Shown here: in pieces, positions 1-64,000 of the stretch
How positions within the stretch are numbered: the first letter of the stretch is position 1
Layout: the number at the start of each line of letters is the position of its first letter
NCBI RefSeq assembly: GCF_004214795.1
Contig: NZ_CP035928.1
Location: 806,001 to 870,000 of the forward strand
Direction: 5' to 3'
Length of the DNA stretch: 64,000 nt
Source of the DNA: Malaciobacter pacificus
GTDB lineage: Bacteria; Campylobacterota; Campylobacteria; Campylobacterales; Arcobacteraceae
Notes under the pieces: model-generated
Seen by the model: only the letters and a program-made list of their open reading frames with translations
Told to the model about the DNA's origin: nothing
Databases searched by the model: none
Made by a program: the position numbers and the translations under genes

Positions 1-459
1 AAAGCTAAGAGTTTAATTATAAATCAATTTGGAGAAGAAGCTTATCCTCATAGAGTAAATATGGCATATCTTCCCATTAGTGCTAAACTTCTTAAAAATG
101 TTGTAAATAATGTTCCAGGATTTTATTTAGAAAATAGGTTCTTTTTTACCCCTGGTTTTCCTTCAATGAGTCAATCTATGGTTATTGAAGCATTAGATAC
201 TCATTATCCAATTTCAAGAGAAAAATATAAAAAAGTTATGACTATTGATACAAGTGAAAATGACTTAATAGAAACAATGAAAAAAATGCCTGAGCATCTA
301 GATTTTGCTTCATTACCTAAGATAATTAATGATAAAAGAAAAGTTGTTATTTCATTAGGTGGTTATGATAAAGCAGAGGTAGATAAATATTTTGATTTAT
401 TTATTAGATATTGTGAAGAAAATAAAAAAGATTATATTCTTAAAGATATAAATTTTTAG
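1..459 (+). CDS. Molybdopterin-binding (CinA-like) protein, 3' part
   Basis: The reading frame is open from the first base of the window, so the N-terminus is missing. About 152 residues remain. The segment reading 'YPHRVNMAYLP...VPGF.LENRFFFTPGFPSM' resembles the second half of the MoCF/CinA N-terminal domain, where the family has 'LP.GA..L.N..G.APGF...N..V...PG.P.EM'. That family binds molybdopterin or, in CinA, acts in pyridine-nucleotide or competence-linked metabolism. No nicotinamide-deamidase domain follows, so this looks like the short molybdopterin-binding form. Its stop codon directly abuts the stop of the convergent Sel1 gene. The family is fairly sure, the exact substrate is not. 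Confidence 0.7.
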   Translation, partial: KAKSLIINQFGEEAYPHRVNMAYLPISAKLLKNVVNNVPGFYLENRFFFTPGFPSMSQSMVIEALDTHYPISREKYKKVMTIDTSENDLIETMKKMPEHLDFASLPKIINDKRKVVISLGGYDKAEVDKYFDLFIRYCEENKKDYILKDINF

Positions 460-1050
460 TTATTTAACTGGTTCTAAATAATTCCCAATTTTCCAGCTTT
501 TATCTTTAGGATAGTTTGCTAAATTATAGTCTTTCCAAACTTTTTTACAAAATTTATTGCCTCTTTTATACTCATCTTTTGCAAACTGATGAGCTCTTCC
601 AAAGTTTGGAAAAACACCTTTCCCTGTTGCATACATATAAGCTATGTAACAATTTGCATCATAAAGTTTTTGTTTTGAAGCCTCTTCAAAATAATATAAA
701 GCCTTCTCATAATCCTTTTCTACAACTTTACCATGTAGAAAAAACTTTCCTATTAAGAACTGTGATTTAGAGTGATTTTTATTGGCTGCTGATAATATAG
801 TATTATATGCTTTTATTTCATCGTGATATTTAGTTATTTTAGATAGGTAGAATTTCCCTAGAATATAAGAAGCTTCAATATTTCCATTGTTTGATAAATT
901 TAGTAATATATTATAAGCATTATCAAGATTTTTTTTCTCTTTTATAAGTTTTATTGCTTTTTGAAGTTTTTCACCTTGTGATGAAGATTTATTTAAAGTT
1001 GTACTATTTACAAGATTGAAAAATATTATAATTAGTACTACTAGTTTCAT
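460..1050 (-). CDS. Secreted Sel1-repeat protein
   Basis: This 196-residue protein starts with a short signal peptide ([16 protein letters not shown]), so export to the periplasm is likely. Sel1-like repeats (helix pairs of about 36 residues) fill the middle, visible as 'ASYILGKFYL', 'SQFLIGKFFLHGK' and 'ANCYIAYMYATGKGV'. Such repeats are protein-binding scaffolds with no enzyme activity of their own. Its ATG overlaps the alr stop codon by one base (TAATG), so it is probably translationally coupled to alr in the order uvrC-alr-sel1. Its specific partner cannot be read from sequence. Confidence 0.8.
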   Translation of the reverse strand: MKLVVLIIIFFNLVNSTTLNKSSSQGEKLQKAIKLIKEKKNLDNAYNILLNLSNNGNIEASYILGKFYLSKITKYHDEIKAYNTILSAANKNHSKSQFLIGKFFLHGKVVEKDYEKALYYFEEASKQKLYDANCYIAYMYATGKGVFPNFGRAHQFAKDEYKRGNKFCKKVWKDYNLANYPKDKSWKIGNYLEPVK

Positions 1051-2072
1051 TACACAATTACTCTTTTTATATTTGTACTAAGTGTTGTTGTGATTTCATA
1101 TGAAATAGTATCGTGAACTTTAGCAAGAGTATTAGCATCATTAAATATGCATACTTCATCCTTATTTGTATTAAGTGAAAGATTATCCATTGATACTCTA
1201 CCTAGAACTTTGAATCCATCAGGTGTTGTATAGTTTTTTCTTTCATTTAGTCTTAAAAAACCATCTCCGTAGCCAACATCATATGTGGAAATAATAGTAT
1301 CTTCAGTAGCTTTATATGTACCTCCGTAACCAACACTTTGGCTCTCTTTTAAAGTTCTTGTAGAAATTCTTTTCCCCCATAGTGATAATACAGGCTTTAA
1401 AGTTGGAAATTTAAAGATATTAGCATTATCAAGGTATCCATATGTTGCAATACCAACTCTTGCAAAATCTTCGTTAAAATTAGTGTGTCTAAATAGGCCT
1501 GCAGAATTACAAGAATGGAAGCTAGGAATATCTAGTGAAAGTTTTTCACATAATTCACTTACAGCTAACTTAACCCTAGAAAAAACTGACTTTTGCCAGA
1601 AAAAATCAGTTGAGAGATTATCTGCATTTCTATGATGTGTGAATATCCCAGTCACCTTAATATTCTTCTTAGATAGCCCTAAAAAAGCCTCTTCTAGCTC
1701 TTCAATTAAAATTCCATTCCTATGCATCCCTGTATCAACTTTTATATGAACATTACATCCAAGTGGTAAATTATCAATATCCTCAATTGAATTTAATGCT
1801 ATGTGAAAAGTATGTGAATAAGTGTGAAAATCCTTGTGAGCAAGTATTAAAATATAGTCAAATAATTTTTCTATAGCCAGTGCTTCATCTAGTGTTCTAA
1901 CAACTGCTTTTTTTATACCAAATTCACTAGCTAGTGTTGCTATTTCAATTAGTCCATGGCCATAGGCATTATCTTTTAAAACAACAGCTACTTTTTCTTT
2001 TCCACCTGCATGATTTGAAATAGTTTCTAAGTTATAAAACAAATTGTTTTTATTAAGTTTTATCAGTGCCAA
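1050..2072 (-). CDS. alr: Alanine racemase
   Basis: This is a PLP enzyme that interconverts L- and D-alanine and so supplies D-alanine for peptidoglycan. The N-terminal barrel carries the PLP lysine motif '[11 protein letters not shown]' (Lys33). The 'HSCNSAG' and '[10 protein letters not shown]' segments and the 'VGYGGTY' motif with the second catalytic base (Tyr) are present. At 340 residues it is near the lower end for the family. It lies 2 bases downstream of uvrC on the same strand, in the likely operon uvrC-alr-sel1. Confidence 0.95.
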
Positions 2073-2074
2073 TT

Positions 2075-3922
2075 TTATTCCTCAATATTATTAAAATAAT
2101 TATATATAACAGTTGCATCTTTTTCATTTAAAACATTTTTTAATTCTTCAATAGATGCACTTTTTATTTTCTCAAATTCACCAAAGTATAGCAACATTTT
2201 TTTCACCTTTGCTTCACCAATACCTTTAATTTGTAAAAGTGAAACTTGTTTATCTTCTTTTCTTTTTTGTTTTTTATGATAGTTAATTACAAACCTATGA
2301 GCTTCATCTCTAAGTCTTTGAACAAATTGAAGCCTTTGGTCACTTGTTAATAGTTTTAAAGATTTAAATTCACCATCTTTTTTGTAGTGAATAATGTCAT
2401 TTGCTTTACCTTTTGCTCTATGTGCTTTTGCATCAACTTTCTCTTTTGCTATGGCAATTATATCTAAATTAACTCCCACAGACTGAGTTATATCATATGC
2501 AAGTTTTAGTAAGGTTTCTCCTCCATCAATTACCCAAAGATCAGGTGCAGGATTTTTTTCAAAACTTTCAACTCTTCTCATTAACATCTCTCTCATTTGA
2601 GAATATTCATCTTTTGATTCAAGATTATAGTGTCTAAAAGATTTTTTATTCCAACCATTAGTTTGTTCATTCCATACAACCATTGCTCCAACAGTTGCTT
2701 GACCCATCATATGAGAGTTATCAAAACTCTCTATTAAATAAGGAGTAAGTTTAAGGTCAAACAGTTTTTTAACTTCATCATAAATTGTAGTTTGATTTTT
2801 ACTAGCATCGATTCTAAGCAGTTCATTACAGTTATTAATTGCAACTTGTACAATATCTTTTTTCTTATCTTTTTTAGGATTTATAATTTTTATTTTTCTA
2901 TCAAATCTTGCTTTTAAAAAATCTTCAAGCTCTTCTTTATCTTCAAGGTCAATTGCGGTTAAAATCTCTTTGGGAAGTAGTGGGATTTCATTATCATAAT
3001 AATTAATAATAGCTCTTTTATATGCTTCTTCATAATCAAAATCACTATCTTGCTCAATATTATCAAGTCTTAAGAAGTCATGGTTTGATGAAGTTAGCTT
3101 CCCATCTCTAATAAACATTCTTACAACAACTGCTTTTTTATTAGATGTTGTTATTGCAAAAATATCAATATCTTCATTTGTGGCTAAATCCATTCCTGAT
3201 TTAATTTGAGATTTTTCAATAGTTTTTATTCTATCTCTTATTTTCATAGCATCTTCAAATCTAAAATCTTCTGAATATTGCATCATTTTTTCATTTAGTT
3301 TATTAATTAGTTTAGTTTTGTTGTAAATATATTCTAAGGCTTCATCAACAATTTTTGCATACTCACTTGTTGTAATTTTACCTTCACAAGGTGCATGGCA
3401 TCTTTTTATTTGGTGAAAAAGACATGCTTTTTTCTCTTTTACACAAGATTTCTTTTGAACTAAAGGAACAATTTCATAAATACTATCTAACATATCTCTA
3501 GCACCACTTGAATATGGTCCAAAATATTTTAGATTTTTATTTTTATAAACACGTCTTGTTATTTCAAGTCTAGGAAAAAGTTCATTGTTATCTAAATAAA
3601 TATATGGGTATGTTTTATCATCCCTTAATAAAATATTGTATTTAGGTTTTAGTTGTTTGATTAGTGAATTTTCAAGTATTAAAGCATCATGTTCATTAGG
3701 AACTACAATCCACTCTAAAGATTCAACTTCGCTAATCATTTTATATATACGAGGACTTAGTTTATCAGCAGGTAATAGTTTTGGAGTAAATTTAAAGTAA
3801 GATTTTACTCTATTTTTAAGTACTTTTGCTTTTCCAATATATAGTAAGTGACCATTTCTGTCAAAGTATTGATATACTCCTGCATCAGTGGGAAGTTGTT
3901 TTAATTTCTCTTCTAAATTCAT
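2075..3922 (-). CDS. uvrC: Excinuclease ABC subunit C
   Basis: UvrC makes both incisions around DNA lesions in nucleotide excision repair after UvrAB loading. The 615-residue protein has the expected order. A GIY-YIG nuclease is at residues 14-45 ('GVYQYF', '[18 protein letters not shown]'). A cysteine cluster follows ('[15 protein letters not shown]', about residues 167-181). The UVR/UvrB-binding coil lies near residues 205-235, then the RNase H-like C-terminal nuclease ('[10 protein letters not shown]', 'DLWVIDGG'). Helix-hairpin-helix motifs close the protein ('[13 protein letters not shown]'). It is full length and heads the uvrC-alr-sel1 group. Confidence 0.96.
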
Positions 3923-4009
3923 TGTGAAATAATATCTAAAATATTCTCTTTTTGATATTAAATTTAAAATATATTATACTTAAAAAAATTAAGGAAAAGA
4001 AAATAGTTT

Positions 4010-4585
4010 ATGCCTGGAAGATTAGCAATATATGATGATAGATATTTTAAAGAAAATGCAAAAAAATTTATCAAAGTTGATTTAGTAAAAAATCTAAATC
4101 CAAGATATAATATAGCTCCAACTATGCCAATTCCTGCTTTATTAAATAGTGGAGAATATTTATACACTCACTTTGGTTACTTACCTTCTTGGGCTAAAAG
4201 TAAAAAATCTATGAATATAAATGCAAGAAGTGAATCAATTTTTGAAAAGATTACTTTTAGGGATTCTTTTAAATTTAGACGCTGTTTAATTCCAATAAAT
4301 GGTTTTTTTGAATGGGAAATAGAGGATAAAACAAAGAAGCCATATTTTGTAAAAGATATAAAAAATGATTATTTTGCCCTTGCAGGTATTTGGGATGAAT
4401 ATTGTGATGATGAACTAAAAATGAATATTATCACTACAGCTTTAATTACTTGTAATGCAAATGAAAAACTTGACTTATATGAAGTAACTTCTGCTGTCAA
4501 TAAGGTTTCTTTTAATTCTCCTTTATGTATAAAAAAGAAAATTAATTTAGAAATTGGACAACAAAGTCTATTTGAGATAGAATAA
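4010..4585 (+). CDS. SRAP/YedK-like protein lacking catalytic residues
   Basis: The 191-residue protein aligns by motif to the SRAP family (E. coli YedK, human HMCES), which shields abasic sites in single-stranded DNA by a covalent bond from Cys2. The family motifs 'RYNIAPT', 'NARSE' and 'GFFEW' are intact. The start reads M-P-G-R, not M-C-G-R, so the essential Cys2 is Pro. The segment that normally holds the catalytic His ('IH.RMP') is missing: 'CNANEKL' runs straight into 'YEVTSAVN', a loss of roughly 35 residues. An AAGGAA ribosome-binding site precedes the ATG and supports this start. It may bind DNA without crosslinking, or it may be decaying. Confidence 0.85.
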   Translation: MPGRLAIYDDRYFKENAKKFIKVDLVKNLNPRYNIAPTMPIPALLNSGEYLYTHFGYLPSWAKSKKSMNINARSESIFEKITFRDSFKFRRCLIPINGFFEWEIEDKTKKPYFVKDIKNDYFALAGIWDEYCDDELKMNIITTALITCNANEKLDLYEVTSAVNKVSFNSPLCIKKKINLEIGQQSLFEIE

Positions 4586-4596
4586 AATTCTATCTC
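4574..4596. terminator. Bidirectional terminator hairpin
   Basis: A perfect 10-bp stem (GAGATAGAAT / ATTCTATCTC) with an AAA loop spans the stop codon of the SRAP-like gene. It sits between that gene and the convergent glutathione peroxidase gene and can serve both strands. Confidence 0.7.
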
Positions 4597-5136
4597 TTAT
4601 AGTAATTTTAAAATATCATCTTCAATAGATTTTGGATTTGTAGTACTTCCAAATCTATCAACTACATTACCATTTTTGTCAACTAAAAATTTTGTAAAAT
4701 TCCATTTAATATTTTTACTACCTAATATACCTGGTTGTTTATCTTTTAAAAATGTGTAAAGTGGTGATTCATTCTCTCCATTCACATCAATTTTTGAGAA
4801 CATATCAAACTCAACTCCATAAGTTAATCGACAAAATTCTGCAATCTCTTTATTTGTTCCTGGTTCTTGATTTGCAAATTGATTTGAAGGGAAACCTAAA
4901 ATCATAAAATCTTTATCTTTATGTTTTGAATAAAGGTTTTCTAAATCTTCATATTGACCAGTAAATCCACATTTACTAGCAACATTTACTATTAAAAGTA
5001 CTTTCCCTTTATACTTTGAAAGACTTACGTCATTTCCCTTTATATCTTTTACTTTAAAATCGTAAATAGTTTTATTATTATTTGTCGCCATTAGTGAAGT
5101 CACGAAAAGTAATGTTGATATTATTATTTTTAGCAT
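4597..5136 (-). CDS. Secreted glutathione peroxidase-family thiol peroxidase
   Basis: This 179-residue protein reduces peroxides. It begins with a hydrophobic signal peptide (MLKIIISTLLFVTSLMA), so it should act in the periplasm. The peroxidatic residue is cysteine, not selenocysteine, in 'NVASKCGFTGQY' (Cys56). The Gln motif 'GFPSNQF' and Trp/Asn motif 'IKWNFTKFLVD' complete the catalytic tetrad. Bacterial Cys-type enzymes of this family commonly use thioredoxin-like donors despite the name. It stands alone, with the TPR protein gene upstream on the same strand after an 81-bp gap. Confidence 0.9.
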   Translation of the reverse strand: MLKIIISTLLFVTSLMATNNNKTIYDFKVKDIKGNDVSLSKYKGKVLLIVNVASKCGFTGQYEDLENLYSKHKDKDFMILGFPSNQFANQEPGTNKEIAEFCRLTYGVEFDMFSKIDVNGENESPLYTFLKDKQPGILGSKNIKWNFTKFLVDKNGNVVDRFGSTTNPKSIEDDILKLL

Positions 5137-5217
5137 TTTTTATCCTTTTTAAAATAATATCTAGTTTAACTTTATATTTTGTGATTTTGTAGATAAAAAA
5201 TGAAAGTTTGTATTTGT

Positions 5218-6113
5218 TTAGACTACTTCCTCTGCTGTATATTTCTCAATAAGTTTAGAGAATCTTTCATCTTCTAGTATTTCAAAGAAAAACTTATCTT
5301 TTTTTAGTTTTTCTACATACTGTTCATTTAGCTCCAATGCTTTTTCCAAATCTTCAATACAGCTATCAATTTGTCCAAGGTCATATAAAATTTTGGCTCT
5401 TTGATAAAAAGCATTAGAAAATTCATCATCAATTTTTATTGCTTGGTTTGCTAAGCTAAGTGCCCAGTTTGCTTCATCAAGTTTTAAAACTGCTTCAGCT
5501 TTATATGTTAAAGCTTCAACATCATCAGGACTTAGATTTAAAATTTCATCATAAATTTCAATTTTACCTAAAGTTGTTGATTCCTTTGAAGCTCTCATCC
5601 AAAGAGAATAAATAGTATTAGTTTTCTCAATATTTTTTTGATTTTGAACAACTTGTTTTGATCTTTTCTCTAAATCTTCTTCAAATAGATTTAACCTTTT
5701 TTCATAATCAGAAATTGTTTTTGAAATCTTTTCATCAATATCATTTTTTACTTTTTTATTAATATCTTTAATTGAGTTCCAACCCATTAAAACTAAAAAA
5801 GATGAGGCTGCAGCGATGATATAAAACATATTATTTAAAGTTGAAGTTGCATAATTAATTACATTGTTTGATATTTCAACTTCTTTTTTTGCTAAAGTTT
5901 TGTGAAGTTCAATCTTTAAGTCTCTATTCTCATCTCTTAGAGTTTTTATTTCATTTAAAATATAGTTTTCTACAAATGGATGGTATAACTGTTTTTCCAA
6001 GCTATTTATTCCTTTTTCTACCTTTTTATCAGCTTCTTGCTTGTCTAATTGTTTTGTCTCTTGGGCAAAACACAAAATATTCGAAAGTAAAAATAATAGA
6101 ATAGCTTTTTCAT
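5218..6113 (-). CDS. TPR membrane protein, start region frameshifted
   Basis: The protein has a signal peptide, a coiled coil, one membrane segment ('MFYIIAAASSFLVLMGW'), a second coiled coil and C-terminal TPR units ('DDVEALTYKAEAVLKL', 'SNAFYQRAKILYDLG'). The body is readable only from a TTG at 6075 (285 residues), which would cut the signal peptide. The ATG at 6113-6111 lies one base after the aspartokinase stop, but reading from it is off by one. If the A5 run (T run at 6106-6110) held six A, the start would read M-K-K-A-I-L-L-F-L-L-S-N-I-L-C-F-A-Q, a textbook signal peptide. This is either an assembly error or a natural -1 shift or slippage site. Function is unknown; it is the last gene of the ectoine operon. 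Confidence 0.75.
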
Positions 6114-6114
6114 C

Positions 6115-7470
6115 TTAAAGTAGTTCCTCTTTTAATGTTTTAAGTGCAATATCAGAGACATTTTGTGAAACACCTATGTGAAATGAAATTTTTGATGGAC
6201 TCATATCAAACATCTCAAATGGTATATTCTTCTCTTTTAGTGCAGTTATAGCATCAACTATTGCAAAAGAATTTTGTCTTAATCCAATTCCAACTAAAGT
6301 TAATATAGATATATTATAGTTAACATTAACTTCATTGGTTTTTAGGCGTTTTTCTATTTGACGTCTAAGATTATTGATTTTACCTTTTAAATCTTCTTGG
6401 TCAACAAGTATTGCAATATCATCTTTATCAGTAGGATAATGATAAGTATTTATTCCAAACTCTCCAAAAATTTTAAGAAGTTCTGCACTAAATCCTATCT
6501 CTTCTCCTAACATATCTTTTTGTATATGAATTGAAGCCATATTATCTAGTTTTGCAATTCCTACTAAATCTTCCATAGGAACTCTTTCACTAAGAATTAA
6601 TGTTCCTTCGTGAACTGGGTTATTTGTATTTCTAATATTAATTGGAATTTTACTTTTTTTGCAGTTTAGCATTGCATTAAAATGGAAAACATTAAATCCC
6701 TTTGAACTAAGTAATCTTAACTCTTTAAATGTAAGTCTAGGTATTACTTTTGCTTCACTTACAACTCTTGGGTCAACATTATAAACACCATTTGTATCTG
6801 TCCAGTTTTCATAAATATCTGCATCAAGTGCATAGGCTAATTCACCACCTGTTAAATCACTTCCACCTCTACTCATTACAGCAATTTGATTTTTTTCATT
6901 AACTCCATAAAAACCAGGAACTAAATAAACTTCATTTTCTTTAAAAGTAAAAGCATTTTGAATGTTTTCATGTGTTTTTGAATTTACTTTTCCATTTGTT
7001 AAACAATCACTTAAAATAAATCCAAACTCTTCAGGAAGCATAAGTTTTGTTTTTAATCCCACTGAATTCATATATGCTGTAATAACTTTAGAATTAAAGT
7101 GTTCACCCCTTGATAAAAAGAAGGCTTTTCTTTCATCACCTTTTAATTTACAGTTTTCTAAATCTTTTTTTAAGTAGTCAACTATAAACTTTTTATCTAT
7201 TTTTAAATCATCACAAAGCTTTTCAAATTTTTTTATAATAGCAAATTTAGATTCATCAATAGATATAAAAAGTTTCTGATTTTCAAAATGCTCTCCATTT
7301 GTTGCTAAGTTTAATAAATGGTCTGTAATTTTTTCATCATGTATTTCATCTCTACCAGGTGCAGAGACTACTATAACTTTTCTATCTTCATCTGCTTTTA
7401 TGATATTTACTATTTTTTTGATTTGTAAGGCATCTTTTACAGAACTACCTCCAAATTTACATACTTTCAT
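6115..7470 (-). CDS. ask: Aspartokinase, ectoine-cluster type
   Basis: Aspartokinase phosphorylates aspartate, the first step towards aspartate semialdehyde and so the ectoine precursor diaminobutyrate. The motif 'KFGGSSV' opens the kinase domain, 'GGSDLTG' follows near residue 210, and two ACT-type regulatory segments end the protein ('LVGIAKLDNMASIHIQ', 'ILTLVGIGLRQN'). I chose the inner ATG at 7470 (MKVCKFGGSS): it has a GAGGA ribosome-binding site at good spacing, while the ATG at 7488 has none and would overlap the upstream gene. Its place behind ectABC fits the dedicated Ask_Ect isoenzyme, which in other bacteria escapes feedback inhibition. Insensitivity here is inference. Confidence 0.93.
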   Translation of the reverse strand: MKVCKFGGSSVKDALQIKKIVNIIKADEDRKVIVVSAPGRDEIHDEKITDHLLNLATNGEHFENQKLFISIDESKFAIIKKFEKLCDDLKIDKKFIVDYLKKDLENCKLKGDERKAFFLSRGEHFNSKVITAYMNSVGLKTKLMLPEEFGFILSDCLTNGKVNSKTHENIQNAFTFKENEVYLVPGFYGVNEKNQIAVMSRGGSDLTGGELAYALDADIYENWTDTNGVYNVDPRVVSEAKVIPRLTFKELRLLSSKGFNVFHFNAMLNCKKSKIPINIRNTNNPVHEGTLILSERVPMEDLVGIAKLDNMASIHIQKDMLGEEIGFSAELLKIFGEFGINTYHYPTDKDDIAILVDQEDLKGKINNLRRQIEKRLKTNEVNVNYNISILTLVGIGLRQNSFAIVDAITALKEKNIPFEMFDMSPSKISFHIGVSQNVSDIALKTLKEELL

Positions 7471-7480
7471 ATTTTCCTCA

Positions 7481-8134
7481 CTATACATTACTTATTTTGT
7501 AACCTCTGTTTCTTATTGTAGTTATTAAATCAGTATTAAAGTTCTTTTTTAGTTCAGTTCTAATTTGATTTATATTAACTTCAATAACGTTATGACATAT
7601 TAGTTCTGGTTCATCCCAAATTGCATTAACTAACTCTTCTTTTGAAATAATTGCTTTGTGTCGATTTTTTATAAGATAAGATAAAACCTCGTAAGATTTA
7701 CCTTTTATATTTAATTTATTATTATTTATATCTAGGACTTGTTTCTCAATATTATTTAGTTTTAGATAGTTTTTAAATTTAAGTTTCTTTGCAAAGTTCT
7801 CTCTATGAATTGATTCTAGTTTTGCTAAAATCAATTCATAATCAAAGGGTTCTTTTATGACACTAATTGCACCAGATTGAAGTAAACTTATCTCAAAATC
7901 TTTTGATTGATTTTTTGTAAGTATCACAACGGCACTTTTTTTATCTAATCTTTTTTGAATAATCTCTTTACAAGCTATTAAATCATTTTCATAGACTAAT
8001 ATTAAATTATATAATCTTACTTGGGCATGATAAACTGCATCAAATAAATCTTCTGCAACATCACAAATATAAAGATTTTTCTCTTCTATTTCATCTATAA
8101 ACTTTTTATCTATATTTAAAGCTAAGAGTCTCAT
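7481..8134 (-). CDS. HsrA/HP1043-like atypical response regulator in ectoine operon
   Basis: This 217-residue OmpR-family protein has a receiver-like domain (1-115) and a winged-helix DNA-binding domain (125-217). The C-terminal half resembles Helicobacter HP1043 (HsrA) closely: 'IISKEELVNAIWDEPEL...NVIEVNINQIR' and 'TTIRNRGYKI'. The phosphoacceptor Asp is replaced: where receivers have 'YDLILLD', this has 'YNLILVY' (Tyr48). The acidic pocket keeps one Asp (D9). The lysine of 'ISVIKEP' remains. Regulation without phosphorylation is therefore likely, as known for HsrA. It lies 1 base after ectC and just overlaps the region before ask, so it is part of the ectoine transcript and may control it. 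Confidence 0.85.
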   Translation of the reverse strand: MRLLALNIDKKFIDEIEEKNLYICDVAEDLFDAVYHAQVRLYNLILVYENDLIACKEIIQKRLDKKSAVVILTKNQSKDFEISLLQSGAISVIKEPFDYELILAKLESIHRENFAKKLKFKNYLKLNNIEKQVLDINNNKLNIKGKSYEVLSYLIKNRHKAIISKEELVNAIWDEPELICHNVIEVNINQIRTELKKNFNTDLITTIRNRGYKISNV

Positions 8135-8135
8135 C

Positions 8136-8531
8136 TTAATCCTCTAATGGATAAACTCCATTTTCATCATGATGCTCAGTTCCTTTAATAGGAGGGTTAA
8201 ATACACAAATAAGTCTCATGTCTTCAGTTCCACCATATAAATTATGGTCATCATGATTATTTAGTGCATACATAACTCCATCATAAATCTCATGGATTTC
8301 ACCAGTTGCTAAGTCTTCAATTTTTCCATTCCCAGCTACACAATAAACAGCTTCTAAGTGGTTTTGGTAATGAATGTGAGTTTTAGTATTTGCTTTGATA
8401 ATTGTTTCATGGAAAGAAAATCCCATACCTTCATCTTTTAATAGCATTCTTCTACTAACCCATTGCCCACCTTGGGCAAATACTTCTCTATTTGTTCCTA
8501 TAACATCTTTTTTAATATCTTTTACAATCAT
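8136..8531 (-). CDS. ectC: L-ectoine synthase
   Basis: EctC is a cupin-fold metalloenzyme that cyclises N-gamma-acetyl-diaminobutyrate to ectoine, the last step of the pathway. The 131-residue length is typical. The N-terminal 'MIVKDI' and 'WVSRRMLLKDEGMGFSFHET' segments and the cupin motifs 'HYQNHLEAVYCVAGNGKIEDL' (split here as HYQNHLEAVYCV and AGNGKIEDL) and 'YALNNHDDHNLYGG' match the family. It is 3 bases downstream of ectB. Confidence 0.96.
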   Translation of the reverse strand: MIVKDIKKDVIGTNREVFAQGGQWVSRRMLLKDEGMGFSFHETIIKANTKTHIHYQNHLEAVYCVAGNGKIEDLATGEIHEIYDGVMYALNNHDDHNLYGGTEDMRLICVFNPPIKGTEHHDENGVYPLED

Positions 8532-8534
8532 TTA

Positions 8535-9815
8535 TTAAAATTCCTCTGTTAATTTTTTCTTTTTATCACTTGCAAGTTTTGTAATAGCTCTTTCAAATCT
8601 ATTTAGACCTTCAATTAAAGTCTCTTCATCAATAATTAATGGAGGTAAGAATTTAACTACTTGACCTTGACTTCCACAAGTTTCTACAATCAGTTGTTCT
8701 TCAAATGCATAAGATGAAATTTCACCAGCAACTGTTGGGTCATTTTTAATCTCAAATCCATAAGCTAAACCTCTACCTCTAATATCTATATCAAATACAT
8801 CGCTATGTTTTTGGGCTATTTCTTCAAGTTTTTTCTTTAAAACTTTCTCTTTATAAAATACTGCGTTTGTCAAGTCTTCATTTTGCCAGTAGTTTTCTAA
8901 ACTAACTTTTGAAGCAACAAATGCTAAGTTATTACCTCTAAATGTTCCCGTATGTTCACCTGGCTTCCATTGGTCTAGGTCTGGTTTAAATAGTAATAAT
9001 GCCATTGGTAAACCTCCACCAATTGATTTTGATAGTGTTACCATATCAGGATTTATATCCGCAAACTCAAAAGAGAAGAAGTTACCACTTCTACCATTCC
9101 CAACTTGAATATCATCAATAATTAATAAAATATCATACTCTCTACAAATACTCTCTAACTCTTTAAGCCATTTTGCACTTGAAACATTAATTCCACCTTC
9201 ACCTTGAATTGTTTCAACAATAATAGCAGCAGGTAAATCAACACCACTACTTCCATCATTTAAAAATTTTCTTAAATATTCTAAAGTATTGAAATCACCA
9301 AAATATCCATCAAAAGGCATAAAAGTAGCATTACTTCTACTAATATAACTTTCATCTCTATACTCGTTATTTCCAGTAACTGCAAGTGAACCTTGGCTTA
9401 ATCCATGGTATCCATTTGTAAAAGCTATTACATTACTTCTACCTTTTACTAATCTTGCTAGTTTTAAAGCTGTCTCAACACAGTTTGTACCAGTTGGTCC
9501 AGTAAACTGCATTTTGTACTCTAAGTTTCTAGGTTTTAAAATCAGTTCTTGAAATGTTTCCATAAACTCTTTTTTAGCAGTTGTTGCCATATCAAGTCCA
9601 TGAACAACTCCATCATTTTGTAGATATTCAATTAAAGCGTTTGAAATTAAATCATTATTATGACCATAATTTAATGTTCCAGCTCCTGCAAAAAAATCTA
9701 TGTAATCTACATCTTGTTCATCTGTTAAAATAGCTCCCTTAGCTTTTTTAAAGATTGTTGGGAAACTTCTTATATATCCTCTTACTTCTGACTCAAAATT
9801 TTCAAATATTCTCAT
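8535..9815 (-). CDS. ectB: Diaminobutyrate-2-oxoglutarate transaminase
   Basis: EctB converts aspartate semialdehyde to L-2,4-diaminobutyrate with glutamate as amino donor. The 426-residue class-III aminotransferase shows 'FFAGAGTLNYGHNN', 'FTGPTGTNCVETALKLAR', 'IIDDIQVGNGRSG' and the PLP lysine in 'TLSKSIGGGLPM' (Lys263). 'HTGTFRGNNLAF' marks the substrate region. It is complete and lies 1 base downstream of ectA in the operon ectA-ectB-ectC. Confidence 0.97.
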   Translation of the reverse strand: MRIFENFESEVRGYIRSFPTIFKKAKGAILTDEQDVDYIDFFAGAGTLNYGHNNDLISNALIEYLQNDGVVHGLDMATTAKKEFMETFQELILKPRNLEYKMQFTGPTGTNCVETALKLARLVKGRSNVIAFTNGYHGLSQGSLAVTGNNEYRDESYISRSNATFMPFDGYFGDFNTLEYLRKFLNDGSSGVDLPAAIIVETIQGEGGINVSSAKWLKELESICREYDILLIIDDIQVGNGRSGNFFSFEFADINPDMVTLSKSIGGGLPMALLLFKPDLDQWKPGEHTGTFRGNNLAFVASKVSLENYWQNEDLTNAVFYKEKVLKKKLEEIAQKHSDVFDIDIRGRGLAYGFEIKNDPTVAGEISSYAFEEQLIVETCGSQGQVVKFLPPLIIDEETLIEGLNRFERAITKLASDKKKKLTEEF

Positions 9816-9816
9816 T

Positions 9817-10320
9817 TTATTTTTTTCCTTTTAATTTAAAAGAACCAATTGTATACATAGGTTCATCTTCATGTGCATTTTTAAAATCTTTCATTTTTAA
9901 AAATTTAGATTTTTTAATTTTAGTGTTTAGCTCTTTTGCAACTTTTTCAAATACTCTAATTGAAGAAGAGTTACTTGGAGAAACTGTAGTTTTTATATAA
10001 TTAATATCTTTGCATTCTTTTCTTTTTGCAATTTTTAAAATTAATTTTTGAGCTAATCCTAATCCTCTATAATTACTATTTACAGCAACTTGCCATATAA
10101 ATAGTGAATTTTCATTTGGAATTAGATAACCAGAAACAAAACCTATAACTTTATTCTTAGTTTCATCTATGGCAACACAACAATAATCTTTGAAATGGAT
10201 TGTTTGTAAGTAGTATAAATATTCAGAGTTTACATCTAAGACTTTTGTGTCTTTTACTAGTTTTATTATCTCTTTTGTATGAGATTTTTTAGGTTTTACC
10301 AATTTAATCTTGGTGGACAA
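9817..10320 (-). CDS. ectA: Diaminobutyrate acetyltransferase
   Basis: EctA transfers acetyl from acetyl-CoA to the gamma-amino group of diaminobutyrate. The 167-residue GNAT protein has the acetyl-CoA loop 'VNSNYRGLGLAQKLI' and the family segment 'TTVSPSNSSSIRVFEKVAK'. It is the first gene of the leftward ectoine operon, with an 'AAGGAGATAT' ribosome-binding stretch before its ATG. The 240-bp AT-rich region upstream is shared with the divergent proV operon. Confidence 0.95.
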   Translation of the reverse strand: MSTKIKLVKPKKSHTKEIIKLVKDTKVLDVNSEYLYYLQTIHFKDYCCVAIDETKNKVIGFVSGYLIPNENSLFIWQVAVNSNYRGLGLAQKLILKIAKRKECKDINYIKTTVSPSNSSSIRVFEKVAKELNTKIKKSKFLKMKDFKNAHEDEPMYTIGSFKLKGKK

Positions 10321-10388
10321 GATATCTCCTTTTTAGATTTAAAATTTAATAAAATAGTTAAAAAATATACATATTAAATGTTTTAAAA

Positions 10389-10525
10389 TTACATATAATA
10401 TGTAAAAATATAACATATTTTTTGTAAATATAGCATATAAAATTTATATATAGCTTAAATTAATTTTGTTATTAAAACAAATAAAATTTAATATATTTAT
10501 AAAATATTAAGAAAATATAGTATAT
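10389..10525. promoter_or_regulatory. Divergent ect/pro regulatory region with repeated motif
   Basis: The gap between ectA and proV is almost pure A/T and holds three near-identical 13-mers: AAATATAACATAT (10406-10418), AAATATAGCATAT (10426-10438, exactly 20 bp later) and AAATATAGTATAT (10513-10525). A perfect 17-bp palindrome (TTACATAT-A-ATATGTAA, 10389-10405) sits next to the first copy. Tandem direct repeats about two helical turns apart are how OmpR-type regulators usually bind, so the operon's own HsrA-like protein is a candidate. The low complexity of the region weakens the claim. Confidence 0.5.
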
Positions 10526-10562
10526 TGTTATATTTAATTATTTTAAATTATGGAGTTAAATT

Positions 10563-11777
10563 ATTACTGAAAGAAAGAAAAAATTAACAGTTAAGAATGT
10601 TTATAAAGTTTTTGGAGAAAATCCAAAAAAAGCTTTAAAGATGTTAAATGATGGGCATTCAAAAGAAGAAATATTTTCTAAGACAGGCATGACTATAGGT
10701 GTACAAGATGCAAGTTTTGAAATTTACGAAGGCGAAATTTTTGTAATTATGGGACTATCAGGTTCTGGAAAATCTACACTTGTAAGATTACTAAATAGAC
10801 TTATTGAACCTACTAGTGGTAACATCTTAATTGATGATACTGATGTTACAAACTTATCTGACAAAGAACTTATGGAAATTAGAAGAAAGAAAATATCTAT
10901 GGTTTTCCAATCATTTGCATTAATGCCTCATATGAATATTATTGATAATACATCTTTTGGATTAGATTTAAGTGGTGTATCAAAAGAGCAAAGATATGAA
11001 GCTGCTAAAAATGCTTTAGAGCAAGTAGGTTTAAAAGGTTATGAAGAATCTTATCCCGATGAATTAAGTGGTGGAATGCAGCAAAGAGTAGGTCTTGCTA
11101 GAGCACTAGCAAATAATCCAGATATTATGCTTATGGATGAAGCATTCTCAGCACTAGACCCTCTTATTAGAACAGAAATGCAAGATGAATTATTAGAATT
11201 ACAAAGTAATGATAAAAGAACAATTGTATTTATTTCTCATGATTTAGATGAGGCTATAAGAATAGGGGATAGAATCGCTATCATGCAAAATGGTGAAATA
11301 TCTCAAATAGGAACACCAGAAGATATTATAAATAATCCTGCAAATGATTATATAAGGTCATTTTTTAAAGGTGTTGATGTGACTTCTGTATTAACAGCAG
11401 GGCATATTGCTAAGAAACTTAGACCAACTATTATTGACAAAGAAAGCACAGGTGTAAAATCTGCACTTCAATATATCGGTGATTTTGATGAAGATTATGC
11501 ATATTTTGTTGAAAAAAGTGGTAAATATCTTGGAATATTAACTTTAGATTCTTTAAAAGAGCAAAAGCAAAAAGGTGGAACAATTTATGATGCCATTTAT
11601 TGTAATAAAGCTGTAACTGACGATACTCAAATTTCTGATTTTATTACTGATGTTGCTGAATATCAATATCCACTTCCTGTTATTGATGGAAAAGGCAAGT
11701 ATAAAGGAACTATTTCTAAAAGTAGATTATTAAAAGTATTTGATGAAGGTCTAGAAGAAGGAGAATCACATGAGTAA
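10563..11777 (+). CDS. proV: Glycine betaine/proline ABC transporter ATPase, apparent AUU start
   Basis: ProV/OpuAA energises uptake of compatible solutes. Walker A 'GLSGSGKST', signature '[15 protein letters not shown]', Walker B '[13 protein letters not shown]' and C-terminal CBS-type segments (about 275-400) are present. The first in-frame ATG (10641) has no ribosome-binding site and would remove the conserved N-terminus '[13 protein letters not shown]'. The frame is open upstream to a TAA at 10557, with no ATG, GTG or TTG suitable for a start. GGAG at 10552-10555 sits 7 bases before ATT (10563), giving (M)TERKKLTVKN, so AUU initiation is proposed. An ATG at 10550 in another frame encodes only 6 codons. 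An ATG-to-ATT change or an indel is the alternative. Confidence 0.88.
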
Positions 11778-12795
11778 TGATCCATGGGGAAATGCATCAA
11801 CTGCACAAGAAGATAAACAGTCATCTGTTGACTGGACACAAGAATCTACAGCAACTCCTATTGAAGAAGAAACAAGTTTTGATATTTTAAATCCATTTAG
11901 TGATGCTATTATTCCTTTTGATGATTGGACTAATAATGGAATTGATTGGTTAGTTCAAAACTATAGAGACGTTTTTTTAGCTGCAAAAGCACCTATTGAT
12001 ATAGTTTTAAAATCTATCGAGGCATTTTTACTATTTTTAAATCCTTATGTTGTTATTGCATTTTTTGTTTTATTAGCTTTACAGTTTTCTAGTAAAAAGA
12101 TGGCATTTGGAACTCTTATATCATTTTTTATAATCGGATTTATAGGTGCTTGGGAAGAGTCTATGATTACTTTATCTTTAGTTATTACTTCAGTTATATT
12201 TTCTATAGTCATAGGACTTCCACTTGGTATATGGTGTGCTAAAAGTGATAGGGTTGACAAAATTGTACGACCAATACTTGATGCTATGCAAACAACTCCA
12301 GCCTTTGTTTATTTAATTCCAATTGTAATGTTATTTGGTATTGGTAATGTACCTGGAGTTATCGTAACAATCATTTTTGCACTTCCTCCATTAATTAGAC
12401 TTACAAATCTAGGTATTAGACAAGTGCCTGATGATTTAATTGAAGCTTCAAGATCTTTTGGAGCTAGTTCTAAGCAAATGTTATGGAAAGTACAAATTCC
12501 TGTTGCTATGCCAACTATTATGGCAGGAATAAATCAAACACTAATGCTTGCTTTATCAATGGTAGTTATTGCTTCAATGATTGCTGTTGGAGGTCTAGGT
12601 CAAATGGTTCTTAGAGGAATTGGAAGATTAGATGTTGGTTTAGCTGCAGTTGGAGGATTAGGTATTGTTTTATTAGCAATAATCTTAGATAGATTAACTC
12701 AAGCAATGGGACAAAAAGATAAAAGTGATAAAACTAAATGGTATGAAAAAGGACCAGCTGGGTTTATCTTAAAATTAGTAGGAAAAGGAAAATAA
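11770..12795 (+). CDS. proW: Glycine betaine/proline ABC transporter permease
   Basis: This 341-residue inner-membrane protein is the pore of the ProVWX system. The N-terminal ~70 residues are acidic and soluble, as in ProW, followed by several membrane helices. The EAA coupling loop is clear: '[29 protein letters not shown]'-like, with 'EASRSFGAS' and 'QIPVAMPTI' visible. Its ATG overlaps the 3' end of proV by 8 bases, and its stop overlaps the porin ATG by 1 base, so V, W and the porin gene are translationally linked. Confidence 0.95.
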
Positions 12796-13966
12796 TGAAT
12801 AAAAAAATTAGTTTAGGATTAATAGCGTCATCGGTGTTATTTGCAGGAAATTTAAGTGCAGATACTTTAAGTGAAGCATTCGAAAATGGTAAGGTAAGTG
12901 GTGAGATTAAATCTCAATATTTCCAAAAAGAGAGTAATAATTCTGAAACAACAAGTATTTGGACAAATGGTGGAAACTTATCTTATAAGACAGGTTCATT
13001 TTATGGTTTAAGTGCAGGAGTTACTTTTCAAGTTGCTTCAACTACAGCTGAAGACTTAGATGAAAAACCAGATGCCTTTGATGCAGATCAAAATGTTTCA
13101 GGTGCAGTAATGTCTGAATCATATTTACAATATACAAGAGGAAATACTACAGCTAAACTTGGTAGACAATATATTTCAACTCCATTAGTAGCAGGTTCTG
13201 GTACTAGAATTTTTAAAGAGTCTTTTGAAGCATATACTATTCAAAACTCAGATTTACCAAATACAACGATCACAGCTTCATACGTTACAAAATTCCAAGG
13301 AAGAACTGATGTAAATGAAGGTGCTCCTAAGTTTAATAAGTTAGGTGATGGAGTTTATTCAGTTTATGTAACAAATAACTCAATTGAAAACTTAAATTTA
13401 GCAGGTCAATATGTAAAAGCTACGGATATGACAACTGATAATAAAGATATTACTCTTTACTATTTAAATGGTTCTTATGATTTTGGTGCATTTAAATTAG
13501 GTGCTCAATATTATGGGTCTGATGATGATAATACTGCTGATACTGGTTATTACTTAAATAATAGAGATGGATATTTATATGCATTAAAAGCTTCTACTAA
13601 TATTGGTGGTTTATCTTTAGGTGTTGCATATAGTGAAGTGTCAGAAAAGGTGGAGTATCTGCATATAACTTAGGAAATGGTGCAGATTATATCTACACTT
13701 GGACTTGGATGTATGGTGGAGTTTATGATGCTGATACAACAGCATATAGTATAGATGGTTCTTATAAATTCACTGATAAATTATCTGCAAGTTTTATCCA
13801 TGCTAATTGGGAAATTGGAAATAGTGGAGATATGAGAGAAACAGATATTATTGTTGATTATAAATTTACAAATGCACTTTCAGCAAGATTATTACATGCT
13901 GATTTAAATGATAATGCAGGATATGGTAAATATAGATCAAGACTTTATGTATCTTATAAATTTTAA
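12795..13966 (+). pseudogene. OprD-like outer-membrane porin, frameshifted
   Basis: The first part (293 codons) has a signal peptide (cut near 'NLSA') and beta-barrel strands typical of Campylobacterota OprD-type porins ('SEAFENGKVSGEIKSQY', 'SYLQYTRGNTTAKLGRQY'). At 13645-13648 the run AAAA throws the frame off and a TAG follows at 13671. One more A would give '...SEKGGVSAYNLGNGADYI' and join to the second part, ending with the porin-typical terminal Phe ('YVSYKF'). The repaired protein would be 390 residues. The gene lies between proW and proX, so it probably serves as the outer-membrane pore for compatible solutes. An assembly error is as likely as a true mutation. Confidence 0.8.
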
Positions 13967-13978
13967 GGAGATTAGATT

Positions 13979-14953
13979 ATGAGTATAAAAAAAATTTTAT
14001 TAGGAACGCTAGCAACATCACTTGTAGCTACATCACTTTTTGGTGCTAAAATTACTGCACTTAAAACAAATGTTGCTGAAGAAGCGTTTCAAATGGAAAT
14101 TGTTGCTGAAGTTTTAAAGAAAATGGGGCATGAAGTAACTATTTCAAATGATGTAAATTATGATATTGCATACCAAACACTTGCAAACAATGCAACAAGT
14201 GATGAGGTTTATTTTTTAGCTAGTAGTTGGGATCCATTACACAATGGAAAGATTGATGCTGTTGGTTCTAATAAAGCAATAAAATTTGATAATAAATTCA
14301 TTGCTAATTGTGCTCAAGGTTATTTAATTGATAAAAAAACAGCTGATAAATACAATATTAAATATTATAATGATTTAAAGAAACCAGAAATTGCTAAACT
14401 GTTTGATTTAGATAATGATGGTAAAGCAGATTTAACTGGTTGTAATGCTGGTTGGGGATGTGAAAAAGTTATTGAACATCAATTAGATGCATATGATATG
14501 AGAGGTGTTGTTGAACACAATCAAGGTGAGTATTCAGCACTTATTGCTGATACAATTGCAAACTATAAAACAGGTAAATCAATTTTATATTATACTTGGA
14601 CTCCATATTGGGTATCAGGTAAATTAGTTCCAGGTAAGGATGTGACTTTTTTGCAAGTAACTCATAGTGCAAATCCAAATACCGACTCTACAAAATTACC
14701 AAATGGTGCAGATTATGGATTTAATGTAAATCATCAAAAAATTGTAGCAAGTGCTAATGTAAAAGATTATAAAGATATCTCAAAGTTATTTAATATCATT
14801 AAATTAGACGTTAATGACGTTAGTGGACAAAATATGCTTATGGCAAATGGTCAAAATAAAGAAAAAGATATAAAAAGACATGTTCAAAAATGGCTTGACA
14901 TGAATAAAAAACAAGTTGATGCTTGGGTAAAAGAAGCAAAAGCTGCAAAATAG
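13979..14953 (+). CDS. proX: Glycine betaine/proline-binding periplasmic protein
   Basis: ProX is the periplasmic receptor of the ABC transporter. The 324-residue protein has a signal peptide ending near 'TSLFGA'. It has the ProX-type layout with Trp-rich ligand pocket segments ('SSWDPLHNG', 'YTWTPYWVSGKL') and a close cysteine pair ('LTGCNAGWGC') like the disulfide of E. coli ProX. It is 12 bases after the porin gene with an AAGGAG ribosome-binding site, and is the last structural gene of proVW-porin-proX. Confidence 0.95.
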   Translation: MSIKKILLGTLATSLVATSLFGAKITALKTNVAEEAFQMEIVAEVLKKMGHEVTISNDVNYDIAYQTLANNATSDEVYFLASSWDPLHNGKIDAVGSNKAIKFDNKFIANCAQGYLIDKKTADKYNIKYYNDLKKPEIAKLFDLDNDGKADLTGCNAGWGCEKVIEHQLDAYDMRGVVEHNQGEYSALIADTIANYKTGKSILYYTWTPYWVSGKLVPGKDVTFLQVTHSANPNTDSTKLPNGADYGFNVNHQKIVASANVKDYKDISKLFNIIKLDVNDVSGQNMLMANGQNKEKDIKRHVQKWLDMNKKQVDAWVKEAKAAK

Positions 14954-14982
14954 TATAATTTTACAAAAAAAGGAACGGTTAA

Positions 14983-15321
14983 TTGGCTTTATTAAACAAT
15001 GATAAAGATATACTACCATTAAGTAGTATTGCTGAACTACTTACTGCGAAAGTAAGAACATTAAAAATGTATGAAGATAAGGGGCTGTTCCCCGTAAAAA
15101 AAGATGCAAAAAAACTTTACTCAATTAATGATGTGAAGATTATATCTTTTGTTCACTATTTAGCAAGTGTAAAAAAAATAAATGCAAATGGTATAAAATA
15201 TATTTTAGAAATGCTTGAAAATAATATGGATGAAAAAAATAGACAAGAATTTTTAGATATTGTTGAAAATACATTAGAAAAAATATCAGGTTCTGAAATT
15301 AAGGATGTTGAAGTTTTTTGA
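14983..15321 (+). CDS. MerR-family transcriptional regulator
   Basis: This 112-residue protein starts at TTG after an AAGGAA ribosome-binding site. The N-terminal winged helix-turn-helix reads 'LPLSSIAELLTAKVRTLKMYEDKGLFPVKKD' in pieces, with the MerR hallmark 'R.L..YE..GL..P'. A short helical tail follows and there is no obvious ligand domain or metal-binding cysteine. It is 29 bases downstream of proX on the same strand and probably cotranscribed, so it could regulate the compatible-solute operon. The signal it senses cannot be read. Confidence 0.85.
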   Translation: MALLNNDKDILPLSSIAELLTAKVRTLKMYEDKGLFPVKKDAKKLYSINDVKIISFVHYLASVKKINANGIKYILEMLENNMDEKNRQEFLDIVENTLEKISGSEIKDVEVF

Positions 15322-15334
15322 TTTTAAATTGAAG

Positions 15335-15412
15335 TGGTCGGGGCGAGAGGATTCGAACCTCCGGCCCCCTGGTCCCAAACCAGGTGCGCTAACCAGACTG
15401 CGCTACGCCCCG
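15335..15412 (-). tRNA. tRNA-Pro (anticodon TGG)
   Basis: Read on the minus strand the gene starts CGGGGCGTAGCGCAG and ends with acceptor CGCCCCG, discriminator A and an encoded CCA. The 7-bp acceptor stem is perfect (15406-15412 with 15339-15345). The T-arm has GGTTCGAATCC. The anticodon loop TTTGGGA gives TGG (15375-15377), closed by CCTGG/CCAGG. It reads all proline codons by wobble in such small genomes. Confidence 0.97.
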
Positions 15413-15459
15413 AAACTGTAGGGCGGTATTATAGTTGGTTTTTTCCTATTTGTCAAGTG

Positions 15460-15933
15460 CTATTCTTGATTTTTTGTAATTTTTATATCATTTTTAGTTT
15501 CAATAAACTCTTGAATTTGTGAATTTTTAATTATAAAGTATCCTTCACTTTTAACTTTCCCACTAGAAACATATTTAAATTTATAACTTTTATCAAATGT
15601 TACGTCAATATATTTATTCTCATTTATAGTAATTCTACCAGGTTTAAGTTCATTGTTTTTAGCTCTTCTTAAAACCTCAATAATTTGATTTTTGTCTTTT
15701 TTATACTTGATATTTTCTTTATCTTTTTTTAGTGAAAATTTTTCATCATGAAATATAAATGTATCTCTACCTAATAAAAATTTTGCAATTGAGTTTGTAA
15801 CATCTGCTTTTAAATAGTGTTCATTTAATGTTTCAAAATCTTTTGCTTCACCTAATTTTATTCCTGTAAAGTATACAGAGTAGCTTGCAAAAGAAAAATT
15901 AATAAAAATTAATAGTACAAATATTGATTTCAT
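15460..15933 (-). CDS. Secreted protein of unknown function
   Basis: I do not recognise this 157-residue protein. It has an N-terminal signal peptide (MKSIFVLLIFINFSFA) and so should be periplasmic. The rest is rich in Lys and Asp with predicted beta strands ('GRITINENKYIDVTFDKSYKFKYVSSGKV'-like, visible as 'GRITINENKYIDVTF'). This pattern recalls DUF3108-like lipocalin-fold periplasmic proteins, but the match is weak. It lies between tRNA-Pro and a J-domain gene on the same strand. Confidence 0.7.
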   Translation of the reverse strand: MKSIFVLLIFINFSFASYSVYFTGIKLGEAKDFETLNEHYLKADVTNSIAKFLLGRDTFIFHDEKFSLKKDKENIKYKKDKNQIIEVLRRAKNNELKPGRITINENKYIDVTFDKSYKFKYVSSGKVKSEGYFIIKNSQIQEFIETKNDIKITKNQE

Positions 15934-15986
15934 CTAGTAAACCTTTTTCATTTATCTTATTTTTTTAAAGTGTAATTATTGTAGAT

Positions 15987-16457
15987 TTACTCAACAGTCT
16001 TAATTAATACATCTCTATAATGATTAAGCTCTTTCATTTTTGCATCATCCCCTTGATTAATATCAGGATGATATTTTCTTGCTAATTCTTTATATCTTTT
16101 TTTTATCTCTTCTTTAGTTGGAGAATGAGTAAATCCAAAAAACTCTTTTGCTTTTTGTACTTCATCAAATCTTGGTGTATTCGCAAATCCAGAAAAGTCT
16201 TGTTGATTAAAGCCTTTAAAGTCATTGAAATTGAAGTTCTGACCATTTTGAAATGAACTATTATCAAATTTAAAGTGAAAACCTTTTGTTCTCATTTTCT
16301 TTTTAAAATTATAAATTAAAAAGGCAATTATTACGAAGATAACCCCTAGAATCATCAAAAACGTTCCAAAATTTGTAAAAATTAGATATAAAATAAAAAA
16401 TAAAATTGATAATCTAACTATTCTATTAAAAATGTATATTACTGTGTTATTTGGCAT
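15987..16457 (-). CDS. Membrane-anchored J-domain protein
   Basis: The 156-residue protein starts with two membrane helices (about residues 10-50: 'LSILFFILYLIFTNFG', 'FLMILGVIFVIIAFLIY'). A Phe/Asn/Gly-rich linker follows ('FNFNDFKGFNQQDFSGF'), and a J domain ends it (about 100-156) with the essential HPD tripeptide in 'KYHPDINQG'. J domains stimulate Hsp70 ATPase, so it should recruit DnaK to the membrane, in the manner of DjlA. Client proteins are unknown. Confidence 0.85.
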   Translation of the reverse strand: MPNNTVIYIFNRIVRLSILFFILYLIFTNFGTFLMILGVIFVIIAFLIYNFKKKMRTKGFHFKFDNSSFQNGQNFNFNDFKGFNQQDFSGFANTPRFDEVQKAKEFFGFTHSPTKEEIKKRYKELARKYHPDINQGDDAKMKELNHYRDVLIKTVE

Positions 16458-16622
16458 ATATAAACTATTCCTAAATTTAAAATTGGTGTATTATAGTATT
16501 TTTAACAAAAAATTAATATAAAGAGTATAAATTTGCTATTTTATTGCTATTTTTAGTTTTTTATCATACGAATTTCATTTTTTAATTCTAATCTTACATC
16601 CTTAAAATACTAGGAGGATGTT

Positions 16623-18314
16623 ATGAGTTTAGGATTACAAGCATTTTATGCTTCTTTACCTATATTTCTAGCTGGATTATTATTAATTGGTATGAGAGTT
16701 TCAGCGAAAAAAGCTATGCCATTAGTTTATATAGCAACTGTAGCTATTGCATTTTTTGTATGGGAAGTAACTTTTAATAGAGTACTTGCATCTACTATTC
16801 AAGGTTTACTTATTACTATTGCAGTTTTATGGATTATCTTTGGAGCAATTTTACTTTTAAATACACTAAAGCACTCAGGAGCTATTTCTATTATTAGACA
16901 AGGTTTTAATAATATTAGCCCTGATAGAAGAGTGCAAGCTATTATTATTGCTTGGTTATTTGGTTCATTTATTGAAGGTGCTTCTGGATTTGGTACACCT
17001 GCTGCTATTGCTGCACCACTATTAGTTGCTATTGGTTTCCCTGCAATGGCTGCTGTTATGGTTGGAATGATGATTCAAAGTACACCCGTTTCTTTTGGTG
17101 CAGTAGGAACACCAATTTTAATTGGAGTTAATAAAGGTTTAGATTCAGAAGGAATTGGTACAACTTTACAAACTATGGGTAGTTCTTGGGATAGTTATTT
17201 ACAAATAATTACATCTGAAGTTGCAATTACACATGCAATTGTTGGAACATTTATGCCTCTATTTATGGTTATTATGTTGACAAGATTTTTTGGTGAAAAT
17301 AAATCTTGGAGTGAAGGTTTAGCTATTTTACCATTTGCAATATTTGCAGGACTTGCATTTACAATTCCATACGCTTTAACAGGTATTTTCTTAGGTGCTG
17401 AATTCCCATCTCTTATTGGTGCACTTGTTGGTTTACCTATTGTTGTAATTGCTGCTAAAAATGGTTTTTTAATACCTAAAACTACATGGGATTTCCCTCC
17501 TTTAGATAAGTGGCCTTCTAAATGGATTAGTAAATTAGAAATAAAACTTGATGCTATGAGTCCAAAAGAGCCAATGAGTTTAACAATTGCATGGATTCCA
17601 TATATTTTAGTAGCATTGATTTTAGTAATTACTAGAGTTAGTACTGAAGCTAAAGCATTTGTAACTTCATTTGTAATTCCTTTTAAAGATATTTTAGGGG
17701 AAGGTGTAAGTTATACAATCTCACCTCTATATTTGCCTGGTGGAATTTTAGTTTTTGTAGTTTTAATTACTTATTTCTTACATAAAATGCAATTTAAAGA
17801 GTTAAAAGAAGCTATTAGTGAGTCTTCTAAAGTGATGATTGGAGCAGGGTTTGTACTTGTTTTTACTATTCCATTAGTTAGAATATTAATTAATTCAGGT
17901 ATTAATACTTCAGGATTTGACTCAATGCCAGTAGCCATGGCAAATTTTGTTGCTTCAACAGTTGGTGATATTTACCCATTATTTGCTCCAATGGTTGGAG
18001 CTTTAGGTGCATTTATTGCAGGAAGTAATACTGTTTCAAATATGATGCTTAGTCAGTTTCAATTTGGTGTTGCTGATGCACTAGGTATTTCAACTGCATT
18101 TATGATTGCTCTTCAAGCAGTTGGAGCAGCAGCAGGAAATATGATAGCAATTCATAATGTAGTTGCTGCAAGTGCTACTGTTGGCTTACTTGACCAAGAG
18201 GGTGAAACTTTAAGAAAAACTATAATTCCTACAATTTATTATTGTTTATTTGCAGGAATATTAGGTCTTATTGGAATGTATAGTTTAAGTTTAATAGACC
18301 CATTAATGAAATAA
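16623..18314 (+). CDS. lctP: L-lactate permease (LctP family)
   Basis: This 563-residue inner-membrane protein has about 13-14 hydrophobic segments and the conserved LctP signatures '[19 protein letters not shown]' and '[14 protein letters not shown]', plus '[21 protein letters not shown]'. The family imports lactate (and in some members glycolate) with protons. An AGGAGG ribosome-binding site precedes its ATG. It stands alone, with no lactate dehydrogenase genes nearby. A hairpin terminator overlaps its stop codon. Confidence 0.95.
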
Positions 18315-18334
18315 AGAAGATATCTTCTTTATTT
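18309..18334. terminator. Terminator hairpin of lactate permease gene
   Basis: A perfect 26-bp inverted repeat centred on GATATC (half-site AAATAAAGAAGAT) contains the permease stop codon and ends in a T-rich arm (CTTCTTTATTT). It is placed as a rho-independent terminator. Confidence 0.6.
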
Positions 18335-18441
18335 CAAAACTACTTCAAAAATTTAATAGAAACTTTTTTTATCTATTTGTGTTTATTAATAAAGTAAAAA
18401 TTTAAATTAGTTTAGTAAAATACAATTAATAAGGATAAATA

Positions 18442-18708
18442 ATGGATTATAAAGAGTTTGAAAAGGCTGTCGATACTTTAGGTATCTTAACTAAAACATC
18501 TAGAAAAGATTTAAAAAAAAAGTATTTAAAACTATCAAAAAAATATCACCCTGATATGCCAGAAGGTAGTGAAGAAAAATTTTTAGAATTAAAAAAATCT
18601 TATGATATTTTAGTTGCATATATGGATTCATATCAATACAATTTTGATATAGAAGAGTATAAAGAACAGTTCCCTGCTTTTACAAATTATAAAAATTGGA
18701 ATAAGTAA
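18442..18708 (+). CDS. Short J-domain protein
   Basis: The 88-residue protein is little more than a J domain: helix I 'FEKAVDTLGI', helix II 'SRKDLKKKYLKLSKKYHPDMPEG' in part with the HPD motif, and helix III 'EEKFLELKKSYDILVAY'. A short acidic-aromatic tail follows. It should stimulate a Hsp70, probably DnaK, in the cytoplasm. It is a single gene ahead of the ADP-ribosylglycohydrolase-like gene. It is the second J-domain protein within 3 kb and is unrelated to the first outside the J domain. Confidence 0.85.
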   Translation: MDYKEFEKAVDTLGILTKTSRKDLKKKYLKLSKKYHPDMPEGSEEKFLELKKSYDILVAYMDSYQYNFDIEEYKEQFPAFTNYKNWNK

Positions 18709-18772
18709 TCGTACTTATTATCTAGTTTTTGTTAAACTACAAAATATAATTTTTTTTAGTGCTGGAGAAAAG

Positions 18773-19633
18773 ATGTTTGAAGAAAAAAAAATAAAAGAAT
18801 TAGTATTAGTTTCATTAGTAGCTGATTCATATTCATTAGGAAGTCATTGGGTTTATGATGAGAATCAACTGGCTAAAGATAGTATAAATTGGAATATCCT
18901 AAATGCACCAATGGCAATTTGGCATAAAGGAAAAGGTGCAGGAGAGTTTACTCACTATGGTGACCAAACTTTATGGTTATATGAATTTATTTTAGAAAAT
19001 AATAATTTTAATGAAAAAGAGTTTTCAAAATACTGGTTTGAAAAGATGAAAACTTATGATGGTTATTTAGATAGTGCATCAAAACAAAGTATGCAAAATA
19101 TTGCTAATGGTATAACTCCTAGTGGTTCAACTTCTACTGATATGTCTGTAATAGGTAGAATCGCTCCTTTATTATTAGTTTCTGAAAATAAGATAGAGTT
19201 TTTACAAAATGTAGAAAAACTTATTAATCTTACTCATAATAATATTAAAACTATTACTTGCGGTAAATTTTTTGCAAAATTATTATTAATGGTTTTAGAA
19301 GGAAAAAATATTATTGAATCTATCTCTTTTTTAAAGGATGAGTTTGATACTTCAATTCAAAAAATGATTACAAGAGGTATTGATTCAAAAAATGAAAATA
19401 CATATGATTCAATTAGAAACTTTGGACCTGCATGTGATATTGATGATGGGTTTAGTGGAATAATACATCTTTTATGCAAATATGATAATTTAAAAGAGTT
19501 ATTAATCCAAAATGCAAAAGCAGGTGGAGATACTAGTTCAAGAGCTATGATATCTTCAATAATATTTATGGCTAATAAATCATATAATCAGATCCCTCAA
19601 GAATGGTTAGCTATTAAAGCAAATATAAATTAG
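18773..19633 (+). CDS. ADP-ribosylglycohydrolase-like protein
   Basis: The 286-residue protein belongs to the DraG-like fold (PF03747). Metal-site motifs are visible: 'LVADSYSLGSHWVYD' at the N-terminus, 'HYGDQTLWL' near residue 62, and 'AGGDTSSRAM' near residue 250. The classical DraG motif is GGDTDT; the form here, with GGDTSSRA, resembles a subgroup carrying GGDSAARG, so the second metal may be bound differently. Family members remove ADP-ribose from proteins or small molecules; the substrate here is unknown. It is 8 bases upstream of the PsiE-like gene. Confidence 0.85.
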   Translation: MFEEKKIKELVLVSLVADSYSLGSHWVYDENQLAKDSINWNILNAPMAIWHKGKGAGEFTHYGDQTLWLYEFILENNNFNEKEFSKYWFEKMKTYDGYLDSASKQSMQNIANGITPSGSTSTDMSVIGRIAPLLLVSENKIEFLQNVEKLINLTHNNIKTITCGKFFAKLLLMVLEGKNIIESISFLKDEFDTSIQKMITRGIDSKNENTYDSIRNFGPACDIDDGFSGIIHLLCKYDNLKELLIQNAKAGGDTSSRAMISSIIFMANKSYNQIPQEWLAIKANIN

Positions 19634-19640
19634 GATTGTT

Positions 19641-20060
19641 ATGAAAAGAACTATTATTCGTTTTTTTAAAGATAAATTTTATATAGAAATGACAATTGCT
19701 TCTGTTTTATTTCTAATTGCATTAGCAACAAATATGTTAATGGAATTTATTATTTATATGCTTTATTTTATTATATTTTTAGAAATAGTTAGAGCTGTAG
19801 TAAATTATATTAGAGAACAAAGAGTTACAATGAGTCTACTTGTTGATGCATTTATTATTTTAGCTCTTAGAGAATTTATAGTAAATGTAGTAAAGATTAA
19901 TGTTGAAGAATTAAATTCAATAGAAGCAATTTTTGAAAGTGCAGTAAACTATAATCTTATGATTTTATCAGGAGTGATACTTTTCTTATTGTTAGTTAGA
20001 TATTTATCTGTTAAATCTTCGCAAAGATATCTATTTAGAGATATGGAAAAACCTGAATAA
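19641..20060 (+). CDS. psiE: PsiE-family membrane protein
   Basis: The 139-residue protein has four predicted membrane helices ('IEMTIASVLFLIALATNML', 'IIYMLYFIIFLEIVRAVV', 'LVDAFIILALREFIV', 'LMILSGVILFLLLVRYL'). The charged patches between them ('ALREFIVNVVKI') match the phosphate-starvation-inducible PsiE family. The role of PsiE is unknown even in E. coli. It follows the ADP-ribosylglycohydrolase gene by 8 bases and ends before a strong terminator. Confidence 0.8.
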   Translation: MKRTIIRFFKDKFYIEMTIASVLFLIALATNMLMEFIIYMLYFIIFLEIVRAVVNYIREQRVTMSLLVDAFIILALREFIVNVVKINVEELNSIEAIFESAVNYNLMILSGVILFLLLVRYLSVKSSQRYLFRDMEKPE

Positions 20061-20070
20061 TAGAGGGCAT

Positions 20071-20095
20071 AAAAAGCACTTAATTAGTGCTTTTT
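20071..20095. terminator. Bidirectional rho-independent terminator
   Basis: A 10-bp stem (AAAAAGCACT / AGTGCTTTTT) with loop TAATT separates psiE from the convergent lysine-rich gene. The T run on one strand and A run on the other let it work both ways. Confidence 0.85.
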
Positions 20096-20097
20096 AT

Positions 20098-20307
20098 TTA
20101 TTTCTTTTTAGAAGCTTTTTTTGCTTTTTTCTTCTTGTTTTTTTTCTTTTCTATTTTTTTAGCTTTCTTTTTTTCTACTTTTTTCTTTAAAGCTTTTTTC
20201 TCTTTTTTACTTTTCTTTTTAGAGTCTTTTTTCTTCTTCTCTACTTTTTTCTTTTCAGCTTTTTTAGCCTTTTTTTTCTTTAATTTTTCTTCTTCTTTCT
20301 TTGACAT
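20098..20307 (-). CDS. Very lysine-rich small protein
   Basis: This 69-residue protein is 43/69 lysine, the rest mostly Glu, Ala and Ser, with repeats of the type 'KKAEKKKVEKKKK'. An AAGGAGA ribosome-binding site lies 5 bases before the ATG and a terminator follows directly, which supports a real gene despite the low complexity. The composition recalls the tails of bacterial histone H1-like (AlgP/Hc1-type) proteins, so binding to DNA or RNA is possible. The opposite strand is also open, but it encodes only a Phe-rich shadow. Function is unknown. Confidence 0.7.
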   Translation of the reverse strand: MSKKEEEKLKKKKAKKAEKKKVEKKKKDSKKKSKKEKKALKKKVEKKKAKKIEKKKNKKKKAKKASKKK

Positions 20308-20465
20308 AAGGTCTCCTTTTTAAATTATTTTGTTATGGTATCTTTTTTTATATGCAAAGTCAATAAAATATTACTAAAACTTCTAAAATATGTATAAAAA
20401 ATAATCTTTTAAACAATATCCAAATGAAATATAACTATAATTTCCAAAAAAATTAAAGGGTTAAA

Positions 20466-21545
20466 ATGTTAAAAAAATTATTACTACCTTTTTTGTTAGT
20501 ATCATTTATTAGTGCAAATGATGATTTAAATAAAAAAGATATTGAAAGAATGATTTCAAAAATGGTTGTACTTGGATTTAAAGGTGAGAGTATAAATTCA
20601 AATGATGAAATCTATAAAAATATTGAATCTGGATTAGGTGGAGTGATTTTATTTGATAAAGACCCTACAAATAAAAAGAAAATAAAGAATATTAAAGACC
20701 CACAACAATTAAAACTTTTAACTTCTCAATTACAAAATATATCTGAAGAAAAACTATTAATTGCAATAGACCAAGAGGGTGGAATTGTTCAAAGAATGAA
20801 AAAATCAAATGGTTTTGAAGATACTTTAAAAGCAAAAACAATTTCTATAAAGGACATTGCATTTGCAAGGGAATCTTATAAAAATCTTGCAACAATGTTA
20901 AACTCTAATGGTGTTAATTTAAATTTTGCTCCAGTTGTAGATCTAGCTGTTAATAAAAACAATAAAGTAATATATAAACTAGGGCGTTCTTATGGTGAAG
21001 ATGCAAAAAAAGTAACTCAATATGCATCAGTTTTTGTTGAGGAACAAAAAAAACAAAATGTGATATCCGTACTTAAACATTTTCCTGGGCATGGTTCATC
21101 TTTAGCTGATTCACACAAAGGTTTTGTTGATATTACTAATACTTGGAGTGAAAAAGAGTTAGAACCTTATAAAGAGTTTATCAAAAATAAAAGTGTTGAT
21201 ATGATTATGACAGCTCACGTTTTTAATAAAAATTTAGATGATAAATATCCTGCAACTCTATCTTATAATGTAAATACAAAACTTTTAAGAAAAGAGTTAG
21301 GTTTTGAAGGTGTATTGATTACTGATGACTTACAAATGTATGCTATTTCAAAACATTATGATTTAAGAACAACTTTAAAACTTGCCATTAATTCAGGAGT
21401 TAACATGCTTTTATTTGCTAATCAGCAAGCTAAAGAAGTCTCTTTAAAAGAGATAGTTGATACGGTATACTCTTTAATTTTAAATGAAGAAGTTGGACTT
21501 GATAAGATAATTGATTCTAATGAAAAAATCAATATGTTACTTTAG
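20466..21545 (+). CDS. nagZ: Beta-N-acetylhexosaminidase (GH3, NagZ-like)
   Basis: The 359-residue glycoside hydrolase family 3 enzyme should remove N-acetylglucosamine from peptidoglycan fragments. Key motifs are 'AIDQEGGIVQRM', 'VLKHFPGHGSSLADSHKG' (His general acid/base region) and 'GVLITDDLQMYAI' with the nucleophile Asp. A signal peptide (MLKKLLLPFLLVSFISA) suggests a periplasmic location, unlike the cytoplasmic E. coli NagZ. It stands alone upstream of the fcc genes. Confidence 0.9.
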   Translation: MLKKLLLPFLLVSFISANDDLNKKDIERMISKMVVLGFKGESINSNDEIYKNIESGLGGVILFDKDPTNKKKIKNIKDPQQLKLLTSQLQNISEEKLLIAIDQEGGIVQRMKKSNGFEDTLKAKTISIKDIAFARESYKNLATMLNSNGVNLNFAPVVDLAVNKNNKVIYKLGRSYGEDAKKVTQYASVFVEEQKKQNVISVLKHFPGHGSSLADSHKGFVDITNTWSEKELEPYKEFIKNKSVDMIMTAHVFNKNLDDKYPATLSYNVNTKLLRKELGFEGVLITDDLQMYAISKHYDLRTTLKLAINSGVNMLLFANQQAKEVSLKEIVDTVYSLILNEEVGLDKIIDSNEKINMLL

Positions 21546-21652
21546 GATACAAAAAACTCTTTTTTATTTAATTAAAGCAAAATTACTACTTTATTGCTAT
21601 TCTTCAAATATAGTATTTATATTAGTAAATATCAATTTTGAAAGGATAGTTT

Positions 21653-21949
21653 ATGAAAAAAATAGCTTTTTCTTTATTATTAGCAACAAGCTTCTCTTTT
21701 GCTGCTGATTATGACCCACTTAGAGGAGAGATGTTATCTCTCTCTTGTGCCTCTTGTCATGGAACAGATGGTAAGTCTGAGACAATAACACCTTATATTG
21801 CTGGACTTGGTAAAACTACTTTATATCAAACACTTCTTGATTATAAATATGGTAAAAGACCTGGGACTATGATGCAAAAGCATACAAAAGGTTTTACAGA
21901 TGAAGAGTTAGAACAAGTATCATATTACTTTTCTAAAATTAAAAGATAA
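21653..21949 (+). CDS. fccA: Cytochrome c subunit of sulfide dehydrogenase
   Basis: This 98-residue secreted monohaem cytochrome c has a signal peptide ending near 'SFAAD', the haem motif CASCH (Cys32, Cys35, His36) and a candidate axial Met in 'PGTMMQKHTKGF'. It lies 14 bases upstream of a flavoprotein of the FccB type, so it is the electron acceptor subunit of flavocytochrome c sulfide dehydrogenase, passing electrons from sulfide oxidation to the respiratory chain. Confidence 0.9.
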   Translation: MKKIAFSLLLATSFSFAADYDPLRGEMLSLSCASCHGTDGKSETITPYIAGLGKTTLYQTLLDYKYGKRPGTMMQKHTKGFTDEELEQVSYYFSKIKR

Positions 21950-21963
21950 GCAAGGAGAAAATT

Positions 21964-23241
21964 ATGTTAAGTAGAAGAAAATTTAATAAACTGTTATTAG
22001 GTTCTGTTGCACTTTCACTTGCTGCTAGTAACTCTTTAGCATCTGTTGGTATGCCTAAAAATAAAAAAAGAGTTGTAGTTGTAGGTGGTGGTTTTGGTGG
22101 AGCAACTGCTGCAAAATATCTTAAAAAATTTGATTCAAGTTTAGAAGTTATTTTAATTGAGCAAAACAAAGAGTATTATACTTGTCCTTTTGGTAATACA
22201 GTTATTGCAGGAATGAATGATATTGATTATATTAAACATGACTACAAAACTTTAGAGTCTAAATATGGGATAAAAGTAATTCATGAAAAAGTAAAAAAAC
22301 TTGATGGAGCTATTAATAGTGTAGTTTTAGATAATGGAAAAATTATATCATATGATAGAGCTATTGTATCTCCAGGAATTGATTTTAAATATGAGAAAGG
22401 TTATGAAGAAGGAAGTGAACTTTACTCTCCTCATGCATACAAAGCAGGTGCTCAAACATCACTTTTAAGAGAACAATTAGAAAAAATGAAAGATGGTGGA
22501 ACTTATGTAATGGTATCACCACAAAATCCTTTTAGATGTCCTCCTGGACCTTATGAAAGAATATCTTTAGTTGCAAACTATTTAAAAAATAATAAGCCAA
22601 AATCAAAAATCATTATATTAGACCAAAAAAATAAATTCTCTAAACAAGGTTTATTCACAGCAGGTTGGGAAGAACTTTATGGTGATATGATTGAGTGGAG
22701 AAGTTCTGATTTTGGAGGAAAAGTTTTAAAAGTTGATCCTAAAAATAGAGTTTGTACTACAGAAGATGAAGAGATTCAAGCAGATGTTTTAAACTATATT
22801 CCAAATCAAAAAGCAGGGCAGTTAGCATTTGATTCAGGATTAACTGATGGTGACTGGTGTCCTATTAATACAAAAACATTTGAATCAAAATTAGTTAAAA
22901 ACATTCATGTTATTGGAGATGCTTCAATTTCAGCATCTATGCCAAAATCAGGTTTTTCTGCAAATTCACAAGGTAAAATAGCTGCTTTACAGATAACTAG
23001 ACTACTTAGAAAGCAAGAAGCTGTAAATCCACCAAAATTAGCTAATACTTGTTATAGTCTTGTTGCTCCTGATTATGGTATTTCAGTTGCTGCAGTTTAT
23101 GAAGCCCATGAAGATAAGATAGTAAAAGTTGAAGGTTCAGGTGGTTTAAGTCCAACAAATGCAGACAAAAGTTATAGAATGCAAGAAGCAGATTTTGCTG
23201 TTGGTTGGTATCAAAATCAAATGGCTGATATTTTTAAATAA
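21964..23241 (+). CDS. fccB: Sulfide dehydrogenase flavoprotein subunit
   Basis: FccB oxidises sulfide to sulfur or polysulfide in the periplasm with FAD. The 425-residue protein opens with a twin-arginine signal ('SRRKFNKLLLG'), fitting export of a folded flavoprotein. The dinucleotide fold 'VVVVGGGFGGATAAKYL' is at 37-53. Redox-active cysteine candidates are 'YTCPFGN' (Cys74), 'FRCPPGPYERISL' and 'NTCYSLV', and 'HVIGDAS' closes the second FAD site. The FccB C-terminal domain ends the protein. It pairs with the cytochrome gene just upstream. Confidence 0.93.
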   Translation: MLSRRKFNKLLLGSVALSLAASNSLASVGMPKNKKRVVVVGGGFGGATAAKYLKKFDSSLEVILIEQNKEYYTCPFGNTVIAGMNDIDYIKHDYKTLESKYGIKVIHEKVKKLDGAINSVVLDNGKIISYDRAIVSPGIDFKYEKGYEEGSELYSPHAYKAGAQTSLLREQLEKMKDGGTYVMVSPQNPFRCPPGPYERISLVANYLKNNKPKSKIIILDQKNKFSKQGLFTAGWEELYGDMIEWRSSDFGGKVLKVDPKNRVCTTEDEEIQADVLNYIPNQKAGQLAFDSGLTDGDWCPINTKTFESKLVKNIHVIGDASISASMPKSGFSANSQGKIAALQITRLLRKQEAVNPPKLANTCYSLVAPDYGISVAAVYEAHEDKIVKVEGSGGLSPTNADKSYRMQEADFAVGWYQNQMADIFK

Positions 23242-23246
23242 TAAAA

Positions 23247-23268
23247 CTTATAGGGATTTCCCTATAAG
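23247..23268. terminator. Terminator after fccAB
   Basis: A 10-bp inverted repeat (CTTATAGGGA / TCCCTATAAG) with a very short TT centre follows the fccB stop by 5 bases and is trailed by a T-rich stretch. It likely ends the fccAB transcript. Confidence 0.6.
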
Positions 23269-23337
23269 CTTTATCTTTAATAATTTTTTAAATACACCTT
23301 TTTGTGATATAATATGAAAAAAAATTAGGTGTAAAAA

Positions 23338-25731
23338 TTGAAAAAACTTTTTTTAAAAAAGATATTATCTAGTCATTTTATAAAATTCTCATTAATCCCA
23401 ATTTTAGTCGTTGAAATTACACTTATTATTTTATACTTCTCTATCAATAAATATATAGCTACTAAAAATACAGATTTAATGTTAAATGAAGCAATTACTA
23501 GTAGCCAAAATATTCTTAAAAATGAAGCCAATAAGATAAGTGAAAAATTAAGACAAGTCTCTGAATATGCAACAATTTTACAAAAAGAGCATGAATCTAT
23601 ATTTAAAAACTCTGAAAATATTTACTTACCAAATGGTAAGCCAACTTTTGATGTAGCTTCAAATGGTGTTTACTATAAAACTAACAAAGTTGGGGCTAGT
23701 TTATACTACTCTTCAAATACTAAAATAACAGAAGTAGAAGCACATAAAGCACTTTTTACAGAAGCTATGGATACAAGTTTAAAAAATATTGTTGATACAA
23801 ATCCTTTAATTATGGCATCGTACTTTAATAGTTGGGATGATTTAAATAGACTTTATCCTTTTATTCCAAAAGTTTATGAACAATATGGTGAACATATAAA
23901 TATGGAAGATTACAATTTTTACTATTTAGCTGATCAAAAGCATAATCCTTCAAGAAAACCAGTTTGGACAAGTGCTTACTTAGACCCAGCAGGTAATGGT
24001 TGGATGCTTTCTTGTATAGTTCCTATTTATAAAAATGATTTTTTAGAAGGTGTAACTGGTCTTGATATTACAATTGACTCTTTTGTTAAAAATATTCTTG
24101 ATGCAAAATTACCTTATGATGCAAATCTTTTCATGGTTGATAATGAGGGTATGATTATTGCAATGCCTAATGAAATTGAAAAACTTTTGGGATTAAAAGA
24201 ATTAAAAGACCATTTATATACAGATGTTTTACTAAATACTATTGAAAAGCCTGAAGAGTATAATATATTAAAAAATAAATCACCTTTTGCAGAGCATTTT
24301 AAAAATCTTATAAATACAAATAGTACAGAAGAGTTGATAATCGCAGATAAAAAGTATTTAACATTAATGGAAAATGTTGGTGAAACAAACTGGAAAATGA
24401 TGATTTTAGTGGATGAAGATAAGCTTTTTAGTTCAATTGAGAGTTTAAGAGATTTAACTAATAAAATAGGATATTTAGCTATTGGTTTATTAATTCTTTT
24501 TTATGTAATTTTCTTTTATATTTTATTAAGAAGAATAAATAAATTTTCAAATGATATTACACAACCAATTGAATTTTTATCTGATCAAACAACTCAATTA
24601 ACTAAAAATGATATTGAGTTTAAATCAGTAAATACAAATGTTTTAGAGATTTCTCAATTAAGTGATAATTTTGAATATATGATCAAAGAGCTAAAACAAA
24701 AAGCTCATAAGTTAAATAAAGCAAAAATAATTGCAGAAAATGCTAATAAATCTAAAGATGAGTTTTTGGCTAATATCAGTCATGAGTTAAAAACTCCATT
24801 AAATTCAATTAATGTCATAAGTGAAATTATGACCACTAATAAACAAAAAAATCTTACAGAAAAAGATATAAAAAACTTAGATGTAATTAATAAAAGTGGA
24901 AAGAATTTATTAGTTTTAATTAACGATATTCTAGATTATTCAAAATTAAATGTAGGGAAAATAAATCTAGATATTCGTGAATTTAAAGTAAATGATTTTA
25001 TTAAAAATATTGTAAATAGTTTTGAAAGTCAATTTAGAGCTAAAAATATTAACTTTGAACTAAATATTGATAGTAGCTTAGAGTCTATAATTACTGATGA
25101 AAAAAGAGTTGCACAAATTATCAATAACCTTTTAAGTAATGCTTGTAAATTTACTAGTGAGAATAAAAATGTTTCTTTAAGTTTAATTGATCAAAATGAG
25201 TATGTTAAAATAAAAGTACAAGATGAGGGTATTGGAATACCAAGTGATAAATTAAAACTTATATTTGATAGATTTAGTCAAGTTGACTCAACAACAACTA
25301 GAAAGTTTACTGGTACAGGACTTGGATTAACAATTTGTAAAGAGTTAGTTAAGCTTTTAAAAGGAGAAATAAAAGTAGAAAGTCAAGAAGGAAAAGGCTC
25401 TATATTTGAAGTTACTTTACCAAAAATCATTAAAGGATTTGAAGAAGTAGATAGTCAAGATACTACTTTAAAAAATAGACAAAAGACAAAACAAAATATA
25501 ATCTTTTTAAATCCAAATCCTATAAACTATATAACAAAAGTAGTTGAATTAAAAAAGAGATATGAAATTAAACAAGTATTTAAAAAAATTGAGTTAATTA
25601 ATGCTCTTCAAGAGAATCAATATGATAAGGTTTTAGTAGATGAAGACTCTCTTTCTAAAGAAGAATTAGAAGAGCTAAAAAAACTTATTTCTGATAAATT
25701 AATTTATATCCAACACCTCGAAGATTTATAA
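23338..25731 (+). CDS. Sensor histidine kinase with dCache domain
   Basis: This 797-residue kinase starts at TTG. Membrane helices at about 16-36 and 378-402 flank a large periplasmic dCache-type sensor ('PVWTSAYLDPAGNGWMLS' in part). HAMP-like coil, then HisKA with 'ANISHELKTPLNSI' (His482), N box 'NNLLSNACKFT' and G box 'GTGLGLTICKEL'. The last ~85 residues look like the start of a receiver ('YDKVLVDEDS') that stops after strand 4, so it is a truncated pseudo-receiver. The 3' end overlaps the convergent response-regulator gene by 47 bases. The ligand is unknown; dCache domains usually bind small organic molecules. Confidence 0.9.
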   Translation: MKKLFLKKILSSHFIKFSLIPILVVEITLIILYFSINKYIATKNTDLMLNEAITSSQNILKNEANKISEKLRQVSEYATILQKEHESIFKNSENIYLPNGKPTFDVASNGVYYKTNKVGASLYYSSNTKITEVEAHKALFTEAMDTSLKNIVDTNPLIMASYFNSWDDLNRLYPFIPKVYEQYGEHINMEDYNFYYLADQKHNPSRKPVWTSAYLDPAGNGWMLSCIVPIYKNDFLEGVTGLDITIDSFVKNILDAKLPYDANLFMVDNEGMIIAMPNEIEKLLGLKELKDHLYTDVLLNTIEKPEEYNILKNKSPFAEHFKNLINTNSTEELIIADKKYLTLMENVGETNWKMMILVDEDKLFSSIESLRDLTNKIGYLAIGLLILFYVIFFYILLRRINKFSNDITQPIEFLSDQTTQLTKNDIEFKSVNTNVLEISQLSDNFEYMIKELKQKAHKLNKAKIIAENANKSKDEFLANISHELKTPLNSINVISEIMTTNKQKNLTEKDIKNLDVINKSGKNLLVLINDILDYSKLNVGKINLDIREFKVNDFIKNIVNSFESQFRAKNINFELNIDSSLESIITDEKRVAQIINNLLSNACKFTSENKNVSLSLIDQNEYVKIKVQDEGIGIPSDKLKLIFDRFSQVDSTTTRKFTGTGLGLTICKELVKLLKGEIKVESQEGKGSIFEVTLPKIIKGFEEVDSQDTTLKNRQKTKQNIIFLNPNPINYITKVVELKKRYEIKQVFKKIELINALQENQYDKVLVDEDSLSKEELEELKKLISDKLIYIQHLEDL

Positions 25732-26350
25732 TCATTCCGTTCTTAAGCTTCTTTTTTAGCTTATGAACGATGCTTCTCATACTAACAGCTTCCATCTCTT
25801 TGCTATCCCAAACATATTCATGAATCATTTCATTTGTAACTGTATTATTAATATTTTTAACTAAAAGTGTTAAAAGATGTTTTTCTTTTAGTGTTAGATC
25901 AATTTCATGTTCATGTTTATAAAGTTTCTCTTCTTGTAAATCAAAAGCAAATTCATATCCTAAATCAACTTTTTCAGTTACTTCTTCGCTAATCTTATGA
26001 CTAAATAGGTATTGGATTTTTAAGTATAGTTCTTCAAAATCAAATGGTTTTTTAATGTGGTCATTACATCCTAAAGAGTATGATTTTTTGATGTTTTCTA
26101 TATCAATTTCTGCACTAATCATAATAACTGGAACATCTTTATCTTCACTTCTTATCACTTCTAAAACTTTGTGACCATCAAATCCTAAAACATTTACATC
26201 AAGAATATATAAGTCATATTTACTGTTTATTACTACATCAATTGCTTTATATCCATCTGTATAACTCTCTACAAAAAAACCTTTATTTTGAAGTGAGTTT
26301 TTTATTACTTTATTTAGTGAAAAATCATCTTCTAATAAAAAAATTTTCAT
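25685..26350 (-). CDS. OmpR-family response regulator
   Basis: The 221-residue protein has a complete receiver (1-115) with phosphoacceptor Asp51 in 'YILDVNVLGFDG', the switch Ser in 'VIMISAE' and the Lys of 'HIKKPFD'. A winged-helix output domain ends it ('SIVHKLKKKL...LRGVGYKL'). It starts at the base where the upstream kinase-receiver gene stops, so the two are coupled. It is the likely target of that kinase and perhaps of the convergent sensor kinase whose 3' end it overlaps. Confidence 0.93.
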   Translation of the reverse strand: MKIFLLEDDFSLNKVIKNSLQNKGFFVESYTDGYKAIDVVINSKYDLYILDVNVLGFDGHKVLEVIRSEDKDVPVIMISAEIDIENIKKSYSLGCNDHIKKPFDFEELYLKIQYLFSHKISEEVTEKVDLGYEFAFDLQEEKLYKHEHEIDLTLKEKHLLTLLVKNINNTVTNEMIHEYVWDSKEMEAVSMRSIVHKLKKKLKNGMIINLRGVGYKLIYQK

Positions 26351-27393
26351 TAATTCTCTTTTGTTAAATTTTGAGGAAAAGTATAGATAAATGATGTACC
26401 ATTATTATCTGAATTTACATTTATTTTAATTTCATATCTATCACAAATATCTTTCACAATACTAAGCCCTAGTCCAAGTCCTATATTTGCATTTTTTTGT
26501 TGGTAATAAGGATTAAAAACTACATTTGTATCTTCTATTCCTGTTCCAAAATCTTTTATTTCAATATAATTTTTGTCTAAAATTATGTCTATTATAGAGT
26601 TTTCATTAGAATACTTTATTGCATTGGATATAGTATTATCAATAACTCTTTCTAAATCATTTTTATCCATAATTACACTAAATTCACTGTGAATACTTAA
26701 TTCTATATCTATATTTTTTATATTTGCCATCTCATCAAAAAACATTACCCTTGATGAGAGAAAGTTTATTAAGTTTATAGATTCTATCTCTTGAGTTCTT
26801 TTCTCTTTTTTTGTTAAATAATATAAATCATTGTAAATTGAAGATAAAGATTTTGATGAAGCTTTTATCGCTTCAAATTGCTCTTTAGGACCTAATTGTG
26901 TTTCTAGATTATCAATATTTAAAGAGATTATACTCAAAGGTGTATTCATTTCATGAATTATTTTTTTTAAGAAAAAGTCTTGTTGTATAAGAAGATTTTC
27001 AATTGTTTGTTTTTTCTCAAAAAGTTTTAATTGAGTTTTAATTCTTGCTTTTACTTCTTCTTTTTCAAAAGGTTTAGTAATATAATCAACTCCACCTTCT
27101 TCAAAAGCTTTTACTTTACTATTTATATCATCTAATGCACTAATAAATATTATAGGAATATCTTTTAGCTTATTCTCTTTTTTTAAGAGTTTACATACTT
27201 CAAAACCATTTATTTCAGGCATTTTTATATCTAGTAAAATTAGATCAGGGGGATTGATTTTTGAAGAGTTTATTGCAAAGTTAGCATCAGTTGATGCTTT
27301 AACAGTATATTTTTCATCTTTTAAAATTTCATTTAGATATTTTAAATTCTCTTTTTTGTCATCAATAATAAGTACTGTATAGTTTTTATTCAT
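26350..27393 (-). CDS. Receiver-histidine kinase protein, soluble
   Basis: The 347-residue protein lacks membrane segments. It has an N-terminal receiver (Asp55 in 'LILLDIKMPEINGFE', Lys in 'YITKPFE'). A kinase follows, with His147 in 'IIHEMNTPLSIIS', N box 'NTISNAIKYS' and G box 'GLGLGLSIVKDI'. A receiver ahead of a kinase suggests it relays input from another kinase, such as either membrane sensor next door. It is directly coupled to the OmpR-type regulator downstream and lies 75 bases from the divergent hybrid kinase gene. Confidence 0.9.
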   Translation of the reverse strand: MNKNYTVLIIDDKKENLKYLNEILKDEKYTVKASTDANFAINSSKINPPDLILLDIKMPEINGFEVCKLLKKENKLKDIPIIFISALDDINSKVKAFEEGGVDYITKPFEKEEVKARIKTQLKLFEKKQTIENLLIQQDFFLKKIIHEMNTPLSIISLNIDNLETQLGPKEQFEAIKASSKSLSSIYNDLYYLTKKEKRTQEIESINLINFLSSRVMFFDEMANIKNIDIELSIHSEFSVIMDKNDLERVIDNTISNAIKYSNENSIIDIILDKNYIEIKDFGTGIEDTNVVFNPYYQQKNANIGLGLGLSIVKDICDRYEIKINVNSDNNGTSFIYTFPQNLTKEN

Positions 27394-27468
27394 ATAGTTA
27401 ATCTTTTACACTGCCTTGTTTGTTAAGATTATAAGATAAAAGATATAAAAGTAAATTGAGGATTTTTA

Positions 27469-29757
27469 GTGAATTTAAAGAGACTTTTTATGTTACTGTT
27501 TATTTTAAATACAGTTTCGTTTATTTTTGTTGCAGTTGTGATTAATAAATATCAAAAATCAACAATAAAACTTGAAGATGCATATCAAATGCAATATAAG
27601 TCTTTGATTCTAGCTCAAGAATTAAGACAAAGTAGTGATGACTTAACAAGAATGGCAAGAACTTATGTAATCACTGGAAACTCTATGTTTGAAGAGCAGT
27701 TTAAAACTGTATTTGACATTAGAAATGGTGATTTGCCAAGACCCCAAAGATATAATGGTATATTTTGGGATTTTTATACTTTAGGGGATAAAAAACCTAT
27801 TTTAGATGGAGAAAAAATCGCACTTAAAGAACTTATGCAAAGGGCAAACTTCCCTGAATCAGAGTTAAATTTATTATATGCTTCAAAAAAAGAATCAGAT
27901 GACTTAACAAATTTGGAACACAAAGCTATGAATGCAGTTAAAGGAATTTTCCAAGATGAAAATGGTAACTATACAATTCATGGTGAACCTAATTTTAAAT
28001 TAGCTAGAGATATTATGCATTCTGATGAATATCATGAAGCAAAAATTAGAATTATGAAACCAATTGATGATTTTTATAAAGCTTTTGAATCAAGAACTAA
28101 ACAAAAAGTAGATGAAGCTAGAATAATAGTAAAAGAGTTAGAGTTTTACGTAAATGTGATTGTACTATTTTCAATAATTCTTTTTCTAATGTCATTCTTT
28201 ATTATTTTATTTAGAATTGTGTATCCAATTGATTACTTAAGAAAAGTTATGATGAAACTTTCATCAAATGATATGAGTGTTGAGTTAGAAAAAAATAAAT
28301 ATCAAGATGAAGTTGGAGATATGATAGCTTCAGTTCAAATTTTTAAAGATAATACAGAAAAATTAATTGAAAGTGAACATCAGATTAAACTAGCTATGGA
28401 AGAAGCAACAAGTGCAAATAAAGCAAAATCAACCTTTTTAGCTAGAATGAGTCATGAATTAAGAACACCTTTAAATGCTATTTTAGGTTTTGCAAACCTT
28501 TTAAGAAAGTCCTCAAATATAAATGAACAAGAAAAGAAAAACTTAGAGGTTATAAAAAGAAGTGGAAATCACTTATTAAATATTATAAATGAGATTTTAG
28601 AACTTTCAAAAATAGAAGCAGGAAAAATCGAATTAGTTCCTAAAACCTTTGAGTTTCATGAATTTATAAAAGATATTGAATCTATGTTTGCATTTAGGTG
28701 TGAATCTAAAGGATTAAACTTTAAGTTAAATGTTGATTCAAATGTTCCAAATATCATAAAAGCTGATGAACAAAGATTAAGGCAGATACTTATTAATTTG
28801 TTAGGAAATTCTCTAAAATTTACTATAAATGGTGAAATAACTTTAAATATTTATGCACAAAATAAAAAACTCTTCTTTGAAGTAAAAGATACAGGAATTG
28901 GAATAGACATCCAAAATCAAAAAAAGATTTTTAAGCCATTTGAACAGATAAAAAAAGATGATTATAACTCACAAGGAACAGGCCTTGGTTTATCTATTAC
29001 TAAAGAGTTGATTTCACTTATGGGTGGAACTATTTATCTTAAAAGTTTTATAGGTAAAGGGAGTGAATTTTATTTTAGTATTAATTATGAAAAATCTGTA
29101 AAAAATAAGTTAGAAGAAAAAATATTTACAAAAGATATTGCAGGAATTGCAGATGTAAATGATGATAAAACAATTTTAGTTGTTGATGATATAAAAGAGA
29201 ATAGAGATTTAGTAGTACAAATACTAAATCAATATGGCTTTAAAACCTATGAAGCTAGTAGTGGAGAAGAAGCAATTGATATTTTCAAAGCTCATAGTAT
29301 TGATTTAATATTTATGGATATTTTAATGAGTGGACTTGATGGACTAGAAACAACACAAATTATTAGAAAAGATTTAAATAAAAAAGATATTCCAATTATT
29401 GCACTTTCAGCAAATGTTTTTGAAGAAGATAAACAAAAAGCTTATAATAGTGGCGCAAATGATTTTTTATCAAAACCATTTGATGAAAAAGAGTTAATTA
29501 ATATTTTGCAAAAATATTTGAATATTGAAGTGGTTTTTGAAAAACAAGAAAAAGTAGATTTTAAACTCTCTTTTGAAAATGTACCAAAAGATTTTTTTGA
29601 AAAATTAATCTATTATTGTTTGCAAATGGATAATGAATCTATAAAAGATTTAATATCTACAAATAAATTAGATAAAAAAAGTAAAAAGTTTTTAGAAGAT
29701 TTTTTAGAAGATTTTGATTATCAGTCTATTTTAAAAATATGTGAGAAATATAAATAA
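27469..29757 (+). CDS. Hybrid sensor histidine kinase with C-terminal receiver
   Basis: This 762-residue kinase starts at GTG after a GAGGA ribosome-binding site. Helices at about 5-25 and 225-252 flank an extracytoplasmic domain ('ARTYVITGNSMFEEQFKTVF' type, four-helix-like). A HAMP domain, HisKA 'ARMSHELRTPLNAI' (His329), N box 'NLLGNSLKFT' and G box 'GTGLGLSITKELI' follow. The receiver carries Asp617 in 'DLIFMDILMSGLDG'. The stop codon TAA (29755-29757) is part of the 9-bp target duplication of the inserted IS256-family element; the protein itself is intact. Confidence 0.93.
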   Translation: MNLKRLFMLLFILNTVSFIFVAVVINKYQKSTIKLEDAYQMQYKSLILAQELRQSSDDLTRMARTYVITGNSMFEEQFKTVFDIRNGDLPRPQRYNGIFWDFYTLGDKKPILDGEKIALKELMQRANFPESELNLLYASKKESDDLTNLEHKAMNAVKGIFQDENGNYTIHGEPNFKLARDIMHSDEYHEAKIRIMKPIDDFYKAFESRTKQKVDEARIIVKELEFYVNVIVLFSIILFLMSFFIILFRIVYPIDYLRKVMMKLSSNDMSVELEKNKYQDEVGDMIASVQIFKDNTEKLIESEHQIKLAMEEATSANKAKSTFLARMSHELRTPLNAILGFANLLRKSSNINEQEKKNLEVIKRSGNHLLNIINEILELSKIEAGKIELVPKTFEFHEFIKDIESMFAFRCESKGLNFKLNVDSNVPNIIKADEQRLRQILINLLGNSLKFTINGEITLNIYAQNKKLFFEVKDTGIGIDIQNQKKIFKPFEQIKKDDYNSQGTGLGLSITKELISLMGGTIYLKSFIGKGSEFYFSINYEKSVKNKLEEKIFTKDIAGIADVNDDKTILVVDDIKENRDLVVQILNQYGFKTYEASSGEEAIDIFKAHSIDLIFMDILMSGLDGLETTQIIRKDLNKKDIPIIALSANVFEEDKQKAYNSGANDFLSKPFDEKELINILQKYLNIEVVFEKQEKVDFKLSFENVPKDFFEKLIYYCLQMDNESIKDLISTNKLDKKSKKFLEDFLEDFDYQSILKICEKYK

Positions 29758-29763
29758 AAAGAG
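29755..29763. repeat. Left target-site duplication
   Basis: TAAAAAGAG here recurs at 32652-32660 on the other side of the element. Nine bases fits the 8-9 bp duplication of IS256-family transposition. The repeat includes the stop codon of the upstream kinase gene. Confidence 0.85.
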
Positions 29764-29821
29764 GGAGTGTTAGAAATTTTGTGTCAGTCTGATAGAATTT
29801 ATAATTCTAAAGGATTGAACA

Positions 29822-31050
29822 ATGAATCAAACATTTGATTTAAATGAAGCACTTGAACAAATAAAAGCAGGTTCAAAAATAGATGGTAAAGATGGAGTCT
29901 TAGCTCCTCTTATTAAACAACTTACAGAAGCTGTATTACAAGCTGAACTTGAGTCTCATTTAACTTCTGAGATAAATAAAAATAGAAAAAATGGTAAATC
30001 TATTAAAACTATGAAAAGTAGTGTTGGTGAATTTGAACTTGATGTTCCAAGAGATAGAAATGGTTCTTATGAGCCTCAAATAGTTAAAAAACATCAAACT
30101 CATATGTCAGATAATATAGAACAAAAAATTCTATCTTTGTATGCTTTAGGAAATAGTTATAGTCAAATATCTGAACATATTGAAGAAATGTATGGAATGA
30201 GTTTTTCTAAAGCTACAATAAGTGCTGTTACTGATAAAGTTATACCATTATTAAAAGAATGGCAACAAAGACCACTTGAATCAATCTACCCCTTTGTGTG
30301 GCTTGATGCAATACACTATAAGATTAAAGATAATGGAAGATATATATCTAAAGCTGTTTATACTGTTTTAGGAGTTGGATTAAATGGTAAAAAGGAGATA
30401 TTAGGATTATATCTGTCAGAAAATGAAGGAGCTAATTTTTGGTTACAGGTTTTAACTGATTTAAATAATAGAGGAGTAGAAGATATACTTATTGCATCTA
30501 TTGATGGATTAAAAGGATTTCCTGAAGCTATAAATGCAATATTTCCTAATACAGAAATACAGTTGTGTATTGTTCATCAAATTAGAAATTCAATTAGATA
30601 TGTTGCTTCAAAAGATCAAAAAGAGTTTATGAAAGATTTAAAACTTATTTATCAAGCTATTTCAAAAGAATCAGCAGAAGAAGCATTAGTTCAACTTGAA
30701 AATAAGTGGGGTAAAAAATACCCTATTGTAATTCAATCTTGGAAAAACAAGTGGGAAAACTTATCTGCCTATTTTAAATATCCTGAAGATATTAGAAGAA
30801 TTATCTATACTACAAATATTATTGAATCAATACATAGGCAATTTAGAAAGCTTACAGCTTAGAACGAACACAAAGTGTGAGAAAAACTAAAGGAGCTTTT
30901 CCAAATGAAAATTCACTTTTAAAACTATTGTATATGGGAATTCAGAATGCAAATAAAAAATGGACTATGCCAGTTAGGAATTGGTCTCTTACAATCTCTC
31001 AACTTACAATATTTTTTGAAGGTAGGTTAGATAATCAATTGAGTATTTAA
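29822..31050 (+). pseudogene. IS256-family transposase, disrupted
   Basis: The first 346 codons carry the IS256 DDE residues: Asp in 'VWLDAIHYK', Asp in 'ASIDGLKGFPEAI' and Glu in 'TTNIIESIHRQFRKL'. The frame then ends at TAG (30860). About 26 extra bases (30857-30882) separate 'RQFRKLT' from the expected continuation 'KTKGAFPNENSLLKLLYMG', which resumes in another frame and runs to TAA at 31050. Without the insert the protein would be full length, about 400 residues. The truncated form keeps all three acidic residues but lacks the C-terminal ~55 residues, so activity is doubtful. Confidence 0.9.
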
Positions 31051-31064
31051 AACTATAAGTATAA

Positions 31065-31087
31065 TAGCCATCTTTTTTAGATGGCTA
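31065..31087. terminator. Bidirectional terminator inside the IS element
   Basis: A perfect 9-bp stem (TAGCCATCT / AGATGGCTA) with a five-T loop lies between the transposase end and the convergent permease stop. Confidence 0.75.
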
Positions 31088-31089
31088 CT

Positions 31090-32133
31090 TTAATTCTTTT
31101 TTGAAGATATAGACTTAATCCATTGCTTACCAACAAAATAAAACATAGTGACTAAAAATATAATAGCACCACCTATATCAAGTATTGATTTTGATTCACT
31201 TTCTAAACTATCTAATGTATAAACAAACCATTCTTTTGGAAATGCAAAATCAATCATTAATGCAAATGAAACAGTGACTACAATAATTGAGATAAGATAT
31301 ATTATTAAGACATCATTTCCAAGAATTTTCTTTATAATCCCTGCTGTAATGATATTTGTAGCAGGAGCTGCTGCTAAAAAAATAAAAGCTACTCCAGGAC
31401 TTACTCCAACTGCTAACATTGATAAAGCAATAGGAATGGCTGAAATAGAACATACATATAAAGGTAATGCAACTAAAAAAACTAATGCATAAGCGATAAA
31501 TAAATTATCATTTAAAAATTCAATCCCATTATTTGGAATTAAAAGCAAAAATAAAGTTGCTAATATTAGACCATAAAACATTGGTTTTGCTAAATCACTA
31601 AAAACTTCATTCATTGCATAATCATATGCTTTTTTAAATTGACTCTCTTTTACTACTTCATTAGAAGAAGAACCACAACAAGAAGAACTACAACAAGACT
31701 TTTTCTCTTCTTCTTGAATGTCATCATATGATTCTTTTACAAAACTACCAGCAACAACTCCACTAATGAAACTTGAAATAACTCTAATTATTGCCATTGG
31801 AAGACCAAATACTCCATATGTAGCTATAATTGAATCAATTCCAGTCATTGGAGTAGTAATATAAAAACTTGTCACAGCTTTTTTAGAAGCACCTTTTTGT
31901 CTTAAACTTGTAGCCAAAGGTATTACACCACAAGAACAAAGAGGAAGAGGAATACCATATAATGCCCCTTTTAAAGCACTATATTTATTATCTTCACCTA
32001 AATGTTTTTTAATCCAATCTTCTGAAATATATAGGTGGATTATTCCTACAAAAATTAATCCAATTAAAACATATAGACCTATCATTACTGATAGTTCCCA
32101 AAAGCTTTGCAAAAAATTTAATATAAATTCCAT
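31090..32133 (-). CDS. SO_0444/ArsP-type metal efflux permease (IS passenger)
   Basis: The 347-residue membrane protein has about 8-10 helices in two halves of the DUF318/ArsP_1 (PF03773) type. The hallmark 'PLPLCSCGVIPLA' is near residues 58-70, and the second half has 'LPLYVCSISAIPIALSML'. A cytoplasmic loop near 145-157 is cysteine-rich ('KKSCCSSSCCGSS'), which suggests thiophilic metal binding. The SO_0444 group is linked to Cu/Zn export and ArsP to organoarsenicals; which applies here is open. An ArsR repressor gene lies 2 bases upstream on the same strand. Confidence 0.88.
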   Translation of the reverse strand: MEFILNFLQSFWELSVMIGLYVLIGLIFVGIIHLYISEDWIKKHLGEDNKYSALKGALYGIPLPLCSCGVIPLATSLRQKGASKKAVTSFYITTPMTGIDSIIATYGVFGLPMAIIRVISSFISGVVAGSFVKESYDDIQEEEKKSCCSSSCCGSSSNEVVKESQFKKAYDYAMNEVFSDLAKPMFYGLILATLFLLLIPNNGIEFLNDNLFIAYALVFLVALPLYVCSISAIPIALSMLAVGVSPGVAFIFLAAAPATNIITAGIIKKILGNDVLIIYLISIIVVTVSFALMIDFAFPKEWFVYTLDSLESESKSILDIGGAIIFLVTMFYFVGKQWIKSISSKKN

Positions 32134-32135
32134 AC

Positions 32136-32495
32136 TTATTCCTTGAATAAAAATATTTTTTCTAATAAACCTATTAAATCAGGGTTATTCACTTCATCAA
32201 TAAAATAGTAAATAGTTAAACCTTCTCTTGATTTATTCAATATTCCACCATCTTTTAATTTTCTAAGGTGTTGTGAAATTGCAGATTGATTAACTTCTAA
32301 TATTTCACCAATGTCACATACACAAAGTTTATTGAAGTTTTTAAGTAGTAATACAATTTTTAGTCTAACACTATTTGACAGTAGTGCTAATTTTTCTGAT
32401 TCTTTTTCTATCTCTAAATGATTATCAGAAATAAAACTCTTAGCTTTTTCAACTTCACTGATATTACTTGACTCTCTATAACATTCTTCACTCAT
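32136..32495 (-). CDS. ArsR/SmtB-family metal-sensing repressor (IS passenger)
   Basis: The 119-residue protein has the ArsR winged helix ('VRLKIVLLLKNF', 'VCDIGEILEVNQSAISQHLRKLKDGGIL' in part). The metal-sensing motif 'LCVCDI' (Cys58, Cys60) matches the ELCVCDL motif of As/Sb and Cd/Pb sensors. An additional Cys at residue 5 could complete the site. It is first in the repressor-permease unit and has a 26-bp perfect palindrome 15 bases before its start, so it should autorepress and release on metal binding. Confidence 0.93.
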   Translation of the reverse strand: MSEECYRESSNISEVEKAKSFISDNHLEIEKESEKLALLSNSVRLKIVLLLKNFNKLCVCDIGEILEVNQSAISQHLRKLKDGGILNKSREGLTIYYFIDEVNNPDLIGLLEKIFLFKE

Positions 32496-32510
32496 ATAAA
32501 CTCCAATATA

Positions 32511-32536
32511 ATTATATTAGAATATTCTAATATAAT
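32511..32536. promoter_or_regulatory. Operator palindrome of the ArsR-permease unit
   Basis: A perfect 26-bp palindrome with half-site ATTATATTAGAAT lies just upstream of the arsR-type start. Its length, A/T content and position match ArsR/SmtB operators of 12-2-12 type. Confidence 0.8.
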
Positions 32537-32651
32537 AAAATATGTTTGTCAAGTTGATTTATTATTAGTGGAATTAAATTTACAAATAATTATGAATATG
32601 ATATAGTTTTATTCAACTATCAGGATTTGACACAAAACTCTAAACAGTCTC

Positions 32652-32660
32652 TAAAAAGAG
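32652..32660. repeat. Right target-site duplication
   Basis: TAAAAAGAG, the match of 29755-29763. Here it forms the 5' arm of the terminator hairpin, showing the original sequence context before insertion. Confidence 0.85.
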
Positions 32661-32674
32661 TAAAAACTCTTTTT
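32653..32674. terminator. Terminator hairpin that received the IS insertion
   Basis: AAAAAGAG and CTCTTTTT form an 8-bp stem with loop TAAAAA, followed by a T-rich run. It overlaps the stop of the PAS gene and originally also ended the kinase gene now 2.9 kb away. The element inserted next to its left arm, and duplicated that arm. Confidence 0.7.
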
Positions 32675-33068
32675 ATTTTTCCTCTTTAATCAATTGTTCA
32701 TATAACTTAATATGTTCATTAATTTCTTCTTGAGAAGCTTTTCTTCTACAAGATAAATATGTTCTGTTGCCTTGGGCATTTATACTTGGAAAAACAGTTG
32801 CAAAAACCCAATAGTAGTTACCTGATTTTGTTTTATTTTTAACGTATCCACTCCAAATTTCTTCTTTTTTTACAGTATTCCATAAATCTTTGAAGGCAGC
32901 CTTTGGCATATCTTCATGCCTTACTAAGTTATGAGGTTGCCCTATAAGTTCATCAACTCCATATTCTGCAATTTTACAAAAGTCATCATTTGCAAATAGA
33001 ATAATTCCTTTTTCATCTGTTTCGCTAACTAAAAATGCATTATCATCTAAAACTATTTCTTTATTCAT
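32673..33068 (-). CDS. cetB: Aer/CetB-like PAS protein for energy taxis
   Basis: The 131-residue protein is a single PAS domain. The Aer-type FAD-binding signature is present: 'FANDDFCKIAEYGVDELIGQ' region, 'HNLVRHEDMPKAAFKDLW', and 'GYVKNKTKSGNYYWVFATV' in part. In Campylobacter, CetB is a separate PAS protein that senses redox state and signals through CetA. The gene lies 9 bases downstream of a chemoreceptor lacking its own sensor domain, which matches that split design. Confidence 0.8.
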   Translation of the reverse strand: MNKEIVLDDNAFLVSETDEKGIILFANDDFCKIAEYGVDELIGQPHNLVRHEDMPKAAFKDLWNTVKKEEIWSGYVKNKTKSGNYYWVFATVFPSINAQGNRTYLSCRRKASQEEINEHIKLYEQLIKEEK

Positions 33069-33077
33069 CAGATATCC

Positions 33078-34478
33078 TTAGTTTACTTTTTTTGTTTTAG
33101 CATCTTCTACTAAAAGGTGGGCCAACTCAAGAGTTTCACTTGTATATTTTGCAACATTTGTTGCTTCATTTGCATTTTCTTGAGTAACTTTATCTAAAAT
33201 TGATACAGCATCATTAATTTGTTCAATTCCTGTTAGTTGTTCATTTGATGCACTACTAACATCTTGAATAATATCTATAGTTTCAGAGATTGCATTATTT
33301 AACTCTTCATATCCCTTACTCATATTATCAGATATTTTTTTCCCTTCATTTGCTTTTAAAGTTGCAGTTTCTACTAATTGTTTTATCTCTTTTGCAGCTT
33401 CTGCACTTCTTGTTGCTAGGTTTCTAACTTCTTGTGCAACTACTGCAAATCCTTTTCCAGCCTCACCAGCAGTTGCAGCTTCAACAGCAGCATTTAGTGA
33501 TAAAATATTTGTTTGGAAAGCTATTTGGTCAATAACTGTAATTGCTTCATTAACAGCACTCATTCCATCATTTATTTCATCCATAGAAGATGCAGTTTCT
33601 AGTGAGAGTTTTTCTCCTAATTTTACAGATTCTTTAACATTTTTACTTAAATCAGACATTTTTCTTGCATTTAATGTATTGTTTTTTGTAATAGAAGTAA
33701 TCTCTTCAAGTGCAGCAGCCGTTTGTTCTAATGATGCTGCTTGTTCATTTGCTCTTGAAACAAGATTTTTTATTGATTCATTGGTTTTTTCAGAGTTTGA
33801 TTCTAATAAATTCCCATTTTTTAAATTTTGTTTAGCATTATCATTTAATTCTCTTCCTAATTTATTAATTTGCTCCATTGTTACTAACATTTTACCTTTT
33901 AGTATAGGATTTATTTTCATTTGATGTCGGTAGTCTTGATGAGTATATTTATCCATTATATCTACAAGCTCTTCCATGTTTTTATTTGTTGTTTCGAGCA
34001 TTTCATTAACTATCTTTTTTAAAGTCATAATCATAAAATTTTCAGAGTTTGCATTTATTTTTGAAATATAAATTCCTTGAGAAACTTTATTTAATGATAT
34101 TACGACTTCTCCCAAAACGTGCATATCATTTTTTCTCATTACATCAAATTTATCAACATATTTGTTTAATTCTTTTAAAATATGCCCTATATCATCATTT
34201 TTTATAAATTCAGCTCTTCTTATTCTATTTGTTTTAAAGAAAGCAAAGTCCATCAAATCATCGATGTATCTTTTTAGCCTATCTATCCCACCACAAATTC
34301 TTTTCATGGAGTAAAGACTTAAATATGTAATTACTGTTATAAAAAGTATATTAACAATAACTAATGATAGAATATCACCTTTATTTAATATTGCAACAAG
34401 TGTCAAAGTTGCAAAACCTGTCAAACTCAAAATTAAATTGAGAAGTATCCTTTTTTTGGTGTTTAAATGTAATAACAT
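33078..34478 (-). CDS. cetA: CetA-like methyl-accepting chemotaxis protein
   Basis: The protein has two adjacent membrane helices near the N-terminus ('[21 protein letters not shown]', '[20 protein letters not shown]' in pieces) with almost no periplasmic loop, then a HAMP-like linker and a full MCP signalling hairpin with tip '[20 protein letters not shown]', '[15 protein letters not shown]'. It has no PAS domain; the sensor is probably the PAS protein encoded next. I chose ATG at 34478 (MLLHLNTKK) with an AAGGA site; a TTG at 34511 would add 11 residues without one. Confidence 0.85.
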
Positions 34479-34666
34479 TTTAAATCCTTGATTAACTTTT
34501 ATGAAATTCAACCTACTATGAAAATACTATAATAATTTATTATAATATCCTATTAAATAAATATTTATTTATTCCACAGTTTTGTAAAAAAATAATAATC
34601 AAATATAATAAATAAGTAATTTAGCTTAGATATAATTAAATCATAAAAAATATTTTAGGAGTCTTT

Positions 34667-35386
34667 ATGAAATTTATATATCTAATAATATTTATTTTAT
34701 TGAGTGTTAATGTATATGCAAATAATGTTGATAAAGCAATTGAATTAAGAAATAATGGACAAATTAGTGAAGCTATAAAGCTTTTTAATAAAGCTTGTGA
34801 AAACTATCAACCAAGAGCTTGTTATAACCTTGCAGTTATGTATGATGAAGGTAAACTTTTAAAACAAGATTTGAAAAAAGCAACTAACTTATATAAAAAA
34901 GCTTGTGAATTAAATCATGGTTTTGCTTGTTATAATCTCGCATTAATATATGACAAAGGAAAGGGAATAACTCAAAACCAATTAAAAGCAAAAGATTTAT
35001 ATGAAAAATCTTGTAAGTTGGGTGATTCATTTGGATGTTATAACTTAGGAGTAATTTTTTATGATGGTAAGATAATTGAGAAAAATCTTTTAAAAGCAAA
35101 AAAATATTTTGAATTTGCTTGTGATAAAAATGATGCAGATGCTTGCCATAATTTAGCCTTAATGTATGAAAATAAAAAAGGTGTAAAAAGAGACTATAAA
35201 AAAGCGTTTGAACTTTATTCTAAAGCTTGTATTGAAAAAAAAGGAACATCTTGTAATAATCTTGCTCTTATGTATTATAATGGTTTAGGAGTTACTTCAA
35301 GTATTCAAAAAACAAAAGAGATGTTAAAACTTGGTTGTGAATATGGTGATGATACTTCTTGTAGAAACTATGAAAAAATAAAATAA
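34667..35386 (+). CDS. Cysteine-rich Sel1-repeat protein (Hcp-like)
   Basis: The 239-residue protein has a signal peptide (MKFIYLIIFILLSVNVYA). It has six or so repeats of about 36 residues with a cysteine pair in each, for example 'ACENYQPRACYNLAVMYDEG' and 'ACELNHGFACYNLALIYDKG'. This is the pattern of Helicobacter cysteine-rich proteins, where each repeat is locked by a disulfide. It should be a stable periplasmic or secreted scaffold. An AGGAG ribosome-binding site precedes the ATG, and a DUF2721 gene follows 16 bases later. Confidence 0.9.
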   Translation: MKFIYLIIFILLSVNVYANNVDKAIELRNNGQISEAIKLFNKACENYQPRACYNLAVMYDEGKLLKQDLKKATNLYKKACELNHGFACYNLALIYDKGKGITQNQLKAKDLYEKSCKLGDSFGCYNLGVIFYDGKIIEKNLLKAKKYFEFACDKNDADACHNLALMYENKKGVKRDYKKAFELYSKACIEKKGTSCNNLALMYYNGLGVTSSIQKTKEMLKLGCEYGDDTSCRNYEKIK

Positions 35387-35402
35387 AGGATTTTAATAAA
35401 TT

Positions 35403-35801
35403 ATGGATATTGAAATATCAACACCAGCACTTCTTTTCCCAGCTATTTCACTACTGCTTTTAGCATATACAAATAGATTTCTAACAACAGGACAATTAAT
35501 ACGGTCAATTTCTAATCAAGCAAGAACGCACGGTGGACATGAACTTTCAGGACAAATTGAAAATCTAAAAAAAAGATTAGAACTAACAAAATGGATGCAG
35601 TTTTTTGGAGTGGTTTCAATACTACTTTGTACTATCTCTATGTTTGCACTTTTTTTAGGATATTACAATTTTGGTAGAGATGTTTTTGGTCTTAGTTTAC
35701 TAACTATGTGTGTATCACTTGTAATCTCACTTTGGGAAGTTTATATCTCTTCAAATGCTTTGAATTTAGAGTTAAAAGATTTGTATGATAAGTGTAAATA
35801 G
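35403..35801 (+). CDS. DUF2721-family membrane protein
   Basis: The 132-residue protein begins with a helix containing 'TPALLFPAISLLLLAYTNRF', then a charged segment ('ARTHGGHELSGQIENLKKRLEL'), then two membrane helices. This order and the N-terminal motif match the DUF2721 family. Its function is not known. It sits 16 bases after the Sel1 gene and is probably cotranscribed with it. Confidence 0.8.
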   Translation: MDIEISTPALLFPAISLLLLAYTNRFLTTGQLIRSISNQARTHGGHELSGQIENLKKRLELTKWMQFFGVVSILLCTISMFALFLGYYNFGRDVFGLSLLTMCVSLVISLWEVYISSNALNLELKDLYDKCK

Positions 35802-35839
35802 ATAAAATAATGTTATAATATTCTTATAAAAGGAGTATT

Positions 35840-36124
35840 ATGAAAAAAATAATTATTTGTCTATTTGCAATTGGAACATTTTTATGTGCATCAGAAGAAG
35901 CTTTTGTAACTATGAAAAAAATAGAAACATGTCCAGAATCAATATGCTTAACTTTTGATAATGAAGGTCAAGAACTTTTTATTGTAGCATATGATGATTT
36001 TGCAAATGAGTTTTGGAATATGAAGCAATCAAATGGTAGTTTAGAAGGAACAAAGTTTTATATTACTTATCAAAAAGATGAATATGAAAATACTTTAGAA
36101 TCATATGATATGTTAATGGATTAA
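35840..36124 (+). CDS. Small secreted protein of unknown function
   Basis: I do not recognise this 94-residue protein. It has a signal peptide (MKKIIICLFAIGTFLCA) and a small acidic mature part of about 77 residues. A cysteine pair ('ETCPESICLTF') suggests a disulfide. An AAGGAG ribosome-binding site precedes the ATG. The nearest genes are the DUF2721 gene upstream and a toxin-antitoxin pair downstream, with no functional link evident. Confidence 0.7.
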   Translation: MKKIIICLFAIGTFLCASEEAFVTMKKIETCPESICLTFDNEGQELFIVAYDDFANEFWNMKQSNGSLEGTKFYITYQKDEYENTLESYDMLMD

Positions 36125-36136
36125 TACATTAAGTTG

Positions 36137-36154
36137 TTATATTTTAAAATATAA
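36137..36154. promoter_or_regulatory. Palindromic operator candidate of toxin-antitoxin pair
   Basis: A perfect 18-bp palindrome TTATATTTTAAAATATAA lies 42 bases before the antitoxin ATG. Type II antitoxins usually repress their own promoter through such sites. Confidence 0.5.
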
Positions 36155-36195
36155 GATATAATTCTTATAGATTAAAAATATATAAAGGATATAAT

Positions 36196-36444
36196 ATGAC
36201 AACTTATGGTGTTACAGATATTCAAAATAAACCATCATTAATAAAAGCTATGGATATAGCTGAAATTATTGATAGAAGAAAACATATAACTTTAGGATAT
36301 TTTATCTCTTCAAAATATGAAGAACAAATTAGACCATTGATTGAAAAGATTGATAGAGAAGAAAAACTAGCAAAACTTAAAAAATTAAAACAACATCAAG
36401 ATTTAGAATTTGCAGAACTTGGAGTTGATGATGGAATTAAATAG
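36196..36444 (+). CDS. Phd/YefM-like antitoxin of a MazF-type pair
   Basis: The 82-residue protein has an N-terminal DNA-binding-like part ('YGVTDIQNKPSLI', 'RRKHITLGYFISSKY') resembling the start of Phd/YefM antitoxins, and a charged helical C-terminus that would wrap the toxin. An AAGGA site precedes its ATG. Its 3' end overlaps the toxin gene by 14 bases. Family assignment rests on motif and on the partner. Confidence 0.75.
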   Translation: MTTYGVTDIQNKPSLIKAMDIAEIIDRRKHITLGYFISSKYEEQIRPLIEKIDREEKLAKLKKLKQHQDLEFAELGVDDGIK

Positions 36445-36766
36445 AGGTGATATTGTAATAGTAAATCTTTATCCAAAAAAAGGTGATGAAGTTGGTAAAA
36501 TCAGACCAGCTGTAATTATCTCAGGAGATGATGAAAATTCTATTTTAGATACTGTTATTTTACTTCCTTTATCAACTGATTTAATAGATGATATGCAACC
36601 ATACAGAATGAGAATTAAATCAAGAAGTGATTTAAAACAAGATTCAGATATTTTAATCAATAAAATAAGAACTTTATCAAAAATTAGAATCAAAGAAAAA
36701 ATTGCAAAACTAACAGATGATGAATATAATTTAGTAATTGAAAATCTTTGTAAGAATTTTCATTAG
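36431..36766 (+). CDS. mazF: MazF/PemK-family toxin
   Basis: The toxin is a ribosome-independent mRNA endonuclease by family. The 111-residue protein shows the fold's key segments: 'NRGDIVIVNLYPKKGDEVGKIRPAVIIS' in part (basic loop and catalytic Arg after Lys-Ile), 'VILLPLST' and 'ILINKIRTLSKIRI'. I chose ATG at 36431 (MELNRGD): GGAG lies 7 bases upstream, and it overlaps the antitoxin gene by 14 bases. An upstream ATG adds 7 residues without support. Confidence 0.9.
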   Translation: MELNRGDIVIVNLYPKKGDEVGKIRPAVIISGDDENSILDTVILLPLSTDLIDDMQPYRMRIKSRSDLKQDSDILINKIRTLSKIRIKEKIAKLTDDEYNLVIENLCKNFH

Positions 36767-36808
36767 GACTTTGGAGTATGAATCAATATTAAACTTTTAA
36801 TAATCTGT

Positions 36809-36898
36809 TATTAACTTTATTATTTTGTATATTGTTAAGCCTGAGGAAAAAAAAGGATAGACACTTTTTTTAGGCACCTTCTTCATTAAAACCCATAA
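36809..36898 (+). repeat. 90-bp direct repeat, copy A
   Basis: This stretch recurs at 43462-43550 with only a few changes, all near 36843-36853 and 36873. It starts TATTAACTTTATTATTTTG and ends with the reverse complement of the last codons of ccdB (YGF-stop). It holds GGATAGACACTTTTTTTAG, a kind of A/T-flanked 'GTGTCTATCC' motif often seen near REP-associated transposases; that link is inference. Confidence 0.85.
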
Positions 36899-37191
36899 AT
36901 CAAAAAATCAATAGAGTTTTTTATCTCTTCTTTTTCATCTTCTAGACTTACAACTTTTTGTTTTAATTCACTTATCATCACTGCACCCATTTGGGCAGTT
37001 GTTAGATATACTTTTTCATCATTTATTATAAGCTCTTTTGTAAGACCTTGTACACCTTTTAAGTCTCTAACCAGTGGTATTACAACTCTTGTATTTAGTG
37101 ATTTTAATATATCGTTTTGAACATTTAGAAGATAAGGCACTCTTTGATTTGTTAGATTATTTTCATTTATATATACATCAAATTGAGCCAT
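36886..37191 (-). CDS. ccdB: CcdB-family toxin
   Basis: CcdB poisons DNA gyrase. The 101-residue protein has the family start 'MAQFDVYIN', the segment 'YLLNVQNDIL', 'TRVVIPLV' and the C-terminal helix 'SIDFLIYGF', where CcdB normally ends in W-G-I. Here the C-terminal tripeptide is YGF. Since gyrase poisoning in F-plasmid CcdB depends on the Trp and Gly there, a Tyr substitution could alter potency. It directly follows ccdA, sharing one base. Confidence 0.9.
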   Translation of the reverse strand: MAQFDVYINENNLTNQRVPYLLNVQNDILKSLNTRVVIPLVRDLKGVQGLTKELIINDEKVYLTTAQMGAVMISELKQKVVSLEDEKEEIKNSIDFLIYGF

Positions 37192-37433
37192 TAAAACATC
37201 CTAGAACTTTTTAGAATAAGTCCATCTTCTTCTACCATCTTATTATATGAGTCTATGGCTTTTTTATTCTCTTCTTCCCAAGCTTTAATTTTCTCTCCTT
37301 TTGAACTTATATTTAAGTATAAATTTAAAGCTTCTCTTATAATCTGAGTTTTTTTCTTACCACTTTTTAAAGCTTCATTATCAAGTGATGTTAGTAGTTC
37401 TTCTTCAAGTGTTATTGTCATTTTTCTAGTCAT
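37191..37433 (-). CDS. ccdA: CcdA-family antitoxin
   Basis: The 80-residue antitoxin has a ribbon-helix-helix N-terminus ('MTITLEEELLTSLDNEALKSGKK' in part) for DNA binding, and a CcdB-binding tail 'AIDSYNKMVEEDGLILKSSRMF', similar to 'AAYNEFVEQHGLFSDEWRSF' of F CcdA. I chose ATG at 37433 with AAAGGAG six bases upstream; an upstream ATG (37514) adds 27 unsupported residues. Confidence 0.9.
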   Translation of the reverse strand: MTRKMTITLEEELLTSLDNEALKSGKKKTQIIREALNLYLNISSKGEKIKAWEEENKKAIDSYNKMVEEDGLILKSSRMF

Positions 37434-37597
37434 AAAAACTCCTTTACCATATTTTACCATACTTTTATTGGAAATAGGGGCAGGAAATAACAATAAATAG
37501 CTAATTTTCATCATATATTAAATTGAAATAATGAAGAAAATGAACAAATATATAAGTGCAAATACTTTATAATTGACTTTTAAAAAAGGATTAGAAC

Positions 37598-37693
37598 ATG
37601 ATTGAAAAAATTAAGCAAAATAAAATTGCACAAATTATAATTGTGAAAATAGTTGTTATTCTTGCTATTGTCGCTAATTTATATTTCTCATAA
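37598..37693 (+). CDS. Small membrane protein, 31 residues
   Basis: This short frame starts MIEKIKQNKIAQ and continues into a hydrophobic helix (IIIVKIVVILAIVANLYF). An AAAGGA site lies 8 bases before its ATG. A 12-bp hairpin follows 4 bases after its stop. It is the only coding signal in the 388-bp gap between ccdA and urtA. The rest of the gap holds the ccdA promoter side, this frame, the hairpin and the urtA promoter. Function is unknown. Confidence 0.5.
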   Translation: MIEKIKQNKIAQIIIVKIVVILAIVANLYFS

Positions 37694-37696
37694 AAA

Positions 37697-37725
37697 AGTA
37701 TTTGTATACTTTATATACAAGTACT
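37697..37725. terminator. Hairpin between small ORF and urtA
   Basis: AGTATTTGTATA and TATACAAGTACT pair over 12 positions (one G-T wobble) around a CTTTA loop. A short T-rich tail follows (CTTTATAATT). It may end the small upstream transcript or act in the urtA leader. Confidence 0.5.
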
Positions 37726-37771
37726 CTTTATAATTACTACTAAAAACAACACTTAAACAACACTTCTATTT

Positions 37772-37777
37772 TATACT
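37772..37777 (+). promoter_or_regulatory. Candidate -10 element of the urt operon
   Basis: TATACT lies 45 bases before the urtA ATG in an A/T-rich stretch, as typical of Campylobacterota sigma-70 promoters, which rely on the -10 box. No clear -35 box is visible. Confidence 0.4.
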
Positions 37778-37821
37778 TCCAATCAGAAGTCAAGATGACT
37801 TAATATAAAAGGAGTACGAAC

Positions 37822-39099
37822 ATGAAGAGAACGTTTGCAAAAGCAGTTGTAGCTTCTGCTTTAATCGGAGGAATGTTAGCACACGCTGCTGATACTATTA
37901 AAGTTGGTGTATTACACTCATTATCAGGAACAATGGCGATTTCAGAAACTACATTAAAAGATACAGTTTTAATGTTAATTGAAGAACAAAATAAAAAAGG
38001 TGGAGTTTTAGGAAAAAAACTAGAGCCTGTAGTTGTTGACCCAGCTTCAAACTGGCCTTTATTTGCTGAAAAAATGAGAGGACTATTAACTAAAGATAAA
38101 GTAGATGTAACATTTGGTTGTTGGACATCAGTATCTAGAAAATCTGTTTTACCAGTTGTTGAAGAGTTAAACGGATTATTATTCTACCCAGTACAATATG
38201 AGGGTGAAGAGTCATCTAAAAATGTATTCTATACAGGTGCTGCGCCAAACCAACAAGCTATTCCAGCAGTTGATTACTTAATGAAAGATTTAGGTGTAAA
38301 AAGATTTGTTTTAGCTGGTACTGATTATGTTTACCCAAGAACTACAAACAAAATCTTAGAGTCTTATTTACTTGAAAAAGGTGTTGCAAAAGAAGATATC
38401 ATGATTAACTATACTCCATTTGGACACTCTGACTGGCAATCAATCGTATCTGATATCAAAAAATTCGGATCTGCTGGTAAGAAAACAGCAGTTGTTTCTA
38501 CAATCAATGGTGACGCAAACGTTCCTTTCTATAAAGAATTAGGTAACCAAGGTATTAGTGCTGAAGATATTCCAGTTGTTGCATTCTCAGTTGGTGAAGA
38601 AGAGTTATCAGGTCTTGATACTAAACCATTAGTTGGACACTTAGCTGCATGGAACTACTTCCAATCTGCAGAGTCTCCTGAAAATGATAAATTCATCAAA
38701 GCATGGAAAACATTTATCAAAGATGATAAAAGAGTTACAAATGACCCAATGGAAGCTACTTACATTGGATTTAACTTATGGGTAAAAGCTGTTGAAAAAG
38801 CTGGAACTACTGATGTAGATGCTGTTTCAAAAGCAATTATTGGATTATCAACTCCAAACTTAACAGGTGGAACTGCAACAATGCTTAAAAACCACCACTT
38901 AACAAAACCAGTATTAATTGGTGAAATTCAAGAAGACGGTCAATTTGAAACAGTATGGTCAACTGAAGGTGAAGTTGCAGGTGATGCATGGTCTGATTTC
39001 TTACCAAGTTCAAAAGATGTAATCTCTGACTGGACTGCACCAATCAACTGTGGTAACTACAACACTATTACTAAAAAGTGTTCAGGTCAAAATTTCTAA
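37822..39099 (+). CDS. urtA: Urea ABC transporter substrate-binding protein
   Basis: UrtA is the periplasmic urea receptor. The 425-residue protein has a signal peptide (cut after 'GMLAHAA'). Family motifs are 'KVGVLHSLSGTMAISE', 'VFGCWTSVSRKSVLP'-like 'FGCWTSVSRKSV', and 'LFYPVQYEGEE'. An AAGGAG site precedes the ATG. A strong hairpin separates it from urtB, which would make it the most abundant product. It heads the complete operon urtABCDE. Confidence 0.96.
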   Translation: MKRTFAKAVVASALIGGMLAHAADTIKVGVLHSLSGTMAISETTLKDTVLMLIEEQNKKGGVLGKKLEPVVVDPASNWPLFAEKMRGLLTKDKVDVTFGCWTSVSRKSVLPVVEELNGLLFYPVQYEGEESSKNVFYTGAAPNQQAIPAVDYLMKDLGVKRFVLAGTDYVYPRTTNKILESYLLEKGVAKEDIMINYTPFGHSDWQSIVSDIKKFGSAGKKTAVVSTINGDANVPFYKELGNQGISAEDIPVVAFSVGEEELSGLDTKPLVGHLAAWNYFQSAESPENDKFIKAWKTFIKDDKRVTNDPMEATYIGFNLWVKAVEKAGTTDVDAVSKAIIGLSTPNLTGGTATMLKNHHLTKPVLIGEIQEDGQFETVWSTEGEVAGDAWSDFLPSSKDVISDWTAPINCGNYNTITKKCSGQNF

Positions 39100-39115
39100 T
39101 AACTTATAACTAAAA

Positions 39116-39147
39116 GATAAAAGAGAGAACTCTCCCTCTCTTTTATC
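39116..39147 (+). terminator. Attenuating hairpin between urtA and urtB
   Basis: A perfect 12-bp stem (GATAAAAGAGAG / CTCTCTTTTATC) with an 8-base loop lies in the 76-bp gap. The tail is not a long T run, so partial termination or protection of the urtA mRNA is more likely than a full stop. Confidence 0.7.
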
Positions 39148-39175
39148 CTTACAAAAAAACAATCAGGACTACTAA

Positions 39176-40777
39176 ATGAAAACAATATTTAAAATAATTT
39201 TTCTTAATTTATTAATCCTATCATCTATGTTTTCAGCTTCATTTGAAGAAGATATTAAAGCTTTAGATACAAAAAGTTTTAAAACAAAACAACAAATAGT
39301 AGAGCAATTAGCAAACAACTATAGCGAAGATGATAGATTATCAATTCTTTTATCAAAAATGGTACAAGGTGATATCTATGTTACAAAAGAAGAAAAGACT
39401 TTTGTGATTTTAGATAAAAAAGAAGGAAATTCATATCATACAATTGATCTTTTAACAAACTCTGCACTACCAGCTATTGATAAGTACAGTTTAAAAAAGG
39501 TTAAAACAAATAATAAATTAAGAAGTGTTATAAAAAATCTACTAGCACAGATGAATCTTTTCTCTAAAAATAGAGATAAAAGATTAAAATCAGCAAAAAA
39601 TATTTTAGATAACGTGTCAATTGATGATGAAGAGCTTATAAACAAAGCTTTAAAAAGTGAAAAAGACTCAAATATAATTGAAGTTTTAACTGAAGCAAAA
39701 AATATTATTGTTGCTAATAATTACACAGGTGAACAGCAGTTAAATGCTGTAGTTGCACTTGGAGATTTTATCTCATCTAAATCATTAGCAACACTAAAAG
39801 CCATTGAACAAAATAAATCATCAAGTGTTGAACTTAAAAAAGCAGCAGCAAAATCAATAGCATCTGTTGAAAGCTCTAGAAGTTTCTATTCTGTATTAGA
39901 AACTGCATTTTTTGGTTTATCTCAAGGTTCAGTTTTACTTTTAGCTGCAATTGGACTAGCTATTACATTTGGTGTTATGAAAGTAATTAATATGGCTCAT
40001 GGTGAGTTAATCATGATTGGAGCATATACAACATATACAATCCAACAAATCATGCCAGGTCTTATTGAGTATTCAATTATTATTGCGATTCCTGCAGCAT
40101 TTATTGTAAGTGGAATTGTAGGTATTTTAATTGAAAGATTAGTTATCAGACACTTATATGGAAGACCACTTGAAACACTTTTAGCCACATTCGGTATTAG
40201 TTTAATTTTACAACAACTAGTAAGAACTATTTATTCTCCACTAAATCAAGAGGTTAAAACACCAGATTGGATGAGTGGTGCACTTGAAGTTAATAGTGCA
40301 TTATCTTTAACATACAATAGATTATATATCATTATTTTTGCAGTGATTGTTTTCCTTGCAATTTTATATGTGATGAAAAAAACAAGCTTAGGTTTAAAAG
40401 TGCGAGCAGTTTCTCAAAATAGACCAATCGCAAGAGCAATGGGTATCAAATCAAGTTATATCGATGCTATGACATTTGGTATTGGTTCTGGTATTGCAGG
40501 AGTTGCAGGAGTTGCACTATCTCAGCTTACAAATGTTGGACCAAATTTAGGACAAGCATATATTGTAGATTCATTTATGGTTGTTGTATTTGGTGGAGTT
40601 GGTAACTTATGGGGAACACTAATCGCTGCATTCTCACTTGGTGAAATCAATAAATTCATCGAACCAGTTGCAGGAGCAGTTTTAGCAAAAGTTATCATCT
40701 TAGTATTTATTATTTTATTTATTCAAAAGAAACCAAGAGGTCTTTTCCCACAAAAGGGAAGAGATGCAGAGGACTAG
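39176..40777 (+). CDS. urtB: Urea ABC transporter permease
   Basis: The 533-residue protein starts with a signal-like helix and a long extracytoplasmic domain (about 20-240), which is typical of UrtB among branched-chain-type permeases. The membrane part has 'GLSQGSVLLLAAIGLAITFGVM', 'INMAHGELIMIGAYT' and 'GLKVRAVSQNRPIARAMGI' in pieces, the coupling loop for the ATPases. It ends 3 bases before urtC. Confidence 0.95.
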   Translation: MKTIFKIIFLNLLILSSMFSASFEEDIKALDTKSFKTKQQIVEQLANNYSEDDRLSILLSKMVQGDIYVTKEEKTFVILDKKEGNSYHTIDLLTNSALPAIDKYSLKKVKTNNKLRSVIKNLLAQMNLFSKNRDKRLKSAKNILDNVSIDDEELINKALKSEKDSNIIEVLTEAKNIIVANNYTGEQQLNAVVALGDFISSKSLATLKAIEQNKSSSVELKKAAAKSIASVESSRSFYSVLETAFFGLSQGSVLLLAAIGLAITFGVMKVINMAHGELIMIGAYTTYTIQQIMPGLIEYSIIIAIPAAFIVSGIVGILIERLVIRHLYGRPLETLLATFGISLILQQLVRTIYSPLNQEVKTPDWMSGALEVNSALSLTYNRLYIIIFAVIVFLAILYVMKKTSLGLKVRAVSQNRPIARAMGIKSSYIDAMTFGIGSGIAGVAGVALSQLTNVGPNLGQAYIVDSFMVVVFGGVGNLWGTLIAAFSLGEINKFIEPVAGAVLAKVIILVFIILFIQKKPRGLFPQKGRDAED

Positions 40778-40780
40778 GCC

Positions 40781-41887
40781 ATGAGACAACCATTAGTATT
40801 AAAAATTTTAGAAAATGACAAAGGTGGGAAAATAGTACTTTCAACTCTAGCAGTTGTAGTACTTGTAGTTGCATTTTGTAATTTATTTGTTCCTGCTGAT
40901 TCAGTGTTTTATATTTCGACTTTTACAGTTACGATTTTAGGTAAATATTTAGCATTTGCTCTTTTAGCACTTGCACTTGATTTAGTTTGGGGTTATTTAG
41001 GTGTTCTTAGTCTTGGTCATGGTGCATTTTTCGCCCTTGGTGGATATGCTTGGGCTATGTATCTTATGAGACAAATCGGTGATAGAGGGGTTTATGGAAA
41101 CCCTGAATTACCTGACTTCATGGTATTTATGAACTTAAAAGAGTTACCATGGTTTTGGTATGGTTTTGATAATCCTTTATTTGCACTAATTATGGTAGCT
41201 TTAGTTCCAGGTATTTTGGCTTTTGTATTTGGTTGGTTAGCATTTAAATCAAGAGTTACAGGAGTTTACCTTTCAATCATCACTCAAGCTTTAACATATG
41301 CACTTATGTTAGCATTCTTTAGAAATGATATGGGATTTGGTGGAAACAACGGTCTAACAGATTTTAAAGATATTTTAGGATTTGATCTTCAAGCTGATAC
41401 TACTAGAGTAGGGCTTTTAATCATCACATTTTTAGCTTTAGCAGCAGGATATTTAATCTGTAGATTTATCATCAACTCAAGACTTGGTAGAGTAGTAATT
41501 TCTATTAGAGATGCTGAAAGTAGAGTAAGGTTTTTGGGATACAAAGTAGAACAATATAAACTATTTATATTTGTAGTATCAGCTGTATTAGCTGCTATTG
41601 CAGGTGCTTTATATGTACCACAAGTTGGGATTATCAATCCTGGTGTATTTAGTCCACTGTTCTCAATTGAACTTGTAATTTGGGTTGCAATTGGTGGAAG
41701 AGGAACTTTATATGGAGCAATTATTGGAGCTATTATTGTAAGTTATGCAAGTACATACTTCACATCAGCTCTTCCAGAAGTTTGGTTATATGCACTTGGT
41801 GCACTATTTGTTGTAGTAACTTTATACTTACCAAAAGGTGTAGTAGGGCTTATATCTCAAATTAATTCAAAAGTTAAAAAGGCGTAG
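40781..41887 (+). CDS. urtC: Urea ABC transporter permease
   Basis: The 368-residue LivM-type permease has about 10 helices with the family segments 'LDLVWGYLGVLSLGHGAFFALGGYA' in part and 'RVVISIRDAESRVRFLGY' (ATPase coupling). It lies between urtB and urtD with gaps of 2-3 bases. It is complete. Confidence 0.95.
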   Translation: MRQPLVLKILENDKGGKIVLSTLAVVVLVVAFCNLFVPADSVFYISTFTVTILGKYLAFALLALALDLVWGYLGVLSLGHGAFFALGGYAWAMYLMRQIGDRGVYGNPELPDFMVFMNLKELPWFWYGFDNPLFALIMVALVPGILAFVFGWLAFKSRVTGVYLSIITQALTYALMLAFFRNDMGFGGNNGLTDFKDILGFDLQADTTRVGLLIITFLALAAGYLICRFIINSRLGRVVISIRDAESRVRFLGYKVEQYKLFIFVVSAVLAAIAGALYVPQVGIINPGVFSPLFSIELVIWVAIGGRGTLYGAIIGAIIVSYASTYFTSALPEVWLYALGALFVVVTLYLPKGVVGLISQINSKVKKA

Positions 41888-41889
41888 AA

Positions 41890-42678
41890 ATGAAACTATT
41901 AAAACACGAAAATGAACAAAGAATTGGAAATCTAAAAAAGGGTGACAGAATCCTTTTAGTAGATGGTGTAAGTGTTAGTTTTGATGGATTCAAAGCCTTA
42001 AATAATCTAAGTTTTTCTATCAATTATGGTGAACTTAGATGTATTATTGGTGCAAATGGTGCAGGAAAATCTACAATGATGGATGTAGTAACTGGTAAAA
42101 CAAAACCGCATACGGGTCATGTGATTTTTGGTGAAGCTGTTGATTTACTAGAGATGGATGAGCCAAGTATTGCTGAGATTGGGATAGGAAGAAAGTTTCA
42201 AAAACCAACTGTTTTTCAAAACAATACAGTATTTGAAAATCTTGAACTTGCTATGAAAGATGATAAAAGATTTTTCAAAACTCTTTTTTCAAAATTAAAT
42301 GGTGAGCAAAGAGATAAAATCGAAGAGACTATGAAACTAATCGGTCTTCAAGAATTATCTAGTCAAGAAGCAGGCATCTTATCTCACGGTCAAAAACAGT
42401 GGCTAGAAATTGGTATGTTAATTATGCAAGAACCAAAACTATTACTAGTGGATGAACCAGTTGCTGGTATGACTCCACAAGAGGTAGAAAATACTGCTGA
42501 GATTTTAACAAATCTTGCAAAAGATAATGCAGTTGTTGTAGTGGAACATGATATGGAGTTTATTAGAAGTATTGCAAAAAAAGTTACAGTACTTCACGAA
42601 GGTTCAGTTTTAGCTGAGGGTAACATGGATGCAATACAGAATAATGAAGATGTAAGAAAAGTATATTTGGGGGAATAA
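41890..42678 (+). CDS. urtD: Urea ABC transporter ATPase
   Basis: The 262-residue LivG-type ATPase has Walker A 'GANGAGKSTMMD', signature 'LSHGQKQWLEIGMLI' (SHGQ in place of SGGQ, as usual in UrtD) and Walker B 'LLLVDEPVAGMTP'. The SHGQKQWLEI form is a good marker that separates UrtD from LivG. It is 2 bases after urtC. Confidence 0.95.
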   Translation: MKLLKHENEQRIGNLKKGDRILLVDGVSVSFDGFKALNNLSFSINYGELRCIIGANGAGKSTMMDVVTGKTKPHTGHVIFGEAVDLLEMDEPSIAEIGIGRKFQKPTVFQNNTVFENLELAMKDDKRFFKTLFSKLNGEQRDKIEETMKLIGLQELSSQEAGILSHGQKQWLEIGMLIMQEPKLLLVDEPVAGMTPQEVENTAEILTNLAKDNAVVVVEHDMEFIRSIAKKVTVLHEGSVLAEGNMDAIQNNEDVRKVYLGE

Positions 42679-42681
42679 GAT

Positions 42682-43377
42682 ATGTTAAAGATAGAAAAAG
42701 TAAATCAATTTTACGGACAAAGTCACACTTTATGGGATTTGGATTTAGAGTTCAAAAAAGGTAGATGTACTTGTGTTATGGGAAGAAATGGTGTTGGAAA
42801 AACAACACTTAGTAAAGTAATCATGGGATTACTTCCTATCAAAGATGGTGGGTTGATTTATAATGGAAGTGATATTTCAAAACTATCAGATCATAAAAGA
42901 GCAAGTATTGCTATAGGATATGTACCACAGGGAAGAGAGATTTTCTCACAACTTACAGTTTTAGAAAATCTTCAAATAGGTGTACTATCAAATAGAAATA
43001 AAATCAAAGAAGTTCCTTCTAAAATTTATGATTTATTTCCAGTTTTAAAAGATATGGCTCATAGAAAAGGTGGAGATTTATCAGGTGGTCAGCAACAACA
43101 ACTCGCAATTGCAAGAGCACTTTGTATCGACCCAGATTTTTTAATACTTGATGAACCAAGTGAAGGAATCCAACCAAATATCGTAGCTCAAATTGGTGAA
43201 GTAATAGACTACCTTACAAAAGAAGAAAATATCACAGTAATGTTAGTAGAACAAAAACTACCATTTGCAAGACGTCATGGTGATGACTTTTATGTACTAG
43301 ATAGAGGTAGTGTTGTTGCAAATGGTGAAATCAGCCAGTTAAGTGATGATATTATTAAGAAGTATATGTCGGTTTAA
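42682..43377 (+). CDS. urtE: Urea ABC transporter ATPase
   Basis: The 231-residue LivF-type ATPase has Walker A 'GRNGVGKTTLSK', signature 'LSGGQQQQLAIARAL' and Walker B 'FLILDEPSEGIQP'. It starts 3 bases after urtD and ends the operon, followed 13 bases later by a strong terminator. Confidence 0.95.
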   Translation: MLKIEKVNQFYGQSHTLWDLDLEFKKGRCTCVMGRNGVGKTTLSKVIMGLLPIKDGGLIYNGSDISKLSDHKRASIAIGYVPQGREIFSQLTVLENLQIGVLSNRNKIKEVPSKIYDLFPVLKDMAHRKGGDLSGGQQQQLAIARALCIDPDFLILDEPSEGIQPNIVAQIGEVIDYLTKEENITVMLVEQKLPFARRHGDDFYVLDRGSVVANGEISQLSDDIIKKYMSV

Positions 43378-43390
43378 ATATTTCTTTTTT

Positions 43391-43414
43391 ATTCCCAACT
43401 TTTTAGTTGGGAAT
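43391..43414. terminator. Terminator of the urt operon
   Basis: ATTCCCAACT and AGTTGGGAAT form a perfect 10-bp stem around TTTT, followed by CTTTC. It begins 13 bases after the urtE stop codon. Confidence 0.85.
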
Positions 43415-43461
43415 CTTTCAATAATAGTACTTTTATTGATTATATCAATTTTTGCTTTAGG

Positions 43462-43550
43462 TATTAACTTTATTATTTTGTATATTGTTAAGCCTAAGGG
43501 AAAAAAGGATAGACACTTTTTTTAGACACCTTCTTCATTAAAACCCATAA
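43462..43550 (+). repeat. 90-bp direct repeat, copy B
   Basis: This is the second copy of 36809-36898, with about four substitutions and one length difference in the A run. It ends in TTCATTAAAACCCATAA, whose reverse complement is the last three codons and stop of a ccdB gene, but no ccdB gene is present here. The following bases AAGGGAACAGACACTTTT (43556-43573) repeat the 'AGACACTTTT' core once more. Confidence 0.85.
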
Positions 43551-43624
43551 GAAAAAGGGAACAGACACTTTTAATATTCTCTTTTTCTTCTCTAAATTGA
43601 CAACAACATAAATTAAATGTATAA

Positions 43625-43648
43625 TTAAGTATTAAAAAAAGTACTTAA
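43625..43648. promoter_or_regulatory. Operator candidate of YefM/RelE pair
   Basis: TTAAGTA (43625-43631) and TACTTAA (43642-43648) form an inverted repeat 12 bases before the antitoxin ATG, where a self-repressing antitoxin would bind. Confidence 0.45.
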
Positions 43649-43660
43649 AAAGGTATCAAA

Positions 43661-43912
43661 ATGAATACTATATTAGCAAACTATACAGCAAGTATTACAG
43701 AACTTAAAAAATCTCCAACTGAATTATTAAAAAATGCAGGAGATGAAGCAATAGCTATTTTAAATCATAATAGCCCAAGTGCATACTTAATTCCATCAAA
43801 AACTTATGAAAAAATGATGGAAATAATAGAAGAATATCAATTATCTAAATTAGTAGAAGAAAGATTAAATGATAGTGAAAAATCTATCAAAGTAGATATT
43901 GATGAGTTATAG
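43661..43912 (+). CDS. Phd/YefM-family antitoxin
   Basis: The 83-residue protein starts with the typical Phd/YefM fold segment 'YTASITELKKSPTELLKNAGDEAIAIL' in part and 'NHNSPSAYLIPSKTYEKMME'. The C-terminal charged tail should neutralise the toxin. Its stop overlaps the toxin ATG region by 11 bases. Confidence 0.92.
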   Translation: MNTILANYTASITELKKSPTELLKNAGDEAIAILNHNSPSAYLIPSKTYEKMMEIIEEYQLSKLVEERLNDSEKSIKVDIDEL

Positions 43913-44180
43913 TCTAGAGTTTAATCCAAAGGCTTTAAAAGAGTGGTCAAAACTAAATAGTACTATAAAAGAACAATTCAAAAAGAAACTAAAAGAAAGA
44001 CTTGAAAATCCAAGAATCCCAAAAGATAAGCTTAGTGGTTTTGAAAATGTCTATAAAATCAAACTAAGAAATATAGGTTATAGACTAGCTTATGAAGTTA
44101 AAGATGAACAAATAGTTGTTTTAGTTCTAACTGTTGGTAGAAGAGAAAATAACGAAGTCTATAAAAATCTTAAAAAATAA
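43902..44180 (+). CDS. relE: RelE/StbE-family toxin
   Basis: The 92-residue toxin has the RelE fold markers 'SLEFNPKALKEWSKL', 'LSGFENVYKIKLRNIGYRLAYEV' in part and 'VLVLTVGRRENNEVY'. RelE-type toxins cleave mRNA in the ribosome. I chose ATG at 43902 within the antitoxin 3' end; a TTG 3 bases earlier is also possible. This is the third type II pair within 8 kb. Confidence 0.92.
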   Translation: MSYSLEFNPKALKEWSKLNSTIKEQFKKKLKERLENPRIPKDKLSGFENVYKIKLRNIGYRLAYEVKDEQIVVLVLTVGRRENNEVYKNLKK

Positions 44181-44268
44181 AATTAGCTGAATTTAATTCT
44201 CTTCTTTTTTCTCTCCTAATATGTTAATATTTACTAATGTTTTATACAAATTATCAATAGGAGTAAAT

Positions 44269-44829
44269 ATGCAAAATCTTTTTATAAAACTTATAATATT
44301 TATCTTTGTAATAAATCTTTCTTTATATGCTAGAAGTGAAAATGATACAAATGCAGTATTAAATCTAAAAGCTTACGCAGTATTTAAAATGGGACAATAT
44401 GATGAAGCTAGAGCTATTTGGGAAGACTTAGCAAAGAAAGGAAATACTACTGCTCTGATAAATTTAGCAAATCTTTTCGAGCAAGGTAATGGTGTAAAAA
44501 AAGATAGAAAAGAGGCTTTAAAATACATCCAAAAGGCAGCAGAACTAAATGATGATAGAGCACAATATGAACTTGGAATTGAGTATGAAAAAGGTATACA
44601 TCTACCTAGAGACATAGATAAAGCAGAGTATTGGCTAAAAAAATCTTGTGAAAATGAAAATAGTGATGCTTATTTAGCTTATGGAATCATGCTTGCAACA
44701 GCAAAAGGAAAAGGTGTTGAAAATATAACAAATGAGCAAAAAGTAGAAGCCTTAAAATGGTTAAAATTAGCAAAGCAAGAGGGTGAATCTGAAGCCGCAG
44801 ATTATATAAGAATTTTAGAGAAAAAATAA
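44269..44829 (+). CDS. Secreted Sel1-repeat protein
   Basis: The 186-residue protein has a signal peptide (MQNLFIKLIIFIFVINLSLYA) and Sel1 repeats such as 'TALINLANLFEQGNGVKKDRKEALKYI' in part and 'RAQYELGIEYEKG'. I chose ATG at 44269 with AGGAG 7 bases upstream; an ATG at 44221 would bury the signal peptide. It lies between the RelE pair and the urease genes, and is one of three Sel1 proteins in the window. Confidence 0.85.
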   Translation: MQNLFIKLIIFIFVINLSLYARSENDTNAVLNLKAYAVFKMGQYDEARAIWEDLAKKGNTTALINLANLFEQGNGVKKDRKEALKYIQKAAELNDDRAQYELGIEYEKGIHLPRDIDKAEYWLKKSCENENSDAYLAYGIMLATAKGKGVENITNEQKVEALKWLKLAKQEGESEAADYIRILEKK

Positions 44830-44995
44830 AAAATTTTCATATTTGTTGCTTTAGTGTTGCCTCCTAAATATATCAATAAATCAATTCAAAATCAAACTCC
44901 TTAAATGTGTATAAAATATATACAGATGAAGAAAAAGTAGACTACACTTTTTTGATAAAATATTTACTAATAAAAACACAAATTTTAGGAAAAAT

Positions 44996-45745
44996 ATGAG
45001 TATAAAGTTTAGTTTTACAAATGATAGATTTAGTTTAGATAAGCTTTGTTTACCATCAAGACACTATTATTTTAAGATGTGCGAAAACTATATAAAACTA
45101 TTAAATATAGGTGAGGGTATTTTTCCTAAAGATAGAGTAAAAACAGCATTTACTCTATCAAACTCAAATCTTATTATAACAACTGAATCAGCAACAAAAA
45201 TTTATCCATCAAAAAAAGAGTATGGAATCAACTCTATAAATATAGATTTAAAAAACTCAAATTTAGAGTTTATAAATGATGAACTGATTTTATATAAAGA
45301 TTCAAAATATATTCAAACTTTTAGATTAAATTTTGATGAGGAATCAACTTTTTTCTATACAGATATCTTAACTGATGGAAGAAGCTTTGAGAACTTTGAT
45401 TTTTCATCAATGCTTATTAAAAACTCTTTTTATGAAAACAAAAAATTAGAGTATTTAGAGAAGTTTGAAGTTACTGGAGATAGTTTGAAAAACTACATTA
45501 AAAGAAAATCATCACAAAATCAGATTTTTGCAAAGATGTACATAAAAACAAAAAACAATGATGAATTTTTAAATCTTTTACATTCAAATGAATTTGAAAG
45601 TTTCACATACAGTTGTGAAAAAAGAATCATCATCGGAGTTATTAGTTCAAACTCTATGTATGAATTAAAAAACAGTATGTTTTCTATATGGGAACTATAT
45701 AGAAAAAATCTAAATAAAAAAGCATTTGTTTTAGGTAAACAATAA
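44996..45745 (+). CDS. ureD: Urease accessory protein UreD (UreH)
   Basis: UreD is the scaffold that docks UreF and UreG on apo-urease for nickel insertion. The 249-residue protein shows 'RVKTAFTLSNSNLIITTESATKIYPS' in part, the conserved 'TTQSATKIY'-type motif of the family, and 'FFYTDILTDGR'. It is the first gene of the urease operon ureD-ureAB-ureC-ureE-ureF-ureG, 23 bases ahead of ureAB. Confidence 0.9.
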   Translation: MSIKFSFTNDRFSLDKLCLPSRHYYFKMCENYIKLLNIGEGIFPKDRVKTAFTLSNSNLIITTESATKIYPSKKEYGINSINIDLKNSNLEFINDELILYKDSKYIQTFRLNFDEESTFFYTDILTDGRSFENFDFSSMLIKNSFYENKKLEYLEKFEVTGDSLKNYIKRKSSQNQIFAKMYIKTKNNDEFLNLLHSNEFESFTYSCEKRIIIGVISSNSMYELKNSMFSIWELYRKNLNKKAFVLGKQ

Positions 45746-45768
45746 ATCACTAAGGAGGAATTAGCCAT

Positions 45769-46446
45769 ATGTTTTTAACAAATCGTGAGCAAGAGAAATT
45801 GCTTATTTATACTGCTTCAAAATTAGCGTGTGAACGAAAAGAAAGAGGTTTACAACTAAACTATCCAGAAGCTGTAGCAATCTTGAGTTCTTATATTTTA
45901 GAGGGTGCAAGAGATGGGAAAAGTGTTGCACAACTTATGGTAGATGCTACAAAAGTTCTAAAAGAAGAAGATGTTCTTCCTGGTGTTGCTTCTATGATGC
46001 ATATGGTTCAAGTAGAAGCTACTTTTAATGACGGTACAAAATTAGTAACTGTTCATGACCCAATTCCTTATGATAAGAATGATATTGCCCCAGGTGAGTA
46101 TTTTATTGATGAGGGTGAAATTGAATTAAATACAGGTTGTGAGACTACTACAATTGAAGTAGAAAACAAAGGTGATAGACCAGTTCAAATAGGTTCTCAC
46201 TATCACTTTTTTGAAGTAAATAAAGAGCTAAATTTTGAAAGAATTGAAGCCTATGGAAAAAGACTTGATATTCCTGCTGGAACTTCTGTGAGATTTGAAC
46301 CAGGAAGTAAGAAAAGTATCACGCTAGTTGATTTTACAGGTAAAAGATATATGAGTGGTTTTAATGGTTTAGTTGAAGGTAATTTAGATGATGAATCAAC
46401 TAAAGCAAAAGCAATAGAAAATTTAAAAACATTTTTAGGAGAGTAG
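45769..46446 (+). CDS. ureA: Urease gamma-beta fusion subunit
   Basis: Urease splits urea to ammonia and carbamate. This 225-residue protein joins the gamma subunit (about 1-100, '[18 protein letters not shown]', '[18 protein letters not shown]') to the beta subunit (about 105-225, '[14 protein letters not shown]', '[14 protein letters not shown]', '[13 protein letters not shown]') in one chain. The fusion is the Helicobacter arrangement, where it is called UreA. A GGAGG site precedes the ATG. Confidence 0.96.
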
Positions 46447-46448
46447 TG

Positions 46449-48149
46449 ATGAAGATATCAAAAGAAAAATATGCTTCAATGTATGGACCAACGACAAATG
46501 ATAGATTTAGACTTGCAGATACTTCACTTATCGCTAAAATAGAAAAAGATTACACAACATATGGTGAAGAGAGTAAATTTGGTGGTGGTAAGACTATTAG
46601 AGATGGTATGGCACAAAGTCCAACTGCAACAGAAGTAGCTGATTTAATTATCACAAATGCGATTATTATAGATTTTACTGGAATTTACAAAGCTGATATT
46701 GGTATCAAAGATGGGATTATAATAGCCATTGGAAAATCAGGAAATCCAAATCTATGTGATGGAATTACTCCTGAGTTAGAAATAGGTGCAAATACTGAGA
46801 TTTTATCAGCTGAGGGTAAAATTATCACTGCTGGTGGAATTGATTCACATATTCACTTTATTAGTCCTGGTCAAATTGATGAGGCATTAAGTTCAGGTGT
46901 TACTACTATGGTAGGAGGAGGAACGGGTCCAAATACTGGTACTAATGCTACTACTTGTACACCTGGTGAGTGGAATATATCAAAGATGATTCAAAGTGTT
47001 GATGATATTCCTATGAACTTTGGTTTTATGGGTAAAGGAAATAGTTCATCTTATGAAGCTTTAAAAATGCAAATAGAAGCTGGAGCTATGGGATTAAAAC
47101 TTCATGAAGACTGGGGAAGTACACCAAATGCTATTGATACATGTTTAAAAGTTGCAGATGATTTTGATGTACAAGTTGCTATTCATACTGATACTTTAAA
47201 TGAATCAGGATTTGTGGATAACACAGTTGATAGTTTCAAAAATAGAACTATCCATACATTTCATAGTGAAGGTGCTGGTGGTGGTCACGCACCTGATATT
47301 ATGAAAGTTGCTGGAATGGAAAATATTTTACCATCAAGTACAAATCCAACACTTCCATATACAAAAAATACTATTGAAGAGCACCTTGATATGCTTATGG
47401 TTTGTCACCACTTAAGCCCAAAGATTCCTGAAGATGTAAGTTTTGCAGAATCTAGAATTAGAGGTAATACAATCGCTGCTGAAGATGTACTTCATGATAT
47501 TGGAGCTATTTCTATCACTAGTTCTGATTCACAAGCTATGGGTAGAGTTGGTGAAGTTGTTATTAGAACTTGGCAAGTTGCTGATAGTATGAAAAAACAA
47601 AGAGGGACTTTAGAATCTGATGATGAAAAGTGTGATAATGAAAGAATCAAAAGATATGTTGCAAAATATACTATAAACCCTGCTATTGCTTGTGGAATTG
47701 ATGAGCATGTTGGTAGTGTAGAAGTTGGTAAGATGGCTGACTTAGTTCTTTGGACACCAGCATTTTTTGGAGTAAAACCTGAGATTGTATTAAAAGGTGG
47801 ATTTATAGCTCTTGCTATGATGGGTGATTCTAATGCTTCTATTCCAACACCTGAACCAAATATGTATAGACCTATGTTTGGAAGTTTAGGAAAAGCAAGT
47901 GCTAAAACAAGCGCTATCTTTACTTCAAAAGTTGCAAGTGGAGATTTAAAAGATAAACTTGGAATTGAAAAACAAGTATTAGAAGTGAAAAATACTAGAA
48001 ATATTGGTAAAAAAGATATGAAACTAAATGATTTCATAGGAGATATTCAAGTTGATCCTGAAACTTATGATGTGACTGTAAATGGTGAATTAATCACTTC
48101 AAACTATGTTGAAACAGTACCAATGGCTAAGAAATATTTCTTATTTTAG
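46449..48149 (+). CDS. ureC: Urease alpha (catalytic) subunit
   Basis: This is the nickel-containing catalytic subunit (called UreB in Helicobacter). Ligands are visible: 'HIHFISPGQ' (two His), the carbamylated lysine in 'GLKLHEDWG' (Lys217), '[11 protein letters not shown]', '[13 protein letters not shown]', the flap His in 'MVCHHLS', and Asp in '[10 protein letters not shown]'. The 566 residues are standard. I chose ATG at 46449 over a GTG 3 bases earlier because GGAGAG is better placed. It is 2 bases after the ureAB stop. Confidence 0.97.
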
Positions 48150-48158
48150 GAGTAAATT

Positions 48159-48608
48159 ATGAGTATAAATGATATTAAAAAAGTTATTGAAATAAGAAAA
48201 AATATAGATTTTTACACTGATGAGGTTGAGTTATCATGGTTTGATATGCAAAAGCCAAATTTAACTGCAGTTTCAAAAGAGGATATAAATTTTATAGTAA
48301 AAGCTAAGTTTACACATCTTCATGAAAATGATTTTTTGATGTGTGAAGATGGTCATGTTATTAAAGTAAGTAGATGTGAAGATGAAATTTTCACTTTAGA
48401 GTTTGATGATGCATTAACTTTTGCAAAAACTGCTTATGAAATTGGAAATCGTCATCAACCAGTTATGATTGAAGATTTTAAAATTACAGTGTTAGATGAT
48501 ATTTCACTTGGTGATATTATCAAAGATTGTTATTCAAATAATGCAATAAAAGTTGAAAAAACAAAAGGGTACTTTAAACCAAATGGTAAAGCACATCACT
48601 CACACTAA
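48159..48608 (+). CDS. ureE: Urease accessory protein UreE
   Basis: UreE is the nickel metallochaperone of urease maturation. The 149-residue protein has the 'YEIGNRHQPVMIE' segment with the conserved nickel-binding His (GNRH) and a short His tail (KAHHSH). Its 3' end overlaps ureF. Confidence 0.93.
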   Translation: MSINDIKKVIEIRKNIDFYTDEVELSWFDMQKPNLTAVSKEDINFIVKAKFTHLHENDFLMCEDGHVIKVSRCEDEIFTLEFDDALTFAKTAYEIGNRHQPVMIEDFKITVLDDISLGDIIKDCYSNNAIKVEKTKGYFKPNGKAHHSH

Positions 48609-49299
48609 TTCTTTTTCAAAATCAAATTTAAAAAGCCTTAGTCGATTTTTACAAATCCTTGATGGGAGTTTTCCATCAGGTGTTTTTGTACACTCTTTTG
48701 GACTTGAACCACATGTGATAAAAGAAGAAGTAAAAGATATAAATAGTTTAAAAATCTATTTAGAAAATCTTATCATAGACCAATACTCACAAATGGAGTT
48801 TGTTTATATCAAAAAAGTTTATGAAGCTTTAGAAGATGATAAATTATCTATCATAAAAAGATTAGATAAGAATTTTAAAGCTTATTTGACTTTTGAATAT
48901 GCAAAAGCTTCAAGGGATATTGGGCAAAACTATTATGCTCAAATAAAAAACTTAGCTACTAAAGATATAGTAAAAGAGTATTTTAAAGACATTGAAGAAA
49001 AAAAATCAGTTGCAAATGAGATCATAGTTTTAGCTTGTTTAGCTTATGATTTAGATATTAGCTTAGAAGATTTTATAGTAATGTGGACAAAGAAAAACCT
49101 TATAAATATAGCTGTAACAACTCTAAAAATATCAAGAATAAAACCAAGTGAAATTCAACAAATGTTATTTGAGTTTGATGAGATTTTAGAAAATTATGGA
49201 TATGAAAATATTGGTGATAAAGTTACAAACTTTAATCCACTATTTGAAGAAGTGATTTTTGCACACTTAAATTTAGAACCAAAGATGTTCGCAACTTGA
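48583..49299 (+). CDS. ureF: Urease accessory protein UreF
   Basis: UreF acts with UreD and UreG in nickel delivery. The protein shows 'LQILDGSFPSGVFVHSFGLE' and 'FEYAKASRDIGQNYY', the family hallmarks. I placed the start at ATG 48583 (MVKHITHT), 26 bases inside ureE; a TTG at 48553 would add 10 residues. No strong ribosome-binding site is visible, so reinitiation after ureE is likely. Confidence 0.92.
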   Translation: MVKHITHTNSFSKSNLKSLSRFLQILDGSFPSGVFVHSFGLEPHVIKEEVKDINSLKIYLENLIIDQYSQMEFVYIKKVYEALEDDKLSIIKRLDKNFKAYLTFEYAKASRDIGQNYYAQIKNLATKDIVKEYFKDIEEKKSVANEIIVLACLAYDLDISLEDFIVMWTKKNLINIAVTTLKISRIKPSEIQQMLFEFDEILENYGYENIGDKVTNFNPLFEEVIFAHLNLEPKMFAT

Positions 49300-49328
49300 T
49301 TATAAAGAAAAGAAGGAAAATATAAAAT

Positions 49329-49916
49329 ATGGCATTAAAAATAGGAATCGCAGGACCAGTTGGAAGTGGAAAAACTTCACTTATTGAAAGTCTTACAAAT
49401 TTACTTAAAGATAAATACTCTTTAGGAATAGTTACAAATGATATTTATACAACTGAAGATGCAAATTATCTTAAAAAAACACTTGACTTAGATGAAGATA
49501 GAATCATAGGTGTTGAAACTGGTGGTTGTCCCCACACTGCTATTAGGGATGATATTTCTATGAATCAAAAAGCAGTAGTGGAACTTGAAGAAAAATTTAA
49601 TCCTGATATTGTATTTGTAGAAAGTGGTGGAGATAATCTTAGTGCAACTTTTTCTTATGAATTAATTGATTATTATGTATATGTGATTGATGTGGCACAA
49701 GGTGCTGATATTCCTAGAAAAAAAGGAGCTGGTTTATTGTTTTCTGATTTACTTATTGTAAATAAAACTGACTTAGCACCTTATGTTGATATTGATTTAA
49801 CTGATATGGAAAATGATGTTAAAGTTAGTAGAAAAAGCAAGCCTTATGTGTTTATTTCTAAAAAACAGAGCGATAGTTTAAATGGTGTAGTAAATTGGAT
49901 TGAGGCTTTATTATGA
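49329..49916 (+). CDS. ureG: Urease accessory GTPase UreG
   Basis: UreG hydrolyses GTP to drive nickel insertion. The 195-residue SIMIBI GTPase has the P-loop 'GPVGSGKTSLIE', the nickel-binding CPH motif in 'ETGGCPHTAIRDD', 'ESGGDNLSATFS' and 'VNKTDLAPYV'. It ends the urease operon. No urea channel (UreI) and no nickel permease gene is found beside it; urea entry is served by the urt operon. Confidence 0.97.
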   Translation: MALKIGIAGPVGSGKTSLIESLTNLLKDKYSLGIVTNDIYTTEDANYLKKTLDLDEDRIIGVETGGCPHTAIRDDISMNQKAVVELEEKFNPDIVFVESGGDNLSATFSYELIDYYVYVIDVAQGADIPRKKGAGLLFSDLLIVNKTDLAPYVDIDLTDMENDVKVSRKSKPYVFISKKQSDSLNGVVNWIEALL

Positions 49917-50031
49917 TATTCTGAATTTATTACATATAAAGATTATTTTAAGTCTATTTTTATCTCTTATTAAAACATATATAAGTATTTTAAATATATT
50001 ATATAATTTCAAAAAATGATAAAGATAAAGA

Positions 50032-52665
50032 ATGATAAAAATTTTAGTTGCCTTATTATTACCTATAATTCTATTTTCTAAGACTATTTTTTCAGAAGAT
50101 GAAATAGAGTATATTAAAAATAAAAAAATTATTTTAGTTTCTAATGAGTATTTTTATGAGCCATATGATTATAATATTGATGGAGTAGCAAAGGGATATT
50201 CAATAGATTTATTAGAAATGCTTTTGGAAGATAGTGGTTTAAAAATAAAATATATAACAAAAGATTGGAATGAACTACTAAATGATTTAGAAAATAATAA
50301 TATTGATTTGATGCACACAATGTATAAAACTGCAAATCGTGAAATAAAATTTAATTTTTCAACACCATATTCAAGATCAGTAAATGTATATGTTATTAGA
50401 AAAGATGGACCTAATATTTCAAATATAAAAGATTTGTATGGAAAAAAAGTAGGTGTAATAAAAGGCTGGAGTGAAGAGAATTTCTTTAATCAATATTCTG
50501 AAGTTTCAAAAATTTACTATAAAAGTTTTCAAGATAAATTAGAAGCTCTAAGTACAGGAGAAATAGATGCTATAATAAGTAGTGAAGATGTTGCAAATTA
50601 TTATATAAAAAAATATGGTTTCTTCTCTCTTAAGGTATCTACAATAGTTAAGGAAAATTTTGCTAGAAAGTTAAATTCTTTACATTTTGCAACAAACATT
50701 AATAATCCTACTTTAATTTCAATAATAAATAAAGCCTATAATAATCTTTCTGTCCAAAAACTTGAACAATTAAATAAGAAATGGTTTGGTGATTTTACTA
50801 ATTCAAGAATAACACTTAATAATGAAGAAAAAAAATATTTAAGAAATAAAAAAAACATTAATATGTGTATTGATCCAAATTGGGAACCTTTAGAATTTTT
50901 TGATTCAAAAGGTAATTATAAAGGTATAAGTGCTGATTATTTTAAATTGTATTCAAATGTTCTTGGAATTGATTTTAATGTAATTAAAACGGAAAACTGG
51001 AGCCAAACATTAAAGTATGCTCAAAATAGAAAGTGTGATATTATATCTCTTGCAATGAAGACACCAAAAAGAGAAGAGTATTTGAAATTTACATCTACTT
51101 ATTTAAAATTACCCCTAGTTGTTGCTACAAAATTAGATATTCCTTTTATTGAAGATATAAAAGACTTATATAATAAACCAATTGGAATAATCAAAAACAA
51201 CGCTATTTCAGAAATAATTAAAACAAAACATCCTGAGATTAATATTGTTGAAGTGAAAAATATCGAAGAGGGAATGAAGTTAGTTTCTAAAGGTGAGATA
51301 TTTGGTTATGTAGATACTCTAACTACAATTAGTTCTTTTTTTCAAACAAGACAGAGAGATCAAGTTAAAATAGCGGGTAAATTAAATCTTAATTGGGAAT
51401 TAGGAATTGCTGTAAGAAATGATGATTTAATTCTATTTGATATTTTAGAAAAAGCAATTAAGACTATTAGTGAAGAGGATAAACGAAAAATATTAAATAA
51501 ATGGATATCTATAAAATTTGAACAAGTTGTTGATTACACAATTATGTGGCAAATTTTAGTTTTTGTTTTATTTATATTTGCTCTATTCATTTATAAACAA
51601 TATCTTCTTAAAAAGTCAATAAATGAGTTTTCAAAACTAATAGATTCTACTTTAGAGGCTATAATTATTTTTAAAAATGATAAGTGTATTAATGCAAATA
51701 AAAGAGCTGTTAAAATTTTTAAATACAAATCAAAAGAATTAATAAAAGGAAAAAGTCCTTATGATTTTATTAGTGAAGATTCAGAAGAGTATTTTAAGAC
51801 AAAAATTAATGATAATTATAAATATCCTTTTGAAGTATTTGCTAAAAAAAATGAAGATAAAACCTTTTATGCTTTAGTAAGTTTTTATAAAATCAAAGAT
51901 AAAAATATTTCAGTTTTAAGTGTGGTTGATATCACTGACATTAAAGAGTTAGAAAATAAAACTAAACAAGCTCAAATGGGAGAGATGATTGAAAATATAG
52001 CTCATCAATGGAGACAACCTTTAAGTACGATCTCTACTTTGGCATCAAGTGTTAATGTAAGTCATAAAGTTGGAATAGAACAAGATATGAATATTGTAAG
52101 TGATAATATGGAAAAAATTGTAAATACAACTCAATATTTATCTGATACTATTGATACTTTTAGAAACTTCTTAAAAGAGAAAAAAGAGTTTAAAAAAGTT
52201 GTTTTACAAGAGAGAATAAATACAGCAATTGAGATTGTATCTGGTTCATTATCCCACAATGGAATTGAATTAAAAAATAATATAGATAAAAATCCTATTG
52301 AGTTATATTTATATTTAGGTGAATTAGGGCAGGTTTTAATTAATATTTTAAATAATGCTATTGATGCATTAAAAGAACGTGATATAGAAAATCCTTGGAT
52401 TGAAATTAGTATGAAGAAGTATGATGAAAAAGTTATATTAACTATAGAAGATAATGCTGGTGGAATAGATAATAATTTACTTAATAAAATTTTTGACCCA
52501 TATTTTACAACAAAGCACTCTTCTCAAGGTACAGGACTTGGTTTATATATGAGCTATAAAATAATTGTAGAGAGTTTACATGGAAAATTAAATGTAATTA
52601 ATACAAATAAGGGTGCAAAATTTATTATTGAGATACCTATTGTTACTGAAAATAGTATAAGTTAA
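50032..52665 (+). CDS. BvgS-like sensor histidine kinase with two solute-binding domains
   Basis: The 877-residue protein has a signal peptide and two tandem SBP_bac_3 (Venus flytrap) domains, at about 25-255 ('ILVSNEYFYEPYDYNIDG') and 275-500 ('INMCIDPNWEPLEFFDSKG'). One membrane helix follows (about 508-530). A PAS-like domain, then kinase with His658 in 'ENIAHQWRQPLSTIS', N box 'NILNNAIDAL' and G box 'GTGLGLYMSYKII' end it. No receiver or phosphotransfer domain is attached, unlike BvgS. No partner regulator gene is adjacent. The ligand is unknown. Confidence 0.92.
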   Translation: MIKILVALLLPIILFSKTIFSEDEIEYIKNKKIILVSNEYFYEPYDYNIDGVAKGYSIDLLEMLLEDSGLKIKYITKDWNELLNDLENNNIDLMHTMYKTANREIKFNFSTPYSRSVNVYVIRKDGPNISNIKDLYGKKVGVIKGWSEENFFNQYSEVSKIYYKSFQDKLEALSTGEIDAIISSEDVANYYIKKYGFFSLKVSTIVKENFARKLNSLHFATNINNPTLISIINKAYNNLSVQKLEQLNKKWFGDFTNSRITLNNEEKKYLRNKKNINMCIDPNWEPLEFFDSKGNYKGISADYFKLYSNVLGIDFNVIKTENWSQTLKYAQNRKCDIISLAMKTPKREEYLKFTSTYLKLPLVVATKLDIPFIEDIKDLYNKPIGIIKNNAISEIIKTKHPEINIVEVKNIEEGMKLVSKGEIFGYVDTLTTISSFFQTRQRDQVKIAGKLNLNWELGIAVRNDDLILFDILEKAIKTISEEDKRKILNKWISIKFEQVVDYTIMWQILVFVLFIFALFIYKQYLLKKSINEFSKLIDSTLEAIIIFKNDKCINANKRAVKIFKYKSKELIKGKSPYDFISEDSEEYFKTKINDNYKYPFEVFAKKNEDKTFYALVSFYKIKDKNISVLSVVDITDIKELENKTKQAQMGEMIENIAHQWRQPLSTISTLASSVNVSHKVGIEQDMNIVSDNMEKIVNTTQYLSDTIDTFRNFLKEKKEFKKVVLQERINTAIEIVSGSLSHNGIELKNNIDKNPIELYLYLGELGQVLINILNNAIDALKERDIENPWIEISMKKYDEKVILTIEDNAGGIDNNLLNKIFDPYFTTKHSSQGTGLGLYMSYKIIVESLHGKLNVINTNKGAKFIIEIPIVTENSIS

Positions 52666-52666
52666 A

Positions 52667-52689
52667 GCAGTCTATTTTTTATAGACTGC
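52667..52689. terminator. Bidirectional terminator
   Basis: GCAGTCTAT and ATAGACTGC form a 9-bp stem with a five-T loop between the convergent kinase and methyltransferase genes. A-rich and T-rich flanks suit both directions. It overlaps the methyltransferase stop codon region. Confidence 0.8.
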
Positions 52690-53337
52690 AAAAAAATGAG
52701 GTACTGAAGGTTCTTGATTATCATCATAAGCTAAAAAACTTAACTCTTTTAGATTATTTATAGTTTTAAAATTATCTATCTCTTTTTTTGTTAAAGGTAA
52801 AGGAATAGCATCCTGTTTTTCACCTTCATTTCTACTTCTACAAGATACTAATATATATCCATCTTTGCAAATTAAAGAACTCATAGCATCTCTTGCTTTA
52901 TGTCTATAAACTCCAGGTAAAACTTGGATAGTATTACATTCATAAACTACATCAAACTTTTCAAACCACTCTTTTGGATAATCAAATAAATCAGCAACTA
53001 TATAATCAACTTTTGTATTTGGATATCTATTTATACAAAGTTCAATGGCACTTGGTGATATATCAAAAGCAGTTACATCAAATCCGAATTCACTTAAAGC
53101 TTGGGCATCATCTCCAACTCCACAACCTATAACACAAGCTTTTTTATTTTTTTTATTTAAGGGATTTTTCTCTAGCCATTCTACCAAATAAGGGCTAGGT
53201 TCTAAATCAGCCCAAAATACTTTTTTATAATCACCATTTGCATTTTTATAAATAGAATCAAACCATCCTGTTGGGTCATCTTTTTCTTGAAAAGATTTAA
53301 CCATTTTTACATATTCATCAAAGTTAAAATCTTCCAT
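52672..53337 (-). CDS. Class I SAM-dependent methyltransferase
   Basis: The 221-residue protein has motif I 'KACVIGCGVGDDAQALSEFGFD' in part (SAM-binding GxGxG form), 'VTAFDISPSAIELC' with the acidic residue for the ribose, and 'FDVVYECNTIQVLP' as motif IV. The overall pattern, with a Trp-rich N-terminus ('DPTGWFDSIY'), is close to thiopurine methyltransferase-like proteins. The substrate is unknown. It stands alone. Confidence 0.85.
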   Translation of the reverse strand: MEDFNFDEYVKMVKSFQEKDDPTGWFDSIYKNANGDYKKVFWADLEPSPYLVEWLEKNPLNKKNKKACVIGCGVGDDAQALSEFGFDVTAFDISPSAIELCINRYPNTKVDYIVADLFDYPKEWFEKFDVVYECNTIQVLPGVYRHKARDAMSSLICKDGYILVSCRSRNEGEKQDAIPLPLTKKEIDNFKTINNLKELSFLAYDDNQEPSVPHFFAVYKK

Positions 53338-53447
53338 ATTTATCCTTGAGTTTTTGCAATACTAACAATTGTAATCTTAAAAACTAAACTAAAACAAAGA
53401 ATCTTTGTGTATATTTAGTTATATTAAATTTTTACTGGGAATATGTG

Positions 53448-54353
53448 ATGAAATTATTAGTTGAATTACCTGACTTGATTGAAGATACTATAATGGTTAC
53501 TCCAGCCATAGAAAACCTAATAAAGCACCATAGAGGTGCACAGATTACTCTTGTTGGTTCTGCTGTATCTGCAAAATTATTTGAAAAGGATGTAAGAATT
53601 TCAAAAGTTGTAGTGGAAGATACATCTAAGTCTATTTTCTCTTTATTGTCACTTTTTAGGACAGCTAGGGGTTTAGGGGAACAAGATTTAGTAATCTCTT
53701 TTAAAAATAGCTTTTTTACTAAGTTTTTTATGTTTTTTGTACAATGTGAAAATAAAGTAATTTATGAAGATATTCACAAAGATTGCCATAATGTAGAAAA
53801 ATATAATGAGTTTATGAATAAAACTTTAGATACTGATTATACTGCTGGTGATTTGATGCTAAGAGTAAAACCACAATGGTTTAAAAAACCAACATTTGGA
53901 ATTCATCCAGGCTCAACATATGCAAATGTAAAAAGATGGCCTTCCCAAGAGTTTTCAAAAGTAGCTTTAGCATTAGCTCATAAATATGATATTGTTTTAC
54001 TTGGTGGTAAAAATGAGATTGATATTTGTGAAGATATTGAAAATCAATTAAAAGAAAATGGTATAGAAAATTGTACTAATCTTGCAGGTAAAACTTCAGT
54101 AATAGATTTAGCAGAAAAAATTGCAGCTTTAGATTTGTTTTTAACAATCGATAGTGGACCTATGCAAATAGCAGGAATATATAGAGTAAATACGTTAATT
54201 ATACCAACTTCATATGAAAAAATAGAGCAAAGAAATCAGTGGAAAAATCCCCTTGAAACAATAGTATATAAATATATCGATCCATATAGTGATGAAGAAC
54301 ATAAAGATTTTACACCAAGTGCACAGGATGTGTTAGATTTATTAAAAGTTTAG
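53448..54353 (+). CDS. Glycosyltransferase family 9 (heptosyltransferase-like)
   Basis: The roughly 301-residue protein has the GT9 two-domain form. The N-terminal 'DTIMVTPAIENLIKHH' corresponds to the heptosyltransferase 'GD....P....L'. The C-terminal half has 'GIHPGSTYANVKRWPSQEF' and 'FLTIDSGPMQIAGI', where the family has 'DSG..H.A'; here His is replaced by Gln. It probably adds a sugar to lipopolysaccharide core. I chose ATG 53448 over the adjoining GTG. Confidence 0.85.
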   Translation: MKLLVELPDLIEDTIMVTPAIENLIKHHRGAQITLVGSAVSAKLFEKDVRISKVVVEDTSKSIFSLLSLFRTARGLGEQDLVISFKNSFFTKFFMFFVQCENKVIYEDIHKDCHNVEKYNEFMNKTLDTDYTAGDLMLRVKPQWFKKPTFGIHPGSTYANVKRWPSQEFSKVALALAHKYDIVLLGGKNEIDICEDIENQLKENGIENCTNLAGKTSVIDLAEKIAALDLFLTIDSGPMQIAGIYRVNTLIIPTSYEKIEQRNQWKNPLETIVYKYIDPYSDEEHKDFTPSAQDVLDLLKV

Positions 54354-54378
54354 TTATAAGAGAAGAACTCTTATAACT
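54352..54378. terminator. Bidirectional terminator
   Basis: AGTTATAAGAG and CTCTTATAACT pair perfectly over 11 bp around AAGAA, between the convergent glycosyltransferase and exonuclease III genes. The hairpin contains the end of one and overlaps the stop of the other. Confidence 0.8.
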
Positions 54379-55159
54379 CCATCTCAAGCCCAATAGGGCA
54401 GTGGTCGCTTCCCATAATTTCATCTAAAATATAAGCATCTTTTACATACTCTTTTAAATCTTCACTAATATAAAAATAATCAATTCTCCAGCCAACATTA
54501 TTTGCTCTTGCATTTGCTCTGTATGACCACCAAGAATATTTATCTTTGATATCACCATTTACTAATCTAAATGTATCAATATAACCATGGTTTAAAAATT
54601 TTGTTATCCAATCCCTCTCCATTGGTAAAAATCCACTTGTTTTTTCATTTGCTTTTGGTCGAGCGATATCTATTTCAGTGTGTGCTGTATTAACGTCACC
54701 ACATACGATGATAGATTTTCCCTCACTCTTTAGATTTTCACAGTGGTCTAAAAATCTATCATAGAATTCCATTTTATAAGTTAGTCTTTCTTCTTTTGAT
54801 TGACCATTTGGAAAATATACATTGAAAAATGCAATATCTTTATTTCCAAGTGTAAAGTGAACTTCGTTGATTCTTCCTTCTTCTAGAATATCAACACTTG
54901 GACAAGTACATTCAAATGTAGTTTCAATGTCTGTAAAAAGTGCCGTTCCACTTCTACCTTTGATTTTTGATTCACTTGCAAATAGTGTTTTGTAGTTTTT
55001 CTCAAAAATTGAATCAGGGATTTGTGTTTTCATTGATTTTGTTTCTTGAATTCCAAGTAAATCAATATTTGCTTCATCAACCCATTTTAAAGCTTCTTTT
55101 TTATCAACTGCTCTAATTCCGTTTACGTTCCATGAAATAAATTTATATGTTTGTGCCAT
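54371..55159 (-). CDS. xth: Exodeoxyribonuclease III / AP endonuclease
   Basis: This base-excision repair nuclease cuts 5' of abasic sites. The 262-residue protein has all EEP-family motifs: 'FISWNVNGIRAV', 'LLGIQETKS', 'YFPNGQS', 'VCGDVNTAHTEIDIAR', 'WWSYRANAR', 'WRIDYFYIS' and 'MGSDHCPIGLE'. Its ATG overlaps the stop of the upstream small gene by one base. Confidence 0.96.
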   Translation of the reverse strand: MAQTYKFISWNVNGIRAVDKKEALKWVDEANIDLLGIQETKSMKTQIPDSIFEKNYKTLFASESKIKGRSGTALFTDIETTFECTCPSVDILEEGRINEVHFTLGNKDIAFFNVYFPNGQSKEERLTYKMEFYDRFLDHCENLKSEGKSIIVCGDVNTAHTEIDIARPKANEKTSGFLPMERDWITKFLNHGYIDTFRLVNGDIKDKYSWWSYRANARANNVGWRIDYFYISEDLKEYVKDAYILDEIMGSDHCPIGLEMEL

Positions 55160-55398
55160 TATTTAGTCTCTTCCTTTTTTTCTTCTTTTTTGATAAGTGG
55201 AGTTGGTGCAATAGGGGCAAGTGGTTTTGAAATATTTCCAAGTGATTTTAACTCACCACTTCCTAAACTAGAACCACCTTTTAGTTTTTCACCTTTCCCT
55301 CCATGCATATCAATTTGTCCACCGTTTTGACCAGTGAATGCATAGTTTGCAAATAAAAAATTTGTTAAAAATATAGTAATTATGAGTAATTTTTTCAT
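55159..55398 (-). CDS. Small secreted Gly-rich protein of unknown function
   Basis: The 79-residue protein has a signal peptide (MKKLLIITIFLTNFLFA). The mature part is Gly/Ser-rich ('GGQIDMHGGKGEKLKGGSSLG') and ends in a Pro/Lys/Glu tail. I do not recognise a family. It is coupled to xth by a one-base stop-start overlap (TAATG), which need not imply shared function. An AAGGA-type site precedes its ATG. Confidence 0.7.
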   Translation of the reverse strand: MKKLLIITIFLTNFLFANYAFTGQNGGQIDMHGGKGEKLKGGSSLGSGELKSLGNISKPLAPIAPTPLIKKEEKKEETK

Positions 55399-55492
55399 TG
55401 TTTTTCCTTTATTTGAAAAGTCGATTATAACCCAGTTTTGATAATAAAGCCTTAATAGGGTATTTTTAGCTTAATAATTATAGGATTTGTAT

Positions 55493-56206
55493 ATGTTAGA
55501 AGTTATTTTAGGATTTATTACTTTTTTTACATCAACTATTACTGCGATTGTAGGACTTGGTGGAGGTATGATGTTAATAGCGATTATGCCATCATTCTTG
55601 CCAATAAACGCAGTAATACCAATACATGGGTTAACACAATTATCAAGCAATATTAGTAGAGCATTTTTTGGATATAAAGATATTCAATATGAAGTAGTTC
55701 CAAAGTTTTTGATTGGTTCACTTTTGGGAGTTGGTTTATTTGCCTCAATTGTTAGTTTAATATCTTTAGAATATGTTCCACTATTTATGGGAGCATATAT
55801 TTTACTATCACTTTGGTCTTCTAAATTTAATGATAAAATCAAAAAATTTGAAAACTACTATTTAATTGGATTTTTTCAAAGTGGTTTATCAATAGTAGTA
55901 GGGGCAACTGGACCTCTTGCTATGACTCTGTTACTAAAAGACTACAAAGATAAAAACAAAGTCGTAGTAACAGCAGCTGCTATTATGTGTATCACTCATA
56001 TTTTAAAACTAATTGTATTTATGTACTTTGGTTTTGTATTTTTTGATTATATTGGAGTGATAATTGCAATGGTTGTTGGAGCAATTGCGGGAAGTTGGAT
56101 TGGGACGAAACTTCGAGATAAAGTAGATGGAAAGAAATTTACAATGATTTTAAAAGTTATATTAACACTTTTAGCTCTTAAAATTATCATAGGAACAATT
56201 ATTTGA
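55493..56206 (+). CDS. TauE/SafE-family permease
   Basis: The 237-residue membrane protein has about 7-8 helices and the TauE/SafE (PF01925) pattern: 'TAIVGLGGGMMLIAIMPSF', 'PIHGLTQLSSNISRAFFGY', and in the second half 'SIVVGATGPLAMTLLL' and 'AGSWIGTKLRDK'. Members export sulfite, sulfoacetate or other organosulfur anions. I chose ATG 55493 with AGGA 7 bases upstream. The stop overlaps the next gene's TTG start (TTGA). Confidence 0.88.
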   Translation: MLEVILGFITFFTSTITAIVGLGGGMMLIAIMPSFLPINAVIPIHGLTQLSSNISRAFFGYKDIQYEVVPKFLIGSLLGVGLFASIVSLISLEYVPLFMGAYILLSLWSSKFNDKIKKFENYYLIGFFQSGLSIVVGATGPLAMTLLLKDYKDKNKVVVTAAAIMCITHILKLIVFMYFGFVFFDYIGVIIAMVVGAIAGSWIGTKLRDKVDGKKFTMILKVILTLLALKIIIGTII

Positions 56207-57411
56207 AAAAAACATTTTTAACAAGAATTACCACTTCAAAGGAAGCCTTACTATATGTTATGACTATATCTATGGTTGTGTCATTTAGTGCTTGGATGAG
56301 TTTATTAAATAACTTTACAGTTGAAGTAGCTTCTTTTGATGGTAGCCAAATTGGTATTTTACAAAGTCTTAGGGAAATACCAGGACTTTTAGCTTTTACA
56401 GTGATACTAGTACTTGCTATTATTGCTCAGCAAAGATTAGTTTATCTATCAATCATGATGTTAGGACTTGGTACTGCACTTACTGGATTTTTCCCAACAC
56501 CAATTGGTCTATATATCACAACAGTTATTATGTCTATTGGATTTCACTATTTAGAGACTTTAAATCAGTCACTTTCTCTTCAATGGCTTGATAAAAGTAG
56601 ATCACCAATAGTTTTAGGGAAACTATTTGCAGTGAAATCATTTGCTGGGCTTTTAGTATTTATTTTGATTTATATTTTGATGAACTATTTAGCTGTTGAG
56701 TATAAATATGTTTATTTGATATTTGGTGGATTTTCTTTTATTTTAGGTTTGGCTGCTTGGTTTTTATTTACTCACTTTAAAGAAGCAGTCATTCAAGAGA
56801 GAAAATTAAGAGTTAAAAAAGAGTATTGGCTATTTTATTTACTAACATTTTTAGCAGGGGCTAGAAGGCAGATATTTGTTGTATTTGCTGGATTCTTACT
56901 TGTAGAGAAGTTTGGTGTTGATATTCACAATATGATAATTTTACTTTTTGTAAACTCAATTTTAAATATGTACATAGCACCAAAAATTGGTAAGTTTATT
57001 GTTAGATTTGGTGAGAGATTGACTCTAAGACTTGAGTATTTAGGTCTTATGATAGTTTTTGTCTCTTATGCCTTTGTTGATAGTGTTTCTGTGGCATTTG
57101 CTTTATATTTAATTGACCACTTGCTATTTGCTATGGCAATTACACTTAAAACATATTTCCAAAAAATTGCAGACCCAAAAGATATTTCAAGTGCAAGTGC
57201 AGTAAGTTTTACTATAAATCATATCGCAGCAGTATTTTTACCTGCAGTTTTAGGCCTAGTTTGGCTTTATTCTAACTCTTTAGTATTTATTATTGGAGCG
57301 GTTATTGCATTTGTTTCTTTTGCCTTATCAAATCTTGTTCCAAAAGAGCCAGAAATGGGATATGAAACTACATTAGTGAGAAAAGATGACCTTCAAAGTA
57401 GCAACGCTTAA
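56203..57411 (+). CDS. MFS transporter
   Basis: The 402-residue protein has about 12 predicted helices in the MFS arrangement with a central basic loop ('KEAVIQERKLRVKKEYW'). It starts at TTG in a 4-base overlap with the TauE-like gene and so is translationally coupled. The substrate is not evident; the segments 'SLLNNFTVEVASFDGSQIGILQSLREIPG' (in part) point to the DUF-type MFS family found in several Campylobacterota. Its 3' end overlaps the GNAT gene by 26 bases. Confidence 0.85.
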   Translation: MKKTFLTRITTSKEALLYVMTISMVVSFSAWMSLLNNFTVEVASFDGSQIGILQSLREIPGLLAFTVILVLAIIAQQRLVYLSIMMLGLGTALTGFFPTPIGLYITTVIMSIGFHYLETLNQSLSLQWLDKSRSPIVLGKLFAVKSFAGLLVFILIYILMNYLAVEYKYVYLIFGGFSFILGLAAWFLFTHFKEAVIQERKLRVKKEYWLFYLLTFLAGARRQIFVVFAGFLLVEKFGVDIHNMIILLFVNSILNMYIAPKIGKFIVRFGERLTLRLEYLGLMIVFVSYAFVDSVSVAFALYLIDHLLFAMAITLKTYFQKIADPKDISSASAVSFTINHIAAVFLPAVLGLVWLYSNSLVFIIGAVIAFVSFALSNLVPKEPEMGYETTLVRKDDLQSSNA

Positions 57412-57832
57412 AGATATACCAAACTTATGTAAACTCTTAACTGAACTTTTTAGTTTAGAAAAAGAGTTTACACCAAATGAAGAACTTCAAAATAATGCTT
57501 TAAAAACTATAATAGAAGATGAAAAAATAGGCCATATTTTAGTTTGCCAAATAGATGGCAAAATTGTTGCTATGGTAAATATCTTATACTCTATTTCAAC
57601 TGCACTTGGAACTAGGGTTGCTATTTTAGAAGATATGATAGTTTCAAATGAATTTAGAAATCAAAACATTGGCTCAAAGCTTTTAGAGTTTGCAAAGAAT
57701 TTTGCAAAAGAACAAGGATGTAAAAGAATCACTTTACTAACTGACAGTGATAATTTTAAAGCCCGTAAGTTTTATGAAAAGAATGATTTTAAAAAATCTT
57801 CAATGATACCCTTTAGAACTTTTTTAAGCTAG
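57386..57832 (+). CDS. GNAT-family N-acetyltransferase
   Basis: The 148-residue protein has the GNAT acetyl-CoA loop 'VSNEFRNQNIGSKLLEFA' (R/Q-x-x-G form) and the C-terminal 'ARKFYEKNDFKKS'. Both subdomains are complete. The substrate is unknown. It is the last of the three-gene group TauE-like, MFS, GNAT with overlapping frames. Confidence 0.9.
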   Translation: MTFKVATLKDIPNLCKLLTELFSLEKEFTPNEELQNNALKTIIEDEKIGHILVCQIDGKIVAMVNILYSISTALGTRVAILEDMIVSNEFRNQNIGSKLLEFAKNFAKEQGCKRITLLTDSDNFKARKFYEKNDFKKSSMIPFRTFLS

Positions 57833-57873
57833 ATTTATTTAAGTTGATATTTTGTACAAATATGTTTTACTTA

Positions 57874-57890
57874 TGAAACAATTTTGAAAC
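57874..57890 (+). promoter_or_regulatory. Tandem TGAAAC operator before kinase gene
   Basis: TGAAACA (57874) and TGAAAC (57885) are direct repeats 11 bp apart, with ATTT between, 27 bases before the kinase ATG. The same 17-bp string occurs at 61294-61310 before the TAXI gene. Such 11-bp tandem half-sites are how PhoB/OmpR-type regulators bind. Confidence 0.7.
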
Positions 57891-57916
57891 TTTAAATTGA
57901 TTCTTTAGGAATATAA

Positions 57917-60526
57917 ATGCAAAATAAAAATGAGAAGAGATATACACTAGAATATATTCAAAAACTTTTTTCTCAAATTCCTGCTATATTCATACTTCTT
58001 TTATCAACACTTTTGATTGTAATTACATTTTTTATTTTAGAAACTAAAGAAAATAGAGAGATAGATTTATTAAAACAAAAAACATTTTTAAATGAAAAGT
58101 TTGAGAAAAAGCAATATCTAGAAAAGTTTAGACTACAAGTAGATAAGCAATTAAAAAAGAGTTTTTTAGATGAAGAGATACTACTTAAAAAAGTTTCATA
58201 TAAAGCATCAGGATATTTAGAATCAAACTCTTTAAGTAAGTTTGAGATTTTAAGTGATTATTTTAAGTCTTTAGAGATGGAGAATGATGTAAAAATAGTG
58301 GTTTTTACCAAAGATAATCTAAATATTTTATATGGAAAAAAATCAATTAAATATTTAGAAAAACTAATATTTAATTCAAATGATGATATTCATGAAGATA
58401 TAACTCTTCAGTATATTTCATCTCAAGGTAAAAATAATACACAATATTGGAAAAATGATGATAAAAAAACAGTAAGATTAAGTTTTTTTGATAGTGTAAA
58501 TATATTAGGATATGAATATTATATAGGTTCTTTTTCTACTATTAATTCAATTAGAAAAATCACAAAAGATTCTATTGTAGATACTATTTCAAAAAATGAT
58601 TATAAAATTTGGTTTTATGATATTCTATCTCAAGAGACTTTTAACTTTTACAATCAAAAGAAATTTATTAAATCAAATGTACTTTTAGAAAATAGAAAGC
58701 ATACTCAATCTTTTGAGATTTTAGAACACTATTTTAAAGACTTAGAATATAACCAATATTTTGATGACAATAGCTTTTTCTATCACAAATTTAATTTTTT
58801 GATAGTGAATTTTTATGATGAAAAAAGTATTGAAAATTCTATTAGTGGCTCTATTACTTCTATAAAAAAAGAGTATAGAAATTGGTTCTTTCAAATACTT
58901 GGAATTATAATTGTAGTAACAAGTATTTTGATTCTATTTACATTTTTATTTTCAAACTTTGTTGGAAAAATATTTAATAAATACAATAGTGAATTAGAGA
59001 ATAAAACTATATCTTTAGAGCATTGGAAAAAGAGATTTGAATTAGCAATTATTGCTTCAAATGATGGTTTATGGGATATTGATTTTAAAACCAAAATGAT
59101 ATATTTCTCAGATAAATGGTTAGATATGTTTGGATATGAAAAAGATGAAGTAAAAACATTTTCGGATTGGTTTAATTTGATTCATAATGATGATAAAGCA
59201 AATGTAGAAAATCTATTTTCAAAAATCTTTGCAAAAGCTGATGATACATTTATTTGTGAATATAGATTAAAAACTAAAAATGATGGTTTCAAATGGGTTC
59301 TTGCAAGAGGTAAATCTTTTATAGGTGAAGATGGTGAACTAGATAGAATGCTTATGATGTCTATGGATATAGATAAAAATAAAAGATTAAAAAAAGAGTT
59401 ACTTGATGTTGAATTACTAGTTGAAGATGGGAAAATTGTAATCTTTAAATTAGTTAATGATGAAGAGTTAAGTGTTAAATATATTTCAAATAGTATTAAA
59501 AACTTTGGTTTTACAAAAAGAGAATTTGAATCCCATGAAAGAAACTTTATGGAATTAATTCATAAAGAGGATAGAGATAAGTTTCAAGTTGCTATTAATG
59601 CAGCACTTAAAAATGATTTACAAAACTTTACAGTGGAGTGTAGAGTTAAAAATGCTGAAAATAAAACTAGATGGATTTCTACTAGAGCAATTTTGATTAA
59701 AAATCACTCAAGACAAGTTAGTCACTTTTATGGATATATTAGTGATATTACAAAAATAAAACTTAGTGAAGAAGAGTTAAAAGTAAAAGTTCAAGAAGAG
59801 CTTGATAAAAATAGACAAAAAGATAGAATCTTAATCCAACAAAACAAATTAGCATCTATGGGTGAGATGTTAGGAAATATCGCACATCAATGGAGACAAC
59901 CTTTAAATAATGTATCTTTAATTCTTCATTTTCTAAGAGATAATTATAAAAATGATGCAGTAAATGAAGCTCAAATTAATAAGTTTATGAATAGGGCTTT
60001 TAAACATATAGATTACATGAGTGATACGATTGATGATTTTAGAAACTTTTATAAACCATCAAAATCTAAAAATGAGTTTTCTATTAAAGAATTGATTGAT
60101 TCATTGTTACAGATGATAAAAACACAATTTGATGAAGATGGAATCAAAATAAATATAGAGTATGAAGATATCAAGATATTAAACTATGAAAATGAATTAA
60201 AACAAGCATTACTAAATATTTTAAATAATGCAAAAGATGCACTTCTTAGTAAAAAAACAGAAGAGAATTTTGAAGCACTTATTAATATAAAAACATCACA
60301 AAATGATGATAAATTAAAAATAGAAATATCAAATAATGGTGGAAATATAGATGAAGAAATTATTGATAGAATATTTGAACCATATTTCACAACTAAGTTT
60401 GAAGACCAAGGCACAGGAATAGGTTTATATATGACAAAGTCAATTGTAGAAGCAAATATGAAAGGAAAAATAGAAGTAGAAAATATTTCAAGTGGTGTAA
60501 AGTTTACTATCACTTTAGATATTTAA
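57917..60526 (+). CDS. Sensor histidine kinase with two PAS domains
   Basis: The 869-residue kinase has membrane helices near 18-40 and 325-348 around an extracytoplasmic sensor of about 280 residues. Two PAS domains follow, near 370-485 ('GLWDIDFKTKMIYFSDKW') and 495-615. The kinase has His657 in 'GNIAHQWRQPLNNVSLIL', N box 'NILNNAKDALLS' and G box 'GTGIGLYMTKSIVE'. It pairs with the regulator gene 17 bases downstream. It sits next to TRAP-TAXI genes, so it may sense their substrate. Confidence 0.93.
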   Translation: MQNKNEKRYTLEYIQKLFSQIPAIFILLLSTLLIVITFFILETKENREIDLLKQKTFLNEKFEKKQYLEKFRLQVDKQLKKSFLDEEILLKKVSYKASGYLESNSLSKFEILSDYFKSLEMENDVKIVVFTKDNLNILYGKKSIKYLEKLIFNSNDDIHEDITLQYISSQGKNNTQYWKNDDKKTVRLSFFDSVNILGYEYYIGSFSTINSIRKITKDSIVDTISKNDYKIWFYDILSQETFNFYNQKKFIKSNVLLENRKHTQSFEILEHYFKDLEYNQYFDDNSFFYHKFNFLIVNFYDEKSIENSISGSITSIKKEYRNWFFQILGIIIVVTSILILFTFLFSNFVGKIFNKYNSELENKTISLEHWKKRFELAIIASNDGLWDIDFKTKMIYFSDKWLDMFGYEKDEVKTFSDWFNLIHNDDKANVENLFSKIFAKADDTFICEYRLKTKNDGFKWVLARGKSFIGEDGELDRMLMMSMDIDKNKRLKKELLDVELLVEDGKIVIFKLVNDEELSVKYISNSIKNFGFTKREFESHERNFMELIHKEDRDKFQVAINAALKNDLQNFTVECRVKNAENKTRWISTRAILIKNHSRQVSHFYGYISDITKIKLSEEELKVKVQEELDKNRQKDRILIQQNKLASMGEMLGNIAHQWRQPLNNVSLILHFLRDNYKNDAVNEAQINKFMNRAFKHIDYMSDTIDDFRNFYKPSKSKNEFSIKELIDSLLQMIKTQFDEDGIKINIEYEDIKILNYENELKQALLNILNNAKDALLSKKTEENFEALINIKTSQNDDKLKIEISNNGGNIDEEIIDRIFEPYFTTKFEDQGTGIGLYMTKSIVEANMKGKIEVENISSGVKFTITLDI

Positions 60527-60543
60527 GTCTATAAGGATAAAAA

Positions 60544-61248
60544 ATGAGTGAGATAATTACAAGAGTTTTATTAGTAGAAGATGAAGAAGATGCAAGAGAA
60601 ATACTAAGTTTTTATTTAGATACTATTTTTGATGAGGTTGAAATTGCTTGTGATGGACAACAAGGATTAGAACTTTATAAAAAGTATAACGATGAAGAAA
60701 GAACATTCGATTTAGTTTTAACAGATATTAAAATGCCAAATAAAGATGGACTAAGTATGATTGATGATATTACTACAATCAATGAAAATCAAAAGTTTAT
60801 AATAGTATCTGCATATAAAGATGAAGAGTATTTATTTAGATCAATTGGATTAAATGTAATTTCATATTTTGTAAAGCCATTAGAAGTAAAAAATATTATG
60901 GAATTGCTTAAAAAAGTTAAATCTAAAGTTTTAGAAGATAAATCAAAGATAGAAATTCAAGATGAAGTGGTAGAATTGAATGATATTTATACTTTTAATA
61001 CAAAAACAAATCTACTTTACAAAGGAAGTGATTTAGTTGATTTATCAAAAAAAGAGACACTACTAGTTCAAGCTTTAGTAACTAATAAAAAAGAGATAAA
61101 AACAAAAGAATTTTTAAAAGAATTTATTTGGAATGATACAAAAACTTCAGATGCAACACTAAGAACTGTAATAAAAAGAGTAAAGGATAAAATAGTAGAT
61201 AATGACTTTATTGTTTCAAAAAAAGGTTTGGGATATATAATTGAATAG
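60544..61248 (+). CDS. OmpR-family response regulator next to TRAP-TAXI genes
   Basis: The 234-residue protein has a full receiver (Asp61 in 'LVLTDIKMPNKDG', Lys of 'YFVKPLE') and a winged-helix output ('TLRTVIKRVKDKI', 'SKKGLGYIIE'). It follows the sensor kinase by 17 bases. The TGAAAC tandem site before both the kinase gene and the TAXI gene makes it the best candidate to bind there. Confidence 0.93.
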   Translation: MSEIITRVLLVEDEEDAREILSFYLDTIFDEVEIACDGQQGLELYKKYNDEERTFDLVLTDIKMPNKDGLSMIDDITTINENQKFIIVSAYKDEEYLFRSIGLNVISYFVKPLEVKNIMELLKKVKSKVLEDKSKIEIQDEVVELNDIYTFNTKTNLLYKGSDLVDLSKKETLLVQALVTNKKEIKTKEFLKEFIWNDTKTSDATLRTVIKRVKDKIVDNDFIVSKKGLGYIIE

Positions 61249-61293
61249 TTTTAAAGCCCTTAAAATAGAGGCTTATAAATAAATTTATAAATT

Positions 61294-61322
61294 TGAAACA
61301 ATTTTGAAACAATTTTGTTTCA
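61294..61322 (+). promoter_or_regulatory. TGAAAC operator and promoter of TRAP-TAXI genes
   Basis: TGAAACA (61294) and TGAAAC (61305) lie 11 bp apart as in the copy at 57874. A third, inverted, unit TTGTTTCA follows at 61315-61322, giving three half-sites in one helical phase. A -10-like TATACT is at 61331-61336, so the sites cover the -35 region, consistent with activation. The ATG is 30 bases further on. Confidence 0.7.
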
Positions 61323-61365
61323 AAATGTGTTATACTTCTTTATACAATTTTAAAGGAGAGATAAC

Positions 61366-62382
61366 ATGTCAAAATTGTCATTTTTAAAAAAACTTTTTGT
61401 TGGTTCAGTTATTACTGCATCAATGCTTACAGGTGCTAATGCAGCAACAGAGTCTAAATATGTAATTGCAACAGCAAGTACAGGTGGGACTTTCTATCCA
61501 GTTGGTGTTGGTATTGCTACAATTGCTTCACTAAAATTAGCAAAACAACACAAAACAACTTTCTCAGCTATCACATCTGCGGGTTCTGCTGAAAATGTAG
61601 ATATGCTAGAAAAAGGTGAAGTAAACTTCGCGATTATTCAAGGTTTATTTGGTTCAATGGCTTGGCAAGGAAAAGCTAAATATGACGGTGATGCTAAGAA
61701 AAATCTTAGATCAATTTCTATGCTATGGCAAAATGTTGAACAATTTACTATTAGAAAAGATTTTGTAAAAACTGGTAATGCTATGGATTTAAAAAATCTA
61801 TATGGAGAGAGTTTCTCAATAGGTGGTAGAAGTTCTGGTTCTAGAGTTTCTTCTGAAATCATTATGGAATCTTTAGGAATTGATTATAATAAAATGAATA
61901 TCCAATACTTAGGATATACTCCAAGTTCAACTGCACTTCAAGATGGAAAAATTGATGGTATGAATACTCCATCAGGACCACCAACATCAGCAGTTACAAA
62001 TGCATTTGCTTCAATTGGAAATGATAAAATCAAAGTATTAGATTTCACAAGTGAACAATTAGCAAAAATTACGGAAAACTATCCAGTATGGACACCATTT
62101 AATATTAAAGCTGGTACATACCCAGGTCAAGATAAAGATATTAATACTATTGCTCAACCAAACTTATTAGTTGTTACAAAAGATACTCCTGAAGAAACAG
62201 TTTATCTTTTAACTAAAACTATTTATGAAAACTTACCATTCTTAAATACAGTACATAAAGCTACAAAAGCTATGTCTTTAGATAAAGCAATTAGTGGTTT
62301 ACCAATGCCTCTTCACCCAGGTGCTGCAAGATTCTACAAAGAACAAGGTATCAATATTCCTGCAAACTTAATTGCAAAATAA
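61366..62382 (+). CDS. TAXI-family TRAP transporter solute receptor
   Basis: The 338-residue periplasmic protein has a signal peptide (cut near 'TGANAA') and the TAXI signature 'IATASTGGTFYPVGVGIA'. 'SAGSAENVDMLEKGEVNFAIIQ' (in part) and 'SIGGRSSGSRVSSEIIMESLGI' complete the pattern. The family binds organic acids such as glutamate or 2-oxoglutarate; the ligand here is unknown. An AAGGAGAG site precedes the ATG. The fused permease gene follows. Confidence 0.94.
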   Translation: MSKLSFLKKLFVGSVITASMLTGANAATESKYVIATASTGGTFYPVGVGIATIASLKLAKQHKTTFSAITSAGSAENVDMLEKGEVNFAIIQGLFGSMAWQGKAKYDGDAKKNLRSISMLWQNVEQFTIRKDFVKTGNAMDLKNLYGESFSIGGRSSGSRVSSEIIMESLGIDYNKMNIQYLGYTPSSTALQDGKIDGMNTPSGPPTSAVTNAFASIGNDKIKVLDFTSEQLAKITENYPVWTPFNIKAGTYPGQDKDINTIAQPNLLVVTKDTPEETVYLLTKTIYENLPFLNTVHKATKAMSLDKAISGLPMPLHPGAARFYKEQGINIPANLIAK

Positions 62383-62394
62383 TTGATTTTTAGT

Positions 62395-62415
62395 CAAGAG
62401 AACCCACTTCTCTTG
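62395..62415 (+). terminator. Intercistronic hairpin between TAXI and permease genes
   Basis: CAAGAGAA and TTCTCTTG pair around CCCAC 13 bases after the TAXI stop. No T run follows, so it more likely protects the receptor mRNA or attenuates than terminates. Confidence 0.5.
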
Positions 62416-62483
62416 GCATATATTATATATAAGTAATTGTCTATTATTTATCTATTATATATAACGCTATTTAGGAAGAAGTA

Positions 62484-64000
62484 ATGATAAAAATAAAATA
62501 TTTTAAAGAGATAACATTTGTTTATGCCATATTTATTTCACTATTTCATTTTGGAATAAATATTTGGGGAGGGTTGAGTGATTTATGGTTTAATAGTGCT
62601 CATTTTGCACTATTAGCATCACTTGGATTTTTAACTTACGAAGCTTCAAAAGGAGAAGATGAAGTTAGTATATTAAATCTATTATTTGCAATACTTTCTC
62701 TTGCAACATTTGCTTATATGATGTTTTTTGAAGAATCACTATATGAAGTTGCAAAAGGTCAAATGAGAACTAGTGATTTAATAGTTGCAGGTATGACAAT
62801 AGTTTTAGCTATAGAAATGGTTAGAAAGACTACTGGATATATTATTCCTGGAATTATCATTTTCTGTATTGCATATTTACTATTTTTAGGTCAACATTTT
62901 GAGGGTGTTTTTGCATTTGCTGGTATGAGTGTTGAAAGATTTTTATATAGAATGTTCTATACAAATGAAGGATTATTTGGTCCAATTGCTACAATCTCAG
63001 CAACTTATGTATTTATGTTTATTCTTTTTGCAGCCTTTTTATTAAAATCTGGGGCAGGTGATTTTATCGTTGATGTAGCAGATGCCGTTGCTGGAAAATA
63101 TACTGGAGGAACTGGACATGTTGCAGTAATTTCATCAGCTATGATGGGAACTATTTCTGGAAGTGCCGTTGCAAACACAGTTAGTACAGGCTCTATCACA
63201 ATCCCTATGATGAAAAAAGCAGGCTTTAAAGGTGAGTTCGCAGCTGCAGTTGAAGCAGCAGCAAGTACTGGGGGTCAAATTATGCCTCCAATTATGGGAG
63301 CAGGGGCATTTATCATGGCTCAGATGACTCATATACCTTTTGTGACTATTATTTCAGTTTCTATTTTACCTGCTATTTTATATTTTGCTTCAATCGCATT
63401 TTATATCAATATTCATGCAAAAGAGAATAATATTAAAGGTGAGAAAAAGAATGTAAAAGTATTGCCAATATTAAGAGAAGGTTTTCACTTTATAATTCCT
63501 CTTTCAACTTTAGTAGGGCTTTTGATTTACGGATTTACGCCAACATATTCTGCAGGTATTGCAATAGTTACTATTGTTTTAGCTTCTTATTTAACAAAAA
63601 ACAAAAGAATGGGAATAAAAGAGATTTTAGAAGCTTTAGCATTAGGAAGTAAAAATATGATTGTAACTGGAGTTTTACTAGTTGCAGTTGGAATTATTGT
63701 TGGTATTATAAATATTTCTGGAATAGGAATTACTTTTTCACAACTAATTATGGAGTGGTCTGGTAACTCTTTACTTTTAGCTATTGTTTTAGTTGCAGTA
63801 GCTTCACTTGTATTAGGAATGGGATTACCAGTTACTGCTTCTTATGTAGTATTATCAGTTTTATCAGCACCTGCTCTAGTTGGATTAATGTTAAGTCCTG
63901 AAATGGCTGCACTTGTAAATGCTGGTATTCAAATTCCAGAAGTTACTATGTATTTATTATCAGCTCACTTGATAATCTTTTGGCTTTCTCAAGATTCAAA
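62484..64000 (+). CDS. TRAP transporter fused 4TM/12TM permease, 5' part
   Basis: The frame is open to the window end (505 codons), so the C-terminus is missing. An AGGAAGAAG site precedes ATG 62484. The N-terminal ~150 residues hold four to five helices (DctQ-like part). The large DctM-like part follows, with 'GAGDFIVDVADAVAGKYTGG', 'MMGTISGSAVANTVSTGSITIP' and 'AAASTGGQIMPPIMGAGAFIMA' (in pieces). This fused form is the usual partner of TAXI receptors. It imports organic acids with Na+ or H+. Confidence 0.94.
   Translation, partial: MIKIKYFKEITFVYAIFISLFHFGINIWGGLSDLWFNSAHFALLASLGFLTYEASKGEDEVSILNLLFAILSLATFAYMMFFEESLYEVAKGQMRTSDLIVAGMTIVLAIEMVRKTTGYIIPGIIIFCIAYLLFLGQHFEGVFAFAGMSVERFLYRMFYTNEGLFGPIATISATYVFMFILFAAFLLKSGAGDFIVDVADAVAGKYTGGTGHVAVISSAMMGTISGSAVANTVSTGSITIPMMKKAGFKGEFAAAVEAAASTGGQIMPPIMGAGAFIMAQMTHIPFVTIISVSILPAILYFASIAFYINIHAKENNIKGEKKNVKVLPILREGFHFIIPLSTLVGLLIYGFTPTYSAGIAIVTIVLASYLTKNKRMGIKEILEALALGSKNMIVTGVLLVAVGIIVGIINISGIGITFSQLIMEWSGNSLLLAIVLVAVASLVLGMGLPVTASYVVLSVLSAPALVGLMLSPEMAALVNAGIQIPEVTMYLLSAHLIIFWLSQDS

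Follow-up and report, generated by a model that had tools for sequence, protein, structure and literature searches.

The ectoine operon of Malaciobacter pacificus carries, between ectC and ask and downstream of ectB and ectA, a reading frame of 217 codons with an ATG start (ORF reading of the window), which encodes an OmpR-type protein of the HsrA/CosR family, here termed EREG. This position raises the question of whether EREG is the housekeeping HsrA/CosR regulator of its genome or a paralogue dedicated to ectoine synthesis. The DNA analysed, referred to as the window, is a stretch of 64,000 nucleotides of contig NZ_CP035928.1 (positions 806,001 to 870,000), and the features discussed are collected in Table 1. 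The divergent operon starting at position 10641 is attributed by family models to proVW, a porin gene and proX. The porin gene, located between proW and proX (12795-13966), is composed of two frames, and a relative at L059:4878-6050 has one intact frame of 390 aa; the split in the window is a frameshift or a sequencing error. A membrane-anchored TPR protein is encoded at window positions 5218-6075, directly 3′ of ask. The TPR protein is kept in many ect loci (L062, L102, L108, L109, L169-L171, L173 and L180) and also occurs near a proX gene in L230, and is possibly a part of the osmotic response.

Table 1. Coordinates of the features of the ectoine locus in the window, with the basis of each assignment.
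Feature	Position	Strand	Basis
EREG, HsrA/CosR-family paralogue, 217 aa	7481..8134	-	ORF, PDB/Pfam matches, tree, predicted structure
EREG domains: degenerate receiver (aa 1-112), winged-helix DNA-binding domain (aa 117-215)			
Codon of Tyr48, former phosphoacceptor position, end of β3	7991..7993	-	Alignment, predicted structure
ask, aspartokinase of the operon	6115..7488	-	Subfamily model above cut-off
ectC, ectoine synthase	8136..8531	-	Family model above curated cut-off
ectB, diaminobutyrate transaminase	8535..9815	-	TIGR02407 above cut-off
ectA, diaminobutyrate acetyltransferase, TTG start	9817..10320	-	TIGR02406 above cut-off
22-bp-period array TTACA-N7-TGTAA-N5 between −10 and ectA, putative operator of the MerR-type regulator	10367..10427	.	
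Extended −10 (ATGCTATATT) of the predicted ectA promoter	10427..10436	-	
HP1043/CosR-type direct repeat TTTAAG-N7-TAAA (TTTAAGCTATATATAAA) replacing the −35 of the ectA promoter, putative operator of EREG and/or housekeeping CosR	10443..10459	-	
Gene of a MerR-type regulator (112 aa), likely co-regulator, kept as a companion at ectA, proVWX or BCCT loci	14983..15321	+	

The preliminary description of this locus suggested a search of the genome for a second hsrA. In the genome of the window (one contig, 2.66 Mb), the top match to HP1043 is C1:347335-348006, with 61% identity, and the second-best match is EREG, with 32% identity. EREG is a paralogue, not the housekeeping hsrA/cosR orthologue of its genome, because a separate housekeeping copy exists at C1:347335-348006. 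The housekeeping copy has a full receiver match with an intact phosphorylation site, and the gene after it encodes a histidine kinase (HisKA and HATPase domains).

Membership of EREG in the HsrA family is clear from its sequence, its predicted structure and its phylogeny. The best PDB sequence matches are C. jejuni CosR (8uvx/8uuz, 4e-32) and H. pylori HP1043 (2hqr, 6e-27). The predicted structure (pLDDT 93.7) is composed of a five-strand receiver and a winged helix, and its best structural matches are two CosR-DNA crystals (8uvk/8uvx), with Z of 25 and 24.8 over 213 residues, the next entry having a Z of 19. The DNA-binding half, described beforehand as HP1043-like, indeed carries AIWDEPEL and NVIEVNINQIR and thereby the HsrA/CosR signature W-E/D-E/D-P-E ... 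N-V-I-E-V-x-I-N-x-I-R, and CosR and HP1043 are its nearest solved relatives. Specifically, residues W173, P176, E177, N182, E185, N187, I188, N189, I191 and R192 are invariant in 11 orthologues, and the recognition helix of the paralogues, NVIEV[A/N]INQIR, differs from that of CosR at one of 11 residues. Pfam recognises only the DNA-binding domain Trans_reg_C in EREG; the receiver model finds no match in the window protein or in the three orthologues tested, and matches the housekeeping copy. EREG thus has the OmpR fold, with Trans_reg_C as its only Pfam domain, and not the MarR fold of the EctR class.

A phylogeny of 54 rows, including five other OmpR regulators of the same genome, places the ectoine paralogues in one clade (support 100/100) inside the HsrA family, in agreement with the expectation of the preliminary description. 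Neither of the two outcomes named there as refuting, a genome with no other hsrA or a phylogeny outside the HsrA clade, was obtained. The clade is joined with a second HsrA-like set, H2 (100/98), and HsrA together with the paralogues is split from the five other OmpR regulators (100/99), the exact joining order within the HsrA tree being uncertain given the long branches. Degenerate receivers also characterise a second group of HsrA-like paralogues, which is found in other genera and families (L067:5377-6039, L068, L069, L070 and L115-L119). In G001, a paralogue of this group lies head to head with ectABC, and the promoter of that ectABC has a complete TAAG-N7-TAAG box.

In the predicted structure, Tyr48 is positioned at the end of strand β3, the place of the phosphoacceptor. 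In an alignment of 18 receivers, comprising the window protein and 17 orthologues, the phosphoacceptor column, which is uncertain by one residue, reads Y, R, Q, N, K, K, Y, E, K, K, K, K, K, D, D, K, D, N, so that Asp is present in three of 18. Furthermore, the second residue of the acidic pocket is I, L or V in all 18 proteins, and the switch Lys (before Pro) is kept in four. EREG therefore does not carry the canonical residues of a response regulator (acidic pair, phosphoacceptor Asp and switch Lys), and both the structure and the alignment are consistent with the earlier placement of Tyr48 at the phosphorylation site of a partly lost acidic pocket. Tyr48 is not a phospho-tyrosine or otherwise special site, as the position varies among orthologues.

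In all housekeeping copies examined in Arcobacteraceae, Asp51 is intact, as are the acidic pair and the switch Lys. The ectoine paralogue has therefore lost its phosphorylation site independently of Helicobacter and thermotolerant Campylobacter. The phosphorylation independence ascribed beforehand to HsrA is consequently not a trait of the class, since Asp51 and the pocket are kept in the housekeeping copies of Arcobacteraceae and CosRS of C. fetus, a non-thermotolerant Campylobacter, is a working two-component pair with demonstrated phosphate transfer (PMC3938529). The housekeeping copy here is arranged like C. fetus CosRS, with an Asp51-bearing response regulator followed by a histidine kinase, whereas EREG has neither an adjacent kinase nor a phosphorylation site.

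EREG is present in 19 of 104 Arcobacteraceae genomes (about 318 bits or more, the next group scoring 164), while ectC is found above cut-off in 44. Every EREG carrier has ectC (19/19), and none of the 60 ectC-negative genomes has EREG (Fisher test over the 104 genomes, 5e-9, with no correction for relatedness). In a set of 399 genomes of the order, no member is found outside Arcobacteraceae, the best non-members scoring 169 bits versus about 330 or more. EREG is located at the ectABC locus in 18 of the 19 carriers: in 14 it follows ectC, and in four related genomes it immediately precedes ectA. In G128, it lies away from ectABC, head to head with the MerR-type regulator gene. This linkage to ectC (19/19 versus 0/60), along with the CosR-type putative operator kept at the ectA promoter, supports the earlier proposal of a paralogue dedicated to an osmolyte operon.

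The EREG frame is open in all 19 carriers. Its presence is patchy, such that the EctBC tree calls for 5 to 6 events of gain or loss at the least, and the gene is absent from 85 of the 104 genomes, indicating that it is neither indispensable nor generally essential. In G018, EREG has been lost by deletion, leaving a 24-codon 5′ remnant (MRLLAFYIDEKLIVKNKIRIQGDN*) at L104:7875-7949, between ectD and the small ORF described below.

In many loci, there is a gap of about 305 bp between ectC and the regulator gene. The gap is not a conserved non-coding element, as it consists of a reading frame of about 100 aa without a Pfam match (L060:8036-8335, L062:8325-8624, L056:7278-7577 and others). This frame is present in 20 of the 104 Arcobacteraceae genomes, mostly at ect loci, and is missing in the genome of the window; extra copies are located elsewhere, for example in L228, between msrB-like and msrA-like genes. 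The protein is predicted to be ferredoxin-like (pLDDT 93), and a fold search with it returns generic alpha/beta ferredoxin-like matches only, with E no better than 0.009.

The ectA promoters of the carriers contain, in place of a −35 box, a direct repeat with the consensus TAAG-N7-TAAR. The architecture matches that of the HP1043 site, in which TTTAAG occurs twice as a direct repeat with a gap of 5 bp, the first copy being better conserved, before an extended −10 without a −35 (PMC5253667), and the half-site spacing of 11 bp is equal to that of the CosR crystal DNA, AATTAAGATATTATTAACCAA (PMC10936212). We compared 32 ectA/ect promoters, 16 from carriers and 16 from non-carriers, aligned on the extended −10, which was picked by hand in two of them (the window and L063) and recovered by an independent pattern in the window. 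In the carriers, TAAG starts at exactly −21 bp from the extended −10 in 15 of 16 promoters, and a second TAAG is found at −10 bp, exact in eight and with at most one mismatch in 15, while TAAG at any other offset occurs in at most one of the 16. These promoters are homologous, so that shared descent adds to the conservation of the box, although the sequence around the half-sites has diverged. Among 802 unrelated TGnTATA sites of the same loci, TAAG is found at −21 in nine and at −10 in six. The same full box, at the same offset, precedes EREG's own promoter in four close relatives (L064, L065, L167 and L168); in G128, only the second half-site is present at the ect promoter, and no box is found at EREG's own promoter.

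The half-sites are also present in non-carriers, with TAAG at −21 in eight of the 16 promoters, at −10 in 10 and at both in three, indicating that the box alone is not proof of EREG binding. Both exact half-sites occur in seven carriers versus three non-carriers. Since non-carriers keep the half-sites, although less well, the presence of an HsrA-type site at ectA probably predates EREG or does not depend on it. A genome-wide scan with the composite box for CosR targets gave 14 hits versus 10 in the reversed control, hardly above it.

A second conserved element, the 22-bp-period array, stands downstream of the −10 and ahead of the start of ectA, and in its own genome the array is clustered only there; shuffled sequence would give about 0.4 hits per 64 kb. 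The array is not an EREG operator, as it is present without EREG and tracks the MerR-type gene. This gene is found in 57 of the 104 Arcobacteraceae genomes, including 40 of the 44 ectC-positive ones, and adjoins ectA in many ect loci; several ectC-negative genomes have it beside proVWX or a BCCT gene. The array occurs upstream of ectA, proV and a BCCT gene, being close to the proV start in L233, L235 and L064 and to the start of the BCCT gene in L231. Sites of the MerR gene and array were noted at L231:6583, L233:5356 and L235:2878. Furthermore, G001 and G020 have neither the array nor a close MerR homologue (best E about 1e-7), and G082, which belongs to another family, has both. From these patterns we infer that the MerR-type protein would be an osmolyte regulator acting on the array. 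It is a strong candidate for a co-regulator of the ectoine operon, and gene and array together are a candidate for the master osmolyte regulator of Arcobacteraceae, comparable in role to the MarR-type CosR of Vibrio, which represses ect, pro and bcc genes (PMC7876524). Coiled-coil matches of the MerR protein to a viral protein are due to chance and were disregarded.

We consider it likely that EREG is an HsrA/CosR paralogue which, in part of the Arcobacteraceae, has turned into an operon-borne, phospho-independent regulator of ectoine synthesis, activating the ect operon and itself. The receiver, which keeps its fold, would presumably serve as a dimerisation module, and the usual phosphorylation would no longer be possible. 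We infer that EREG binds as a homodimer, with an activating effect and no phosphorylation input, the binding site most likely being TAAG-N7-TAAR beside the extended −10 of the ectA promoter, from where it would recruit RNA polymerase, as proposed for HP1043. EREG would also activate its own synthesis, because its gene lies in the ect operon or, where it stands alone, behind the same TAAG box. Activation is preferred over repression because the box replaces the −35, as it does at HP1043 targets; EREG could possibly be a repressor, or a modulator of CosR. The likeliest salt-responsive partner of EREG would be the MerR-type protein on the downstream array. More tentatively, a pre-existing CosR-type operator at the ect promoter may have been captured by a kinase-free CosR duplicate, giving a self-activating, phosphorylation-free switch combined with a MerR-type repressor on the 22-bp array.

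The same box could have another reader. If housekeeping HsrA/CosR were the main activator at the ectA box, EREG would be an accessory, tuning CosR output at this single promoter as a competitor, heterodimer partner or anti-activator that lacks a phospho-input. Genomes that have housekeeping CosR and lack EREG show TAAG half-sites at these offsets in their ect promoters, which would fit this arrangement, as would the intact phosphorylation site and neighbouring kinase of the housekeeping copy. We nevertheless regard it as unlikely, considering that the first half-site is kept in 15 of 16 carriers versus eight of 16 non-carriers, that the exact pair is likewise more frequent in carriers (seven versus three), and that the box is also found at the stand-alone promoters of EREG. 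Housekeeping CosR may read the ectA box in addition to EREG. That EREG is a passenger, a drifting HsrA duplicate carried with the ect operon to no regulatory effect, is highly improbable: the patchy presence and the deletion in G018 with its remnant agree with such drift, but the frames are open in all carriers, the DNA-binding residues are invariant, the fold is confidently predicted, and the gene is retained even when moved, either upstream of ectA in the four related genomes or beside the MerR gene in G128.

The other contender for the role of main regulator is the MerR-type protein itself, which would control ectoine synthesis in response to salt through the 22-bp array, most likely as a repressor, leaving EREG a minor or different role. 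Its prevalence in ectC-positive genomes, its place beside proVWX or BCCT genes in several ectC-negative ones, the position of the array upstream of ectA, proV and the BCCT gene and its clustering at this site only in the own genome all point this way, as does the joint absence or presence of gene and array in G001, G020 and G082. We find a minor role for EREG doubtful, however, as it leaves unexplained both the CosR-type box upstream of the −10 and the tracking of ectC by EREG. The MerR protein and EREG could moreover act jointly, in which case the rivalry concerns only which of them is the 'main' regulator.

Compared with known regulators, EREG is most similar to HsrA/HP1043 of H. pylori and CosR/Cj0355c of C. 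jejuni, sharing the full-length OmpR-type fold, the DNA-binding signature and a degenerate phosphorylation site, with a promoter box of the same type as its putative target. EREG differs from both in having only about 35% identity, in not being the housekeeping orthologue, and in lying in the ectoine operon and tracking it. In particular, the second acid of the pocket is gone, the switch lysine is mostly gone, and there is a one-residue insertion before the DNA-binding helices.

Ectoine regulators reported in the open-licence literature searched comprise the MarR-type EctR and Vibrio CosR, GlnR, OpaR, AphA and the two-component regulator MtrA (PMC5924519, PMC7876524, PMC13189361). The statement of the preliminary description that known ectoine regulators are MarR-type thus holds for EctR, but does not extend to GlnR, MtrA, OpaR and AphA. 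The genes of EctR and Vibrio CosR are, like that of EREG, linked to ectABC-ask, but the proteins are repressors of an unrelated fold and family, and the Vibrio protein shares only the name with CosR. Salt still induces ect genes in the absence of EctR, a regulator with no established cue (PMC5924519). MtrA of Streptomyces is an OmpR-type direct activator of ectABCD and a global two-component regulator (MtrAB) with Asp53 as its key residue (PMC13189361). MtrA resembles EREG in belonging to the OmpR family, and in MtrA's case the action on the ect operon is direct; unlike EREG, it is neither dedicated to the operon nor a phospho-dead paralogue.

In a literature search of open-licence papers, none joins ectoine with HsrA, or ectoine with MerR and Arcobacter, and ectoine control in Arcobacteraceae has apparently not been studied before. 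What appears to be new is the dedication to one operon, the independent loss of phosphorylation and the circuit at the promoter, and EREG is probably a dedicated switch for ectoine without a described precedent. If true, the two-regulator osmoregulation circuit, consisting of the CosR paralogue and the MerR protein, would be one not described in Campylobacterota, and its few components (paralogue, promoter box, MerR protein and array) bear on how ect genes sense salt. The non-carrier genomes and the genome with the deletion are natural comparisons for the role of EREG. If true, the ectoine operon of Arcobacteraceae would also illustrate clearly how an essential regulator linked to a kinase can give rise to a copy that is dedicated to one operon and free of phosphorylation.
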